A DNA stretch of 64,000 nt from Bactericera cockerelli (Eukaryota > Arthropoda > Insecta > Hemiptera > Triozidae): positions 17,613,084-17,677,083 of the forward strand of contig CM044964.1 in the NCBI GenBank assembly GCA_024516035.1, given 5' to 3'. Below the pieces are notes generated by a model, which had not been told where the DNA came from, did not search any database, and saw only the letters and a program-made list of their open reading frames with translations. Of the stretch, positions 1 to 64,000 are shown piece by piece (position 1 is the first letter of the stretch; each line of letters begins with the position of its first letter). The translations under genes and the position numbers were made by a program.

Positions 1-335
1 GAGTATTCTTCGTCATATACAACAGCAAGACATGAGAAAAACACTTACAAAAACAGGACACCGACAGAGTAAAAGGGATTATTTTTGGGCTTCAAGGGGA
101 TAACAGTCCTAACGTCAATCCTTTCTCAATAAACAATAAAATATGAAGAATATCTATGATTAAGGATAAAGAAGAAGAAGAGAAAGCCGAAGAAGAGCAC
201 AAAAGCCACCCCTCCCACATTGTCTTGTTATTAGAGCAAAATACCTATGTACATTCGCATAGTGGGACTACCTGTCTTGCGCTGACACTCTAAATAAAGC
301 ACTACTTATACTTATACTTATACATTGTACATACA
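1..335. other. No gene recognised
   Basis: AT-rich sequence with short GAA-rich and poly-A stretches. I see no splice-flanked reading frame or recognisable repeat boundary. Confidence 0.5.
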
Positions 336-520
336 TACCTTAGGGTTGGGTGGAAGAGATTGTCTAAGGCAATAACCTCGCCCTTTAGTTAGGACATAAT
401 ATATTATGTATATATTTATTTATTTTTTCTTTATTTTTTACTTCTATTCTATTGTTATTTAATTTGTAATTATTTGTATTGTATATAATATGTCCTATTA
501 ATAAAGTGTAAATAAATAAA
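336..520 (+). repeat. Interspersed repeat family R5
   Basis: The head reads GGTTGGGTGGAAGAGATTG, then a GGCAATAACC...CGCCCTTTAGTTAGGAC block, then a T-rich body ending near AATAAAGTGTAAATAAATAA. Related copies lie at about 5345-5560 (-), 7455-7645 (-), 9431-9612 (+), 15930-16115 (+, diverged), 17570-17727 (-), 33420-33475 (-) and 37350-37500 (+). The shared 3' end suggests a retroposon tail; the class is not determined. Confidence 0.6.
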
Positions 521-1114
521 TACCTATATTGGAAATTCAAGAAATTGCACCATATAGATTGATCTTTTTGAAATAGAAAATTTGCTATTCGGTCCCTGAT
601 TTTAGCCACTTTGATGCGTTTAACTGTGGGAAAAACTTCCCTTCAAACTCATTTTTTATTCCCTGAATTCAGAAATTCCTGTATTTACTGAACAGAGAGG
701 ACAAACCGTTTTTTTAAAGAGAAATAAAGCACTGCAAAGAACCAATGTTTTCTTTTTGACTTGCTTATCAAATAACTACTCCTACTGTCTTTGCTACACC
801 GCAGATGGCCAAACATGGGGTCCCCAGTGATGTCTGGAAACACTTCCCTGATACGTGGCGGCAGCGTAGAAAGAGAACATTGATAATGAAGAAAACGAGA
901 GAGACAGTGAGAGAGAACGGGAGACAGTTTTTTAGATTTTATTTTGCTAAGTTTCTAATTTCTATTTATACTCCAAACTCCTCGCTCTCCTGTCTCTTTC
1001 TATCTCAGTATCTCACCTTAAAATTCGAAACACTCCAAACGGAGCATTCCGAGAAGAATATTTCGAATAAGTGAAACAGAAAAGAAGATTAACATTAGGT
1101 GGAAGAAGATAACG

Positions 1115-1534
1115 ATGGTGACTAAAAGTAGGTTAGAGAGAACGAATCGAGAACCAAGTGATGATGTTGCTGAAGAAGGTGATGGTGTTAATGAAGAAAT
1201 TGATGAAGAAAATAATGTTGATGAAGAATATGATGGTTTTGATGAATATTTTATTGGAGTTAATGAAGAAGTTGATGTTGATAAAGAAGATAACTGTATG
1301 GAGTCTATAGATGAAGAAGGTAATGATGTTGATAAAGAAGATAACTGTATGGAGTCTATGAATAAAGAAGGTAATTATGTTGATAAAGAAGTTATTGATG
1401 TAAATGAAGAAGTTAATTACGAAAATTATGATGCTAAAGGATCTGATTTTAAAGGTTACATGATAATCTTCTTCTTCTTTTACTCTGTCTTATACCGCTT
1501 AAGCCGGGTCGACGTTGTTCAACCTCATGGTTGA
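1115..1534 (+). pseudogene. Acidic low-complexity reading frame, interrupted by a SINE
   Basis: From residue 1 to about 116 the frame is dominated by Asp, Glu, Asn and Val, with recurring NEEVD, DKED and MES motifs built from GAAGAW-type triplets. At the end the frame runs into an inverted SINE (about 1469-1821). After the SINE the same acidic GAA/GAT composition resumes (about 1822-1950) with stops, so the SINE split an older acidic tract. This could be the remnant of an acidic protein gene or simply a degenerate trinucleotide minisatellite. No domain is recognised, so no function is assigned. Confidence 0.3.
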
Positions 1535-1821
1535 GGTTGGCACATTTTCACGGCTGGATGCCCTTCCTAGCGCCAACGATTCTATTTGATTTAACTTCCT
1601 GGATTAGGACGGGGATTTTACCCCTCCATTCGCTGGGAATCGTACCAGCTACCCACATTAACCTCACCCATCCTGGGTAGGGCCGGAAATGCCAGCCTCG
1701 CATGTACGAAGGGAACAGAATTTTCTGTGTGAAAAATCTGCTCCAACCGGGGATCGAACTCAGGATCTCTGGACTACGGGCAGTAGTCACAACCGTTACG
1801 CCATGGAGGCTGGCAAATGTT
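1469..1821 (-). mobile_element. SINE family 3 (tRNA-derived), inverted
   Basis: Read on the minus strand, it has a tRNA-like head with A-box-like GGCGTAACGG and B-box-like GAGTTCGATCCC, followed by the conserved body with CAGGCTGGGTGAGG-like and CGATTCCCAGCGAATGG blocks. Near-duplicates TTACATGATAAT (before) and TTATATGATAAT (after) look like a target-site duplication. Other copies are at about 13230-13560 (-), 35113-35352 (+), 53661-53996 (+) and 56940-57290 (-). Confidence 0.75.
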
Positions 1822-1963
1822 ATATGATAATAAAGAAGATAAATAAAAATACAGCGACGACACCGAAAAATACATGGAAGAAAAATGTGAGGAAAAAGAC
1901 GACGAGATTGATGACAACAAAGAAGATGATTTGGAGAGAGAGGATGAGTAGCTAAGTGAGAAA

Positions 1964-2332
1964 GTGATCACATGTTGCATAGTAAATGACTCTTTGACAC
2001 GTGCTGTATAAGGGGGACACATTCACAGCGGATGGGGAACAGAAATAGCAGCTGAATAGAGAACGCACTTGCGTTTTTTGTACTCTTCTTTTATTGCAAC
2101 GTGCAAACTCTGTAGTTTTTTATACATCTTTTTTGACATACTAATGATGTGTACTGTTGTTCAGATTTCTTTCTCTCTCTCACACACACATACATACACA
2201 AACAATCTTTCTCTCTCTCTCTCTCTCTCTCTGTATCTTTTGTAATATTTTGTACACTCTCGCTGCTGCTACTATACTCTTTCTCTTTTGTAAAGATGAA
2301 TAACATCGCAGAATTTCTCTAATTGGGAAAAC
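1964..2332. repeat. Non-genic DNA with a TC/CA microsatellite
   Basis: A (TC)n/(CA)n tract occupies about 2169-2233. No coding sequence is seen in the rest. Confidence 0.6.
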
Positions 2333-2337
2333 ATGAA

Positions 2338-2634
2338 CTTTGAACAGTCAGAAAAGAGTTCACACACAAAAAGAAGTGATATCCCACCTGGCAGCGGCGT
2401 ATATATGTTGAGGTTTGAACAGTCAGAAAAATTTCACACAAAAAGAAGTGATATCCCACCTGGCAGCGGCGTGTATATGTTGAGGTTTGAACAGTCAGAA
2501 AAAGTTCACACACAAAAAGAAGTGATATCCCACCTGGCAGCGGCGTGTATATGTTGAGGTTTGAACAGTCAGAAAAATTTCACACAAAAAGAAGTGATAT
2601 CCCACCTGGTAGGGGCGTGTATATGTTGAGGTAG
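2338..2634. repeat. Four-copy minisatellite containing a duplicated splice donor
   Basis: Units begin at about 2340, 2415, 2487 and 2561, giving spacings of 75, 72 and 74 bp. Read on the minus strand, each unit ends an exon with codons for NIYTPLP and carries the donor CCAG|GTGGG. The unit nearest 2606 is the true end of neuroligin exon 2; the other three are copies inside the following intron. Confidence 0.85.
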
Positions 2635-2830
2635 AGACAGTCCTCGCTCTGGTTCTTGAGGAAAGGCACCAGAGAGCGCAAGTACTGCAACCGCCCGGCG
2701 GACATTTTCTTTCCGGAACTTTCATCGTCCAGGTTGGGCAACCTCTGAGGACACACGGGACTGAACGAGTCGGCTGTCATCAGGCCCGGCCAAGGCTGGG
2801 GGGACTGAGGGGCCATGAAACGTAGCTGAC
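2606..2830 (-). CDS. Neuroligin-like, coding exon 2
   Basis: The exon begins after a minus-strand acceptor GACAG and ends at donor CCAG|GTGGG. Joined in phase 1 to exon 1 it starts with GQLRFM, continues with a PQPWPG block, FSPVCPQRLP and MSAGRLQYLRSLVPFL, and ends NQSEDCLYLNIYTPLPG. EDCLYLNIYTP matches the second type-B carboxylesterase signature, including the conserved cysteine. The RLxYLRxLxPFLxNQSEDCL arrangement is typical of neuroligins, postsynaptic adhesion proteins with an inactive esterase fold that bind neurexins. Later exons, which would hold the rest of the esterase fold and the membrane segment, must lie left of the window. A related gliotactin or neurotactin-type protein is less likely. 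Confidence 0.85.
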
Positions 2831-2919
2831 CTGTCGAACAAAGCGAATCGTGTTAGGTGGTAAGTTCTTATTTTTTCTAAGTGATAATACTAAGGTCTTA
2901 CATTTTCTAAGTGATAATA

Positions 2920-3221
2920 GTAGTCACCGTGGCATAGTGAGGTAGGGCGCTAGGCATTGCACGCACGGTGACCTGGGTTCGATCCCCAGCGGGGCAGGAT
3001 TTTTTCTGCTCTGTACTTGGGTGTTCGGGGTCCACTCATACTTCGTGAGGGAAAATGAGTAGCTGCTTTAATGTTAGCAGCGACCAGTGACGGGATTATA
3101 GGCAAAAATAAGATATTGGGATATTAAAGATAAGGAAAAGTCCTATAATTCTGCGGTACCCACTAAGATTGTGATATAATAACACAAAAAATACATTATT
3201 ATATGTATTATATTTTATTAT
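2920..3221 (+). mobile_element. tRNA-derived SINE (single copy of a sixth family)
   Basis: The head GTGGCATAGTGAGG resembles an A box and GGTTCGATCCC is a B box. The element is bracketed by perfect 12-bp direct repeats TAAGTGATAATA at 2908-2919 and 3222-3233, which define the boundaries. It lies in neuroligin intron 1. Confidence 0.8.
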
Positions 3222-3579
3222 TAAGTGATAATACAGTAAAACGTGGGAATGATTGGATCTTTCATAAATGTGTTGCTTGAAAGTGCAATGAAAAGTGCCA
3301 GTTTTGAAACCGGGGATCCAAATTTAGATGAACTTTTGGTACCTAACTATTTAAGAGAAACTAAAAATTTCCCAAAGTTTACCTCTTCTCCCTGCACCTG
3401 AATCGTAAGTGAAAAGAGTTACCCCACCACCTTCTCATGTGACCAAATCTCTGCGTAAATTGATAATCATTTTCCTCGTAGGTATTTATTGCATAATTAA
3501 TCATTATTTCCCTTTTACCTGGATAAGTGGAATAAATGGGACACAAATCTCTGTAAGTGGAATATCGGCTAAGTGAAGT

Positions 3580-3800
3580 ACCGTGGATAATTAAGTGGAA
3601 TGAAAATGTTGGTTATCGGTGATTCCACTTATCCAATAATTTATTAATTCAGTGGAATGAAAATTTTGGTAATCAGTTATTCCACTTATTCAAGTTTGAC
3701 TGACATTAACTTTAATGTTTATACTCTCTGAATGCTGAATGAAACTTATTGTGAAATAAACTCTCTGAATGCTGAATGAAACTTATTAGTTCCTTGACGT
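3580..3800. repeat. Short local duplications in neuroligin intron 1
   Basis: AGTGGAATGAAAAT and a following CCACTTAT block are repeated, and CTCTGAATGCTGAATGAAAC occurs twice about 40 bp apart. No coding content is seen. Confidence 0.5.
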
Positions 3801-4279
3801 GTATAAATTGTATTTTCTTATTTTGCAGGAGTTGTTTTGGGAGCTTCTTCATTTTCAGCAAACTATTGTTTAGGGAATCTTCATGGAGTTCAAGCATTGT
3901 ATGAGACCTGAATTCACAAAGTCCAATTCAAGAAAATTTACCAAACAAGCGCCTGACTATTGAATGGACAAAAAATAAGGATGAGTAATTGAGTATCGCT
4001 ATATTTATGCAGTCATTGTTCGTTCAGTAATCGATTTTCAATACTCTTCTTCTTCTTTCACTTTGCCTCTTCTCAAACGTACTTGATTTCGCCATTGTTC
4101 AGCCTCTTCTTTAAGGTCGAGATTAGTAAGTTCTGACACTCCTACTTCCACTTTTTCTGCTATATGCCCTTTCAAACGCTTACCCTGTCAAGGGCTCCAT
4201 CGATTTATATTATGTATCATGTCTTTTGGCCTAACAGAGTTGTTAACAGATATCTTTATCGTCCCCCAGCAAGACCAGT

Positions 4280-4452
4280 GCCTCGTTTTATAAAGAACTC
4301 TCACTCTCGTAATCCCAAATCTCCCCTTCAACCTTCACACAACGCACTCTGATTGGTTATTTTGTTCAAAATAACCAATCAGAGTGCCTGTGTAACGGTT
4401 GAAAGGGAGATTTGAAGATTATGAGAGTGAGAGTGCTTTCTGGAACGAGGGC
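4280..4452. mobile_element. Foldback MITE, about 173 bp
   Basis: It is a near-perfect palindrome. The arm containing ACTCTCACTCTCGTAAT and AATCTCCCCTTCAACC is mirrored by its complement, with the centre GGTTATTTTGTTCAAAATAACC. It lies in neuroligin intron 1. No transposase is encoded. Confidence 0.75.
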
Positions 4453-4499
4453 CAGGTAGGTACAAGAAAAGCAACAAAAGATTATTATTATTAATAATA

Positions 4500-4707
4500 A
4501 TACTCTTTAGAGTTTAGTGGAAGGTAATCACTAGGGGAGGTTAATGCTCAAACCATTTTCTACCACCTAACCCTTAGAGTCTTATTATTATGTGGTCACA
4601 AACTCAAATTAATGAGGGAAAAAATTCATGCACAGGGTGGAATTCGAACCAACGGATCCCTACGCTACCTGGATTACGAGACTAGCACGTTGACCACTTG
4701 ACTACCA
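4500..4707 (-). mobile_element. SINE family 4 (tRNA-derived), next to a splice donor
   Basis: On the minus strand the element begins CTGGTAGTCAAGTGG (A box) and has GTTGGTTCGAATTCC (B box). It lies in sense to neuroligin and starts about 15 nt inside intron 1. Other copies: about 6641-6775 (-), 7168-7372 (-), 9068-9160 (-), 34394-34610 (+) and 55433-55512 (-). Confidence 0.75.
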
Positions 4708-4721
4708 GAAAGCTGACTCAC

Positions 4722-4923
4722 CAACAGGGGGAGCTGCATAGGGAATGCCCAGGTACATGTGGATATTATTCAGGTTCCCGTTATGGACCGGGGACCTAAC
4801 AACGCCCCTGAGACGACCCTGCCTCAGCTGAACTATCCGTGTGTACTCCTTGGAATTACAGGCCTGCACCAGGAGGATGAGTAGGCCGAGGGTGAACAGG
4901 GGGTGAAGTGAGGCCAACATCAA
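4722..4923 (-). CDS. Neuroligin-like, first coding exon (signal peptide)
   Basis: The exon starts at an ATG at 4923 and ends in phase 1 at donor CTGTTG|GTGAGT. Residues 1-24 form a signal peptide with a hydrophobic core (LFTLGLLILLVQA) and a small-residue cleavage region (ACNS). The mature start IVQLRQGRLRGVV and the motif YLGIPYAAPPVG are hallmarks of the esterase-fold N-terminus of neuroligins, and the frame joins exon 2 (2606-2830) to give PPVGQLRFM. The product would be secreted into the ER and displayed at the synaptic surface. The true 5' UTR is not identified. Intron 1 is about 1.9 kb and full of repeats. Confidence 0.85.
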
Positions 4924-6494
4924 GGAGGTAACAGTGGACTGGATGGGTGGCGGGAAATAAAGTGAGTCGCGATTTTTTTTTAATGTGATTGACAGTCACT
5001 GCAGTGTTAGTTATTTTTTGATTTTGGCTGCTTTAGATACAAATACTATATTGAATAGAACACTTTTATGTTTCCCTAAATCTTTACATTACGCACTGCG
5101 GTACTAAATTTATTGTTTACTTCAGATTTGTCTGTCATAGATGCAAACGTACATTAATAGTATTACTTTTTACTACTTTTTACTTACCTACTTTTTACTT
5201 ACATTAAATTGAAAAAGTTTTTTCAGTTCTGCACTAAGGGTTCAAGACTTGTGGTAGATACACGTAGAAAAGATAGATAACTTGTGTGTTTTTCTGGTGA
5301 GACCATTGCTAGATTTCTGGCAAGATTTTTAACTAGCTATTATATATTATTATTATTATTATTATTATTATTAAACACTCTATTAGAGATAAAAAGACAT
5401 AATTATGTAAAATACAAATAATTATTATAACAATGAAAAAATGGAACAAAATATATAAAATAAAAAGGAAAAAGAATAGAAATATACATATTGACATCTG
5501 TCCTAACTAAAGGGCGGGGTTATTGCCTATGGCAATCTCTTCCACCCAACCCTTGGATTTTCCTACATACCTAATTTACATACCCAACAATTTTCTGCTA
5601 AGATCCAGTCAGTCTCTTTGAGGATAATTATATGAAAGAAAAAAATATTTTTTTCTGAAGGAAACAAGAGTAGGTAATAAGACTCAGAGCATTTCAAAAT
5701 TTCATAATTTAAAAAAGACGAATGCGAAATAACTCTATGCTTTTGTACAAAGCTAGAAAGTTATATTTGTTCCATATTACATGATTATAATTTATAGTAT
5801 AATATGTAGGATGTGATTTTTTTTACTTTTGATACCTTATTGACATTTCTATATTCTGACGTTATTCTTATGGGAACTTGAAGGTAATCTCTATACTCGT
5901 AGGTAGGTATAATAGCTGAAATTAACTTTAATAAACCTTTGGATAATTACTCCATGTAATTATTCCTGACTAGATCTATTAAAACTTCTCAAACAGTACA
6001 GAATGTCGTGCAATTACATGTATGTATAACTTGCTTGGAATATATCAGAGTTGACAAACTTTTAAGTGAAACGGAAAGTTGTACATTCAAGTTTCAAATC
6101 CGGAGAATTCATACACAAAAAGCTCGCAGTCTCTAATCTACATACTCAAACTTTCAAGCTCTCAGACTCTCAGAGTTTAAAACAACATGGAACTTGTGCA
6201 ATGTGCATCCCATGCAAGTTTATTCATTTGTTTATTTATGTAATTTTGTGTTGTCAAGAAACAAGCATGTTTCTTCCATGCACAATTGCATGGGAAATTC
6301 TAAATGCATTCAATGATAATAATAATAATGGACACTACTTTATACTGCCCTAGTTCAACAAAGGAGTCCCTTCATTTTAGCTGTCACAAATCTTTGGCTT
6401 TTCCCAAACCTCTCGGGGGTAAATATTGTGCACTGGTAGTCAAGTGGGTAGGGTCGGATTAGTTTTTTTAATAGTTTTAGTTTTTTTAAAGTTA
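4924..6494. other. Upstream non-coding DNA
   Basis: AT-rich sequence upstream of the neuroligin start. It holds an (ATT)n run at about 5342-5372 and an inverted R5 repeat at about 5345-5560. No convincing promoter or exon is seen. Confidence 0.5.
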
Positions 6495-6632
6495 TCATAT
6501 TTGTGTTAATCACTTACGTGATATCACAACTACTCAAACTCGCTTTACTAAATCCACGCTGAAATCGTGACTTGAACCACAGACCTCCAGGTTACAAGTC
6601 TGCCGCCTTATCGATCAAGCTACTGAGGTCGG
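6495..6632 (-). mobile_element. SINE family 2 (tRNA-derived)
   Basis: The minus strand carries TAGCTTGATCGATAAGG (A box), GTTCAAGTCAC (B box region) and the tail GTGATTAACACAAATATGAT. Family copies: about 8265-8407 (-), 11688-11833 (-), 12538-12646 (+), 13596-13737 (+), 35562-35698 (+), 37092-37187 (-), 46950-47078 (+), 47613-47906 (+) and a split copy at 53444-54040 (+). Confidence 0.75.
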
Positions 6633-7167
6633 TTCTTGGTACCATTATTATTATTATGTAATCAAAGTCTCAAATAAATGAGAAAATATCCATGCACTGG
6701 GTGGGATTCAAACCCCACATTCCCTGAATTAATAGACTAGCGTCTCAACCACTTGACCTCGAATGCATGTATTTGTGCATTCCAGAAAACATTTAATAGC
6801 AAAAATAATCAATTTTATGTGCACTCTTAATTTTCATGAGGTTCCACTTAATTGAGTTTTTACGATGTGCTCGGTACACTTAAATTGTTCTCAACTGTTT
6901 CGTTGTTTCGTTGTGTTGTGGTTGTTCAGTTTTGCTAAGAGTATTGTGTTGGTGCACGTGATATAAGGGGGACCTGATGGCGTTCTTGATGTTATGTCAA
7001 CTCAGGAGGTTAACTTAGAGGAAGGAGGATACCTTAGGGGAAATTCTCGAGTTCCCTCTATTTGACCTTTTTTTACCCGAGTTTCCTACCGTAAGACCTA
7101 AGAGCATTTTGCCATTTTTCAAGACGGATATAACAATAATAGATCATTTTCAAAATGGATATAATAA

Positions 7168-7645
7168 TAATATCACTCTTTAGTGGAAGGTTAACACCAG
7201 GCGAGGTTAATGCTCAAAGCATTTTCTACTACCTAACCTTCAGCTTCTTATTATTATGTGGTCTCAGACTCGAATTAATGAAGAAAAATTCATGCACTGG
7301 GTGGGATTCGAACCAACGGATCCCTACGCTACCTGGATTAACAGACTAGCTCGTTAACCACTTGACTATCAGTGTATCAGTCAGTAACAGATCTGACTTT
7401 AGTTAAAAAGAAAGAAGGGCTAGGACGTTGAGTGTTACAGTCCTCTATTTCAATAAATATTATTTTAATCATTATAATCTTTATTAGGAGGACAGAATAT
7501 CTACAGTATAAAATTAAGAAAAAATAAATAAAAGATAAAATCGTATGAAAAATACATAAATAGAGAAAAAAATTACACTAGTGTCTTAACCAAAGGGCGG
7601 GGTTATTGCATGTGGCAATCTCTTCCACCCAACCCTTTGAAAGCC
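7168..7645 (-). mobile_element. SINE family 4 followed by an R5 repeat
   Basis: 7168-7372 is an inverted family-4 copy with the block GGTGGGATTCGAACCAACGG. 7455-7645 is an inverted R5 copy ending in GGCAATCTCTTCCACCCAAC. No gene lies in this stretch. Confidence 0.65.
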
Positions 7646-8011
7646 TAACTAAATGTTCATGAAAACACAGATAACTTTAGAATTTACATTGGTTAAAATA
7701 AAAAGTGTATCAGACACATCCACCAAAACCGGGAACCCGCACTGAGTGCAACATTTTGTCTCGCAACGTTTCATGCTCCGCTTACTAGGATTAAATTTAA
7801 GATTAGTCAGACTGTTCCCCTATTAAATAAGTAAATTTTACCTCAAGAATGACTATATTACATAGAGTGCTATGATTGGCTGAACCTCCGACTTTTTTTA
7901 ATCATTCGGCGCTTGGAATCAAATAATATTGAATCCCACAGACTGAAACATTACTTTGCAAATCTTTCGCATTCAAAATTCAAGTAAAAAATGTTGCGAA
8001 ACGTTTCGGAG

Positions 8012-8167
8012 CAGTGGCGTAGCGGCGGGGGGGGGGGGTTTTGGGGACAACCCCCCCCCCCCCTCCCCCAAAATTTCCAAGAAACCCCACCAAAGATGGA
8101 ATATACGTTAGGCGAGATTTCTGAACCCCCCTCAAACCCAAAATGTAGGTCTATAGCTACGCCACTG
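8012..8167. mobile_element. hAT-type MITE with an 8-bp target duplication
   Basis: Terminal inverted repeats CAGTGGCGTAGC and GCTACGCCACTG bound 156 bp. Perfect 8-bp direct repeats TTTCGGAG flank it (8004-8011 and 8168-8175), the hAT signature. The interior has long G and C runs that can pair. A related copy is at 24436-24613. Confidence 0.9.
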
Positions 8168-8264
8168 TTTCGGAGCAAAGTGTTGCGCTCAGTAGGAAAC
8201 GTGCCTAACTCAAGTGAGGATCTATCCTGACGCCAACAGCTCTGGGTTTCAGCTAGTTAAAAAA

Positions 8265-8407
8265 AAAAGTTATCATATTTGTGTTAATCACTTTTGTGAT
8301 ATCACAACTACTCAAACTCGCTATACTCAATCTACGCTGAAACCGGGACTTGAACCACCGACCTCCAGGTCACAAGTCCGCCGCCTTCTCGATCAAGCTA
8401 CTGAGGT
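8265..8407 (-). mobile_element. SINE family 2 copy
   Basis: Inverted copy with TTATCATATTTGTGTTAATC at its low-coordinate end and the tRNA-like head at the other. Confidence 0.7.
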
Positions 8408-11400
8408 TTCAGCTAGTTATTTTACAATTGCCTCTAATCCTAATTCGAATCCCTTCCCTCTGACAGAGAGAAGTGACACCTAAGGCCTATAAAGCAGGCT
8501 AACTGTCCCCTTCCCCCTCTGCCCTCCCCCTTCCTCCCCTAGCCCAGACCCCAGGGACGCCCCCACCCCCCCCCCGCCTCTAGTTCTCCCTGATGCTGTA
8601 AGTTATCTGAGCCACTTGCGGGGGAGGGGAGGACATCATCCTAATTTATATTCCTCCAAGGAATCATAAGATGATATTCAACTTATGCAAAGAAAAACAT
8701 AAAATAATTTACTTCCTAATGGTAATGGAGATAACGGCGTTTTTTTCTTTCCGAAGAGAGAGAAAAAAAAATCTCCCTTCGTTAAATGAAATTTATGAAC
8801 GTTTAGTTACTGAACTTCAGTAATATACCATTTCCGTCCGCGCGGGTAGAAATCTTTTACGATTTTATCTATGCGGTATCTTTTTTCTTTCAACATTGAT
8901 AGAGAGAAACTCTGCTAGAAAGAAAAGTTTTAATGAATAAATGGTGGATCAGGTTTTCATAAGCATTAACGATAGATATAAATAAAAAACGAGGTTGCTC
9001 AGGAGGTTGTGAAACGTCCAGAAAAATGAAAAAAACTGAAATCGGAGCATAAAAATATTTTTTTTTTTTTACAAAATCGGTGGGATTCGAACCAACGGAT
9101 CCCTACGCTACCTGGATTACCAGACAAGCGCGTTAATCACTTGACTACCAGTGCACGTAAGAAAACAACCACGATGTTTCTTTGTACCAACTTAGGGGGG
9201 AATACTTAGAGAGAAAATTTAAGTAAGTTTGAGAAAAGAGGATAAGAAATATATACTTTTTTACTGTGGAAGAAGTAACCAAACAAAAAACTTTATTGTA
9301 GCTTAGTTTCCAATGTGAAGTATTCAAGTGTCCAAGTTGTGCAACTTGATGTAAAATCGTCTTGATGTAAATTGAACTCCAACCACGTTTTTAATAGCTT
9401 GTCTTTCGATACCAATATCTTTTAATGACAATAAGGGTTGGGTGAAAGAGTTCGCCATAGACAATAACTCCGCCATTTGGTTAGGATATATGTTTCTATA
9501 TTTTTTTCTATTCTTTTTCCTTTTTATATAATATATTGTTTCCATTTTTTCATTGTTTTAATAATTATTTGTACTGTACATCAATGTCTCTTTATATCTA
9601 ATAAAGTATTTAATAATAATTATACCAATAACTACTTTTCTACTTACATCAGTGTTGGTATTTATTATTAATGATACCTAATTGTATTATTAGGTATCAT
9701 TGTTTAAAGTATTAGTCAGATTAGGCTCCATCATTATTTCCATTGAATTAGAGGTTTATTATTTACCTATTTATCTTTAGAATATCTTTACATTATCTTT
9801 AGAATATATATATATATATTTAGCAAATCACAGCGTATGACACAAGTTTTCCTCTTTGACCTGGCGGATCCAGCTCTCACAATAGACTGTGCATTTATAA
9901 AAGTACATTAATTATTATTTGTTATATTAATTAGCCATACAAAATAATATCGTTAGTGTAAAAAACTACAAGTGCACATATCTATACTGTTTTGGAGAAA
10001 AAACACATCTACTTCTAAAAATAAAAAGAAGATTTTCACTTGATGGTTGTCATTTATAAATTTAATTTATAAAACGGATTGTAATGAATTTCAATTTTTT
10101 GTATAGCGGGACCTTTTTCTTAATTAGAATGGGTATTTAACTATCTAAATAAATAATAAACATCTTGTAGGATTACCTATTCCAATTACACACTAAAATA
10201 CTTGACTTACAAAAAAGAACACACGACCAAAAGTTACATCCATTGTCTTTACATATGCTCAAAATGTAAAATTTAAATAAATAAAAAATACAACAAATCA
10301 CACAGCACGAATTTAAGAAGTTTCACAGTTATTAATTAAAAGTATTTCGGCTGTTTTTTAATATCTTTTTTTCTTCTCTACGTAAAAATAGTCTTTGCTA
10401 TAATATTACCGGGGGGTGGATTTCAAAACAACTGACCGGGAAAAACCTCTATTTCCAAGCCGCAGTTCACTCACGGTGCGTCTACCTTGGCCGCGGAAAT
10501 TTACACCCTTTTGCGAGTTCCGTGAAAAAAAAACGAATCTGACAAAAATCTCAGACAGAATAAGAATAATATGCTCATTTCTAAATTTTGAGCATGGCAG
10601 GAGACACTTGGGCCAGGCTCGGGTGGATGTAAAAATACATCGCACATTGATGTAGCCACATCAGTGCAGGGGGGAGCGTCCCTGTTTCTCATTGTCAAGG
10701 GACTTTTTAGGGTTTAACGTCCCTTTCAACTGCTAAGATCATATTCAATCTCGTTAACCTCACCCAGCCTGGGTTGGGCCGGGAAAGGCCAGCATCATGA
10801 GAGTTCAAATTTGGACTCTCCTATACAAGTCACACATCTTGGATGGTCACCCATCCAAGTCCTAGACTCGCTGACGTTGTCTAACTACAGTGACTGAATA
10901 AGAACTGATGTATTCATCGTGCTATTGTCGCTGGCTAGAAGATTGGCTGGTAGGTACTTCATGGTACAGTCCAATTTTATGCGAAAGATCAGATTCTCAG
11001 ATTGTATTGTTATCAGTGGTACTCTCTTTTTTTTCTTGCTGTTTTCTCTCTTCTACTCAGTATTGGTCAGTATAAACCTCACCCGGACTGACCACAACTG
11101 AAGAGAGTCCTTTATCAAACGAAACAGAGAGGCATAAAATCCTCTAATATCTAAGGTGAGGAAGTTACCTTGATTTAGGGCTAAATTTTTAGAACACGAA
11201 ATGTGAAAGTTAAATTTCGTCTACTTAAGGAATTAGAATATGGAATCCCAGGATAAGAGTCTGGAAGCTCTTTAAGTACTTTTCCGTCTTCATCAGCATG
11301 ATCACCACTAATAATAATAACATCATCAGCATTGTCGTCATGAAAATAAAACATCATCAGCTAAGCTGTGCCTGGAAATTTTCTCCGAAATTAATTCAGT

Positions 11401-11687
11401 GCTTCCTTGAAGGTCGTTAAAGTTTTAAGTCCTTGTCAGGCGCGTGTATAATATGTCACGATTTTCGAAGAAGAAACTTGTTGTTGATGAGCTGGTCTTG
11501 AAGGGCTGCACAATTACTAAAATACTTTATTAAAATGACGACCTGACGGCTTGCGGTGTAGAAATTTTCAGTTGCTATCCTTCCTCGCGTCTCGCTGCCG
11601 TGTCTGACGCTGCAACTGGGAACCCACAAAGCAAGGCTTGTGTCTTGCAACGCATCGGGCTAAGTCAATTGAATAAACATTGATAAA
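8408..11687. other. Non-genic stretch with scattered repeats
   Basis: It contains a C-rich run (about 8560-8580), a partial family-4 SINE (9068-9160, -), an R5 copy (9431-9612, +), a small hairpin around AATGATACCTAA (9669-9700), a GC-rich patch (10400-10640) with no supported gene, and a diverged repeat with a CCCAGCCTGGGTTGGGC block (about 10690-10920) related to 34190-34380 and 62330-62580. Confidence 0.5.
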
Positions 11688-11833
11688 ATAATGTTATCAT
11701 ATTTGTGTCATTCACTTTCGTGATATCACAACTACTCCAACTCGCTTTACTAAATCTACGCTAAAACCGGGGGACTTGAACCACCGACTTCCCAGGTTAC
11801 AAGTTCGCCGCTTTATTGATCAAACTACTGAAT
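11688..11833 (-). mobile_element. SINE family 2 copy
   Basis: Inverted copy with the CGTGATATCACAACTACTCC body and the tRNA-like head near 11800-11833. Confidence 0.7.
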
Positions 11834-11958
11834 TCGGTTGTAAACATTGATGGCCGGTTAACTAGGTCTTCAAAACTTGGAATAACAGCACATCCGCTCA
11901 GCCTGCGTCCAGGCGGTCACTTGGCTTGTCTTTGTACCTCTCGGTAGGTACTGTATAT

Positions 11959-12490
11959 AGGTCAACTGCCACCCCAAGCAATGCTTAGGTCCACTGCCAC
12001 CCCAAGCAATGCTTAGGTCCACTGCCACCCCAAGCAATTCTTAGGTCAACTGCCACCCCAAGCAATGCTTAGGTCCACTGCCACCCCAAGCAATGCTTAG
12101 GTCCACTGCCATCCCAAGCAATGCTTAGGTCAACTGCCACCCCAAGCAATGCTTAGGTCCACTGCCACCCCAAGCAATGCTTAGGTCCACTGCCACCCCA
12201 AGCAATTCTTAGGTCAACTGCCACCCCAAGCAATGCTTAGGTCCACTGCCACCCCAAGCAATGCTTAGGTCCACTGCCACCCCAAGCAATGCTTAGGTCA
12301 ACTGCCACCCCAAGCAATGCTTAGGTCAACTGCAACCCCAAGCAATGCTTAGGTCAATTACAACCCCAAGCAATGCTTAGGTCAACTGCCAACCCAAGCA
12401 ATGCTTAGGTCAACTGCCACACCAAGCAATGCTTAGGTCAATTACAACCCCAAGCAATGCTTAGGTCAACTGCCACCCCAAGCAATGCTT
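11959..12490 (+). repeat. 28-bp minisatellite, 19 copies, with higher-order structure
   Basis: The unit runs GGTCMACTGCCACCCC then AAGCAATGCTTA. Variants TCAA/TCCA/TCCA cycle every three units over the first half, and an ATTCTT variant recurs six units apart, so trimers (84 bp) and hexamers (168 bp) have been duplicated. The last units carry AATTACAACC variants. It is not a CRISPR array because there are no unique spacers. Confidence 0.95.
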
Positions 12491-12537
12491 TCTGAAAAGA
12501 AACACAGTCAAACCTGGATATTAGAGAAACCTGGATA

Positions 12538-12646
12538 TAACCTGGAGGTCGGTAGTTCAACTCCCGGTTTCAGTGTAGATTTAGTAAAGCTAGTTTGAGT
12601 AGTTGTGATATCACGAAAGTGATTAACACAAATGTGATAAAAAAAT
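12538..12646 (+). mobile_element. SINE family 2, partial
   Basis: Begins inside the tRNA-like head at CTGGAGGTCGGTAGTTCAAC and ends AACACAAATGTGATAA. Confidence 0.65.
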
Positions 12647-13229
12647 TGACTTTACACCACATACCTACCTACTGATGTAAAAATTGTACAAATAAATGTA
12701 TTTTTATTTATTGAGATTCGACTGTATTTAATTGGTTTCACTGTTTTCTTCTTCTTCTTCTTCTTTTCGGACTGTAATAACGACTAAAATTTTACACGTA
12801 CATAAAATAACTCCCGCTGCCTCTCAGTGGCTCCCGCACTGGGATGGCATTATATACATTTGGAAAGAAAAGAAATAATTATCATCACATGACACTAGCA
12901 TGATGATTACGACAGCATACATAGATACATACATACATAGAAACGGGAAGATACAAATATATACGGGGTGGTCTTGGTCGGATTTAGGTGGCAGAGGATA
13001 TAAATTTGGCTGAACCCGTGTTACGGCCCGAGGCATGGCCCTATATTTATTTTTCTTAAGCCTACTCTACACAATCAATGAGGTGATTGAGGCATTGCCG
13101 TACATCGTTTCGGCCCGGAACTCGGCGCCACGGAATAATTTTGTATAGACTTCTTCTCTTGTGTTCATAGATGCAAGGGGATGAAATAGAATCAAAACAG
13201 TGGAGGTGTACGTTGTATAATGACGTATT

Positions 13230-13560
13230 TATTATCTGACCTGGTTCAGGGTTTTCAGTGAAACCCTTACAATTAACACTGAGACCTAATTAGATCTATT
13301 GTGACCAGTTGATTCTATTTGGTTTTAACGTCCTGACTGAGATAGATAGTCAGGACGGGGGTTTTACCCTCCATTCGCTGGGAATCGTACCAGCTACCCA
13401 CATTAACCTCACCCAGCCTGGGTTGGGCCGGAAATGCCAGCCTCACGTGTTTGGATGGAACAGAATTTTCGTCGAAAAGTCTGCCCCAACCGAGAGTTGA
13501 ACTCGGGAACTCTGGACTACGGGCAGTAGTCACAACCATTACGCCACGGAGGCTGCGATT
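13230..13560 (-). mobile_element. SINE family 3, full-length with target duplication
   Basis: About 330 bp bracketed by ATGACGTATT at 13220-13229 and 13561-13570. The minus-strand head ends in GCCTCCGTGGCGTAATGG, and the B box is GAGTTCAACTC. Confidence 0.85.
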
Positions 13561-13595
13561 ATGACGTATTGTTTTGTTAGAATACTAGGGTGTTG

Positions 13596-13737
13596 TACCG
13601 ACCTCAGTAGCTCGATCGATAAGGCGGCGGACTTGTAACCTGGAGGTCAGTGGTTCAACTCCGAAGTTCAGCAATAATTTAGTGAAGCGAGTTTGAGTAA
13701 TTGTGATTAGGATTGTGATTAACACAAATATGATAAC
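13596..13737 (+). mobile_element. SINE family 2 copy
   Basis: Full head CCGACCTCAGTAGCTCGATC through AACACAAATATGATAAC. Confidence 0.75.
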
Positions 13738-14896
13738 TTTTTTTTATTTACTAGTTTGCTGTGGGGTTCTTTTATTGAGGCCGTACGTCTCCCTTTGTGT
13801 AGTATTTTTTGTGTAGTGAAATGAAATATTTTAGATAAGAAAAGAGTTAGTTATTTTGTATGATTTGATAACGAGAGTTTTCAAAATTTACACAGTCCAC
13901 AACTTCATGATGACTTTTTTACACCCGGTATATTTATTTTCAACTAAATATATTTAATATTGCCACAATGCTAGATTTAACCCATTCAGACTAGATTAGC
14001 AGACGATAGTAGTACACCTGAGACCCACATTCACTATGTAGTCTCCCTAATCTTCTATACACCATGATGGTTCTATTTTTATTTTATTTTTATATGAAAG
14101 GTTTAAGGTTTTTCAACGAAAAATAGGTAAAGTAAAGTAAAAACTATTTCGCCAGTTTCCTAATCAGTGCAAATATTGTATTTATCTCACCAACATCACC
14201 GAATGGGTGAAAGTCGAAAATTTTACGACCAGGGATACCTCTCGACACAAAGTAGTGAATGACCTGGCTCTCTTGCGTCTTGTTCTTATTTGCTCAAAAA
14301 ACATCGCATAATTTGTATCTTATTGTTTATTTTTCTTCTTCTTACAGAAAACCGAGACTTTTTAGTGTAAGCCGATAGTATTAACAAGGAAATCCTTACT
14401 ATCCTATAAAATATATGACCTTTTGACTGCTGGAGTATAGGAACTTTTCAGTCTTACCTCGATAGTATAAACATCAAGGTATATTCTATTTAATACTATA
14501 CTAGCGGGCTGTCGCCCGCTTTGCGGGCCGAGGCATGGCCGTGAAAGCAAAAAATCCTTTTTCGCCAATGGCAGGTGTTGTAGTGGGAAATTCAAAAAAT
14601 ATTGCACATCTAGACTATAAGACAAAGCTACCTACCAAATTTCAGCTTCCTAGGACTTACCAGTTCGGAGAAACAGTGATGAATCAGTGAGTGAAACTCT
14701 CTTTTATAAGTATAGATGAATTGCCTTGTTGGTTGGTCGTAAAAATAGAAAAAAGGTAGATCTACGATTATGAGGGCCAAATTATAAAACAGGATTAAAT
14801 TTAAGATCAGCCAGACCATTCCTCAAGTCAGAGTTTTAACCAATCACAGCGCACTATACCCCTACTTGAGGTCTGGGTTATCTTAAATCTGATCCT

Positions 14897-14932
<36 letters not shown>

Positions 14933-16189
14933 TGGCACTAAAGAGGTCGAATAACAAATACAACTAAAATGATATGACCTCAGCAGATTAAAGTTCCTTT
15001 TTTCTTTTTTCAAAAACAACTCTTTCTTTTTATATAATATATTATATAGAGTGGGTGCTTTTGAACAGCGTTATCATTGGCCTGAAATCTCGTATTTTCA
15101 AAAATTGAAAACCCCCGCCCCATAATCCTCTTGTATTCAACATTCAGCAATATTCAACAAATTTTCATATTTCTAACTAAACGAAAAACGAAATTTGTTT
15201 TACCTTTGATAGTCAATAGCAGACTTTCCCTGTTTATCTTCCATGTTTCAATAGCATTTTCCCTTTGTTAGAAAATAAAATGAAGTGAGAATTTAACTTT
15301 CCAGTATGCCTTTGTTGTATTGTGCAATTTATTTACAGCAAGAGCTTTTATTGCATTAAATATTAAAAACTATTTTACAGTATGAAAATTAAAAAAAAAA
15401 ACTATGTACCTATAATAATAGAACCACAACACATTTTTTACTTCCGAAAAAATTCTAAAATTGAAAGTCGGAAGTACTTCGTACTTCGTTTTTGAAAAAA
15501 AAAAAATTCTTTGTTTTTTTGCTAAACGTTTTTTTAACATTAAGATTTTAACACTATTCACAGTTACCTCACTCATCCTAAATTGGGCAGGAAATGCAAC
15601 CAAAGGTCAAAACTGTGGGTCTCTTACCAAATCCTCTCCTCGCTGGACGTTGCTTTACTTTAGTTATCTTACAGGAACTGGAGCATTCAATGAGCCATCG
15701 CCGTGATGCTACCATTACAGTTCACATTTGAGGATGTTTCCTTATAATGTATGAACGGACGTAGGTACCTACTTGGTTATTGAAATCAGACTTATCAAGA
15801 CTGAATTCTTCTAAGTTTTTAGTTCATTTTTAAAATGAATTTTTATTTGTTTATTGATATGCTAAATGTATGATTTCAACTTGTAAACAGCCATAAAACA
15901 TAAGTGCATTTAATAAACAAAAGTGGCAGAGAATGTGTTAAGTGGCAGAGAATGCCTAAGGCATTAACTTCGCCTCGGATTACAAAATAATTGTAATTAA
16001 AAATTAATATTGATCTTTATTTTATTTTTTGTACATACTTCTAAGTTTTTTTTTTAATTTCTTGTTATTATTTTTTTGTTGATGGTTGTTTTGTAAAAAA
16101 AATAAAGTGTAAATAAATAATAAATAAGTCGAGGCGACTGTGGACGTTTAGACTAGGAGCACTATCGTTACGAAAATATGATAGGATAA
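13738..16189. other. Non-genic stretch with MITE and repeat fragments
   Basis: About 14400-14490 is a CTGCTGGAGTATAGG...CCTCGATAGTATAAAC repeat, also seen at about 34660-34760, 36830-36980 and 39945-40040. About 14500-14540 holds AGCGGGCTGTCGCCCGCT, also near 23635. About 14785-14903 is a foldback MITE followed by a T tract. No gene is seen. Confidence 0.5.
14785..14903. mobile_element. Foldback MITE
   Basis: The left arm AAAACAGGATTAAATTTAAG is mirrored by TCTTAAATCTGATCCTGTTT at the right. Partial relatives lie at about 7785-7870 and 28632-28730. A T tract of more than 35 nt follows. Confidence 0.65.
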
Positions 16190-16879
16190 ATTTCAAAAAA
16201 AGTTCATTTTTGATACAAAAACCATCCCAGTCTCAATAGTATTCTAAGAAAAATCGCTTTTTGCCTCTTTTTTTTTAAAAAAAAAAGTTCATTTTTATAC
16301 AAAAGCTATTCCATGCTCACAATACATTCTAAGAAAAATCCTTCATTCGTATCTTTTTTCCAAATTCATTTTTGATGCAAAAGGCATCCCAGCCAGGCTC
16401 AATACATTCTAAGAAAAATCCCTCTTTTGCCTTTTTTTTAAAAAAAAAAATTCATTTTTATACAAAAGCCATTCCATACTCACAATACATTCTAAGAAAA
16501 ATCTTTCATTCGTATGTTTTTTCCAAGTTCATTTTTGATGCAAAAGCCATCCCAGACTCAATACATTCTAAGAAAAATCCTTCCTACAAATCTCCCCCAC
16601 CCCTCTCTTAATCCATCCCAAATCCCTCTTTTGCTCTTTTTTCTTAAAATATTTTTTATACAAAAGCCATTCCATGCTCACAATATAGCCTAAGAAAAAT
16701 TCTTCATTCGTATCTTTTTTTCCAAGCCATTTTTTTTTTAATATTAAGACTTTAACACTATCCACAGTAACCTCACTCAACCTAAATTGGGCAGGAAATT
16801 ATTTCAAAAAAAGTTCATTTTTCATACAAAAACCATCCCAGTCTCAATGGTATTCTAAGAAAAATCCCTCTTTTGCCTC

Positions 16880-16910
<31 letters not shown>

Positions 16911-16990
16911 GTTCACTCTTATACAAAAGCCATTCCATGCTCACAATACATTCTAAGAAAAAAACCCTTCCTACAAATCTCCCCCGCACT
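16190..16990. repeat. Tandem array downstream of EMC3 that includes stop-codon sequence
   Basis: About four copies of a roughly 160-bp dimer alternate TTCATTTTTGATACAAAA...CATCCCAG and TTCATTTTTATACAAAAGCC...CACAATA half-units, each ending TTCTAAGAAAAAT. At 16570-16620 a copy of CTTCCTACAAATCTCCCCC and a following TTAATCCATC block reproduces the end of the EMC3 coding exon (16975-17005). A leucine-to-stop-region segment was therefore caught in the amplification. Confidence 0.8.
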
Positions 16991-16994
16991 TCTC

Positions 16995-17257
16995 CTAATC
17001 CATCTCAAGCGTGGGCAGCACCCCGCGGTGGGTGTGAATCTCGAGCGCCTCCCACTCCGCCTTGAACGCGGCCTTCGGATCGGCCGCCACTTGCACCGCC
17101 GCCCCGGTGGACATCTGCTCCTGGAATTGGCGGCTCTGGTCGGCGGCGTTGTCGGCTCCCAGGACCAGAGAGTAGATGCTGCGGAGCCCGAACACATTGA
17201 GGAAGTACCACGAGGCGGAGGAGACCCAGGCCGGGTCCAGGGACTGCAGCTCGATAC
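16995..17257 (-). CDS. EMC3: EMC3 exon 4 (last)
   Basis: Acceptor GTTGCAG|GTATCG on the minus strand, then residues 154-240, ending [12 protein letters not shown] and TAG. It is strikingly GC-rich (GCC, GCG, CTC and CTG codons), unlike exons 1-3. The end of the exon is partly duplicated in the adjacent tandem array. Confidence 0.93.
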
Positions 17258-20200
17258 CTGCAACCATTTTGTTTTTATTATTATTATTATTTCTTCCACT
17301 TTCTCTCCTTTGGAAGGTAATTATTACCTTTCAAAGGGTATTACACCAGGAGCGGATCATATGATCAATTCTCCTGGTGTTGTAACTTCAGGAGCGGATC
17401 CGAAGATCAAGTCTCCTGAAGTTGTTTGGTTTATAATGTGGGGAGGTTATTTTATGATGGACTTTGTGTAGTCCATCTTTTTCTCTCCCGTGGCTATCCC
17501 CCTTGGTGGTCCAATGGATTTTTCCATAGGAAAACACTTTCGGGGGTACTTGCCACTATACAACGCTGTATTAGGTATAAATGGACATTATGTACATACA
17601 AATAATTAATTTAACAATGAAAAAAATGGAAACAATTTATACAATGAAAATGAAAAAGAATAGAAAATATATAAAAATATAAGTCCTAACTAAAGGGCGG
17701 GGTTATTGCCTATGGCAATATTACCTAATCAATAGTAAAATACAATTGATTTGATCTCATGGTCTATCTGTCCCGTCTGTCCTGGTAGCTCAGTGGTAAA
17801 GGCGGCACTCTGTGAATCCACAGGTTCCAGACGTCGTGGGTTCGAAACCCAGCCGGGACATGACAAGATATCCTCCCATTTGGGATTTTTACCACATAAT
17901 AATAGGTTTTGGGCCTACTACTGGAATAATGGGACTTTAATAGTCCTTATCGGACAGTATAAATAAGGCAATATTATTATTATCTAACAAATTTAGAAGG
18001 AAAGATTTCGACTGAATTACAGTCGAGCCTGGATTATAAGAGAAACCTCGATATAAGAGAATGATTTCCAGGTCCAATCACTATAAGGGAACTGGCTAAT
18101 CAGCCAGCAATTATTTTCCCAAGTTCACTGTTTGAACTTCTCGAGTTTTCAGTTTTCCCAATACAGCTTTTCATATTACGTTTTTCTCTTACAACAACCA
18201 AGTTTCTGCTTATTTTCCATCTAGGATTTAACCCGTCTGGGCGCCCTCTGCGGTGGCATCATTTATTGGTCCTTCGGTTATTGTCGGTGAACATAGTGAG
18301 GCAAATACTATTCCTAGTTTTTCAGTTTCTCAGCTATGGATTCTTACAAGCAAAGGTCAACTCTAAAAGGAAGAGTTACTCGCCTGAAGAACAAAATTCA
18401 AGAAGGAGTAGCAAACGCGTTTCAAGCTAAGGTTGCTCTGGATAAGCTCTGTCAATATGAAGTTGAATTACAGGTACTTCAAGACAACATTCTCAAGGTA
18501 TGTTCTGATGAAGATCATGATAAGGAAGAGGATTATTTCGAGGATGTTTCGACCCAAATTGGTGAGTTGAAAGCTAAACTTTCAGAAATTATCACCCCTG
18601 AGTCAGCTAATAGCGTAAAATCAGAGACAGTGAGAGTTATTCCTACTTTCAAACCCAACATAAAATTACCTCAAATTCAAATTCCAACTTTTGATGGGTC
18701 GATTGAAAATTGGGCTACTTTCAAAGATTTATTTAGCGAGCTGATTCACAAAAATGATGAGTTACAGCCTATTCAAAGGTTTCAATATTTGAAAACATCA
18801 TTAGTAGATGAGGCAGCAAGTCTCATTCAACACCTACCTCTGACGTCTGCAAATTATTATATTGCTTGGAATATCTTAATAGATACTTATGCCAACAAGT
18901 ACTCAACAGTCACATTCCATTTGAAAAATTTATTCAACGTACAATATCAATCACAAAATCGTATGTCTAGCTTAAAAACGATGTTGACCGTAGTGCGTAC
19001 CAATTTGAATGCGCTAACTTCACTGGGTATCGATACTCAGTCGTGGGATATTTTGATTATTTACTTACTTGAGACGAAAATCGATGATGATCTTTATCAC
19101 GACTGGATAAAGAAATTCGATAGTAAAAAGTTACCCACACTCGGCATGTTTTTTGATTTCTTGAGGGAAATGATAGTTATTTCAGAAAGAACTGAACAGA
19201 AGATGGTATCAAAGTCAAAGTTTAATATCATTCGTGAAACATCACTACCATCATTGTGTTTCCTGTGCAAGCTGCAACACAAATTATATGAATGTGTACA
19301 GTTTAAAAATCTATCTATGACAGAAAAGAATGCTTTCGTAAACAAAAACAAGATTTGCTATAACTGTTTATCAAGTAATCAACATAGCGCAAATAAATGT
19401 ACATCCAAGTCACTGTGTAAGATTTGCTCAAAGAAACATCATTCAATGTTACATAATTTTAGTTCCCAGGTAAATTATGCAGACGATGAAGAAAACTTTT
19501 GCGGTGGTGAAGCAACGTCAAGAAATCAGCAAGGGTCTACATATGAAAACTCTGAAGATTCAACTGTAGTATGCACTCAAATGGAAAATGGGTTTAAGGA
19601 GCAGGTACTACTGTCTACAGCTGTTGTTAAAGTAAAGGTGTCAACAGGTAATTATCAGTATGTGAGAGCGTTACTGGATTCGGGCTCACAAAGTTGTTTC
19701 ATTTCGTTTCAATGCGTCAAAAAGCTCGGGCTTAGAGAACAAAATATGAATCCAATTAGCGTAAATGGGATCGGTGGTTCTAGCACACTAGAAATAAATA
19801 AATTCTGTGAGTGCCTAGTGGAGTCAAGATATAATAATTACCATTTGTTTATCAAGGCACTAGTAATACCTAAAGTCACCAACAAATTACCTGCCTTCTC
19901 ATTAAACAAATTATCCTGGGACTATACGAAAAATTTAAACCTGAGTGATCCAGATTTTCATACTTCTCGCGATATTGATATGATTATCGGAGCTGAACAT
20001 TTCTTTACTTTACTAGAGTCTGGTTTCATTCAAGGCCCGCCAGGATATCCAAGTATTCAAAATTCGAAATTTGGTTGGATGGTAGCAGGAAAAATTATGA
20101 ACACTGTAACTTCAAATATCTCTTCTTTTCATGTTAACCTGGACCCTACACTGAAACGATTGACCAAAGAGGAGAGAGATTGTGAAGAACATTTTGTGCA

Positions 20201-23200
20201 GAATGTGCAACGTGTGGAAGATGGTAGATGTATGGTCAAACTTCCGTTTAAAAATAACATTCAAGTGTTGGGTGAGTCCTTGAACCTAAAGTCTGTAGAG
20301 AAGAATATTGATATAGCTTCCGAGAAAGCAAGAGGTAAGAGAATATCCTATCCGAAAGTATCACAAGAAAAAAGAAAACTCAAGTCTACTACGTGTATTG
20401 TTCAAAAAAAATTAAACGTTGGAACAATGTCTCGTCTTCTGTAACTATTATTAATATCACTGCATGGTCTCTTCATTTCAAAAATAATCTGCTATGTAAA
20501 TTGAGGAACGAAGAGTTAAAAAGATCTTTGCTCCTCACGGAGGAAGTAATAAATGCAAGATTAACTATTATTAAATTGGTTCAACACGAAGTATTTTCTC
20601 GTGAACTTGATTCAATAGAAAAACATGATGTTGTTAAATCTGACAGCAAAATAAAAACATTAAATCCATTCTTGGATAATTCAGGATTACTTAGAGTTGG
20701 CGGAAGATTAAGAAACTCGGAACTATCAGATAATGCTAAACATCAAGTGCTGTTGCCTCAGAGTCATCAATTCACAGAGTTATTAGTACGCTACTTTCAT
20801 GAAAAACATGCTCACGCAGGACCGTCTTTGCTTCTTGCCATAATTCGGCAGAAATATTGGATTATTCAAGGACACAGTGTGATAAAGAAAATATTTCATA
20901 ACTGCAGTATGTCTTGTTTCAGGGCAAATCCAGTGCGAGGTAACCTTATTCAAATGATGGTCGATTTACCTCAGAATAGAGTTAAGGCCAGCCCACCATT
21001 TTCTAGTTGTGGTGTTGATTACGCTGTACCTATTTCAGTGAGAAGAGTCGATGGAAGATCCAATGTATTATGCAAGGATTACATTGCATTTTTTGTTTGT
21101 TTTACCTTTGACTGTTATCATATTAACCTAGTTTCAGATTTATCTTCTATGAATTTTATTGCTGCCCTACGCCGATTTGTTAGCCGCCGAGGAGTACCGA
21201 CAGACATTTACGCCGGCAACGGAAACCGTTGTTATCCTCACTGATGGGGTACTAAACAGCCGACCACTAACACCCCATGTCAAACGATGTAGTATATGAT
21301 TTAGAAGTACTAACTCCTGGTCATTTCCTTATAGGCCGATCTTTGACTGCTGTTCCTGAGACGGATGTCATGTCTTCGTCAAATAATCGACTAAGAAGAT
21401 GGTTCTTGACTCAGAAGATAACTCAAGATTTCTGGAAGCGGTGGTCTCTAGAATACCTGAACACATTGAATCAAAGATTCAAATGGAAATACAAAAGAGA
21501 AAATGTCAAATCAGGCGATTTTGTATTGATGATATACCTCCTAGAAAGTGGAGATTGGCAGGAGTATGTAAATTGTTTCCTGGTGATGACAACCTCGTCA
21601 GAGTCGTAGCTATCAAGACTCAGACGGGAACTATGAAAAGAAGAGTATCACGTATTGTACAATTACCCACATGTGATTAATTAATAATCATATGTTATTA
21701 ACAAGAGCCTGGCAGTATGGCTAATCAGCCAGCAATTATTTTCCCAAGTTCACTGTTTGAACTTCTCGAGTTTTCAGTTTTCCCAATACAGCTTTTCATA
21801 TTACGTTTTTTTTCTTACAACAACCAAGTTTCTGCTTATTTTCCATCTAGGATTTAACCCGTCTGGGCGCCCTCTGCGGTGGCAACATTTAGGAACATAA
21901 CCTTTTTTTAAGAGAAACCTGGATACCATTTGATTCTTCACTTTTTAATAGATCAAGTCTCTGATTACAAATTGTGATCAACCTAATCAATAGTAAAAAA
22001 ACAATTGATTTGATTTCATGGTATAACTTTAGGATGCAATTTTTTATTTATATATTCTTTTGTCAGTGTTGATGACATTAAGAAGAAACCAGTTCTCTGA
22101 AGTTAAGCAACATCCAACAAGACTAGATGGATGATCATTCAATTTTGAACACCCAATATGCTGACTATTCCCAGCTCCTTTTAGGCTATATGATGTTAAT
22201 TTGAGTAGATAGTTTGTGAATTTCCAAGGAATAGAGGATAAAACATCTTGATAAGAAAATACTGTTAAAAGCAATTACAAAAAAAAAAAAAAAAAAAAAA
22301 ATTAAGAGTTTAAGCTCTGTTTGAGTCGAAGTTGCCATTGCTGAATATTTAAAGCTCACCTCTCTGCAGCATAGGTTTGAACCTCAGAGTCAACGGGAAG
22401 GGCACCTTGGTGGTAACAAAGCCAGAGAACATCCAGTTGATCCAGCCTCCAATGACTATCATGGGCAGAACATTGGTCAAATTTCCTGTTGAAAACATGC
22501 ATGAATAATAAATATTTTCCTTAAAAAGAAAAGTGGTAGAAACACACATTTCTAATTTACTCCCGGACTAATTCTTCAATCTTTTTGTTGCCTCTATAAA
22601 TATTTTTTTTCTTTCTTTTTTTAACATGTGATTTCATAGAAAATTATTTGTACCAATATTTGAATTAAATGTACCTACATATTGTACAAATGTTGCTCAT
22701 AAATAATAGAATAATAATATTTTAACAAAAATGTTATATATTACTTGACAAACATTTTGCCTTGTAACTTTCATGCCACTTATACAACTAATTTTTTTTG
22801 GCAGAGTTCTCAACTTTTCCTTCTTGAGCTCTTCTACTTCAGCTCTGCAGTCTGGCTGGGGGACATAAACAGGGAGAAGACCAGTGTCTTTCTAGACTTC
22901 TAGAGGACTATAAACAGAGAACAGACTAGCCAACCCTTACAACGGGGTTAACCCATGTTTATGTTTATAACCCATGTTAACCCCGTTAATATGTTAAAAT
23001 CAAAAAATCAAAACAAGCCAGGCTAGCTTGCAGTTTCCTCAGGGTTTAATGGCCTATAAAGAAAAGTCCAAATCCTCATGATGGTTGATCATTCCTAGAA
23101 ATATGTGGTTCAGAATGGAGACCATCACTCACCCCTATCAACAACTTCAGCTTTGCCTTATAAATTTTTATCAACCAGCAGTGAGTACCAAAATGGCACA

Positions 23201-23984
23201 AGTCTTCAATTGCCTTGGTGGGGTCACTTCCATTGTACAATATGAAATTCAAGTTTTGATATTTGAAATTTTAAAATTCTAAGATTTGATGCAGCTATAC
23301 TGGCACATGCCTAGCTAGAATTAACATAAATTACTAAGATACAAATACAAAATTGTTGATATTAGTGGAGTGTTTACCCTTGAGCATTTCCGTCATCATG
23401 CTAGGGTCAGTCATGGGATTGGAGGCAGGGGCAGTCCTTTTCTGTGTGAGAAAATATCCTACTTCTTCATCATTAAAATAATAACGTCTCATTTGAAATG
23501 CTGCACGGCTTAGGTATTTGCCTGGAACAGAGAGACAACAAATAAAAATTTATTTATTTTCAATTATTAAACCAAACATATTGTAACATTAAATGCTAAG
23601 AAAGATGTACTGTTCATTAATTTTATTGATTACTAGCGGGCTGTCACCCGCTTTGTTTTCTGACTGCTGTGCTTAGCATTTGCATCTAAGCTTGGATCCC
23701 ATCAACACTGTCAAGTTTTGTTAGATGTAACACACTTACTTAACACATTGTATTATGTGTGGACCCAGCATAATATTCTAAGATGATAACTCACCATTCT
23801 CCCTCAAGAGTCTGGACCGCATCAAAGCCTGGCTATCCTGGACTTGTTCAATGTTGACTTTCTTCTGGGCTCCTCCAATCAGCAGAGAAATGTAATGCCT
23901 CAAGACACCAACCAGAAATGTGATCACAACGATAGGCAGGAACACCCAGCCTCTGATGTTGGTATCTAGCAGTAATTCAGCCAT
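16995..23984 (-). CDS. EMC3: ER membrane protein complex subunit 3 (EMC3), complete gene
   Basis: Four exons (23795-23984, 23378-23521, 22360-22485, 16995-17257) join in phase 1 at all three junctions to give 240 residues. EMC3 is the Oxa1/YidC-type insertase subunit of the ER membrane complex, inserting tail-anchored and polytopic proteins. The N-terminal helix (about 12-34, [20 protein letters not shown]), the [13 protein letters not shown] segment, [20 protein letters not shown], the second helix (about 117-138), the [14 protein letters not shown] linker and [17 protein letters not shown] in the third helix are all in family order. The human protein has 261 residues; the acidic C-terminal tail here is about 20 shorter. 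Intron 3 (5.1 kb) contains a BEL/Pao element in the opposite orientation. Start codons of this gene and the CEP295-like gene are divergent, about 3 kb apart. Confidence 0.95.
17307..17477. other. String of four hairpins in EMC3 intron 3
   Basis: Stems: 17307-17337 (CCTTTGGAAGGTAA with TTACCTTTCAAAGG), 17343-17380 (ACACCAGGAG with CTCCTGGTGT), 17385-17422 (ACTTCAGGAG with CTCCTGAAGT) and 17456-17477 (GATGGACT with AGTCCATC). The second and third are related copies that differ by changes matched on both arms. Confidence 0.75.
17777..17985 (+). mobile_element. SINE family 1 (tRNA-derived)
   Basis: Head CCTGGTAGCTCAGTGGTAAA (A box) and GTGGGTTCGAAACCC (B box). The tail ends ACAGTATAAATAAGGCAATA. 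Other copies: 37495-37712 (-), about 35828-36190 (-, composite) and about 33030-33127 (-). Confidence 0.8.
18093..18265 (+). repeat. BEL/Pao 5' LTR
   Basis: 173 bp, TGGCTAATC...CATCATTTA. It differs from the 3' LTR by about two substitutions and one length change in a T run. TTGGTCCTTCGG follows immediately; its TGG is a plausible primer-binding-site start. Confidence 0.88.
18336..20444 (+). pseudogene. BEL/Pao Gag-protease polyprotein fragment
   Basis: 702 codons. Residues 1-90 are coiled-coil-like. Residues about 105-270 match the retrotransposon Gag DUF1759 region ([20 protein letters not shown]). A CCHC-type knuckle [15 protein letters not shown] and a [13 protein letters not shown] block are at about 342-372. 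The aspartic protease motif [12 protein letters not shown] is at about 445-456. The segment ending FGWMVAGK is the usual stretch before reverse transcriptase. After that the sequence jumps past the polymerase, and the frame ends a few codons after an A8 run near 20405. Confidence 0.88.
20393..21244 (+). pseudogene. BEL/Pao integrase N-terminal fragment
   Basis: In a frame shifted from the Gag frame. It shows the pre-integrase linker (ITAWSLHF), the [17 protein letters not shown] motif, the HHCC-type zinc region ([22 protein letters not shown], then a CSMSC pair) and the start of the catalytic core ([11 protein letters not shown]). It reaches the second core motif [12 protein letters not shown] and then stops. 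Most of the remaining catalytic core is deleted. Confidence 0.85.
21277..21680 (+). pseudogene. BEL/Pao integrase C-terminal domain remnant
   Basis: [37 protein letters not shown] and the KSGDFVL strand match the BEL C-terminal domain (DUF5641). A second frameshift lies near 21530: the end of the domain ([15 protein letters not shown] through [10 protein letters not shown]) continues in another frame to 21680. Confidence 0.85.
21718..21891 (+). repeat. BEL/Pao 3' LTR
   Basis: 174 bp, TGGCTAATC...CAACATTTA, followed by GGAAC. Confidence 0.88.
22360..22485 (-). CDS. EMC3: EMC3 exon 3
   Basis: Acceptor TTCAACAG|GAAAT and donor GAGAG|GTGAGC, phase 1 at both ends. Residues 112-153 hold the second membrane helix ([18 protein letters not shown]) and the cytosolic [14 protein letters not shown] linker. 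Confidence 0.95.
22941..22987. other. Palindrome in EMC3 intron 2
   Basis: AACGGGGTTAAC and GTTAACCCCGTT form a perfect 12-bp stem around a 23-nt interior. Confidence 0.6.
23378..23521 (-). CDS. EMC3: EMC3 exon 2
   Basis: Acceptor TGTTCCAG|GCAAAT and donor CAAGG|GTAAAC. Residues 64-111 include [11 protein letters not shown] and [15 protein letters not shown], the coupler between helices 1 and 2. Confidence 0.95.
23795..23984 (-). CDS. EMC3: EMC3 exon 1
   Basis: ATG at 23984 and donor GAATG|GTGAGT. Residues 1-63 start [20 protein letters not shown]. The start is fixed by the conserved ELLLD-N-IR opening of the family. Confidence 0.95.
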
Positions 23985-24435
23985 GACCAGTTGTGGGTAC
24001 CTGGCTCAAGAGAATAACCTGGTCAAAATGATCTTTTTATTGCATGTCTTTTGAGCACTAAATTAGTACACCAAAGTTGGCCAAAACAGGATTTATCAGG
24101 TATCTGTCTGTAGTCCCTGGGCTTTCTTTTTTTTTTTTTTTTTATTAATTCCTACTTCTTTTAGCTTAGGTTAGAACTACCAAGATAGATTATCACTATC
24201 ATCATTATCAGTACAATTTATCAATTTTGAAAAATTGATTGTTTTCACATGGAGAAGATAGCCATATTTTACATTTTTTCGAGCAACAGATTTCTTTAAA
24301 TTTAAAACTCGGACCACAGATTTCTATAAATATTTTTTACACCGATGTATAACGATGGAGTCACCCACTTATTTATTATAACCCCCATTCCTATTGTGTC
24401 TCTCAAGGGTTCTCAAGAGCCATAATAGAGAGGGG

Positions 24436-24613
24436 CAGAGGCGTAGCCAGGGGGGACAACCCCCCCCCCCCTGAAATTTCCAAGAAACCCCAGCAAAGAT
24501 GGAATATACGTTAGGCGAGATTTCTAAAGCCCCCTCAAACCCCCCCCCCCCCCGAAATCCCCTCAAACTCCCCCCCCCCGAACCCCCGAAATGTAGGTCT
24601 AGCTACGCCACTG
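24436..24613. mobile_element. hAT-type MITE, second copy
   Basis: Termini CAGAGGCGTAGC and GCTACGCCACTG, with perfect 8-bp duplications GAGAGGGG at 24428-24435 and 24614-24621. Runs of C have expanded and duplicated internally relative to 8012-8167. Confidence 0.9.
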
Positions 24614-24699
24614 GAGAGGGGACCCATAACCCATAATTTGATTCGAATACATGGGCATTAAAAAAAAAAAACCAAATGGGCATTAAAAAAAAATATCAG

Positions 24700-25017
24700 A
24701 AAAATTCTTTGGACTTCCAGACTTTACTGCATACACAAAGTTGGACGCCATTTGCAAACAATTAATATTAAAAAAATAAAATTTGCACCAATGTATTTCT
24801 TATTTAAAGACCTTTTTAAAAATGTATCACAAGGTGGGGATTCGTATTTAAAAAAATGAAGTTGGCCCCCCTGGCCCCGACATGGGGGCCGGTAACAAAA
24901 ATCGACTCCACTCTAAAAGAAGGTCTTATTAGCCTAGTTTACCGTACAAAATTTTAATTTTACCGAAGAAGCCATTCGAAAGTTATTCAGGGGTTTTCAG
25001 ACTTTTGCCCCACCCTG
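24700..25017 (-). mobile_element. Fragment of a CAGGGTGGGGC-TIR DNA element
   Basis: Ends GACTTTTGCCCCACCCTGTA, matching the right terminus of the element at 56072-56902. It includes the shared TTGGCCCCCCTGGCCCCGAC block. The other terminus is missing. Confidence 0.7.
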
Positions 25018-25675
25018 TATAGAGTGCCCTGCAGTATGAAAAAGCGGTTCCGTGAAATCTTGAAATGACTTCTGAAATCCACTGTTTTATTTGAACGATG
25101 AAAATTAAAACTTGATTTTCAAATTTTCAAAATCCAAATTTCAATTTTTTCAATCCAAAAACCGTTGTAAGGAAATGTAAAATGTAAACATTTGTAAACT
25201 TGTAACTTGTTAACAAGAAATATGATGGGTTCTTCACTTACAAAAAAACACCGTGTTTTTCGAAAAATGTTAGTTCCAAAGGATTCTTCAAGATAGCGCC
25301 AGTAGAGTTTTGCTCTCGCGAAACGGAGTTGGCGTATTTTTTGTGATATACGCCAAAGGTAGCAAAAAAGTTAAAGCGCCAAAATTTAAAAAATTCAAGA
25401 ACATAAACAGATAGCATAAAAACAAGAAAAGCTAATGTACCCGAAGCTACCAACGTCTTGAAATTTTTATCGACATTTCTACAGGGTACGGCAAAATATT
25501 TTAACTCTTATTGCTGAAGTTACCAAAGAGGTACTAATAATACATACCTCAGTCACAAGATTTTTTTACTAAGATGTTTTTTCTCGCAGAGTAAATATAA
25601 TCCCACTACTAGCAGTAGTCATTTGGGTTCTATTTTTATGATATAAATTTTTAAATCAATTTTGTATTTTTTATA

Positions 25676-25912
25676 AACTTACACGCGCACTAAAACTTTT
25701 TTTATTATTGTTGCAAATACTATTGACTGTAATTTAAGGCAAAATAACTCGATTATAACCTAATGGCACGCAGTCATATCCGACATTGAAGGAACCAAAA
25801 GGTCTGTCGTAATCTTAGTTCCTTCAATGTCGGATATGACTGCATGCCGCCATCTATAACATTCAATATTATTTGCAACAAGAATATAAAAAGTTTTAGG
25901 GCGCGCGTAACT
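25676..25912. mobile_element. Foldback MITE with a near-perfect central hairpin
   Basis: The 30-nt arms at 25766-25795 and 25818-25847 differ at one position and share GCAGTCATATCCGACATTG. Outer arms around TTACACGCGC and GCGCGCGTAA also pair. A partial relative is at about 26094-26155. Confidence 0.75.
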
Positions 25913-27042
25913 TAGTAATAATTACAAAAAAAAAATTTACATATAGTATACAATTATATAATAATAATTCCGTGTCCGTGAGATAGGTATTGATACCTAA
26001 ATCACGGTGGTGAGAGGATTACATGGACGCCCAAATCCAATGTCTAGGCTCCTTTCATGTCCATAGTATACAATTGATCACAAGCTAGATTACGACAGAC
26101 CTTGGTTCCTTGACATTCGTATATAATTATATATGACTGCGTCCAAGCAGGTTTAAAGCAATAATCTTTTAGGGCGATCCGAATTTCGTTGAAACAAAAT
26201 TCGATTTCGACGAATTTAAATTTATGCACAAAAATAGACCAAGTGCCATGCGCGATCTCCAAAACATTAATCTCAGCGACTTCACTTTACCTCATCGCCC
26301 TCATCGACAAGTTAACAGATGGAGAAATATAAAAAAATGAAGCTGGGAAGCAATGACTGTAGTAAGGTAAAAGAGAAAAAGGGATAGTTTAATGAGAATT
26401 AAAAATGAATTATTCTAGAGAATTTTTCGTAAAAATAATGTTTTAGGTTGTTTGTTGAACCCTGTTGAATAATCAAATTCGTTGTTTATTTCTATACAGT
26501 AAAGATTATTATATTTAATTATTTGACAAATGATCAAACACCAAATACGCTTCAATTTCACATAATGAAGGTTTTTTTTTAAATTACCGCCACAATTTTG
26601 TTTATATTCTTGCCAATCCCTGAATTTGCAAAAAGTAAGCGTATTTCGAGCGAAACGCTGATTTTGAGGTTAGGTGGTTCGTGTTTTTGGCAATTGTGAA
26701 GAACTCAGCAATAATTTCTTTATTCAAATTATTGAAGAAATTACCTATGAACCTATGAAAAGTAAAATGTAAGAGTGAATAATGGATATTAATTATTTAA
26801 AATAAAATTTTATCTTATACGCTTCATATTCTGTTTTTCTGATTTGATTCCATTATTATTTTTCTCCTTTAGAAAGTCCACCTCTTTTTATTTATCTTGG
26901 AAGTGTTTCTACTTATCCCTTCAGCAACAAAATATCCCTTTAAACATATTATAAGTGGGTAAATTAACTAGATCTAGAGTAGGACCAAGATTCATGGTAA
27001 TGCACTGAAATTGCTGATCAATATTAAGGAGACTTATGTACA

Positions 27043-27165
27043 ATGAGTGTGCATGTACATGGAGGTCCAATATCTATTCACCAAAACAAGACAGTTGTAC
27101 TGTCTGATGTTGAAGCCTTGCGGAAAGAAGAACTGGATAGACGGAGAAAGCTGCGGCTAGAGCAG
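27043..27165 (+). CDS. CEP295-like exon 1
   Basis: ATG in the context ACAATGA, residues 1-41, ending DRRRKLRLEQ at donor CAG|GTATGT, phase 0. An earlier ATG (27035) is out of frame. Confidence 0.82.
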
Positions 27166-30100
27166 GTATGTCTGTAGTAAACAAAGACTCGCTGATCTGT
27201 AGTAGTGCTTTATTCAGTCAATCAATGCAAGACATATACCTAGTTCCACAAGAATTTGATGAATTTTCTCAAGCAATTGTACCTGAATTAAAAAAAAAAT
27301 GTTTTTCACTTAACTGAATGTTATTGTTTTAACACTTAACCTATTTTAACACTTTTTGGTAACTGCAATTTTTTGGCAAAATGTGATATACAGTCAAATC
27401 TGGATATCAGAGAACAATTTTCAGGTCTAATGAACTCTACTGAGGAAAATAACCTCTTTATTAGAGAAACCTGGATATAGCTAATAGAGAAGAAAAAAAA
27501 AAACTGTTAAGAGTTATTTATTGAAAATGTTCTCAGAGTAAATTATATTAAACATGGTGAAATTAACCCAATAAAAACATTTTCAACTGATAAGATAAGT
27601 TAAAAGATAAAAAGCTAGTTATTTGTGTTATTATGTCACAATTTTTTAGTGGGTAGCATTGACATTATGAGAACTAATGCTAATGCATCATATCTCCAAC
27701 CAACCATCATATTCCAATATCTATCATGTAATGCTGCCACTGGATGTTGCCCACTCTACAACTACCCCAATTGTCCTCACAAGACTAGGGTAGGCCCCAA
27801 CATTCAAAGTACAGACCTAAGATATTCTGACCCCGCTGGGATTTGAACCCGGGTCATCTGGAGTGCAAGCATGCTACTTCCAACTTTGATTTCTGATATT
27901 TTCATGTTATTGAAAAATTCAACCCTCTATAGGTTCTAGAAAGGAAAGAAAGAACTGAAGTATACAAACATTAAGATTGAGGGATATATATTTCAACCTT
28001 TTGTGGTAGAGACCATGGGTGCGTGGAGTTTTGCATTGAAAGAATGGCTGGGGCAACTGGGTGAGAAATTGTTTAGATGTACAGGTGCACCTGGATGCCA
28101 TTCAGAAGGGTAATGCTGCATGTATCCTTGGGTTGATAAAAGAAGGTCATGGAATGGATGAAGTTTTTTTTATTTATAAATAAATAAAGACCTGTACATT
28201 TTGTATTAAAAAAAAGAAGGGAAATATTTTCAAAAATCAAAAATAAAAGTTAAAAGCATATTTTTGGGTCAATACCATGTTTAAGGGGGGGAGGGGGTTA
28301 ACTGTGAGAACTTTTTTTTTTATATCTGCTATAGTCCTCAAGCTAATTAATTAGTTAACAATTAAGTTTGTGAAGGGTCAAATAAGATTCTGATATTAAA
28401 ACTACCCAAAAAATGATCTCTTTGAGAGTTTTTTATATACATTTTGTGCACCTGTGGACAAAATACATTAGAAGTTGAAATATAACTGATCTTGCCTGAA
28501 AATTGCAGTATGAAACAACTACTAACAGTTTTGTTCTGTGTTTTCTTTTTAACCTATGTACTATAATTATTTCAAGTCTCTAAATTATACCATTATTGAA
28601 ATATTTTGTTTTCTAACACACAGACAAAAAAGAGTTGTGGGCCAAATCATAAAACAAGATTAAATTTAAGATAAGGTAGATCCTCCTCCCTCAAACCTGA
28701 GTTTCAACTAAATGTTCATTTTAAATATCACTTTTGATTATGATTATTGAAATAAATGTAAGAATGTAAAAAACAAATAGAAAGGAGAAGAACACAAATG
28801 GAAAACACCTCAACTAGCTTAACCTTGCCTTCTAATTATTAAATACTAAATGGTATCTGGTGTCTTGCAAGTCTTGAATCTTGCGCTAAGTTTCACAAGA
28901 TTGAAAACTGTGCAGATTGCCATCCCAAACCAATCTCAGTACCTAGATATCTAATGACTTATTTTGCCTGATAGATTAAGACATTTAGATCCCATAGTAT
29001 TTAATCATATTATAAATTTGCAAAGAAGGTTCTTTATCAGGGAACTATATAATGTGCTACATTATATTTTACCATAAAATTAAAAAAAGAGCATATCGAT
29101 AATCTCTATATTGACTACAAAATTGTTCCTCAGGTGAGGCATCAATCTAAAGAATTTTCAAAAAGTATCCTGCACAAAGTCCAAATTGAAAAAGAGAAGA
29201 ACAAAGAAAATGAACAAAAGGAAAAGGAAATGGAGCTACGTAAGTGGCAAGTGGAACGAATTAAATCTCTGGAGCAGCAGTATCAGGATTGTTTGGACAG
29301 TGTGCGCCAAAACCAGGATGACAAGTCTAAGGTTAGTAGACTTGTATGTAATTCTATAGGAGTGTAAATATTAAGTGATATTTTTATTATTTAAATCTTT
29401 AATTAATATTTGATAAACCTCTAATGTTTCTTCTGAGAGTTCATTAGATACAGTAGTTTTTTGTTGTTGCAACTATGGTCCATATGGAGGGAATGGATAA
29501 TCATTAACTGAAGTGTGGAATCAAGATAGGTATCTATCTTGATATCGCAGGACCTTGAGCAGTTGTTTATCATTATCAATATATTTTATCAAACACCTCG
29601 GCCAAGGTGTAAATAGCCTATACAAAGAAAGAGACAGTGTGGCAGAGTATAAGGTAATCTTTTATCCTCATATACTCTGATTTCTAAAGTTTACCCTTCT
29701 CTTTGCATCATATTAAAAAAAAAAATCAAATATTTTTCAACAATTAATTTCTTGTATTGTTGCATAAACAATATTTGTTTTATTGTTTTTTATTTGTAAT
29801 ATTGTAAAAAAAATTGAATATTTTTTTTTTTTTCCTTAGCTACTCAGATTGACTTATCAACTATGAATGTTTTAATAAAAATGGAATGTTTTAATTTCAG
29901 ATATCTGAAGAAGAGATGAGAAAGCAAAAGTTGCTCCTAGAGAAAGAGAATCTAAGAAAAGCAAGAGAGCGGGGGAAACAGGCCATGGAGAAATTGAAGA
30001 CAGAGAGGCAGGCTGAGGAGAGCAAGAAAGAGGGAGAACAGAAACAGAAGAACTTCAAGAATACAATTGAGAAACTGAGGTCCACTCTGGTAACATCAAG

Positions 30101-33100
30101 AGATGTTCTGAAGGATATTTCAAGTGAGTTACCTAATCTCTTATCTTGAAATAGGATTAATAAAGTCTCCTTATCCTAAAGAAAGAAAAGTACATTATGT
30201 AATTTAATTATTAGATCTGTTCCATGGATCATGAAAACTTCTCAACTGTTCTACTCTTTATATCTCTAAAATAAAAATAAAAAAATCGAGAAGAATATAT
30301 GAAAATAAATAGATTTTAAGGAATAGTCGAAAAAAAAAAATATTTCAAAAACTTCCCATGCCGGGAATTGAACCCGGGCCTCCCGGGTGAGAGCCGGGTA
30401 TCCTAGCCACTAGACAACATGGGATCGTGTTGGTAGGGGAGAAACTTCTGCTAAATAAATGTGAAGGGAGAGAGGAAGTGGAGTCCTCTGTTCAGATGAC
30501 CTTGGATTGATATTGTAGAATGATGCAGCGCTTCTCAAACTTTATTCATTGGGTCTTTTAATACTTTTCACCCGCGGCATATTTTGATGTCAAAAGTTTT
30601 ATTTATTTGTTTTCGATAGTTATTTAGTTATCTTTGGTTAGTTATCAGCTTGTTTTAATAGTTTATTGTTTTTTTTTCTAACATTGTACATGGTTTTCAT
30701 TTGTTTCCCTAGCAAACAATGCAGCCTCCTCCTCACTACCCCCTTCTAGCGATCTCATTGAAAGCAGGACTGATCAACATGTGCCATGTGAAGCACTGAC
30801 CACTAGCCAGTCAGGGAGGCAGTATGACACAATCAGGACTGGTCAACCTGTGGCATCAGAAGGGCTGCCATCTAGTCAGGGGAGACAGTTTGACGCCTGG
30901 GAAATCAGAAATGGTCAAAATGCGGCATCTGAAGTGCGGGCCACTAGTCAACTAGGGAAAGCGTATGATAGGAACCTGTATGCTGGCCATGCCTCTTCTG
31001 CAGGCAGGGAAAGGGTGGAGGTGAATCAGAATTCATCAAAAAAGGTGAGGCTTTGTTACTTCATATGAGAACCAAACCTTGTAGCTCAGTAGGTTGTGTG
31101 ATAGTTGATACCGTGTTATAAGCACTGTAGTTTCTGGGAGGCGTTCTCCCGCGCAACACCCGTTTCGCTTGATATGTTTGAAGAATTATTTCTGATGAGA
31201 TAATCTTTAGCTAAATTTCCAAATGGATTTACGTTTCGTTACAATGTTACATAAAAACAGGGGGAAAAAGAGAGAGAGAGAAAATGTCCACGCATACATT
31301 ACAAACATTGATAAAAGTCAAACCAGCTCTGCTGAAGTGATGATCTCACTGACGGGATTCAATTTTAAACAAAACTCATTGGATTTATAGTGTTTTGAAT
31401 TTTTTTTTTTTTTTTTCAACAAAATACTCTTTATTTATTTTAATTTTACATAATATACATTAAATATTGTGAGTTTATGAGGTACTATTGGTATTCTATT
31501 CTTTTATTCTATTGGTATTCAATAATAGAATTGGTATTCTATTATTGTTGACCCAGCACCTAAATGGGAAGTACGAGGTACGTCCGGAAAGTAAGGGGAC
31601 AATTGTCGTAGGGGTTGTTAGGAATGTCTTTTTTTCAAGGTTGGCATACCTGCTTGTAGGGGAACTCCTAACGGTCACAATGAGCCCTTGCCCATCTCAG
31701 TTCATTGGAAAATGTCGTCGCAGGAGCCCGTCGCGTCAACCTCTACAGGTGCCGTTCGCTCCACCTACCGCAGGTGCGAGATTCGGGCAGTTTATCACTT
31801 TGCGTAGGAATTCAGCTGCTGAAATCCATCCTCAGCTACTGAAAACCTATGGACCTGAGGTGATTTCACGTTCCAAGGTTTTCAAGTGGGTTAAGAAGTT
31901 TAAAGAAGGTCGCACAAACACACACGATGAAGAAAGAAGGGGCCGTCTGTCGTTTCAGAAGAACTTGTGCAGCAAGTCAATGAAAAAGTCGCAGCGATCG
32001 TCGTGTGACCCTCAAAACCGTATTCCTCTGACCTGGCGCCCTCGGATTTTCATCTGTTCACGAAACTGAAGGAGTTATTGGCTGGAAAAAGGTTTTTCAG
32101 CGACGAGGAGGTCAAGGAGACAGTGGAGAAGTGGCTGTTGGAGGTGGAGCAGAGCGTGTATGACGAAGGCAGAAAAAAGTTCAGACCCAGGATGCAGAAG
32201 TGAGTGGAGCTTGACGGTGATTATGTGGAGAAATAAAGGACTATATTTGGAACTTACCCTGTAAATTTTATGAAAATATATGCATTTTTCGAGTTTTAAC
32301 ATCAATTGTCCCCTTACTTTCCGGACGTCCCTCGTATTTATTTAAAGTATTGTGTCACTTCTCACCCATTAGAAGGGAGGGAAACTATGGGATGGACAGG
32401 CTATAACACAGACCACAAGCATCTACAGTAGCTCCTGCTTCATGGCAACGAAATAAAAAAAAGGCTGTGAAACTGAAACACTCATCTTTAATATATATAT
32501 ATTTTTTTTGCAGACAACCAATGAGACTGAACTCAATCCTACGAGGAACCCTCAAAGTGAGACCCAGGCCAAGTTTCAAGAAAACACTCCAGTCGGAGCT
32601 CAAGCTGATAGGAGAGCCACCCAGCCCGAGAGACACACCACAAGGGAAGAGGAAAACAGTATCATTCAAACTTTGGCCAGTGAGAGGCAAAAGCTGTTAG
32701 AGTACAAACTGAAATTAGGTACATGAAATTCACTCTAATAATAATAATTGATTAGTTACTTTGTATTTTTAAATCACAATTTTAGTAACCAGCATGGAAT
32801 TATAGGACTTTTCCATTTCTTTCATGCATCATTTGCCCATAACTCCGCCGCTGCGCGCTGGTCACATCGAAGGAGCAACTCATTTTTCCTCACGAGTATG
32901 AGTGAAGCCCTCTCATCCAAAGTATGGAGCCAAAAAAAATCCTTCTGTGCTGGGAATGGAAGGACTCGGACCAATAAATTGAATTGATCTAGCTGTAAAC
33001 ACAAGATGTACCATTTCTATTTCAACATCACAAATAGAAAGATAACTTGACATGTCCCAGCTGAGTTTCGAAGTGGCGACTTCTGGATTACCAGACCGAC

Positions 33101-33859
33101 GCCTTAACCACTGAGCTACTGGGACTGACAATGTTATTATTATTTCATTATTTATTTGAAATGACTTTTATATTATTATACAAAAAATAATTACAAAATA
33201 CAAACACAAATTTGGTAACAAGAAGAAGAGAGAGATATCATATGGTAGCCAGACAGTGGAGGAATGACTCATCACTTCTACCACTGTCTTTACAAGTTAC
33301 AAGGAGGCTAATAATTGACAAGGGCCTCCAGAACCAAGCCAATACTGGTCTACTCCCTGTTTATAGTCCCCCAGCCAGACTGCTGGTCTACTCCTTGTTT
33401 ATAGTCCCCCAGCCAGAAGATATAGCTAACCAAAAAACGGGGTTATTGTCTGTGGCAATCTCTTCCACCCAACTCTTGATTGTTGTGCTGTTGTTGTTGT
33501 TGTTGCAGAGAATGAAGAGAGGAAGCGACAACTTCTGGAGGAGAAGCTGCGAATGGAGCAGCAGACCAGACTGAACGAACTGTTGAGAGAAGAGAACGAG
33601 AGATTGAAGAGAGATAAGGAGAAGAGGGATACGAGAAGTGTGCTGGAGGAGATGAGAGGAGAGGACAGTGAAAGGTAAGTGAGATGCGAGGAGAGGATAG
33701 TGAAAGGTAAGTGAAGGAATCAAAGAGAAGTATTGTGTCACTTCTCGCCCATCAGAGGGGAGGCATACTACGGGATGGGCAGGCTACAACACAGACCACA
33801 AGCGTCTACAGTAGCTCCTGTTTCACGGCTACGAAATAAAAAAGGCTGTGAAACACTCA

Positions 33860-33890
<31 letters not shown>

Positions 33891-36800
33891 GAAAAAGAAG
33901 AGAAAAAGCTACAACTCAGACCACAAGCATCTAAAATAGATTTTATTTTATAGCTATGAAATAAAACAAGCTGTGAAACACTCATGTTTTTTATCAAAGA
34001 TTATTTTTAGTGTTGTGTTGTTTTTTTTTTTTTTGTACTCGCAATCGGATGTGCGAAAAAAACACAGTACGTTATGTTTTAAACCAATACAAGTTACGCA
34101 GAAATTATTCCCTTTAACATTAATTTGTAAAGCTTACCTCTAAAAGAAATATACTTTTTTTTTGCTTAATTTCCTTACACATAGGCCATTTGAGATGGGA
34201 GTTTTACCCCCCATGCGCTGGAAACTTTTAAACCAGCTACTCACATCAACCACACCCAGCCTAGGTTGGACCTAGAATAACCCACATCCAAGTCGTAACC
34301 TCGCTGTACGTTGCTCCACTTAAGTGACAGGACGAGAACTCGTGTATTCAATGTGCCTTGGACTCTGGCTAATCCGCTAATTTATTTATTTAAGTGCACT
34401 GGTAGTCAAGTGGTTAACGCGCTAGGCTGGTAATCTAGGTAGTGTAGGGGTCCGTTGGTTCGAATCCCACCCAGCGCACGAATTTTTCCTCAATTTCAAT
34501 TAATTTGAGTTTGTGACCACAAAATAATTAGACTCTGAGGGTTAGGTAGTAGAAAATGCTTTGAGCATTAACCTCGCCTGGTGGTACCCTTTCACTAAAG
34601 AGTGTCACTATTTAAGAATATTAAATGTGTATGTACAAAATGTCTGTTTAAATTTGAAAATAAACAAGACCTTGTTTAGACTGCTGGAATAAAGGGACTT
34701 TTTAGTCTCACCTCGGCAGTATAAACAAGGTAATTTCTATTCTATTCTATTCTAATTTCTATTTTTTTTTTATTTTTTTTTTTAGAATTTATGTATATTT
34801 GTATTAAATTTTTAGAAAATTTGTTACAATTTCTATTATTATTATTATTATTTTCTTTTTCCAGACAAGACCAAGACGAGGATGAAGAAAGAAAGCTGGA
34901 GGAATATCGCAGGGAGCTGGGTAGACTCAGGCAGATGAGGAGCAAGGAGGAAGGGAGGGGGAGAGGAGGGAGAGGGAGGGATAAGGAGCTGAGAGTCAAC
35001 ATCATAACCAGTGGGAGACGCAGCAAGAGCTGTCGGGGGTAAGATCCGGGTCCTTCGTCCCTTTCCCTATTTTTTTTTTTTTTTTTTTTTACAATAATTG
35101 ATACTTTATTGGCCAGCCTCCGTGGCGTAATAATTGAAACTACTTCCCGTAGTCCAGAGATCCCGAGTTCGACTCCCGATTGGGGCAGACTTTTCGAAGA
35201 AAATTCTGTTCCTCCGAACGCGTGAGACTGGCATTTCCGGCCCTACCCAGGCTGGGTGAGGTAAATGTAGGTAGCTGGTACGATTCCCAGCGAATGGAGG
35301 GTAAAACTCCCGTCCTGACTATCACAAGTCAGGATGTTAAAACCATATAGAATCAATGGACATGAAAGGAGCCTAGACATTGGATCTGGGCGTCCATTTA
35401 ATCCTCTCACCACCGTGATTTAGGTATCTATATCTATCTCACGGACACGGAATTATTAATACTTTATTTACATACCGATCTCAGTAGCTTGATCCATAAA
35501 GTATAGAAAGTATTGTGTTGAATTTATGTTTATTTTTTTATACCGAGTCTGTCGGACCGACCTCAGTAGTTTGATCGATAAGGCGGCGGACTTGTATCCT
35601 GGAGGTCGGTGGTTCAAGTCCCGGTTTCAGCGTGGATTTAGTAAAGCGAGTTTCAGTAGTTGTGACATCACGAAAGTGATTAACCCAAATATGATAACTT
35701 AACTTACTTTACTTTATGTATATACTGCTAGTTGTATGACTAAAAAGAGTCCCTTTTTGCTATCAGTTCAAACAAAGTCTCATTTATTGGTAATACTACC
35801 TTTCTTTTTTTAAAGATGAAGGTAATGATAATAATTTTGCCTTATTTGTCCTATTTAATAATGTTGCCTAATTAATCCCATTTAGGACTAATAAGTCCCA
35901 TTTTATACTGCCCAATGAGGACTAATAAGTCCCATTCTTCTAGCCGAAAACATTATTTGTATTATTATGTGGTCATAAATCATAATACCAAATGAGATTA
36001 TTACTTGTCATGTCCCAGCTGGGGTTTTTCACACTTACATGTCTATTTTGAGGTATCGTCAGGTAAACATGAGCTTTCCGACCTTGTTGTATGATTATCA
36101 GTATAGTTTCTTTGAGAAAAAAAGCTGGGTTTCGAACCTGCGACCTATAGATTACCAGACTGACGACTTGACCACTGAGCTACCGGGGACGTCAGAGATG
36201 ATAATCAAAGAAAAAGTAACTGGCTTCGCTTGTTTTTCCCTGTCAAGTAGCTTTACATTTCCAACAACAACCTCCACTTGTTCCTACGAACTTCAGTTAA
36301 TTTTAGTGTTTTAATTTATTTATTTTTTTACTTTAATCGCAAACAAGTTGCCTTTTTATTTACAATAATAGGTACATATTATACAAAATAAACAATACCA
36401 GCTGAGTAGAGGTATAAAAACAATAGAAATGTTACAACTTACTACAAATAAAAGAATAAGAAGAAAATAAATGTTACAAGTGAATTACAAAATGTTACAA
36501 ATTATTACAATTGGTGTTTTAATCTTAACTTAAAAGAACAAATTTTTAGCTCAATTAAGTATATGTTTCTGGAACGGTAGACAATGAAAACGTAGACGAA
36601 CGGAGCAAGGCAGTTTCGAAGTTTATTTTTATTTTTAAACCTCTTGTGGTATTGACGTGTCTTGTGTTTTTCAGATAGAAAACCAACTTTAGTACTTTTT
36701 ATTGCGATCGAAAACACCCCATGAGGGTGGGCCTGGGGTTTGGTGCGTTGAGTGGTGGATGGTTTGAGTGTGGGCTTGGACGGGTCGGCTGGCGTACTAT

Positions 36801-39800
36801 ACCTTGTATAGTACGCCTTCAATTTCAATTCAATTTATTTATTGTGTTAAATGTATGTACAAAATGTGTATTTAAATTTGAAAATAGACAAGAGACCTTG
36901 TTTAGACTGCTGGAATAAAGGGACTTTTCAGTCTCACCTCGGCAGTATAAACAAGGTAATTTCTATTCTATTCTATTCTATTGTGAAAAAATTCAGTACC
37001 AAAAAGTATGTGTTTCACATCAAAGATATTAAATCTAGAATTAGTATTAAAATTATTATAATCTAGAATTAGTATTAAAATTATAAAAAAAAAAGTTATT
37101 ATATTTGTTTTAATCACTTTCGTGATATCACAACTACTCAAACTCAAATTACTAAATCTACGCTGAAACCGGGACTTGAACCTCATTAAAATTATAATGT
37201 AGAAATCATATAATGAAAAGAAAAGAAAACAATCTATGCCTTTTGTAATCTATGATTTGTAAATAAACAGTAAACACAATTATTTTGTGCCTATTATTAT
37301 TTTGGTAGGTATTTCACTCCTTTATCAGTCATAACTTTAACAGTAATAAAAGGTTGGGTGAAAGAGATTGCCACAAACAATAACCCCGCCCTTTAGGTAG
37401 GACATTAGCTTCATTCTCTTTTTTGTTCTTGTTTCTTTGTTCAATCTATTTAATTTTTCTTTATAATTTCTTTGTATTTTACTGTATATATTTTTGTCTT
37501 ACCTATAATAATAACTTCGCCTTATTTATACTGCCCGATTAGGACTATTAAGTCCCATTATTCCAGCAGTAAGCTCAAGACATATTATTATGTGGTAAAA
37601 ATCCCAAATGGGAGGATAACTTGTCATGTCCCGGCTTGGTTTCGAACCCGCGAACTCTGGTATCTCTGGATTCACAGAGTGCCGCCTTTACCACTGAGCT
37701 ACCGGGACAGTGGTAAAGGCGTATGCATTGATACCTAATGCATACTATAGTAATATAATAATAATAATTGATTGATTCCATCAGATCTCGACGAGATTCA
37801 TGTCTTGGACACAGCAGCACAGAATCAGATGAAAGTTTTCTCTCAGATAAAACTTGGCCACCTTCCCAAGTCAACCTGCATGAAGAAGATCTGACTAGTC
37901 CTGAAGTTACCACCCGAGGGAAATGTAATAAGGTAAGGTGTTGACCCAGCACCTAAATGGGAAGTATTGTGTCACTAATACAACTTCTCACTTTTCTTTT
38001 TATACTGATTAAAATAGAGAGGTTAGTTGATGGCATGGATATTCAGAACTATTACCTGCTGATGAGAGCAAATAAGCTCGAAACAGCTGTCCAGGTATGT
38101 TCTGATATTTATGTACATCTAATTGATCTAATACAACTTATCACTTTTCTTTTTATACTGATACTTCTCGCCCATCAGAGGGGAGGCATACTACGGGATG
38201 GACAGGCTACAACACAGACCACAAGCGTCTACAGTAGCTCCTGTTTCATGGCTACGAAATAAAAAAGGTTGTTAAAACACTCATCTTTAAAAGAAAAAAA
38301 AAAAAAGGTGGAATAGTAAGTAGATAAGTAGTGCTTTATTTAGACTGTAGGCGAAAGACAGGAAGTCCCATTATGCCAACAGTTTACCAGAGTATTTTTG
38401 TTTTTTTTTTTTTTTTTTTAAAGATGGGTGTTTTACAGATTTTTTTATTTCGTAGCCATGAAACAGGAGCTACTGTAGCCCATTATGCCAAAAGTTTACC
38501 AGAGCATTTTTGTTTTTTAAAGATGACTGTTTTACAGATTTTTTTATTTCGTAGCCATGAAACAGGAGCTACTGTAGACGCTTGTGGTCTGTGTTGTAGC
38601 CTGCCCATCCCGTAGTATGTATCCCCTCTGATGGGTGAGAAGTGACACAATACTTCCCATTTAGGTGCTGGGTCAACACGAGCGTACCCGAAGATATCCC
38701 TTAGAAACAACTGTAACCAAATTTTGAATACTATTTTTTGTCGGCGCGGGGGTTCGAACCCGGGACCTTCCACATGGCAAGCGAGTGGTTAACCACTGAG
38801 CAATGAGCATCTCTTTATTTATTTGATACAGTAAATTTTAACAAAATAGCTATAGGTAAAGTAAGATAAGTAAGAAGTAAATAAAAAACACAGATTCACA
38901 CCAGGTACGGTAGTGTAGGAGGGTCATTAAGAGAGGGGAAGTGGAATGAGGATTAAAGAATTATTGTTTTTTTTTTTTGCCAACAGCTTCAGTGAGGGAA
39001 AATATAAATCCAAAGAAAGATGAGTTGAGGATAGGGGGTGGAATGGAGTTTCAAATTACAATTGAGGATGTGAGAGAATATGTTTTACTAGAAGTCCTCT
39101 AGCTAGTCCAGTAGTTACCTCCCGTAGTAACAAATTTTCTCTCTCCCCTCCAGTGTACATCCAAAAAACTACCTCATCTACCAGCCGGCCCGCCCAAGTC
39201 CACACTCAAACCATCCACCACTCAACGCACCAAACCCCCAGACCCACCCTCGGGGGGTGTTTTCGATCGCAATCTCAGGGCTTTTGAAAAGGAGCGGCTC
39301 GGCAAAGACTTTAAGAAGTTACTGGGGGAGCTAGAGCATTTGTCACGTGAGGAGAGGAGGATCAAGAGCCGGGGGTGTCTGCTGCATGATGATGTGAGTT
39401 TTTTTTAAAAAAAAATATTTATTTATTTAATAACAGGATAACATATACAAAGGTATTTTTCCTAAGCTAAAGCTTCTAAGAAAGCTTGTGAATTTTAAAT
39501 TAACTGAAGGGATCTACTCACTTTTCACAATTACCCTATCTTATTCTAATATAAAGACTTGGGTCTAATAAAATACAATAATATTTAAAACTAAGGTCTA
39601 ATATTCGTAAAAAAGATACTTATAATTCTAAGGGTTGGCTCTACGCATTGGTCTCGCGGATGGAAACAAGGTCCTGAAGTCTGATTCTGAGTTCAACGAA
39701 CTGTTTATTTTTCTGCTTATTGTTGTTGTAGCGAACTTAGCTACAGCTGAGGGAGTGATAATCTCTATCCAACTTCAGTTGAAAATTTGGCCCGATGGCT

Positions 39801-42800
39801 CGTTCTGAAACACATAGTTCTATGTGTGATCATGATCAACCATCGTGATGACTTGGGCTTGTGTTGGCTTGTGTATTTTCTGTTTATAGTCCTCTAGTGG
39901 GATACTGGTCTTCTCCCTGTTAAACGTCCAATACAGTCCCATTTTATCCTATAAAATATATAAGACCTGTTTGACTGCTGGAGTAAAGGGACTTTTCAGT
40001 CTTACCTCGGCAGTATTTAACAAGGTATATTCTATTCTATTCTATTCTATATTAAATAGTCTGACCAAAACCGACCCCAAGTAGGTTTGGGAAAGGGCAA
40101 AGTGAAAGAAGAAGAACTACAATAAAATTAAAATTTCTTTGAAAATCAGTTATATTGTGTTGTACATGAATCCCGAATATGTATTACATTACTGAATGAC
40201 CTTTCCTAACAAACATAATACATATTATTATTTTTAATTCAAGTCATCAGATTCGAAAAATTGAAATGTTCAGGAAAAAAATATTACCTTGAATTTGGAC
40301 AGCTTTTTGAGATAGCAGGATACTTGTAATTTTAATTTTTTCAGAGCAGGATACTTGTAATTTTAATTTTTTGAGAGCAGGATACTTGTAATTTTGTTTT
40401 TTTTTTTTTGAGAGCAGGATACTTGTAATTTTGTTTTTATTTTTTTTTTGAGAGCAGGATACTTGTAATTTTGTTTTTTTTTTGAGAGCAGGATACTTGT
40501 AATTTTTTTTTTGAGAGCAGGATACTTGTAATTTTATTTTTTGAGAGCAGGATACTTGTAATTTTGTTTTTTTTTTTTGAGAGCAGGATACTTGTAATTT
40601 TAATTTTTTCAGAGCAGGATACTTGTAATTTTATTTTTTTCAGAGCAGGATACTTGTAATTTTAATTTTTTGAGAGCAGGATACTTGTAATTTTGTTTTT
40701 TTTTTTAGAGAGCAGGATACTTGTAATTTTGTTTTTTTTTTTAGAGCAGGATACTTGTAATTTTATTTTTTTGAGAGCAAGATACTTGTAATTTTTGTTT
40801 TTTTTTTTTTTTGAGAGCAGGATACTTGTAATTTTGTTTTTTTTGAGAGCAGGATACTTGTAATTTTAATTTTTTCAGAGCAGGATACTTGTAATTTTAT
40901 TTTTTTCAGAGCAGGATACTTGTAATTTTAATTTTTTGAGAGCAGGATACTTGTAATTTTGTTTTTTTTTTTTTGAGAGCAGGATACTTGTAATTTTGTT
41001 TTTTTTTTTTTTTTTTTGATAGCAGGATACTTGTAATTTTGTTTTTTTTTTTTTTTTTTTTGAGAGCAGGATACTTGTAATTTTATTTTTTTGAGAGCAG
41101 GATACTTGTAATTTTATTTTTTTGAGAGCAGGATACTTGTAATTTTGTTTTTTTTTTTGAGAGCAGGATACTTGTAATTTTAATTTTTTGATAGCAGGAT
41201 ACTTGTAATTTTAATTTTTTGAGAGCAGGATACTTGTAATTTTGTTTTTTTTTTGTAGCAGGATACTTGTAATTTTGTTTTTTTTTTGTAGCAGGATACT
41301 TGTAATTTTATTTTTTTGAGAGCAGGATACTTGTAATTTTATTTTTTTGAGAGCAGGATACTTGTAATTTTGTTTTTTTTTTTGAGAGCAGGATACTTGT
41401 ATTTTTTTTTTTTTTTTTGAGAGCAGGATACTTGTAATTTTGTTTTTTTTTTTGAGAGCAGGATACTTGTAATTTTATTTTTTTGAGAGCAGGATACTTG
41501 TAATTTTGTTTTTTTTTTTGAGAGCAGGATACTTGTAATTTTGTTTTTTTTTTGAGAGCAGGATACTTGTAATTTTATTTTTTTCAGAGCAGGATACTTG
41601 TAATTTTATTTTTTTCAGAGCAGGATACTTGTAATTTTAATTTTTTGAGAGCAGGATACTTGTAATTTTGTTTTTTTTTTGAGAGCAAGATACTTGTAAT
41701 TTTATTTTTTGAGAGCAGGATACTTGTAATTTTGTTTTTTTTTTGAGACCAGGATACTTGTAATTTTTTTTTTTTGAGAGCAGGATACTTGTAATTTTAA
41801 TTTTTTGAGAGCAGGATACTTGTAATTTTAATTTTTTGAGAGCAGGATACTTGTAATTTTATTTTTTTGAGAGCAGAGCAGGATACTTATAATTTTTTTT
41901 TTTTTTGAGAGCAGGATACTTGTAATTTTGATTAACCTGAAAATATTTTAATAAATTTTTTGATTAACTTGAAAATATGTGAATTAGAAATAAATGAGAT
42001 TTTTCACAATTAATAACAGAATAAGTAAGCACAGGAAGTGTTGTTGTTTTTGTATACTTTGCTATTAGTTATCTCTTTAAGACAGTTGGCATAATGTGAA
42101 GTTTAAACATGAAATCCTACTTTATAATAATAAAACTTAAATATCTTTATTTTATAATTGAAAAAAATACAATTGAACTTCTAAAAATGGTATAATTAGT
42201 AAGTATTACTGTTATTCAAAATGAAACTTACCTTTTGATTGTCGTTTCATAACATTAAAAAAAAAAAAAAAAAAATCATTTAGGGAAATAGATGACTTGA
42301 ACACGTGAATAATTCTATTAAAAAATAAATAAAAGGTCATTCAGTAATAAATATCATATTTTGAGATTATGTTTCTGAGGATAAAAATCAAGATGAAACC
42401 GACTGAAGTTAAATTCAGAACGGAAACTTAAATTCCCATTCTAGAACCTAAAATAAACACTGACATATATCCTTTAGACATAAATAATTTCAATTTCATC
42501 TCATAATTGTTTGTCCCACTTTTGTCTGCTTGAGCTCCAACCCTGCTAGTTTGCAGAGCATTCCTGAAGGTTCCTTTTTTATTATTGATGTGGACTTGAA
42601 TTACATCATGGAGACTCTTCTTCATTCCATCTTGGCTACAACTCGTTTCCCCAGCGATATCTTTCCTTGCCACGTTATACTTTTCCTCTCGCAGTCGTAG
42701 GGTGTGTTGATTACGCCACCAGTCTAGATTTCCTCGGGTGAAAAGAATCGGTAGCCCATATTATTATCACGATTCCGTCACAATACATTGTCACCATGGA

Positions 42801-45800
42801 ATAACTTGTTTCAGAATTTTCTAAATTTCAAATTTTCAATTTTATCACTGTACAAATAATTTAATGTTTAAATTTTGATGACTCTAATTAAAAGTTTCTT
42901 TAATGTTGATCATAAAAATTCTGGCCAAATTGAATATTGAACAAGGAATTTAAATTGTTTTTCTTGGTTTTTTTAAACCTGGCTGAAATAGAAACGCTAT
43001 GTTGTTTGTGGGAATAAATTATTACAAAGAATTTAATGTCTAGTAAATCTTGATACTCTAGGATTTTCAGTGCCTTAGCAGGTTGGTTGAGGTCGAACTG
43101 TTAATTTTTAATGTATTAGGTAATTTATTTTTGAATTTCAAAGCTTTTTTTATTGTTTATTTATCTCATTTTCCATTTTTACTGTACCTGATATACATAT
43201 TGTTGTGACTTTTAAACGGTTGAATTTTCAGGAGAAAAACATGTATTATTTTTCTTATTTTTCCAGCCTATTTTCCACATGAGTGAAACTCGGAAGCAAG
43301 CTGCGGCGCAGTTGAAACAAAACAAGATGGCGTCCGCCTTCGAGCAGCTCTCTGCTGGCTTCAACCTGAATCATCTGGGAGCAGAAACACAACCTGAATC
43401 CCGAAACTTTGTTAGCTCCAGGGATGTCAAGGCAGGGGACTTGTCAAATGGTTATCCACCAAATAAAGATCCATCTCAAATAGGAAATATCGGTACAGGA
43501 ACAGTACAGCCTCAGGACGAGCCAGACAACATGGCCAAGCTGAAGCAGCTTCTAGATCGCGTTAATCAGAAGCGAGAGATTATCATGAAAGAGATCATGA
43601 ACCCAAGACACCAAACAGAAGCTAGACCTAATCATTTTGCTGATCTACATACGCGACCTGTAAATAGTAGAGTTCCAAATGCTGACGGATATAATCAAAG
43701 ATTCGATGTTGATTTTGCTGAAAAATATTTGACCGGAAATGTACGGTTCGCTCAATCTACTCAATCTGAAGTTGAAAAAGAATTTGAGAGAATCTTACTA
43801 AATCAGACAGCACAACAAACAATGGTATCAAAAGAAATTCAAGTTTCGCCACGCATAGATGGTAGTGGTTTGAACCACATTGTGTCAAATGAGAGTAGAT
43901 TAAACCATTCGCATTCGAGTTCTAATTCGACCACATCGTCGGCAGCCGGATTGAATAAAACACAAACTGCTGTGTGGACTCATGTAGATACTGAAAATGG
44001 TCCCAATCACGTCCACTTCAATAATGAAATTGATAGAAAGGACGAAGGATCAAGTCCATCTCGACCTTACATTAATGATGGAAATGTTTTAAATCATAAG
44101 CACCTCGTCAAGAGTTCAATGCAACAAGTTGTCATGCATTCGCAGGAAGTGCAAACCAGTTTGGAGTATCGAACCGAAACCAACCACACCCAACAAATAG
44201 AAGACCCGCACAATACTTCAACATGGGCAGAAGACTTACAAGTACAGAGTCCATCGCCACGTAAGGCGAGTAGAGTAACCAATGCTCTGCAGCAATCTGT
44301 AGCCTCGGAGGCAAGAGCGTCCCCCAACGCTCATGTTCGGAGAACAATATCTCAGCAAAGCGAAATCACAACCATCAAAGCTGCTCAGAGACATGAAACA
44401 AACGCTGGGACCTCTCCAATGGCACTTAATCAATATGTCTATCAAGTGGAAACCACTTCATCAACAACGGAAATCGAGGTGTCTAATTTAGAAACTGTGT
44501 ATGACGATCGCCGATCAAAGAGGAAGAAACATCGCTCTGGGAAGAACAATCGAAAGTCAACGGTTGCTTTTCCACCCTCACCAATCGCCAAAGTGAGACA
44601 AGTGCGGAAGACTCTGTTCAACAATAACATCGAGGTCATTGTCAACATTAAAGATGATTTGCTGGACGATGTGGCCCGTGGAAATTTGAGTGATGAAGGA
44701 ATTATTGAAGAAAGATTTGGGCCTAGTAGACAATACAACGAACAGGAGCAAAAACAACGTCCAAATCTCTCATATGATGATCAAATTGAAAATAGACAGT
44801 TAGGTTCCATTGAGGACCGAAATCGACAGTTAGGTTTCATCGAGAATCAACATTTAAGACAGCCGTGTTTTTACTATCAGGACGAAAGAAGACTAGACAC
44901 GCAACACTATCCCTCCACTCATGGTGCTAGCAAATGGCAACACTGTAGAGGCCAATGTCAAAGTAATACCTGCCGCTGTTTTGAAGATAGAGAAGAAATT
45001 TCTACAGATGAAACTAGGTCTTCCTATTTGAGTCCACCGCGAAGTATGAAAACTCTACACCAAAAGGAAATCAACAATCTTATATCTCAACATAGTTTGC
45101 ACGGAAATGTCATCCAGGCAGAGAATGTGGATAACTTTACTCAAGGAAAAGGAAATAGGAGAGAGCAGATGGAAGTGCAGGAGTATAATGAACCAAATGA
45201 AAATGTTGAACCAAAATCGGGTAAACCAAAAAGAAAGAAACAATTACCAGATACTTTTGAATCGAATATCAACAATGAAATGCTAGAGGTGATCAATGAA
45301 AAACTAAAATATGACAATCAAGGAAATGCGTATCAAGCTGAATATTCTAACACTATAAATGATGGTAAAGAAAACATTAAGAAGAAGCCAAAAAAGCCAG
45401 TTGAAATTGTACCCCAGAACCAAGATTTGATGAAGTACATTGTAACTCTGCTCAACATGGACAAGAAAGAAATAGCAGGGATACCAATTGAAGTGAGTGA
45501 TGTATCAATAGCAAGTGAACTATTCTCAAGCACAAGTGAACAGTCAGATCAAGCAAGTGACACTGACAAAGGCAGAAGAGAACGTGATAATATTTCTTAC
45601 AAACCAGCGGAAGTTAGCACAAAACCTGGTATTTATGAGCGTGTAGAAAATGGTATAGATGTTGGTAGTAGAAGAAATCAAAATATTCTCGCGCAAAAAT
45701 ACACTGATATAATGAACCAGAAAGGCAAGAATCATGATAGAGATGGACATTTGAGGGCAAATGATATATGCACCAAAACAGGCCATTTGCCCATTTCACG

Positions 45801-48800
45801 AATGCCAATAAACATTGACACCCAGCGTTTTGAAGAGTATAGACTCGGTGAAGGTTTTGTCAAACGCCCTTGTAACGCAAATGTTTGCAAAGCCTCGACA
45901 AAACCTACCACCAATGTACCTTACATAACAAACGCTGAAATAACAGGACGTAGCAACTTGGCGCAGTCCATTGCAAATGCAGGATCTAAACTTCCCTACA
46001 AGGAAATTTTCAAGTCAAATATTCCACAAGAATCCGCGATCCAAAACAAGTTCGAAGCTCTAGCTCCACTACTCAACTGTCGGGAACTTCCTTCTAGAAA
46101 GACTGACGTACCCCTACAATATCATCTGAACAAGAAAGTTGAAGGATACAATCGAGATGAAAATCAGCATCAAACAAACTTTGATGTCCAGCCACATAAA
46201 CGCAAAGCCAGTAAAGTACCCGCAGGATTTGATCAGTTAGACATTGCCCAGAATATCAAACATCAGCAACCTTCTTCCCGAAGTGGTAAAGAGAAACAAA
46301 ATGATCGAAAGAAACAAACCGTCATAATTCGAGAAAACTATCCAAGGTGTCCTCCAAGAAATCCCAATGTAAAACAGACCCGCGAAGGACAATTGACAAC
46401 GAAAAATGACGTCCAAGACACCAACAAACCACGTGATCTACGAACCAAACAACACAACCATTTGAAACCAACGCCTGCTCCAGGTCAAACCCGCCCTACA
46501 AACATAAACTCGTCCGTCCAAACAACAGCGCAGAGTGGAGATGAATCCACTGTTTACCTCAACATACCTCGCCAGTTTCAAAACGTTGACGATGTGGGTG
46601 TTCAAGAGCGAAGAGATCAAAGTCTGGACACTTCTGATTTGATCAGAGAACTTAACAAAAATGACACAACTGACCGAAATGCATTGACTTCAAACAAATG
46701 GAAAGTGATCCATGAGATTCTCACTAGTAAAAAAAGAAGACCTGATTTAGTGGATATCTGCGCTGGAGTCGGTGTTGAAACTGAACCTGACGATAAAACA
46801 AAACGAGTAATGAATGGAACTGTTGAAGACTTGTTTGACGGAAGAGGAAATAGAAATGAACAATTCAATGGAAGCATGGACTTACAAGCTCCTGATGTGC
46901 GTTTGGAACGTCCTCTCTCTCAACAAAATTCAGAAAGGTAAGAAATGCAGCAACTTCGGTAGCTTGATCGATAAGGCGGCGGACTTGTTAAGATCACAAG
47001 TTAAGAAAAATTTAGTCAAGCAAGTTTGAGTTATAATTGTGGTATCACGATTGTGATTAACACAAATGTGATAACTTAAGGGGAAAAAACTCATATTTAT
47101 CAAAATGCATTATGTCAAAGAGAAGAACCTGATTGTAGATATCGCAAAAAATATAAGGAAAATATGACAAGTGAAAGTGGTTTGTTTGAAATAACAATTT
47201 TCAAACAAGAAGGCCTTTGACTTTGCATTTTGTAAAACAACAATGAAGAACAAGAAAATAAAAATATTAGTACGTCATAATTAGAGAAATTCAATTCAAA
47301 TTCTTATTTATATATTTACCCTTGTTTTTTATCTTTTTAATTTAGAAAATCGCCAAGTGACAATCTCAACTCACCAAACGCATCTCACCACCCGGCACCG
47401 GTTCCTCACCAGCATGACACCTCTTCCACCGGGTGGAACAACGTGGACTCCCTGGTGCAGGAACTCATCAGGAGGAACATAATTGACCGGCCCTTCCCCT
47501 GGCTTACCACAGAGCCGGGGGGTTCCCATGATCAGAGCGGTGGGTTGGACGAAACCAACCTGACGGAGATGCTGCGGCGGTTGCTTGAAAGTGGTATGTT
47601 AATATGAATGTAGACCGACCTCAGTAGCTTGATCGATAAGACGCTGGACTTGTAACCTGAAGTAGCTATGTTAATATGAATGTAGACCGACCTCAGTAGC
47701 TTGATCGAAAAGGCGGTGGACTTGTAACCTGAAGTAGCTATGTTAATATGAATGTGGACCGACCTCAGTAGCTTGATCGATAAGGCGGCGGACTTGTAAC
47801 CTGGAGGTCGGGGTGGTTCAAGTCCCGGTTTCAGCAAAGATTTAGTAAAGCGAGTTTGAGAAGATGTAACATCGCGAAAGTGATTAACACACATATGATA
47901 ACTAACTAATATGAATGTGGGTATAATTTACGACAGTACCTTACGTTAAACTCTCATCAATAACTAGCAGATCTGAAAAGCTGGCAATAAATTGTTGAGC
48001 TTACTAAAATTAAAAAGCTTTACTTTTTCTTTCAAATTTTTACCATGAGTTTTCCTTTTGTTTATTTTCCAGACACTGGTAGTTCATCCGATAAAACTCC
48101 ACCCATAGCCGATGCCCGCAAAATTTCCCAGGAAGCTACTACCACGTCAGACTATCTTGAAAGAATTGCTCAGAACCCTCCTACAGATCCGATGCAGAAA
48201 CAAAATCATCCCTCCAACAGAGACAAGTCCACTGCTGAAGATTTGCGTCTACCCATGACTCAAGGAAGTACTTCCATAACCTCACCACAGAACAAAAATC
48301 CAATACGAAACCAATCTACATCCAATGAAACACCATGTTCTAAAAGAAGTGTGAGAACGACTTTGGCTCAGAGTCAATGTACATCTAACAGGACATCCAT
48401 ACTCAACAGGACAACAGATAGCATGCGTCAGAGAAAGACAGATTTGATGAGCATTTTCGAGGATTACAAGCGAGATATTGACGCCCTGCTCAATGTTATG
48501 CCTTCACCAGAGTCAGCGGTGCAACCTCCTCCATGTGGTGAGTTTTAAACACTTTCATTATTCTTTTTTATGTCTTACATAAGTATCCCTTTAAGGGATG
48601 TCGTGTTCTGAACCGCTCAATCTTATTCAACTATTATTTATTTATCTATTAGTATGGGTTAAATGTATAAGGCATCCAATTAAAAACTTCTGTTTCTTCG
48701 CACAACCTTGTGTTACTCTCTAAAAATATGAACCAATAACTGATATTTTTTTATAGAATATTACTAGCAATTGTCATCATAGCAGTTTTTTTTTACATAC

Positions 48801-51800
48801 ATCTACACTGATATATCCTTTGAGAGGAAATATCAGCAATAACTGATGTGTACTTATATTATTTCTACCATGTACTTATATTTCTACAAAACGATATAGT
48901 AAGTGACAAAACGAACACTTTAAATTATATAAATATACTGTTACTCTCTTTCATGAAGAGTTTAAAGTTTTTAAAAGTTAGTAGTTAGTTTAAAACAATG
49001 ATCACTAATAATACAGGGTGGACCAAAAAAACGTTTACACCCGTTAATGGTAGATTACTGACGACATTTCTAGGACGGATCTGCAATCCGTTTTTTCGGA
49101 TTCGCCTTTATAACTGCACAAAGTGATTTTTTGCAATTTTCTGAAAAAGTCCGACTTTGGCTTATTCTTCAGGTCAGAACTTTTTTCCTGTTTAAGATGA
49201 GTTGATTCTGAACATTTATGCAGAAAGCCAACAAAATTTCGATGTTTCTAGCTACACTACTTTGTTTTTTACGGTTTGGTTTGGCATCTTTTTTGACACC
49301 TGAATAGAAAAAAAATTCTCATGTAAAATTTTTACACTTTGAAACACTCAAGATTTGCCCGAGCAAATTTTGGCACAGACATGGGCAAGTTTGATAAAAG
49401 TTGGCGGCCAACCCAAGGATGCTAAAAAATAATTTTACGGTTTTTCATCACGTGATCTTCTGGTAAACAAACCAGGTAAGTCTCAAAAAATGACGTTCAA
49501 AATCTTAAAAGTGTTGACTGTGTAGGGTCGTCTTGTACTCAAAGAGTAATTAGCTATTTATGTCTGATAATTATTTTCCTTAGAATTAATTAAAGGCCAG
49601 TCAAATGAATGATTGTTTGTTTCTTGATGATAGTTTTCAAGCATATTTTTCTGCATTCTATGAAATATTATCTTTAAACTTCTTGAGTTTTTTTTAGTAC
49701 AAGTTACATTATTATAATTCGGATGCTGAAATGGCAGATACCCATTTAGCTTATGGAGTTGCCAACAGGAACATTTGGGATCACTTGAAAAACATAGTTT
49801 ACGAAATCTGGTAGCAAGAATCCTTTTGGCATTCGATGACCTGACAGAAATACTTGGAATCTTCCGCAACATTCGACGGAACATGATGAAGAGGTTGAAC
49901 CTTTGCATCCAGGAAGGTGGACGCCACTTCCAACAGTTCCTCTAAGGGAATTGAGAAGGGAGAGCGAGAGAGAGAGAGAGAGAGAAAGGCAAGAAGGTAG
50001 AGGGACAGTTTTGAGTTAGAACTAAGGTACTAAAGTCACCATTGGTTTCAAAAAATTGTGTGAGGAGAATCCATAGTGTGTACTATGGCAAAAAAAAAAA
50101 AAAAAAAATGGCAACAGTCATTTTTATTTTGTAGTCATGAATTTTTTGCTGGCTCTGGCGTTCGGACCGGGTGGACTAGCTTACCACTGAGCTAATCGTG
50201 CGCGTCTAATCGTTTCTCATTGAACATACTAACACAAAATGTTTTTTTAAATACCTTTTTGTTTATATCAAAATAGTATAAAACATAATAAAGACTGCAA
50301 AAGTTTATTAATTTTACAAAATATTATCTTGTTTTTTTCAAGACTTCTATTAAGAGTTGGCAATCGGTAAATATTTGTTATTTAATTAGTATTGTTTATG
50401 ATAGAAGAACCTACCTACATATTTACCTGGATTTATTTCATAAAGTCTATTTTCGTTTGGGAAATTCGCTAGTTTTTTTTGCTCTTGTAGGGAAGCATAA
50501 GAAAAACCATCCTTACAATACATTATCAAGGCAATCTCTCAGGGGCTTACATGAATAATAATTATGTGTATTGTGATACCAATAGTATCTGATATACGTA
50601 TTTACTCGCTCAATTTACAGATGGTATTGCCCCCAAAAAAACCATAAGTAGTTCGTGTTACAATAGGTCAGATACAGGTATGAATAAAATATTCCATCAG
50701 ATTTTTTTGATAATTAAAATAATATTGACCGTCGAGAATTGAACCTCGGTCATGCGACTAACACTCTTAGCACTACCACATCTAGCTAACACCACTGACA
50801 ATCTGAGGAGCACGAAATTTATCATTTGAATTTTCCTAAACTGGCTGATGAAGGCATGGGAGACCGCGGTATTCAAAAAAAGCAATGTAAACAATTTTTG
50901 TAAACAATACAAGACGCCCTTACACAGTCTACAGCTAGAAAACTCTTAGGATTTTTGAAGAGTTTTTGGCAAACATCTAATATTTTTTCCCAGAAGATCA
51001 TGTGATAAAAAATCGTAAAATTATTTTTTAGCATCCTCGGGGCGGTCGCCAACTTTTATCAAACTTGCCCATGTCTGTGCCAAAATTTGTTCGGACAAAT
51101 GTCGAGTGTTTTATTTAGTAAAAAAGTTTTTTTTTGGTGTTTTTTTCTGTTCAGGTGTAAAAAAATATGACAAACCAAATCGTAAAAAACAAAGTAGTGT
51201 AGCTAGAAACATCGAAATTTTGTTGGCTTGCTGGAAAATTGTTCAGAATCAACTCATCTTTAACAGGAAAAAAGTACTGACCTGAAGAATAAGCCAAAGT
51301 CGGACTTTTTCGGAAAGTTGCAAAAAATCACTTTGTGCAGTTACGAAGGCGAATCCGAAAAAACGGATTGCAGATCCGGCCTGGAAATGTCGTCAGTAAT
51401 CTACCATTAACGGGTGTAAACGTTTTTTTGGTCCACCCTGTATAAGAGAATATTTTTTGCATGTTCTCAGATTTGGACACCTTTGATCAATTCATTTCTC
51501 CTCTTGACTCGGAGCAAACTACTAATCAGACAAGCCCTACGGATCTAGACAACCCACTCCTACAGGAAACTTCTGAAACAAGAGACACTAGTAACAACAG
51601 TAACCTAGAAGCCACACCTGTTCCTGTATCCAGTTTACAGCAAGAAAATGAAATGGAATCAAATAAACCAAAAAAATCAAGCTTAATAAAATCGGACGAA
51701 GGTATTGGAACCAGCACAAATAGGACCAACAAAGAAAATGGATCCAGCCAAGCAAAATCTGATGAAGAGAACCGAGAAACACCGAAAAGAACTCAGAAGG

Positions 51801-54481
51801 ATAGAAATGTTCAGCCCATGACTTCAGAAGAATTCATCCAGCAGCTAAAAGCTCTAACTGTAACAAGTGACCAAGTCAATAAAAGACGTCAAAAGGATGC
51901 CGATAGCTCACCAGATAAAGATGGAATGAGTAAAAATGGAGATAAAGACACTGATATTTCTAATGAAAATATTGCTGTTAGTGGGCTTAACGAAGACGCT
52001 GATATTTCCAAGCCAAAAGAAGGAACTCCCACAAAGGTCGCCAAAAGTAAAGGAACTGAAAGAACCACTGTAAATGATAAGCAAGGCGAGGTCAGTCGAG
52101 ACCCGAACGGGTCAAGTGATAACATTGATTTTCCCAAAGCCTATGATAACATTCCCAACCTGGATGAATACCAGGCGCTTTCCGCACAACTGACGCAAAT
52201 CGTCCGCGACAACGAGTCACTCAATGCAGAGTGGAATCAACTCCTGTCGGGCGCAAGTGTCGACTCGTCGAGTGAAGATATCGAGAAGCGGCTGGCTGCA
52301 ATTGTCCAAAGTGTGGACAGTGGTCGCAGTGGCTCGGGCACCGCGTGGATGGGGACCACGTACAAGACACTTCGGCAGCGACAGCGGGACATGTTGGACA
52401 GCTCTGCCACCACTTCTCCGGAGGAGGCTAGGAAACCGCCGCCCCGGGGGAGAAAACCAAGGCGGGTTTCTCCAAGGTGTGCCCCAGGGGACACTTTCAG
52501 GTCCCTTCATGATATGATGAATTCTACGGAAAACGAGGAAACTGGAAAATTGAATATTTCACGAGGTGGTGTTGAGAATCAAGACAAGATCAAAGATGGA
52601 AATAAATTCCAGAACGAATCCACCAATCGCAACATCGGCAAGAACTTGGATCATTCATTTTCAGATTTCAAACAGCTGAACGAGTCTATTGGTTCCTTGG
52701 GAGACACAACCGGGGAGCAACTGTCCATGAACTATGCGAATTTTCTGAGGGAAAGAGATATAGCACTGGGCAACGAGTCAGGAACAAGGTAAGCACTGTT
52801 TTCATAATAGTCTCTTTTTTTTAGCACTTGTAACCAGAATCCTCTGAAGTCCTGGAATTATTAATGGAAACCATTTTTGTTATCATTGCACTTTATTACT
52901 TCAATGACCATTGTCATGAATGTTTGTTCAAAGATATTTATATGGACAGTTTTTTTCCTTTTTCTAATTATCTGTGGTCAGAGTTCTTATTCTTTAAAGA
53001 AATAGATTGAGTCATACACATAGTTTTGTCTTTCATGAAATCCAATGAGGATAATGGTGTGTCTGATGACGTCATGACTGATAAGGAATGATAAGGGAAA
53101 GAGAAACAATTTTAGAATTGCAACAATCTTAGAATTGCAATATAAATAAACTTGCATTTCCTTTCGCACTTAGTCATCGAGTTTGGATTATTTGATGAGT
53201 GCTTTTTCAATAAATTAATTGTAGTTTTAAAAAATCATGTCAGATCAATCTTGATGGTTTAACGCTCTTTTATGTTTCTAAGATAATGTTTTATTGCTAG
53301 AAATAAACGCTCACGAAGTAATTTTCTAGCTATATTTGACCAACACAGCAAACTTAGCAAGAGCAGTGTCTCAACAGCAGTGTACTTCACGAACTAAAGA
53401 AATGAAATTGGAAGGTTGACAAATTTTATATTTTCTATTTCCACCCGACCCCAGTAGCTCGATCAATAAAACCTGGAGGTCAGTGGTTTGTTTCCAAGTA
53501 TGGCAAATATTTTGTGCGAAATTAAGAGACAAATCCTATATCTCAAGTCATTACTAAGTGTTGGTTTTCCCTATCTTACACAGTACGCAATCTGTGACTT
53601 AGCGCCACAGAGGTATTACAAAAACGTCTATTGATTCCGCCCTTAGTAAGGCGAGTTTGACCAGCCTCCGTGGCGTAATGGTTGTGACTACTGCCCGTAG
53701 TCCAGAGGTCTCGAGTTCGACTCCCGGTTGGGGCAGACTTTTCGAAGAAAATTCTGTCCCTTCCAAACATGTGAGGCTGGCACTTCTGGCCCTACCCAGG
53801 CTGGGTGAGGTTAATGTGGGTAGCTGGTACGATTCCCAGCGAATGGAGGGTAAAACCCCCGTCCTGACTATCTCAAATCAGGACGTTAAAACCGAATAGA
53901 ATCAACTGGTCACAATAGATCTAATTAGGTCGCAGTGTTAATTGTAAGGGTTTCACTGAAAACCCTGCAACCAGGTCAGATAATAATAAAAAAAAAAGGC
54001 GAGTTTGAGTAGTTGTGACATAACAATGTGGTTAACACAAATATTAAAAATAAATTAACTTATTTCCCCCAGAAACCATCAGTCGCTCGAGCATCAAGCA
54101 CATTTCGACTTCCCCAGTGATCCTCTTCAGACAACACCCGACAACCCTCCTTCCAACCACCCCCGCGGCACCACCTCCAGCAAAAAATACACCAGCTCCA
54201 CACCGGTCAAGAAAACGGGCCCCAAAGCAACCACCGGCCCAGACGCATCGGCACCGCTCAAGCTCTGCCTCTGTATCCCCTGCACGCTGTGCAAACCATC
54301 CCCCGCATCGTGTGAACACGCCTTTATGTGTAAACTCTGTTGTCATGACAACAAGATAGTTCGTGACGTCACGAAAGAGCCTCGGCTAAACTCGGAACTT
54401 TCCGGAATTGTTCGCCCGAGTCGAAACGAGATCGGATCTCCTCGAGAGATCTCGAGTATTGACGATGATGTTAGCTTGTAG
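27043..54481 (+). CDS. CEP295/Ana1-like centriole protein, 14 coding exons
   Basis: The exons below use GT-AG borders and their phases agree at all 13 junctions; the total is 7920 nt, or 2639 residues. The N-terminus carries ELDRRRKLRLEQVRHQSKEFS and KSLEQQYQDCLDSV, an arrangement I recognise from CEP295 (human 2601 residues; Drosophila Ana1 is shorter), a centriole-wall protein needed to turn new centrioles into centrosomes. Residues 108-180 and 361-440 are Lys/Glu/Arg-rich coiled coil. A 1224-residue exon 10 is polar and disordered, with recurring LNH motifs. The C-terminus has an eight-cysteine cluster, and I see no ALMS-type motif. Identification rests on the first 110 residues and the length; the middle is too diverged to judge. 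Upstream 5' UTR exons are not identified. Confidence 0.82.
27166..29133 (+). other. CEP295-like intron 1
   Basis: About 2 kb, AT-rich. It has an ACCTGGATAT-type repeat at about 27390-27480, a tRNA-like B box GATTTGAACCCGGG near 27841, and a fragment of the 14785 MITE at 28632-28730. No gene is seen. Confidence 0.55.
29134..29331 (+). CDS. CEP295-like exon 2
   Basis: Acceptor TCCTCAG|GTGAGG, donor AAG|GTTAGT, residues 42-107, phase 0. Basic-acidic helix with SLEQQYQDCLDSVRQN, the most family-like segment of the protein. Confidence 0.88.
29901..30123 (+). CDS. CEP295-like exon 3
   Basis: Acceptor AATTTCAG|ATATCT, donor TCAA|GTGAGT, residues 108-182. A continuous charged coiled coil (KARERGKQAMEKLKTERQAE) with family-like spacing. 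Confidence 0.86.
30347..30351 (-). terminator. Pol III terminator of tRNA-Glu
   Basis: A minus-strand T5 run starts three bases past the tRNA 3' end. Confidence 0.8.
30354..30424 (-). tRNA. tRNA-Glu: tRNA-Glu (CTC)
   Basis: 71 nt. The acceptor arms TCCCATG and CATGGGA pair 7 of 7. A box TCTAGTGGCTAGGAT, anticodon loop CTCTCAC between stems CCCGG and CCGGG, B box GGGTTCAATTCCC. It closely resembles insect tRNA-Glu genes as I remember them, and a T5 terminator follows. It lies in intron 3 of the CEP295-like gene on the opposite strand. All arms are intact, so it is probably functional, unlike the tRNA-like SINE heads nearby. Confidence 0.95.
30713..31044 (+). CDS. CEP295-like exon 4, with internal repeats
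   Basis: Acceptor TTTCCCTAG|CAAAC, donor AAG|GTGAGG, residues 182-292. Three degenerate units of about 28-35 residues share TTSQ/PSSQ/ATSQ followed by G(R/K)xYD or GRQFD and then GQ/GH...AS. Function unknown. Confidence 0.8.
31045..32513 (+). other. CEP295-like intron 4
   Basis: Holds a family-A repeat (31546-32490) split by a mariner derivative. The repeat's 3' end, with GGCTGTGAAACTGAAACACTC, stops about 23 nt before the exon 5 acceptor. Confidence 0.7.
31572..32336 (+). mobile_element. mariner-like element, internally deleted
   Basis: The TIRs begin TACGAGGTACGTCCGGAAAG at the left and are mirrored by CTTTCCGGACGTCCCTCGTA at the right (one mismatch), continuing through AAGGGGACAATTG, with TA at both ends. 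The interior keeps the N-terminal helix-turn-helix (NSAAEIHPQLLKTYG, SRSKVFKWVKKFKEGRTN) and jumps to a C-terminal piece (PSDFHLFTKLKELLAGKRF). The catalytic middle is gone. It lies inside a family-A repeat, so it is younger than that repeat. Confidence 0.9.
32514..32718 (+). CDS. CEP295-like exon 5
   Basis: Acceptor TTTTGCAG|ACAACC, donor TTAG|GTACAT, residues 293-361. Polar, ending in the helix SERQKLLEYKLKLG. Confidence 0.8.
33509..33674 (+). CDS. CEP295-like exon 6
   Basis: Acceptor after (TTG)n, TTGCAG|AGAATG; donor AAAG|GTAAGT; residues 361-416. Strong coiled coil (EERKRQLLEEKLRMEQQ). A 32-bp tandem duplication spans its 3' border. Confidence 0.85.
33651..33714 (+). repeat. 32-bp tandem duplication across a splice donor
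   Basis: GATGAGAGGAGAGGACAGTG and GATGCGAGGAGAGGATAGTG are each followed by AAAGGTAAGT. Donors lie at 33675 and 33707. Use of the second would read straight into an in-frame TAA. Confidence 0.85.
33727..33885 (+). repeat. Family-A interspersed repeat
   Basis: Contains TATTGTGTCACTTCTCGCCC and GGCTGTGAAACACTCATC. Other copies: 31546-32490 (split), 37939-38290 (split by the ribozyme element) and about 38420-38680 (-). Full copies start TGTTGACCCAGCACC. Confidence 0.7.
34394..34610 (+). mobile_element. SINE family 4, full-length, in intron 6
   Basis: GTGCACTGGTAGTCAAGTGG head, GTTGGTTCGAATCCC B box, and a tail with CTTTGAGCATTAACCTCG. Confidence 0.8.
34865..35038 (+). CDS. CEP295-like exon 7
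   Basis: Acceptor TTTTTCCAG|ACAAG, donor CGGGG|GTAAGA, residues 416-474. It ends the coiled coil, then a Gly/Arg-rich stretch (EEGRGRGGRGRDKEL) that is purine-repeat DNA. Confidence 0.83.
35113..35352 (+). mobile_element. SINE family 3 copy in intron 7
   Basis: Head CCAGCCTCCGTGGCGTAATA and B box GAGTTCGACTCCC. Its tail changes at about 35350 into a segment also found inverted at 25970-26070. Confidence 0.75.
35562..35698 (+). mobile_element. SINE family 2 copy in intron 7
   Basis: Full copy from GACCGACCTCAGTAG to AACCCAAATATGATAAC. Confidence 0.75.
35828..36190 (-). mobile_element. SINE family 1, composite copy
   Basis: The tRNA-like head (B-box side GGTTTCGAACCTGCG, then TGAGCTACCGGGGAC) is separated from its body by about 90 bp of other sequence. 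The body repeats ACTAATAAGTCCCATT twice. Confidence 0.6.
36701..36792 (-). pseudogene. Inverted copy of part of CEP295-like exon 9
   Basis: The minus strand of 36701-36792 matches exon 9 at 39181-39273 with only a handful of differences and one single-base gap. Both contain CCCACACTCAAACCATCC (first base varies) and GGTGTTTTCGATCGCAAT. It sits in intron 7, opposite in orientation, about 2.4 kb from the exon. Confidence 0.9.
37092..37712 (-). mobile_element. SINE family 2 fragment, R5 copy and SINE family 1 in intron 7
   Basis: 37092-37187 is an inverted family-2 fragment lacking part of its head. 37350-37500 is an R5 copy on the plus strand. 37495-37712 is a full inverted family-1 SINE ending at GAGCTACCGGGACA. 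Confidence 0.7.
37785..37932 (+). CDS. CEP295-like exon 8
   Basis: Acceptor TTCCATCAG|ATCTCG, donor AATAAG|GTAAGG, residues 474-523. Ser/Glu-rich and disordered. A family-A repeat begins seven bases inside the following intron. Confidence 0.8.
37976..38162 (+). mobile_element. Ribozyme-bearing insertion with 33-bp direct terminal repeats
   Basis: The ends 37978-38010 and 38130-38162 are direct repeats (one mismatch) containing CACTTTTCTTTTTATACTGA. The segment interrupts a family-A repeat. The hammerhead lies between them. This resembles the pseudo-LTR ribozyme segments of Penelope-like elements or retrozymes, but no coding region is present. Confidence 0.6.
38044..38104 (+). ncRNA. Hammerhead ribozyme, type I, minimal palindromic stem III
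   Basis: Stem I: CAGAAC (38044-49) pairs GTTCTG (38099-104) and ACCTG (38054-58) pairs CAGGT (38092-96), with internal loop TATT/AT. Catalytic core CTGATGA is at 38059-65. Stem II GAGC/GCTC (38066-69, 38076-79) closes loop AAATAA. GAA is at 38080-82. Stem III is AC/GT around AGCT, so ACAGCTGT is self-complementary. The predicted cleavage follows GTC, between 38091 and 38092. All conserved core bases are present. Two-base-pair, self-dimerising stem III is known from ribozymes of Penelope-like elements. It is in sense within intron 8 of the CEP295-like gene. Confidence 0.9.
38420..38680 (-). repeat. Family-A repeat, inverted, with a duplicated tail
   Basis: The 3' tail, with CAGATTTTTTTATTTCGTAG and GCCATGAAACAGGAGC, occurs twice, followed by the full body to GGTGCTGGGTCAACA. 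It is inverted relative to the copy at 37939-38290, so the two can pair. Confidence 0.7.
38745..38812 (-). repeat. tRNA-like sequence, not a gene
   Basis: A-box-like TTGCTCAGTGGTTAACC and B-box GGGTTCGAACCC on the minus strand, but the putative acceptor arms do not pair. Treated as a SINE head or tRNA relic. Confidence 0.55.
39154..39393 (+). CDS. CEP295-like exon 9
   Basis: Acceptor CCCCTCCAG|TGTAC, donor GATGAT|GTGAGT, residues 524-603. Pro/Thr-rich N-half, then the helical GKDFKKLLGELEHLSREERR. An inverted copy of 39181-39273 sits in intron 7. Confidence 0.83.
39394..40296 (+). other. CEP295-like intron 9, 5' part
   Basis: AT-rich. 39945-40060 is the CTGCTGGAGTAAAGGG...CTCGGCAGTATTTAAC repeat ending in a (TTCTA)n run. 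No exon is seen. Confidence 0.55.
40297..41935 (+). repeat. Satellite-like array, about 49 units of AGAGCAGGATACTTGTAATTTT
   Basis: Units of about 27-47 bp differ mainly in the length of a T tract between the constant segment and the next unit. Variants (CAGAGCAGG, GATAGCAGG, GTAGCAGG) recur in the same order near 40600-40700, 40850-40960 and partly 41570-41690, so multi-unit blocks have been duplicated. The array lies in intron 9 in a fixed orientation. Outside it no copies are seen in this window. Confidence 0.95.
41936..43266 (+). other. CEP295-like intron 9, 3' part
   Basis: AT-rich. 42428-42770 contains an unassigned open frame on the minus strand (see findings). The acceptor for exon 10 is TTATTTTTCCAG. 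Confidence 0.5.
43267..46937 (+). CDS. CEP295-like exon 10, giant exon
   Basis: Acceptor TTTTTCCAG|CCTATT, donor GAAAG|GTAAGA. 3671 nt encode residues 604-1827 without a stop. Polar, Asn/Gln/Lys-rich and probably disordered. Short recurring LNH/NH motifs (GLNHIVS, RLNHSHS, VLNHKHL) lie in the first 280 residues of the exon, and a duplicated RQLGSIEDRNRQLGFIE is near the middle. No catalytic domain is recognised. Such a large middle exon fits the long central region of CEP295 proteins. Confidence 0.88.
46950..47078 (+). mobile_element. SINE family 2 near the exon 10 donor
   Basis: Begins about 12 nt after the splice donor (CAACTTCGGTAGCTTGATCG), lacks part of its middle, and ends AACACAAATGTGATAAC. 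It makes up about a third of the 408-bp intron 10. Confidence 0.75.
47346..47593 (+). CDS. CEP295-like exon 11
   Basis: Acceptor TTAATTTAG|AAAATC, donor AAAGTG|GTATGT, residues 1827-1910. Contains a predicted amphipathic helix VDSLVQELIRRNIID and another, ETNLTEMLRRLLESG. Confidence 0.83.
47613..47906 (+). mobile_element. SINE family 2 with tandemly triplicated head
   Basis: Head copies begin at 47613, 47685 and 47757 (exact 72-bp period), and only the third runs into a complete body. TAATATGAATGTGG precedes the last head (47744-47757) and follows the body (47907-47920) as a target duplication. The first head starts 20 nt inside intron 11. Confidence 0.85.
48073..48537 (+). CDS. CEP295-like exon 12
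   Basis: Acceptor TTATTTTCCAG|ACACTGG, donor ATGTG|GTGAGT, residues 1910-2065. Ser/Thr/Asn-rich, ending with a helix RQRKTDLMSIFEDYKRDIDA. Confidence 0.83.
49014..51440. mobile_element. Long-TIR DNA transposon filling intron 12
   Basis: The left end CAGGGTGGACCAAAAAAACG (49014) is mirrored at the right end by GTCCACCCTG (51440). The arms stay paired for roughly 500 bp (to about 49545 and 50915) with modest divergence, and TA flanks both ends. The inner 1.4 kb has only a weak 116-codon minus-strand frame (49558-49908), a GA microsatellite and tRNA-like relics. Whether it is a foldback element or a deleted transposon is open. Confidence 0.85.
51471..52788 (+). CDS. CEP295-like exon 13
   Basis: Acceptor ATGTTCTCAG|ATTTGG lies 30 bp after the end of a transposon. 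Donor ACAAG|GTAAGC. Residues 2065-2504. Asp/Ser/Lys-rich, then a helical stretch EYQALSAQLTQIVRDNESLN and KRLAAIVQSVDSG, then a Pro/Arg cluster RKPPPRGRKPRR. The ending NYANFLRERDIALGNESGTR is also helical. Confidence 0.86.
52789..54072 (+). other. CEP295-like intron 13 with nested SINEs
   Basis: A SINE family 2 copy (53444-54040) is split by a full SINE family 3 (53661-53996), with AAGGCGAGTTTGA duplicated at both junctions. The family-2 tail ends about 30 nt before the exon 14 acceptor. Confidence 0.75.
53661..53996 (+). mobile_element. SINE family 3 inserted in SINE family 2
   Basis: Head CCAGCCTCCGTGGCGTAATG and B box GAGTTCGACTCCC. The family-2 sequence resumes directly after the duplicated 13 bp, so family 3 jumped later. 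Confidence 0.85.
54073..54481 (+). CDS. CEP295-like exon 14, cysteine-rich C-terminus
   Basis: Acceptor TTTCCCCCAG|AAACC, residues 2504-2639, stop TAG at 54479-54481. Pro/Thr-rich, then LCLCIPCTLCK and SCEHAFMCKLCCH: eight cysteines and two histidines in about 27 residues, possibly metal-binding. The GC-rich stretch 54117-54359 is also open in another frame, but only this frame continues the splice phase. Confidence 0.78.
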
Positions 54482-56067
54482 TAGATCAGGAAATTCGAAT
54501 CGTTTTACAGGTAACATCTAATTTGTATAGAAAATATGATGGCGGAAATCATATGAGGAGAGAGAAGTTGCTTTAGACTTGTCAATTACTGAGATGAAAA
54601 CCATAAGTAGGAGAAAGAATATCTGGTTTCATTCCAACAAAGAACTTTATATTGATTTTATTTATTTATTTTTCATTTTTCCGTCTTACCTGAAGTATTG
54701 CATTGTACATCTCTTTACTATAGAAGAAACTATATCATATTATTTCCCATTGAATTAATGTGTACCTGTAAGGGTTAATGTAAATATTAAATTCATGAAT
54801 TTTTTCGTTCTTTATGTGACAGATAATACTTATTAAATAAGTGAATCCATGGATTTCGTATGTGTCTTATAAGATTTTGTTAAATAATAATAAGCAATTT
54901 AGTGACGGTAATTTTGTCCCAAGTTCAGCTTTCAAATTATGCCTTGATATAGTTAATTTTTACTTTTTTTAAATTAATTTTCATGAACATTCCAGTTTTA
55001 CATAAAATAGTAGATATAAATATTTATGGTTCTTCTTGTTAATGTTTCTAAAAGAACTATTTATTTAAAGTTTTGCACAGTTACGGTTAGTTATTTCTAT
55101 TGTTGTATCATTGTTTCCATGTTTGTTAATTTAACCTACACATATCACTATTTTTAAAATAATTTAGTTAGTATTTTTACTATAGTTGAATTAGTAATAA
55201 TTCTTTTTTGTAAAAAAAAAAGAAAAAAAAAGGTTAGTAGTTTTAGAACCCTAATTTAAAAGGTGAGATTTTTTTATTGTAAACGTGAGTACTGCACCCG
55301 CCAATCTGTGAATAATAGCCATTTATTTATGATGCCTGATCAAGGAAAAAGAGTCCCTCTCCTACAGCAGTAATTATTTGGTGCCATATTTAAAAGGTCA
55401 AATTCTCAAATTAATAAGGAATAAGCCCATACATGGGTAGGATTCGAACCAACAGATTCCTGGCTCTCTGGATTACCAGGCTAGCGCCTTAACTACTCGA
55501 ACAGAAATGAATGGAAAGACTAGTTGAGATATAAGAAGCTTTAGCTTAGGAAAAATACCTTTGTATATGTTATCTTGTTATTAAATAAATAAAAAAATCA
55601 TTAAAAAAAACACAAGGGGCAGCTTTGTAACTCCTAGTGTGAAATGTAGACCAACATAGTAGAGTGAGGTGGAAAAAAAAACAGGAATAAAAATCTAAAA
55701 AATGTAATGTTTTACTGAACGTAACAATTATTATGAAATGAAAAAATGACGATTCATCACTATAAAAAATCAAGATACGTACCCACCCACACATTTCCAA
55801 AATCCCACACGAAAGATGTACTTGTACATTAACCATTATTTGTTTTTGTAAACCCGCCTTCTTTATTATTTACGTTCGGGACGTCCTGTGTTTGTAAATC
55901 ATTGCCTCTTGTGTGCTTGTTCCCATTGTCCCAACATTGAGCTACTTCCTAACCTTACCTCAGGGACTTACATAAGATATTTCCCTTCACACTCTCTAAT
56001 GACCATTCAAATATTTGTGTGGAAAGAAATACTGTGAACTAGTTTTCCATGTTTACTATCTTTAAAT
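54482..56067. other. 3' UTR and downstream DNA of the CEP295-like gene
   Basis: AT-rich. 55433-55512 is an inverted family-4 SINE head. Several A-rich motifs could serve for polyadenylation but none is decisive. Confidence 0.5.
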
Positions 56068-56071
56068 ATAC

Positions 56072-56902
56072 AGGGTGGGGCAAAAGTCTGGAAACCCTTG
56101 AATAACTTTCGAATGGCTTCTTCGGTAAAATTAAAATTTTGTACGGTAAACCGGGGTAATAAGACCTTCTTTTAGAGTGGGGTCGATTTTTGTTACCGGC
56201 TCCCATGTCGGGGCCAGGGGGGCCAACTTCATTTTTTTAAATACGAACCCCCACCTTGCGATACATTTTTGAAAAAGTCTTTAAATAAGAAATACATTGG
56301 TGCAAATTTTATTTTTTTAATATTAACTGTTTGAAAATTGCTTCCAACTTTGTGTATGCAGTAAAGTCTGGAAACCCCTGAATATCTTTCGAAAGAGCTT
56401 TCTCAGTAAATTTAAAATTGTGTACGGTGATCCTTGGTAATTAGACCTTATATTAGAATGGGACCGATTTTTTTTTACCGGCCCCCATGTCGGGGCCAGG
56501 GAGGCCAAATTCATTTTTTTAAATACAAAACCCCACCTTGCGATTCATTTTTGGAAAGGTCTAATTACCCCGACTTACCGTGCACAGTTTTAAATTTACT
56601 GAGAAAGCCCTTTCAAAAGATATTCAGGGGTTTCCAGACTTTACTGCATACACAAAGTTGGACGCCATTTGCAAACAGTTAATATTAAAAAAATAAAATT
56701 TGCACCAATGTATTTCTTATTTAAAGAACTTTCCAAAAATGTATCGCAAGGTGGGGGTTTGTATTTAAAAAAATGAAGTTGGCCCCCCTGGCCCCGACAT
56801 GGGGGCCGGTAACAAAAATCGGTTTACCTTACAAAATTTTAATTTTACTGAAAAAGCCATTCGAAAGTTATTCAGGGGTTTCCAGACTTTTGCCCCACCC
56901 TG
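56072..56902. mobile_element. DNA element with CAGGGTGGGGC terminal inverted repeats
   Basis: CAGGGTGGGGCAAAAGTCTG at the left is mirrored by CAGACTTTTGCCCCACCCTG at the right, with TATA on both sides. The interior contains several alternating forward and inverted copies of the TTGGCCCCCCTGG...CATGGGGGCCGGTAAC block, so it can fold in more than one way. No transposase frame. Confidence 0.82.
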
Positions 56903-56939
56903 TATATCTCCCTTGCCTTTATCCCATATTTTATTAGCT

Positions 56940-57290
56940 TATATTGCTATTGGGGTCGGCATTATTCAACCTCATGGTTGAGGTTGGTTGGGTGGAGCAC
57001 GTTTCTTATGACTGGATGCCGTTCCTAACGCCAACGATTCTATTTGTTCTTAACGTCCTGTTCAGGACGGAGGTGTTACCCTACATTCTCTGGGAATCGT
57101 ACCAGCTACCCACATTAACCTCACCCAGCCTGGGTAGGTCCGGAAATGCCAGCCTCACGTGATTGGAGGTAACAGAATTTTCTTCGAAAAGTCTGCTCCA
57201 ACCGAGGATCGAACTCGGGATCTCTGAACTACGGGCAGTAGTCACAGTAGGCACTAGTCCGTTACGCCACGGAGGCTGGCTTTACTATCT
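56940..57290 (-). mobile_element. SINE family 3 copy
   Basis: Inverted full copy from CCTCATGGTTGAGG (tail) to ACGCCACGGAGGCTGGC (head). A small duplication (CAGTAG...GGCACTAGTCCG) interrupts the head. Confidence 0.75.
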
Positions 57291-57299
57291 TTAAATGTT

Positions 57300-57350
57300 A
57301 CCTGCTGATGAGAGCAAATAAGCTCAAAACAGATGTCTAGGGATGTTCTG
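57300..57350 (+). ncRNA. Degenerate hammerhead ribozyme copy
   Basis: Keeps CTGATGAGAGCAAATAAGCTC of the core and stem II, but the essential GAA has become AAA (57326) and stems I and III are broken by substitutions. Likely inactive; related to 38044-38104. Confidence 0.75.
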
Positions 57351-58341
57351 AATTACATTGTTTTCCATATCTTCAATTGATAATTTCATTAATGTTTCGA
57401 ATTTAATGCATCACTAATTTTCATTTGAAAAAAAAAAACCAGCTTATCCGAGGAGAAATATTCTGTCCAAAATGTTTGACTTGGGTGAGATTCGAACCCA
57501 CGACCTAGGTATTCAGAAAAGAAGAGCACATTCCTTGCAGCAACGTTAATCATTTAATACATCTTTACCTACCAATAGTACAAAACTTATATGAAAAACA
57601 ATTGTTATGGCCAACTAAGCATAGTTCATTTCATGTGAGTTTAAATAACTACTACATTATTATTAAACGTACAAAATTTATAATTATGAAATTCAATAAA
57701 TGTAACGTAAACATTTCATTTAAACTATTTTCTCCTTTCTTCTTAATTCCTCTATTATTACTATTTTTACCCCTCAATTATTTGGACCTCCCTACGTTCC
57801 AATCCCAACCATTTGCATTTACAGCAAATCTGTGAAAGCTTCTTTTGTGATCAAAGTAATATTCATGAACTATAATAACAATTTTGATTTTTAAAAAAAT
57901 CCCCCATCCTTAGTATCGAGCCTGATAAAAGAAACGATAGGTATTCAAGGAAATACTCAGATGTTGATATCCAAATATGTTGACATGAATATCATTATTA
58001 CTATTCATTACATTACTAAGTACGAATGCTACTTCTATCTATGATTGTTATTATTACAATATTACATTTCTTAACTTCTGTCATCTGACAGGAACCACTG
58101 TATTCACCATGTGATCTCTGCGTTGTTATAATAAAATTGAATTCATTTTTTGGCACATTTAAATAAATTTACTAGTACAATAACTTATGACAGAATAAAA
58201 AATACATTTTTACTTTCCTTTATACTATAGAAAATTTGGACCTTGTAATTTTACCACTACAACAACTTTTGACGGAATAAAAAATACATTTTTACTTTCC
58301 TTTATATTATAGAAAATTTGGACTTTATAATTTTACTACTT
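57351..58341. repeat. Non-genic DNA ending in an 82-bp tandem duplication
   Basis: Units around GACAGAATAAAAAATACATT (58189) and GACGGAATAAAAAATACATT (58271) are 82 bp apart; the LINE inserted in the next partial unit. A tRNA-like B box (GATTCGAACCCACG) is near 57490. Confidence 0.6.
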
Positions 58342-61300
58342 TGGCGTAGGGACGTGGCGACCCCATCGACCATCTACTTCGTGTAGATGCAATCAGCCTC
58401 CCTCTGGTTCAAAGCGTAAGCGATTCCAGGGGGTCACAGAGTGCTGCTCAGAGTCACCTTCTCTGGTAAGATTTTCACTCACAGGGTGGGGAGCATCGGA
58501 GTGAGCTACTCTGGTGAGTGGAATTCCAGGCACCCCCCTTCCTCCCAGGGGTTGCAGGGAACTTCTCACTGGTGGAAAGTCCTAAGAGGATGATTCCAGT
58601 GGGCCCAGGTTTCCCCTCTTTTGAACACTCAAATGAGGGTTTAGCGTTGGATTAACAGTCCACCTAGTAAAACCACCCCTTGTTGTGGAACAACTACAAG
58701 AAGCCTCGGATATGAACCTGTCTCAACTGGCTGCCCGGAACCCCCCCAAGGATATACCTTTTAGGATACGGAATAAACCCCTACGTTTGGGAACGTGGAA
58801 CGTTAGAAGTTTAGGAGTGCCAGGAGCTTGTGATGCTTTAACTAAAGAATTAGAAGAGTATCAAATGGATATTGTGGCCTTGCAAGAAGTCAGATGGCCA
58901 GAAACAGGAAAAGTGTTATCCAATAAATATATAATTTACTATAGTGGGTCCAGAGAAGGAAAATTTTACGCAGGAGTGGGTTTTGCAGTTAACAAGAAGT
59001 ATGAAAAATCTGTTATAAGTTTTGATGCAATTAACGATCGACTTTGCACATTGAGGATTAAAGGAAGATTTAATAACTTGTCCTTAGTATGTTTCTATGC
59101 CCCAACAGAGGATGCAAGCGATGAGTCCAAAGATGATTTTTATGAAAACATTGAAGATGTCTGGAACAAGCTGCCGGGATATGATACGAAACTAATGTTA
59201 GGAGATGCGAATGCAAAAATAGGAACAGAAGATATCTGGAGAGATGTATCTGGAAAAGAAAGCCTTCACTCAACATCAAATGACAATGGAATACGCCTTT
59301 TAACTCTAGCTGTTGCAGGTAATTTGAAAGTAGCAAGTACATCCTTTCCTCGAAAACATATCCACAAAGGAACATGGGTGTCTCCAGATGGTAATACAGT
59401 CAACCAGATTGACCATGTTCTGATCGACCATAGGCATAGGACGCTCGTGACCAACGTGCGTACCATACGAGGAGCAGAATGCGGCTCTGACCATTACCTG
59501 GTTCTTGTTAAGATCACACAAAGAATTCAAAACCCAAATAAAAGAACTGAAAATAGACAGAGGCAATACAATGTAGATGTACTAAAAGACGAAGCCAAGA
59601 TCAATGAATATAGAGTAGCACTGTTAAACAGATTTCAAGTATTAGAAGAAGAAAATGAAGATGAAAACGAAGATGTAATGGAAGGAAGATGGGAGAGATT
59701 CAAGAACATCGTTCAAGAATGTACAAAAGAAATATGTGGATACAAAGAAGGACGTCCAAATAAGCCATGGCTAGACCGCGAGTGCGAAGATATGATGAAA
59801 CAGAGAAAGAATTTGAAGGAGCAATGGTTAAAGAAGGGACAAGAGGAGCAGAGACGTAATTACAACAATCAAGTTCGAGAGACAACAAAGACACTAAGAA
59901 AGAAGAAAAGAGAATGGATCAACAATACTCTGAGAAGGGCGGAAGAAGACCGAACAAACAACAATAGCAGAGATTTCTACAGGTCTATCAGATTCTTCAA
60001 AAAAGGTCATGCTCCGAAGTCTTATGGAGTCAAAAACGCAAATGGAGATCTTGTGATGCAAGATGATGAAGTGTTGGGAATATGGAAAAACTATTTTGAA
60101 TCCCTGTTGAATGGAGACCCTATTAATAGACAAAATGAAGAAAGACTTGCTTTTCAAAATGTTCAACCCAACATTCCTGAACCAGACTTGGAAGAAGTGA
60201 AAGAGGCAATTAAGCTATTAAAAAACAACAAAGCTCCAGGAGAGGATGGAATCACATCAGAAATGATCAAAGCGGGAGGTGAAGTAACAGCCAAAGAAAT
60301 ACTTGAACTCATCTTAGAAATATGGGAGAAAGAGGATATACCCAAAGAATGGAAAGAAGCCGTCATCATACCCATCCATAAAAAGGGAGACAAGATGAAT
60401 TGCAATAATTATAGGGGGATATCGCTTTTAAATAACACATACAAGATTCTCTCGAAAATCATTCAAAAAAGATTAGACCCCTACATTGACACAATCATCG
60501 AAGAAAATCAAGCTGGTTTCGTGAGAGGGAGATCGACGGCGGACCAAATTCTGATAGTGAAGGAAGTTTTAGCAAAGTATTGGGAATACGACAAGAGCTG
60601 CTACCTATTATTTGTAGATTTTGCCAAAGCGTACGACAGTTTGGACAGGCAGGAAATTTGGCAGAAAATGGAGAATTTTGGAATTCCTCAAAAACTTATA
60701 AAAATGGCGGGTCTCAGCGTCTTGAACTCCAAATGCAAAGTTAGAATTGAAGGCACCACAACATCACCGTTTGACGTTAATACCGGAGTCAGACAGGGGG
60801 ATGGAATTTCGCCAGCACTCTTTAATATTGCCATCGAGGAAGCCATAGAATCCACAAAGAACCTAAATTTGGGTATTGAAATGGGGAAAATCAATGTACT
60901 AGCCTATGCCGACGACATTATTATAATATCTGAAAATCCCGAAAACCTCATTAACATGACAAAGGTTCTGATCAAGAAAACAGAGTCAGTGGGATTAAAA
61001 ATAAATGACGATAAAACAAAATGGATGTTCTTTGCTCGACCAAACACTCGGTCACAGGTAGCTGGTAATATATTGAAAGTAAATGATCATATGTTTGAAA
61101 AAGTTAAAGATTTCAAATATCTTGGAGTGCTACTAAATGAGACAAATAATGAAGAAGTTGAAATCCTCAGTCGAATAAATCTAGCTAACAAAAGTATGTG
61201 GGCATGCAACAAACTTCTAACATCCAAACTTATATCTAGAATCACAAAAACACGCATCTACAAGACCATAATTCGACCGGTCCTAACTTACAATGCCGAG

Positions 61301-61723
61301 AATTGGATACTTACAAAAAAATCTGAAAAGAGACTCGTAACCTTCGAGAACAAAATTTTACGCAAAATCTTTGGACCAATAAATGATCAAGGCGAGTGGA
61401 GAAAACGACATAACAAGGAAATAAGGGATCTTTTTAACCAACCTGACATTGTGGGGGAAATAAGAAGCAGCAGATTAAGATGGACCGGACACATTTTAAG
61501 GAAAAAGGAAAATACTATGATAAGGCAAGTCATCATAAGCAGTCCAACAGGCAGAAGACCAAGAGGAAGACCTAGAATAAGATGGTGGAGTCAAGTGAGG
61601 AAAGACATGCAAACAATGGGACTTACCGAGCAAACTGCGGAAGACAGAATTCAATGGAGGCAACAAGTAGTTGAGGCTAAATATCAACTAGGATATACAT
61701 GGCCGTGGGAGTAAGTAAGTAAG
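58342..61723 (+). mobile_element. RTE-like non-LTR retrotransposon, apparently full-length
   Basis: 3.38 kb between 14-bp direct repeats TAATTTTACTACTT (58328-58341 and 61724-61737). It has a 370-bp 5' UTR, one long open frame, and practically no 3' UTR: the stop codon overlaps (TAAG)n, the short tandem 3' end typical of RTE elements. The open frame and clean target duplication point to a young insertion. Confidence 0.9.
58712..61714 (+). CDS. RTE-like endonuclease-reverse transcriptase
   Basis: 1000 residues from the first in-frame ATG; the frame is open nine codons further back from a GTG. Apurinic-type endonuclease motifs are complete: LGTWNVRSL, ALQEVRW, CFYAPTED, LGDANAKIG, IDHVLID and GSDHYLV. 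Reverse transcriptase blocks follow in order: APGEDGITSEMIK, YRGISLLNNTYKILSKI, QAGFVRGRSTADQI, FVDFAKAYDSLD, GVRQGDGISPALF and the catalytic LAYADDIII. The C-terminus has RLRWTGHILRK and GRRPRGRPRIRWW, common in RTE and related clades. No frameshift or stop was found, so the protein may be active in target-primed reverse transcription in the nucleus. Clade assignment from motifs is likely, not certain. Confidence 0.93.
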   Translation: MNLSQLAARNPPKDIPFRIRNKPLRLGTWNVRSLGVPGACDALTKELEEYQMDIVALQEVRWPETGKVLSNKYIIYYSGSREGKFYAGVGFAVNKKYEKSVISFDAINDRLCTLRIKGRFNNLSLVCFYAPTEDASDESKDDFYENIEDVWNKLPGYDTKLMLGDANAKIGTEDIWRDVSGKESLHSTSNDNGIRLLTLAVAGNLKVASTSFPRKHIHKGTWVSPDGNTVNQIDHVLIDHRHRTLVTNVRTIRGAECGSDHYLVLVKITQRIQNPNKRTENRQRQYNVDVLKDEAKINEYRVALLNRFQVLEEENEDENEDVMEGRWERFKNIVQECTKEICGYKEGRPNKPWLDRECEDMMKQRKNLKEQWLKKGQEEQRRNYNNQVRETTKTLRKKKREWINNTLRRAEEDRTNNNSRDFYRSIRFFKKGHAPKSYGVKNANGDLVMQDDEVLGIWKNYFESLLNGDPINRQNEERLAFQNVQPNIPEPDLEEVKEAIKLLKNNKAPGEDGITSEMIKAGGEVTAKEILELILEIWEKEDIPKEWKEAVIIPIHKKGDKMNCNNYRGISLLNNTYKILSKIIQKRLDPYIDTIIEENQAGFVRGRSTADQILIVKEVLAKYWEYDKSCYLLFVDFAKAYDSLDRQEIWQKMENFGIPQKLIKMAGLSVLNSKCKVRIEGTTTSPFDVNTGVRQGDGISPALFNIAIEEAIESTKNLNLGIEMGKINVLAYADDIIIISENPENLINMTKVLIKKTESVGLKINDDKTKWMFFARPNTRSQVAGNILKVNDHMFEKVKDFKYLGVLLNETNNEEVEILSRINLANKSMWACNKLLTSKLISRITKTRIYKTIIRPVLTYNAENWILTKKSEKRLVTFENKILRKIFGPINDQGEWRKRHNKEIRDLFNQPDIVGEIRSSRLRWTGHILRKKENTMIRQVIISSPTGRRPRGRPRIRWWSQVRKDMQTMGLTEQTAEDRIQWRQQVVEAKYQLGYTWPWE

Positions 61724-61737
61724 TAATTTTACTACTT

Positions 61738-62928
61738 CAACAAATTTTGACAGATTATATCTCCCTTGCCTTTATCCCATATTAGCTTATGTTGCTATTG
61801 TGGTCGGCATTTGGGGTCAAATTTTGATAGTATAAATACAATAAATTTTACTTACCTTATCATGAAAGGAAAGTCTTTCTTTTTTGAAGACAATGTCTTG
61901 CAAAGTAATTTCTTGAAGTTGTACTTAATTATGCCGAACTCACATTTGTGTCCACCCTGTATGCGCGTGTCTCAATTATGAGTTTGATCATCATCGGTAG
62001 TCATTACCTTCAAATATTCGTACGTGTTATTTAGGTACATTATACTGTGGGTAGAATGTATATCAAATTAATGTCACACTCGCCAAATGAATCGAAGCAA
62101 GACCGGGTCCTGATGGGTTAAACTTCCGGTCTCGCTGTGCATTGGAGTAGGTCAAACGATGTTAACCCTTTTTGAAATCTTGTGACATTACTTCGAAAAT
62201 ACTACCATAAACCATAATGTAGGTACCTTAGCGTACCTGAAGATCTAAACAAAAATAGATTGCCATGTTAAACAGGGATTTATTGAAGGACAAGCGAGCC
62301 ATCGAAGAGTTTATTCGACAGACAATCTCTAGTTGTGCAACCCACGTTCTAGTGCTTGTTCCCGGCCGGACTCAGGCTGGGTGAGGTTACTTTGAGTATC
62401 TTAGTTGTTTGCCCAGTGAGTGGTGGGTTAAACTCGCGTCTTGATAGTTGATATGACAATGTAATTGAGGGTTTGAAATTGAATAGTCAGCCATCCAAGT
62501 CTTAACCTCGCTTGACGTTGCTTAACTTCAGTGACGGAACGAGAACTGGTGTATTCAACGTGCCACCGACGATTGCAGCTCCAATCTTATTAATTTCCGA
62601 CCATGCACCACATTTATTTAGACACCATAAATAACTGCCTCGGTTTTAGATAATGACCTAAAAATCATCTCTCTAACTTCTGTACACCGCGTTCCATCAT
62701 GAAATAAATTATGGTTCTCAATGAAATAAGAATAAATAATTTGGTTTCATTCATTCGCTCTCTCGAATTGTATGTAGGTTTCGGATCGTATTTGAGTTCG
62801 CAATAATCCAGTGGCGAGGATCGATTGAGAAGTAAAGTTGGCCAGGTTATTTTTTAAATTTATTTTTATTTCCTTTTTTGTAGCTTTTTTTATTAAAAAA
62901 AGGTAATAGTGCACCGGAACCGGTTTCG
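61738..62928. other. Non-genic DNA with repeat fragments
   Basis: 61757-61815 matches 56906-56965 (CTCCCTTGCCTTTATCCCAT). 62330-62580 is a diverged repeat with ACTCAGGCTGGGTGAGGTTA and AGCCATCCAAGTC blocks, related to 10690-10920 and 34190-34380. No gene. Confidence 0.55.
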
Positions 62929-64000
62929 TACACTAAGCAAAACAAAATAAGGGCCACAAGTATTTTTAGAGATTCAGACTTACTACTTCAAATGTATAGG
63001 TTTAAATATGAAATAAAAGGTTGAAATTACTCCAATATATTCTTCTCTAACTATTTTGATAAAAACAAACGAGTTATTATTTTAAAAATTCAAGATTTTT
63101 ATTTATTTTTTGAAAATGGTCGTTTTAGAGCAAACTTGAAAATAAAAGTTAAGACGCTTGTTCAACCATCACAACAGCATACCAAGAAGGAATTGAAATT
63201 TATCGGCTCCTTAGTACCGACTGTGACCTCCACGATCTGTTACACATGACTGGACTGTTCTTGGCATGCTTTGGATGAGTACATGGATGCGCTCTTCCAG
63301 AATCCTGTTCCATGCAGCTGTTATCGCCTCCATGAGCTGATCTTGAGCCTGGATCTGGTCTTTTAGGGTTTTAATCTCCCTCTTAAGATAATCCCATGCA
63401 TGTTCAATAGGATTGAAGTCTTGACTTATCGCTGGCCAGCCGAGAACTCTGATCCCCGCTGCTTGAAATACCTCAACAATGGCTCTTGCCGTATGGGGGC
63501 GGGCATTATCATGCATGAAGATAAAGTTGGGCCCGGTTCTTTCGCTAAATGGATGCACATGGGGAACGATGACATTATCCACACAAAATTGAGAGGTTAC
63601 TGTTTCGTCAACAAGGAAAACCAGATCGGTTTTCCCTCTGCTACTGATGCCACCCCACACCATAACACTTGGTCCCCCATGAGGATCTGCTTCATGATTA
63701 CAAGAGCTCTGAAACTTCTCTCCTGAGCATCGGAACACTCAAATACGTCTATCGTCGCTTTCAAATTTCACTTTATATTCATCCGAGAAGAGCACACGCT
63801 TCCATTCCTCAATAGTCCAGTACAGGTGTTCTCTAGCCCACCTTAATCTTGCAGCGCGGTGTCCAGAACTAAGTTTAGAATTACGAACTTTTCTTCTAGA
63901 GCGAATTTGTACCTCTCTCAATCTATTGTGAATAGTTTGATCACTTACAACTGTGTTCGAGTACTCCTGGAGGTCCATTTGTACGCGGGGGCCGGATGTG
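62929..64000 (-). mobile_element. Tc1-like DNA transposon, cut by the window edge
   Basis: Contains most of a Tc1-type transposase on the minus strand. The probable terminal inverted repeat starts after TA at 62929-62930 (CACTAAGCAAAACAAAATAA, then GGGCCAC). The other end lies beyond 64000, so the TIR is inferred from its Tc1-like look only. Confidence 0.75.
63211..64000 (-). pseudogene. Tc1-like transposase, one in-frame stop, 5' partial
   Basis: The upstream part (to 63742) has the end of the second helix-turn-helix (SDQTIHNRLREVQIRSRRK) and the first catalytic Asp in WKRVLFSDEYKV. The downstream part carries MVWGGISSRGKTDL, the second Asp in FIFMHDNARPHTAR and the Glu in DFNPIEHAWDYLKRE (DD34E-type spacing), ending VTDRGGHSRY. 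The two parts are in one frame but separated by a single TGA at 63739-63741. The frame runs off the right edge, so the N-terminal DNA-binding region is missing here. Confidence 0.9.

Follow-up and report, generated by a model that had tools for sequence, protein, structure and literature searches.

A probable 1.2-lap retrozyme copy in an intron of Bactericera cockerelli, from a dispersed family of hammerhead repeats that share an internal 3' end

We analysed a 64,000-nt stretch of Bactericera cockerelli DNA (GenBank assembly GCA_024516035.1, contig CM044964.1, positions 17,613,084 to 17,677,083 of the forward strand), hereafter the window, in whose positions all coordinates are given. The original prediction placed a hammerhead ribozyme in the sense strand of a 1.2-kb intron, and this holds: the intron is 1,221 bp long (37933-39153, forward strand; AAG/GTAAGG ... 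CCTCCAG/TGT), its splice signals are good and the flanking exons are open in one phase. The host gene is putatively CEP295-like, from the similarity of an upstream ORF; a Pfam search with four exon pieces of the gene returned nothing above cut-offs. The intron also contains a SINE-like host repeat with an A-rich end (37938-38306, forward strand); inverted repeats (I1-I4) mark an inverted copy of it just downstream (about 38431-38680). Further copies were found at 33722-33882 and 32345-32502, and at 31546-32502 a mariner-like element is apparently nested in another copy of this repeat.

The SINE-like repeat is interrupted by an insertion at 37975-38162 on the forward strand, whose start is ambiguous within 37975-37977. 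It consists of one full 153-nt unit (38010-38162), delimited by two successive 3' end points, to which is added a 35-nt copy of the unit's end, so that upstream (37975-38009) and downstream (38128-38162) copies of the same tail, 34/35 identical, stand as direct repeats at a spacing of 153. The insertion had been described as 187 bp long with 33-bp direct repeats; both the insertion and its repeats are real, but the sizes are now 186-188 bp and 35 nt. The empty site, reading GTGTCACTTCTC, is preserved in three further host-repeat copies, the inverted one among them. A possible target-site duplication, ACT, flanks the insertion (37974-37976 and 38163-38165), but it is ambiguous at 1-3 bp and its right-hand copy may instead be the start of a stutter repeat.

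The unit carries a type I hammerhead ribozyme (38044-38104, forward strand), recognised by the anatomy of its elements, a structural descriptor, Rfam and folding. Every element of the core was located where it had been predicted, on the sense strand: CTGATGA (38059-38065), stem II GAGC/GCTC (38066-69/38076-79) with loop AAATAA, GAA (38080-82) and C17 (38091), with the predicted cut between 38091 and 38092, 159 nt past the 5' splice site. Stem I has six inner pairs (38053-58/38092-97) and six outer pairs (38044-49/38099-104). Stem III comprises the two pairs AC/GT (38083-84/38089-90) around AGCT, and its strand, ACAGCTGT, is palindromic and dimer-prone, as foreseen. All 18 of the 18 pairs in stems I-III are Watson-Crick, and the canonical features of helix III, a stem I internal loop and a hexaloop are present. 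The descriptor gave this single match on both strands of the window, against 3 matches in 100 order-1 Markov control windows. Scoring with Rfam, as the original prediction had proposed, gave Hammerhead_HH9 as the best match (E 5.7e-5 for the whole window), but its 34.6 bits fall below the gathering score of 52. The fold of 38030-38115 is far below that of its own shuffles (z -5.5, 0/200). We also found a decayed second ribozyme fragment at 57293-57351 on the forward strand, 90% identical over 59 bp, in which GAA has become AAA (G12 changed). This fragment adjoins an antisense tRNA-derived SINE, and its flanks are unrelated.

In the predicted fold, stem I extends into a long rod that reaches about 38020/38129 and bears the ribozyme at its end. 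When the whole 1,221-nt intron was folded, stem II and outer stem I had pairing probabilities near 1 and most inner stem I pairs reached at least 0.84, with the pair beside the cut at 0.21. Stem III had a probability of 0 in the predicted ensemble; the hammerhead fold, if forced, costs 6 kcal/mol under an energy model that ignores core, loop and tertiary contacts. Since the palindromic stem III strand pairs elsewhere in the free fold, RNA in monomer form may be cleaved poorly. Co-folding of two molecules gave -46.9, against twice -21.5 apart, with an eight-pair intermolecular stem III, making a dimeric mode of the hammerhead plausible in the model. Folded as a circle, the unit reached -39.5 kcal/mol (z -4.6), and 0/200 shuffles were as low.

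A search of the genome, which has 565 million bases, showed that the unit belongs to an abundant repeat family, and the ribozyme is therefore not a property of the host intron. Places that match the 21-nt tail with two mismatches or fewer number 7,656 (3,791 plus 3,865), a count in which copies of several laps figure more than once and of which a small part was read; the reversed-pattern control gave 4. With a 188-nt query we obtained 680 first-look candidates, 40 of which were scored, in 56 matches, and further copies are 89-95% identical to the insertion over most of its length. Searches of viral contigs, prokaryote genome contigs and phages gave no match. Most of the other copies read have a unit of 144 nt, which lacks the 9-nt segment at 38117-38125 at the base of the rod. 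This segment also differs between units of one insertion (L008, L012, L021, L028, L033 and L036), as if a reverse transcriptase slipped there.

Across 40 insertions from the 188-nt search, a sample biased to long copies, the core positions are intact in 48 of 54 full ribozyme units, although this count ignores insertions inside the core, of which L008 has one. Variability is 2.9% in the ribozyme, 3.0% in the tail and 3.3% in 38010-38043; it rises to 7.2% in 38105-38116, which includes two subfamily sites. From these sequences, the family members look like copies that evolve free of further constraint, and the ribozyme shows no hint of being held more tightly than the rest.

We examined where copies end in a set of exact-tail places; the first 100 of these, taken contig by contig from C1 to C7, form 81 loci. 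Removal of eight with near-duplicate flanks left 73 loci, and six more run past the fetched stretch, leaving 67 readable ones. Above 21 nt the set is free of length bias, but it requires an exact tail and is a non-random sample of the genome; three of the removed loci (L133, L136 and L144) may be separate insertions with similar flanks, and one pair that is 92% alike over 679 bases (L099/L100) was retained in full. Most 3' ends coincide: in 61 of the 67 loci they lie between -1 and +3 of a single internal point, the equivalent of 38162 in the downstream tail, where copies usually end in TATACTGAT, and six end elsewhere. Likewise, 36 of the 40 insertions found with the 188-nt query end within -1 to +2 of it. 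Many 3' ends are followed by a stutter, as happens in target-primed reverse transcription: ACTGA recurs at most 12 nt past the end in 42/61 insertions, whereas the 12 nt just before the 5' end contain it in 1/61. The corresponding figures in a second set of 65 insertions are 40/65 and 2/65.

The 5' ends vary. Counted in 144-nt laps from the common 3' end, 32 of the 61 insertions stop in lap 1 (at 0.17-0.64), 25 in lap 2 and four later, so that 29 exceed one lap and 57 are shorter than two. The excess over one lap varies continuously across copies, the 35-nt terminal repeat in the window being one instance. The direct terminal repeats are not LTRs: they arise where a copy somewhat exceeds one lap of its 144-153-nt unit, and their length changes with 5' truncation, unlike that of an LTR. 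In lap bins picked after the data had been seen, no stop fell at 0.68-1.0 lap (0/29), whereas 13/29 fell at 1.0-1.25 lap (Fisher 4e-5). A set retrieved with 62-63-nt queries has a shallower trough, with 3/29 stopping at 0.68, 0.74 and 0.90 lap and 18/29 at 1.0-1.35. Copying crossed the ribozyme cut site in 35/61 insertions, and L002 alone has its 5' end exactly there. In the second set of 65, 16 of the 35 ends outside the tail lie in 38072-38096 (8.2 expected, P 0.01). The early 5'-end sets of 40 and 65 insertions were biased to long copies by their 188-, 63- and 62-nt queries, and for this reason we keep the 5'-end peaks at 38126 and 38089 out of the main evidence.

Repeats of the flanks are rare. 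Repeats of 18, 22 and 27 nt, possible long target duplications, were seen in the flanks of three copies among 100 (L003, L044/L012 and L086), against a maximum of 12 among 500 shuffled pairs, and two of these three may be host tandem repeats; the remaining lengths are no longer than in shuffled pairs. At four loci (L016, L017, L018 and L031) the 5' junctions are rearranged, with pieces of the ribozyme region repeated out of order, which suggests template switching at a structured end.

We consider it probable, at about 80%, that the window copy is a 1.2-lap metazoan non-LTR retrozyme, whose cycle would consist of ribozyme-cut RNA, circles and reverse transcription from an internal start. The ribozyme anatomy, the empty site, the repetition in the genome, the common 3' end, the stutter, the variable 5' ends and the copies of more than one lap are all seen in the sequences themselves. 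In the cycle that we propose, multimeric RNA would be cut between 38091 and 38092 and the monomers closed into circles. The reverse transcriptase of an autonomous element would then nick DNA and begin copying at one internal point, 38162. It would stutter at the start, circle the RNA, often overrun its own start and then stop, and this stop would leave a variable 5' end together with a direct terminal repeat. These features point to target-primed reverse transcription that begins at a fixed internal place, and the chances that its template was a circular RNA appear to be about even.

Copies that cross the ribozyme cut site require a template either left uncut or ligated again. A circular template would bring the enzyme back to its own cDNA after one lap, and the stop rate in the 0.68-1.0 stretch agrees with this, at 0/29 in lap 1 and 3/7 in lap 2 (p 0.005). 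The insertions may record target-primed reverse transcription on a ribozyme-made circle, in which the enzyme starts at one internal site, stutters, nearly always finishes the lap when it has got beyond the ribozyme and then falls off on meeting its own cDNA; this reading is tentative, and we rate it somewhat below even odds.

A linear template is the alternative that survives best, and it too is quite possible, although we hold it to be clearly short of even. Here the same internal start would be used on linear multimeric transcripts of tandem copies, and the extra laps would be neighbouring units. The units of one insertion are indeed sometimes of differing subfamily types (L008, L009, L012, L031, L033 and L034). 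At three diagnostic sites, adjacent units of one insertion agree more often than by chance, which favours the main reading: they are discordant in 7/27, 5/39 and 5/49 cases among the 40 insertions, against 13.7, 19.0 and 20.4 for random pairing. The discordant neighbours nevertheless mean that not every multi-lap copy came from one circle. Moreover, three of the four lap comparisons show no significant difference, the other three stretches giving 6/61 in lap 1 and 5/21 in lap 2 (p 0.14), 20/55 and 4/16 (p 0.55), and 6/35 and 5/12 (p 0.12). In vitro, a lizard Penelope-like enzyme likewise begins copying at an internal position of RNA that has not been processed (PMC11167929). However, a linear template by itself leaves unexplained both the contrast in stops between the two laps and the burst of stops just after one lap, and with 57/61 insertions shorter than two laps, long multimeric sources look few.

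It is unlikely that the ribozyme serves as an intronic regulator which cuts the host pre-mRNA between 38091 and 38092 and alters splicing, as has been proposed for amniote intronic hammerheads. The sense orientation, the intact core, the intron signals and exon frames, and the pairing of stem II, outer stem I and most inner pairs at 0.84 or above in the whole-intron fold would all suit such a role. On the other hand, the ribozyme is a copy of a dispersed repeat, stem III is unformed in the predicted ensemble and the 40 insertions reveal no extra constraint on the ribozyme. As it is as variable as the tail and 38010-38043, a special role of the intron copy gains no support from the family. Cleavage of the host pre-mRNA by the intron ribozyme is possible, but beyond its position and intact core nothing positive speaks for it.

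Less likely still is that the insertion is a solo pseudo-LTR left by a Penelope-like element together with its 30-40-bp tail. The 35-nt terminal repeat fits the published tail length, and the genome does hold five 838-aa frames with a GIY-YIG match. However, the one Penelope-like copy that was read (L097, 4,501 bp) lacks TATACTGAT on either strand, and the unit has only a weak antisense match to it (64 bases, 67%, E 0.004). The original prediction had likened the ribozyme to the dimerising ribozymes of Penelope-type elements; the palindromic two-pair stem III is present, but two such pairs with a tetraloop are described for animal retrozymes as well (PMC7229834), the ribozyme is of the canonical and not the minimal form, and it comes with a repeat family. 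Chance resemblance to a hammerhead, to which the control matches of the loose descriptor and an Rfam score below gathering might point, can be dismissed as extremely improbable, given the second related fragment in the window and the core positions intact in 48/54 family units.

Penelope-like elements have been suggested as helpers of retrozymes (PMC7229834), and the internal start of the lizard Penelope-like enzyme was linked by its authors to the 30-40-bp tail (PMC11167929). In the B. cockerelli genome, GIY-YIG matches number 25, and five lie in open frames of 838 aa. One such element, L097, has an intact frame of this length and, upstream of the ORF, a candidate minimal hammerhead with a palindromic stem III (reverse strand, about 1068); this was found by eye, and an Rfam search of L097 did not report it. 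Two candidates for a shared 3' end in the window were rejected. A LINE at 58637-61714, with a 1,025-aa open frame containing endonuclease and reverse transcriptase domains, ends in GTAAGTAAGTAA, and an occurrence of TATACTGAT at 36097 on the reverse strand lies in a tRNA-derived SINE. Twenty further tail places (L098-L117) showed the 3' part of the unit at 0.17 to 1.1 lap, with L103 and L104 running past the stretch. Among these few stretches and the window LINE, none was a LINE sharing the retrozyme tail end. The stutter repeats recall the 3' ends of LINEs, and a stutter would suit a LINE-type enzyme. If the stutter does reflect such an enzyme, the Penelope-like helper proposed in the literature is not the one involved.

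How the self-cut RNA of animal retrozymes comes to occupy new genomic sites has been proposed, not shown, in the literature searched. A family with a common start and measurable stops makes this integration step testable from genome sequence alone, including whether the template is circular or linear, which enzyme is used and how frequently cutting by the ribozyme comes before copying.

The present family can be set beside several known systems. The schistosome Sm-alpha and W-elements are likewise SINE-like or satellite repeats with hammerheads, a likeness of description and not of alignment (PMC8490949). Amniote intronic hammerheads (HH9, RF02275) provide the best Rfam match and also lie in the sense strand of introns; however, they are conserved in fixed introns across amniotes, whereas the ribozyme described here is a dispersed repeat copy (PMC6155905). 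Penelope-like elements with minimal hammerheads share the internal start of reverse transcription proposed here, partial tandems and short or no target duplications (PMC11167929, PMC3846280). Their 30-40-bp terminal tail is similar in length to the 35-nt terminal repeat in the window, but across copies of the present family the excess over one lap varies continuously. They differ in that an insertion of 188 bp is too short for a reverse transcriptase/GIY-YIG ORF, in that stem III here has two pairs and a tetraloop where a minimal hammerhead lacks helix III nucleotides, and in the lack of the tail from the one Penelope-like copy read, L097.

The closest likeness is to the metazoan non-LTR retrozymes, which are described as short, non-coding, low-GC units with a canonical type I hammerhead, a highly self-paired RNA, tandem or partial-tandem copies and a stem III of two pairs closed by a tetraloop (Cervera and de la Pena 2020, PMC7229834). 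Judged against this class, the unit has a GC content of 0.327, below 50%, and the modelled ribozyme has the three helices, stem I internal loop and loop II of a canonical type I hammerhead. At 144-153 nt the unit stands at the lower edge of the published range of 150-450 (PMC7229834), and 29/61 insertions exceed one lap. In the class, target duplications exceed 4 bp when present; the possible duplications here measure 1-3 bp in the window and 18-27 nt in 3/100 copies, of which two may be host tandem repeats. The common internal 3' end, the stutter repeats and the heavy 5' truncation are features of the present family; none of "truncat", "microsatellite" and "internal initiation" appears in the main text of PMC7229834, and in the literature searched we found no retrozyme described as having a shared internal 3' end that stutters. 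On sequence grounds, the window copy is best regarded as a member of the known retrozyme class, and the record of its copying is unusually clear.
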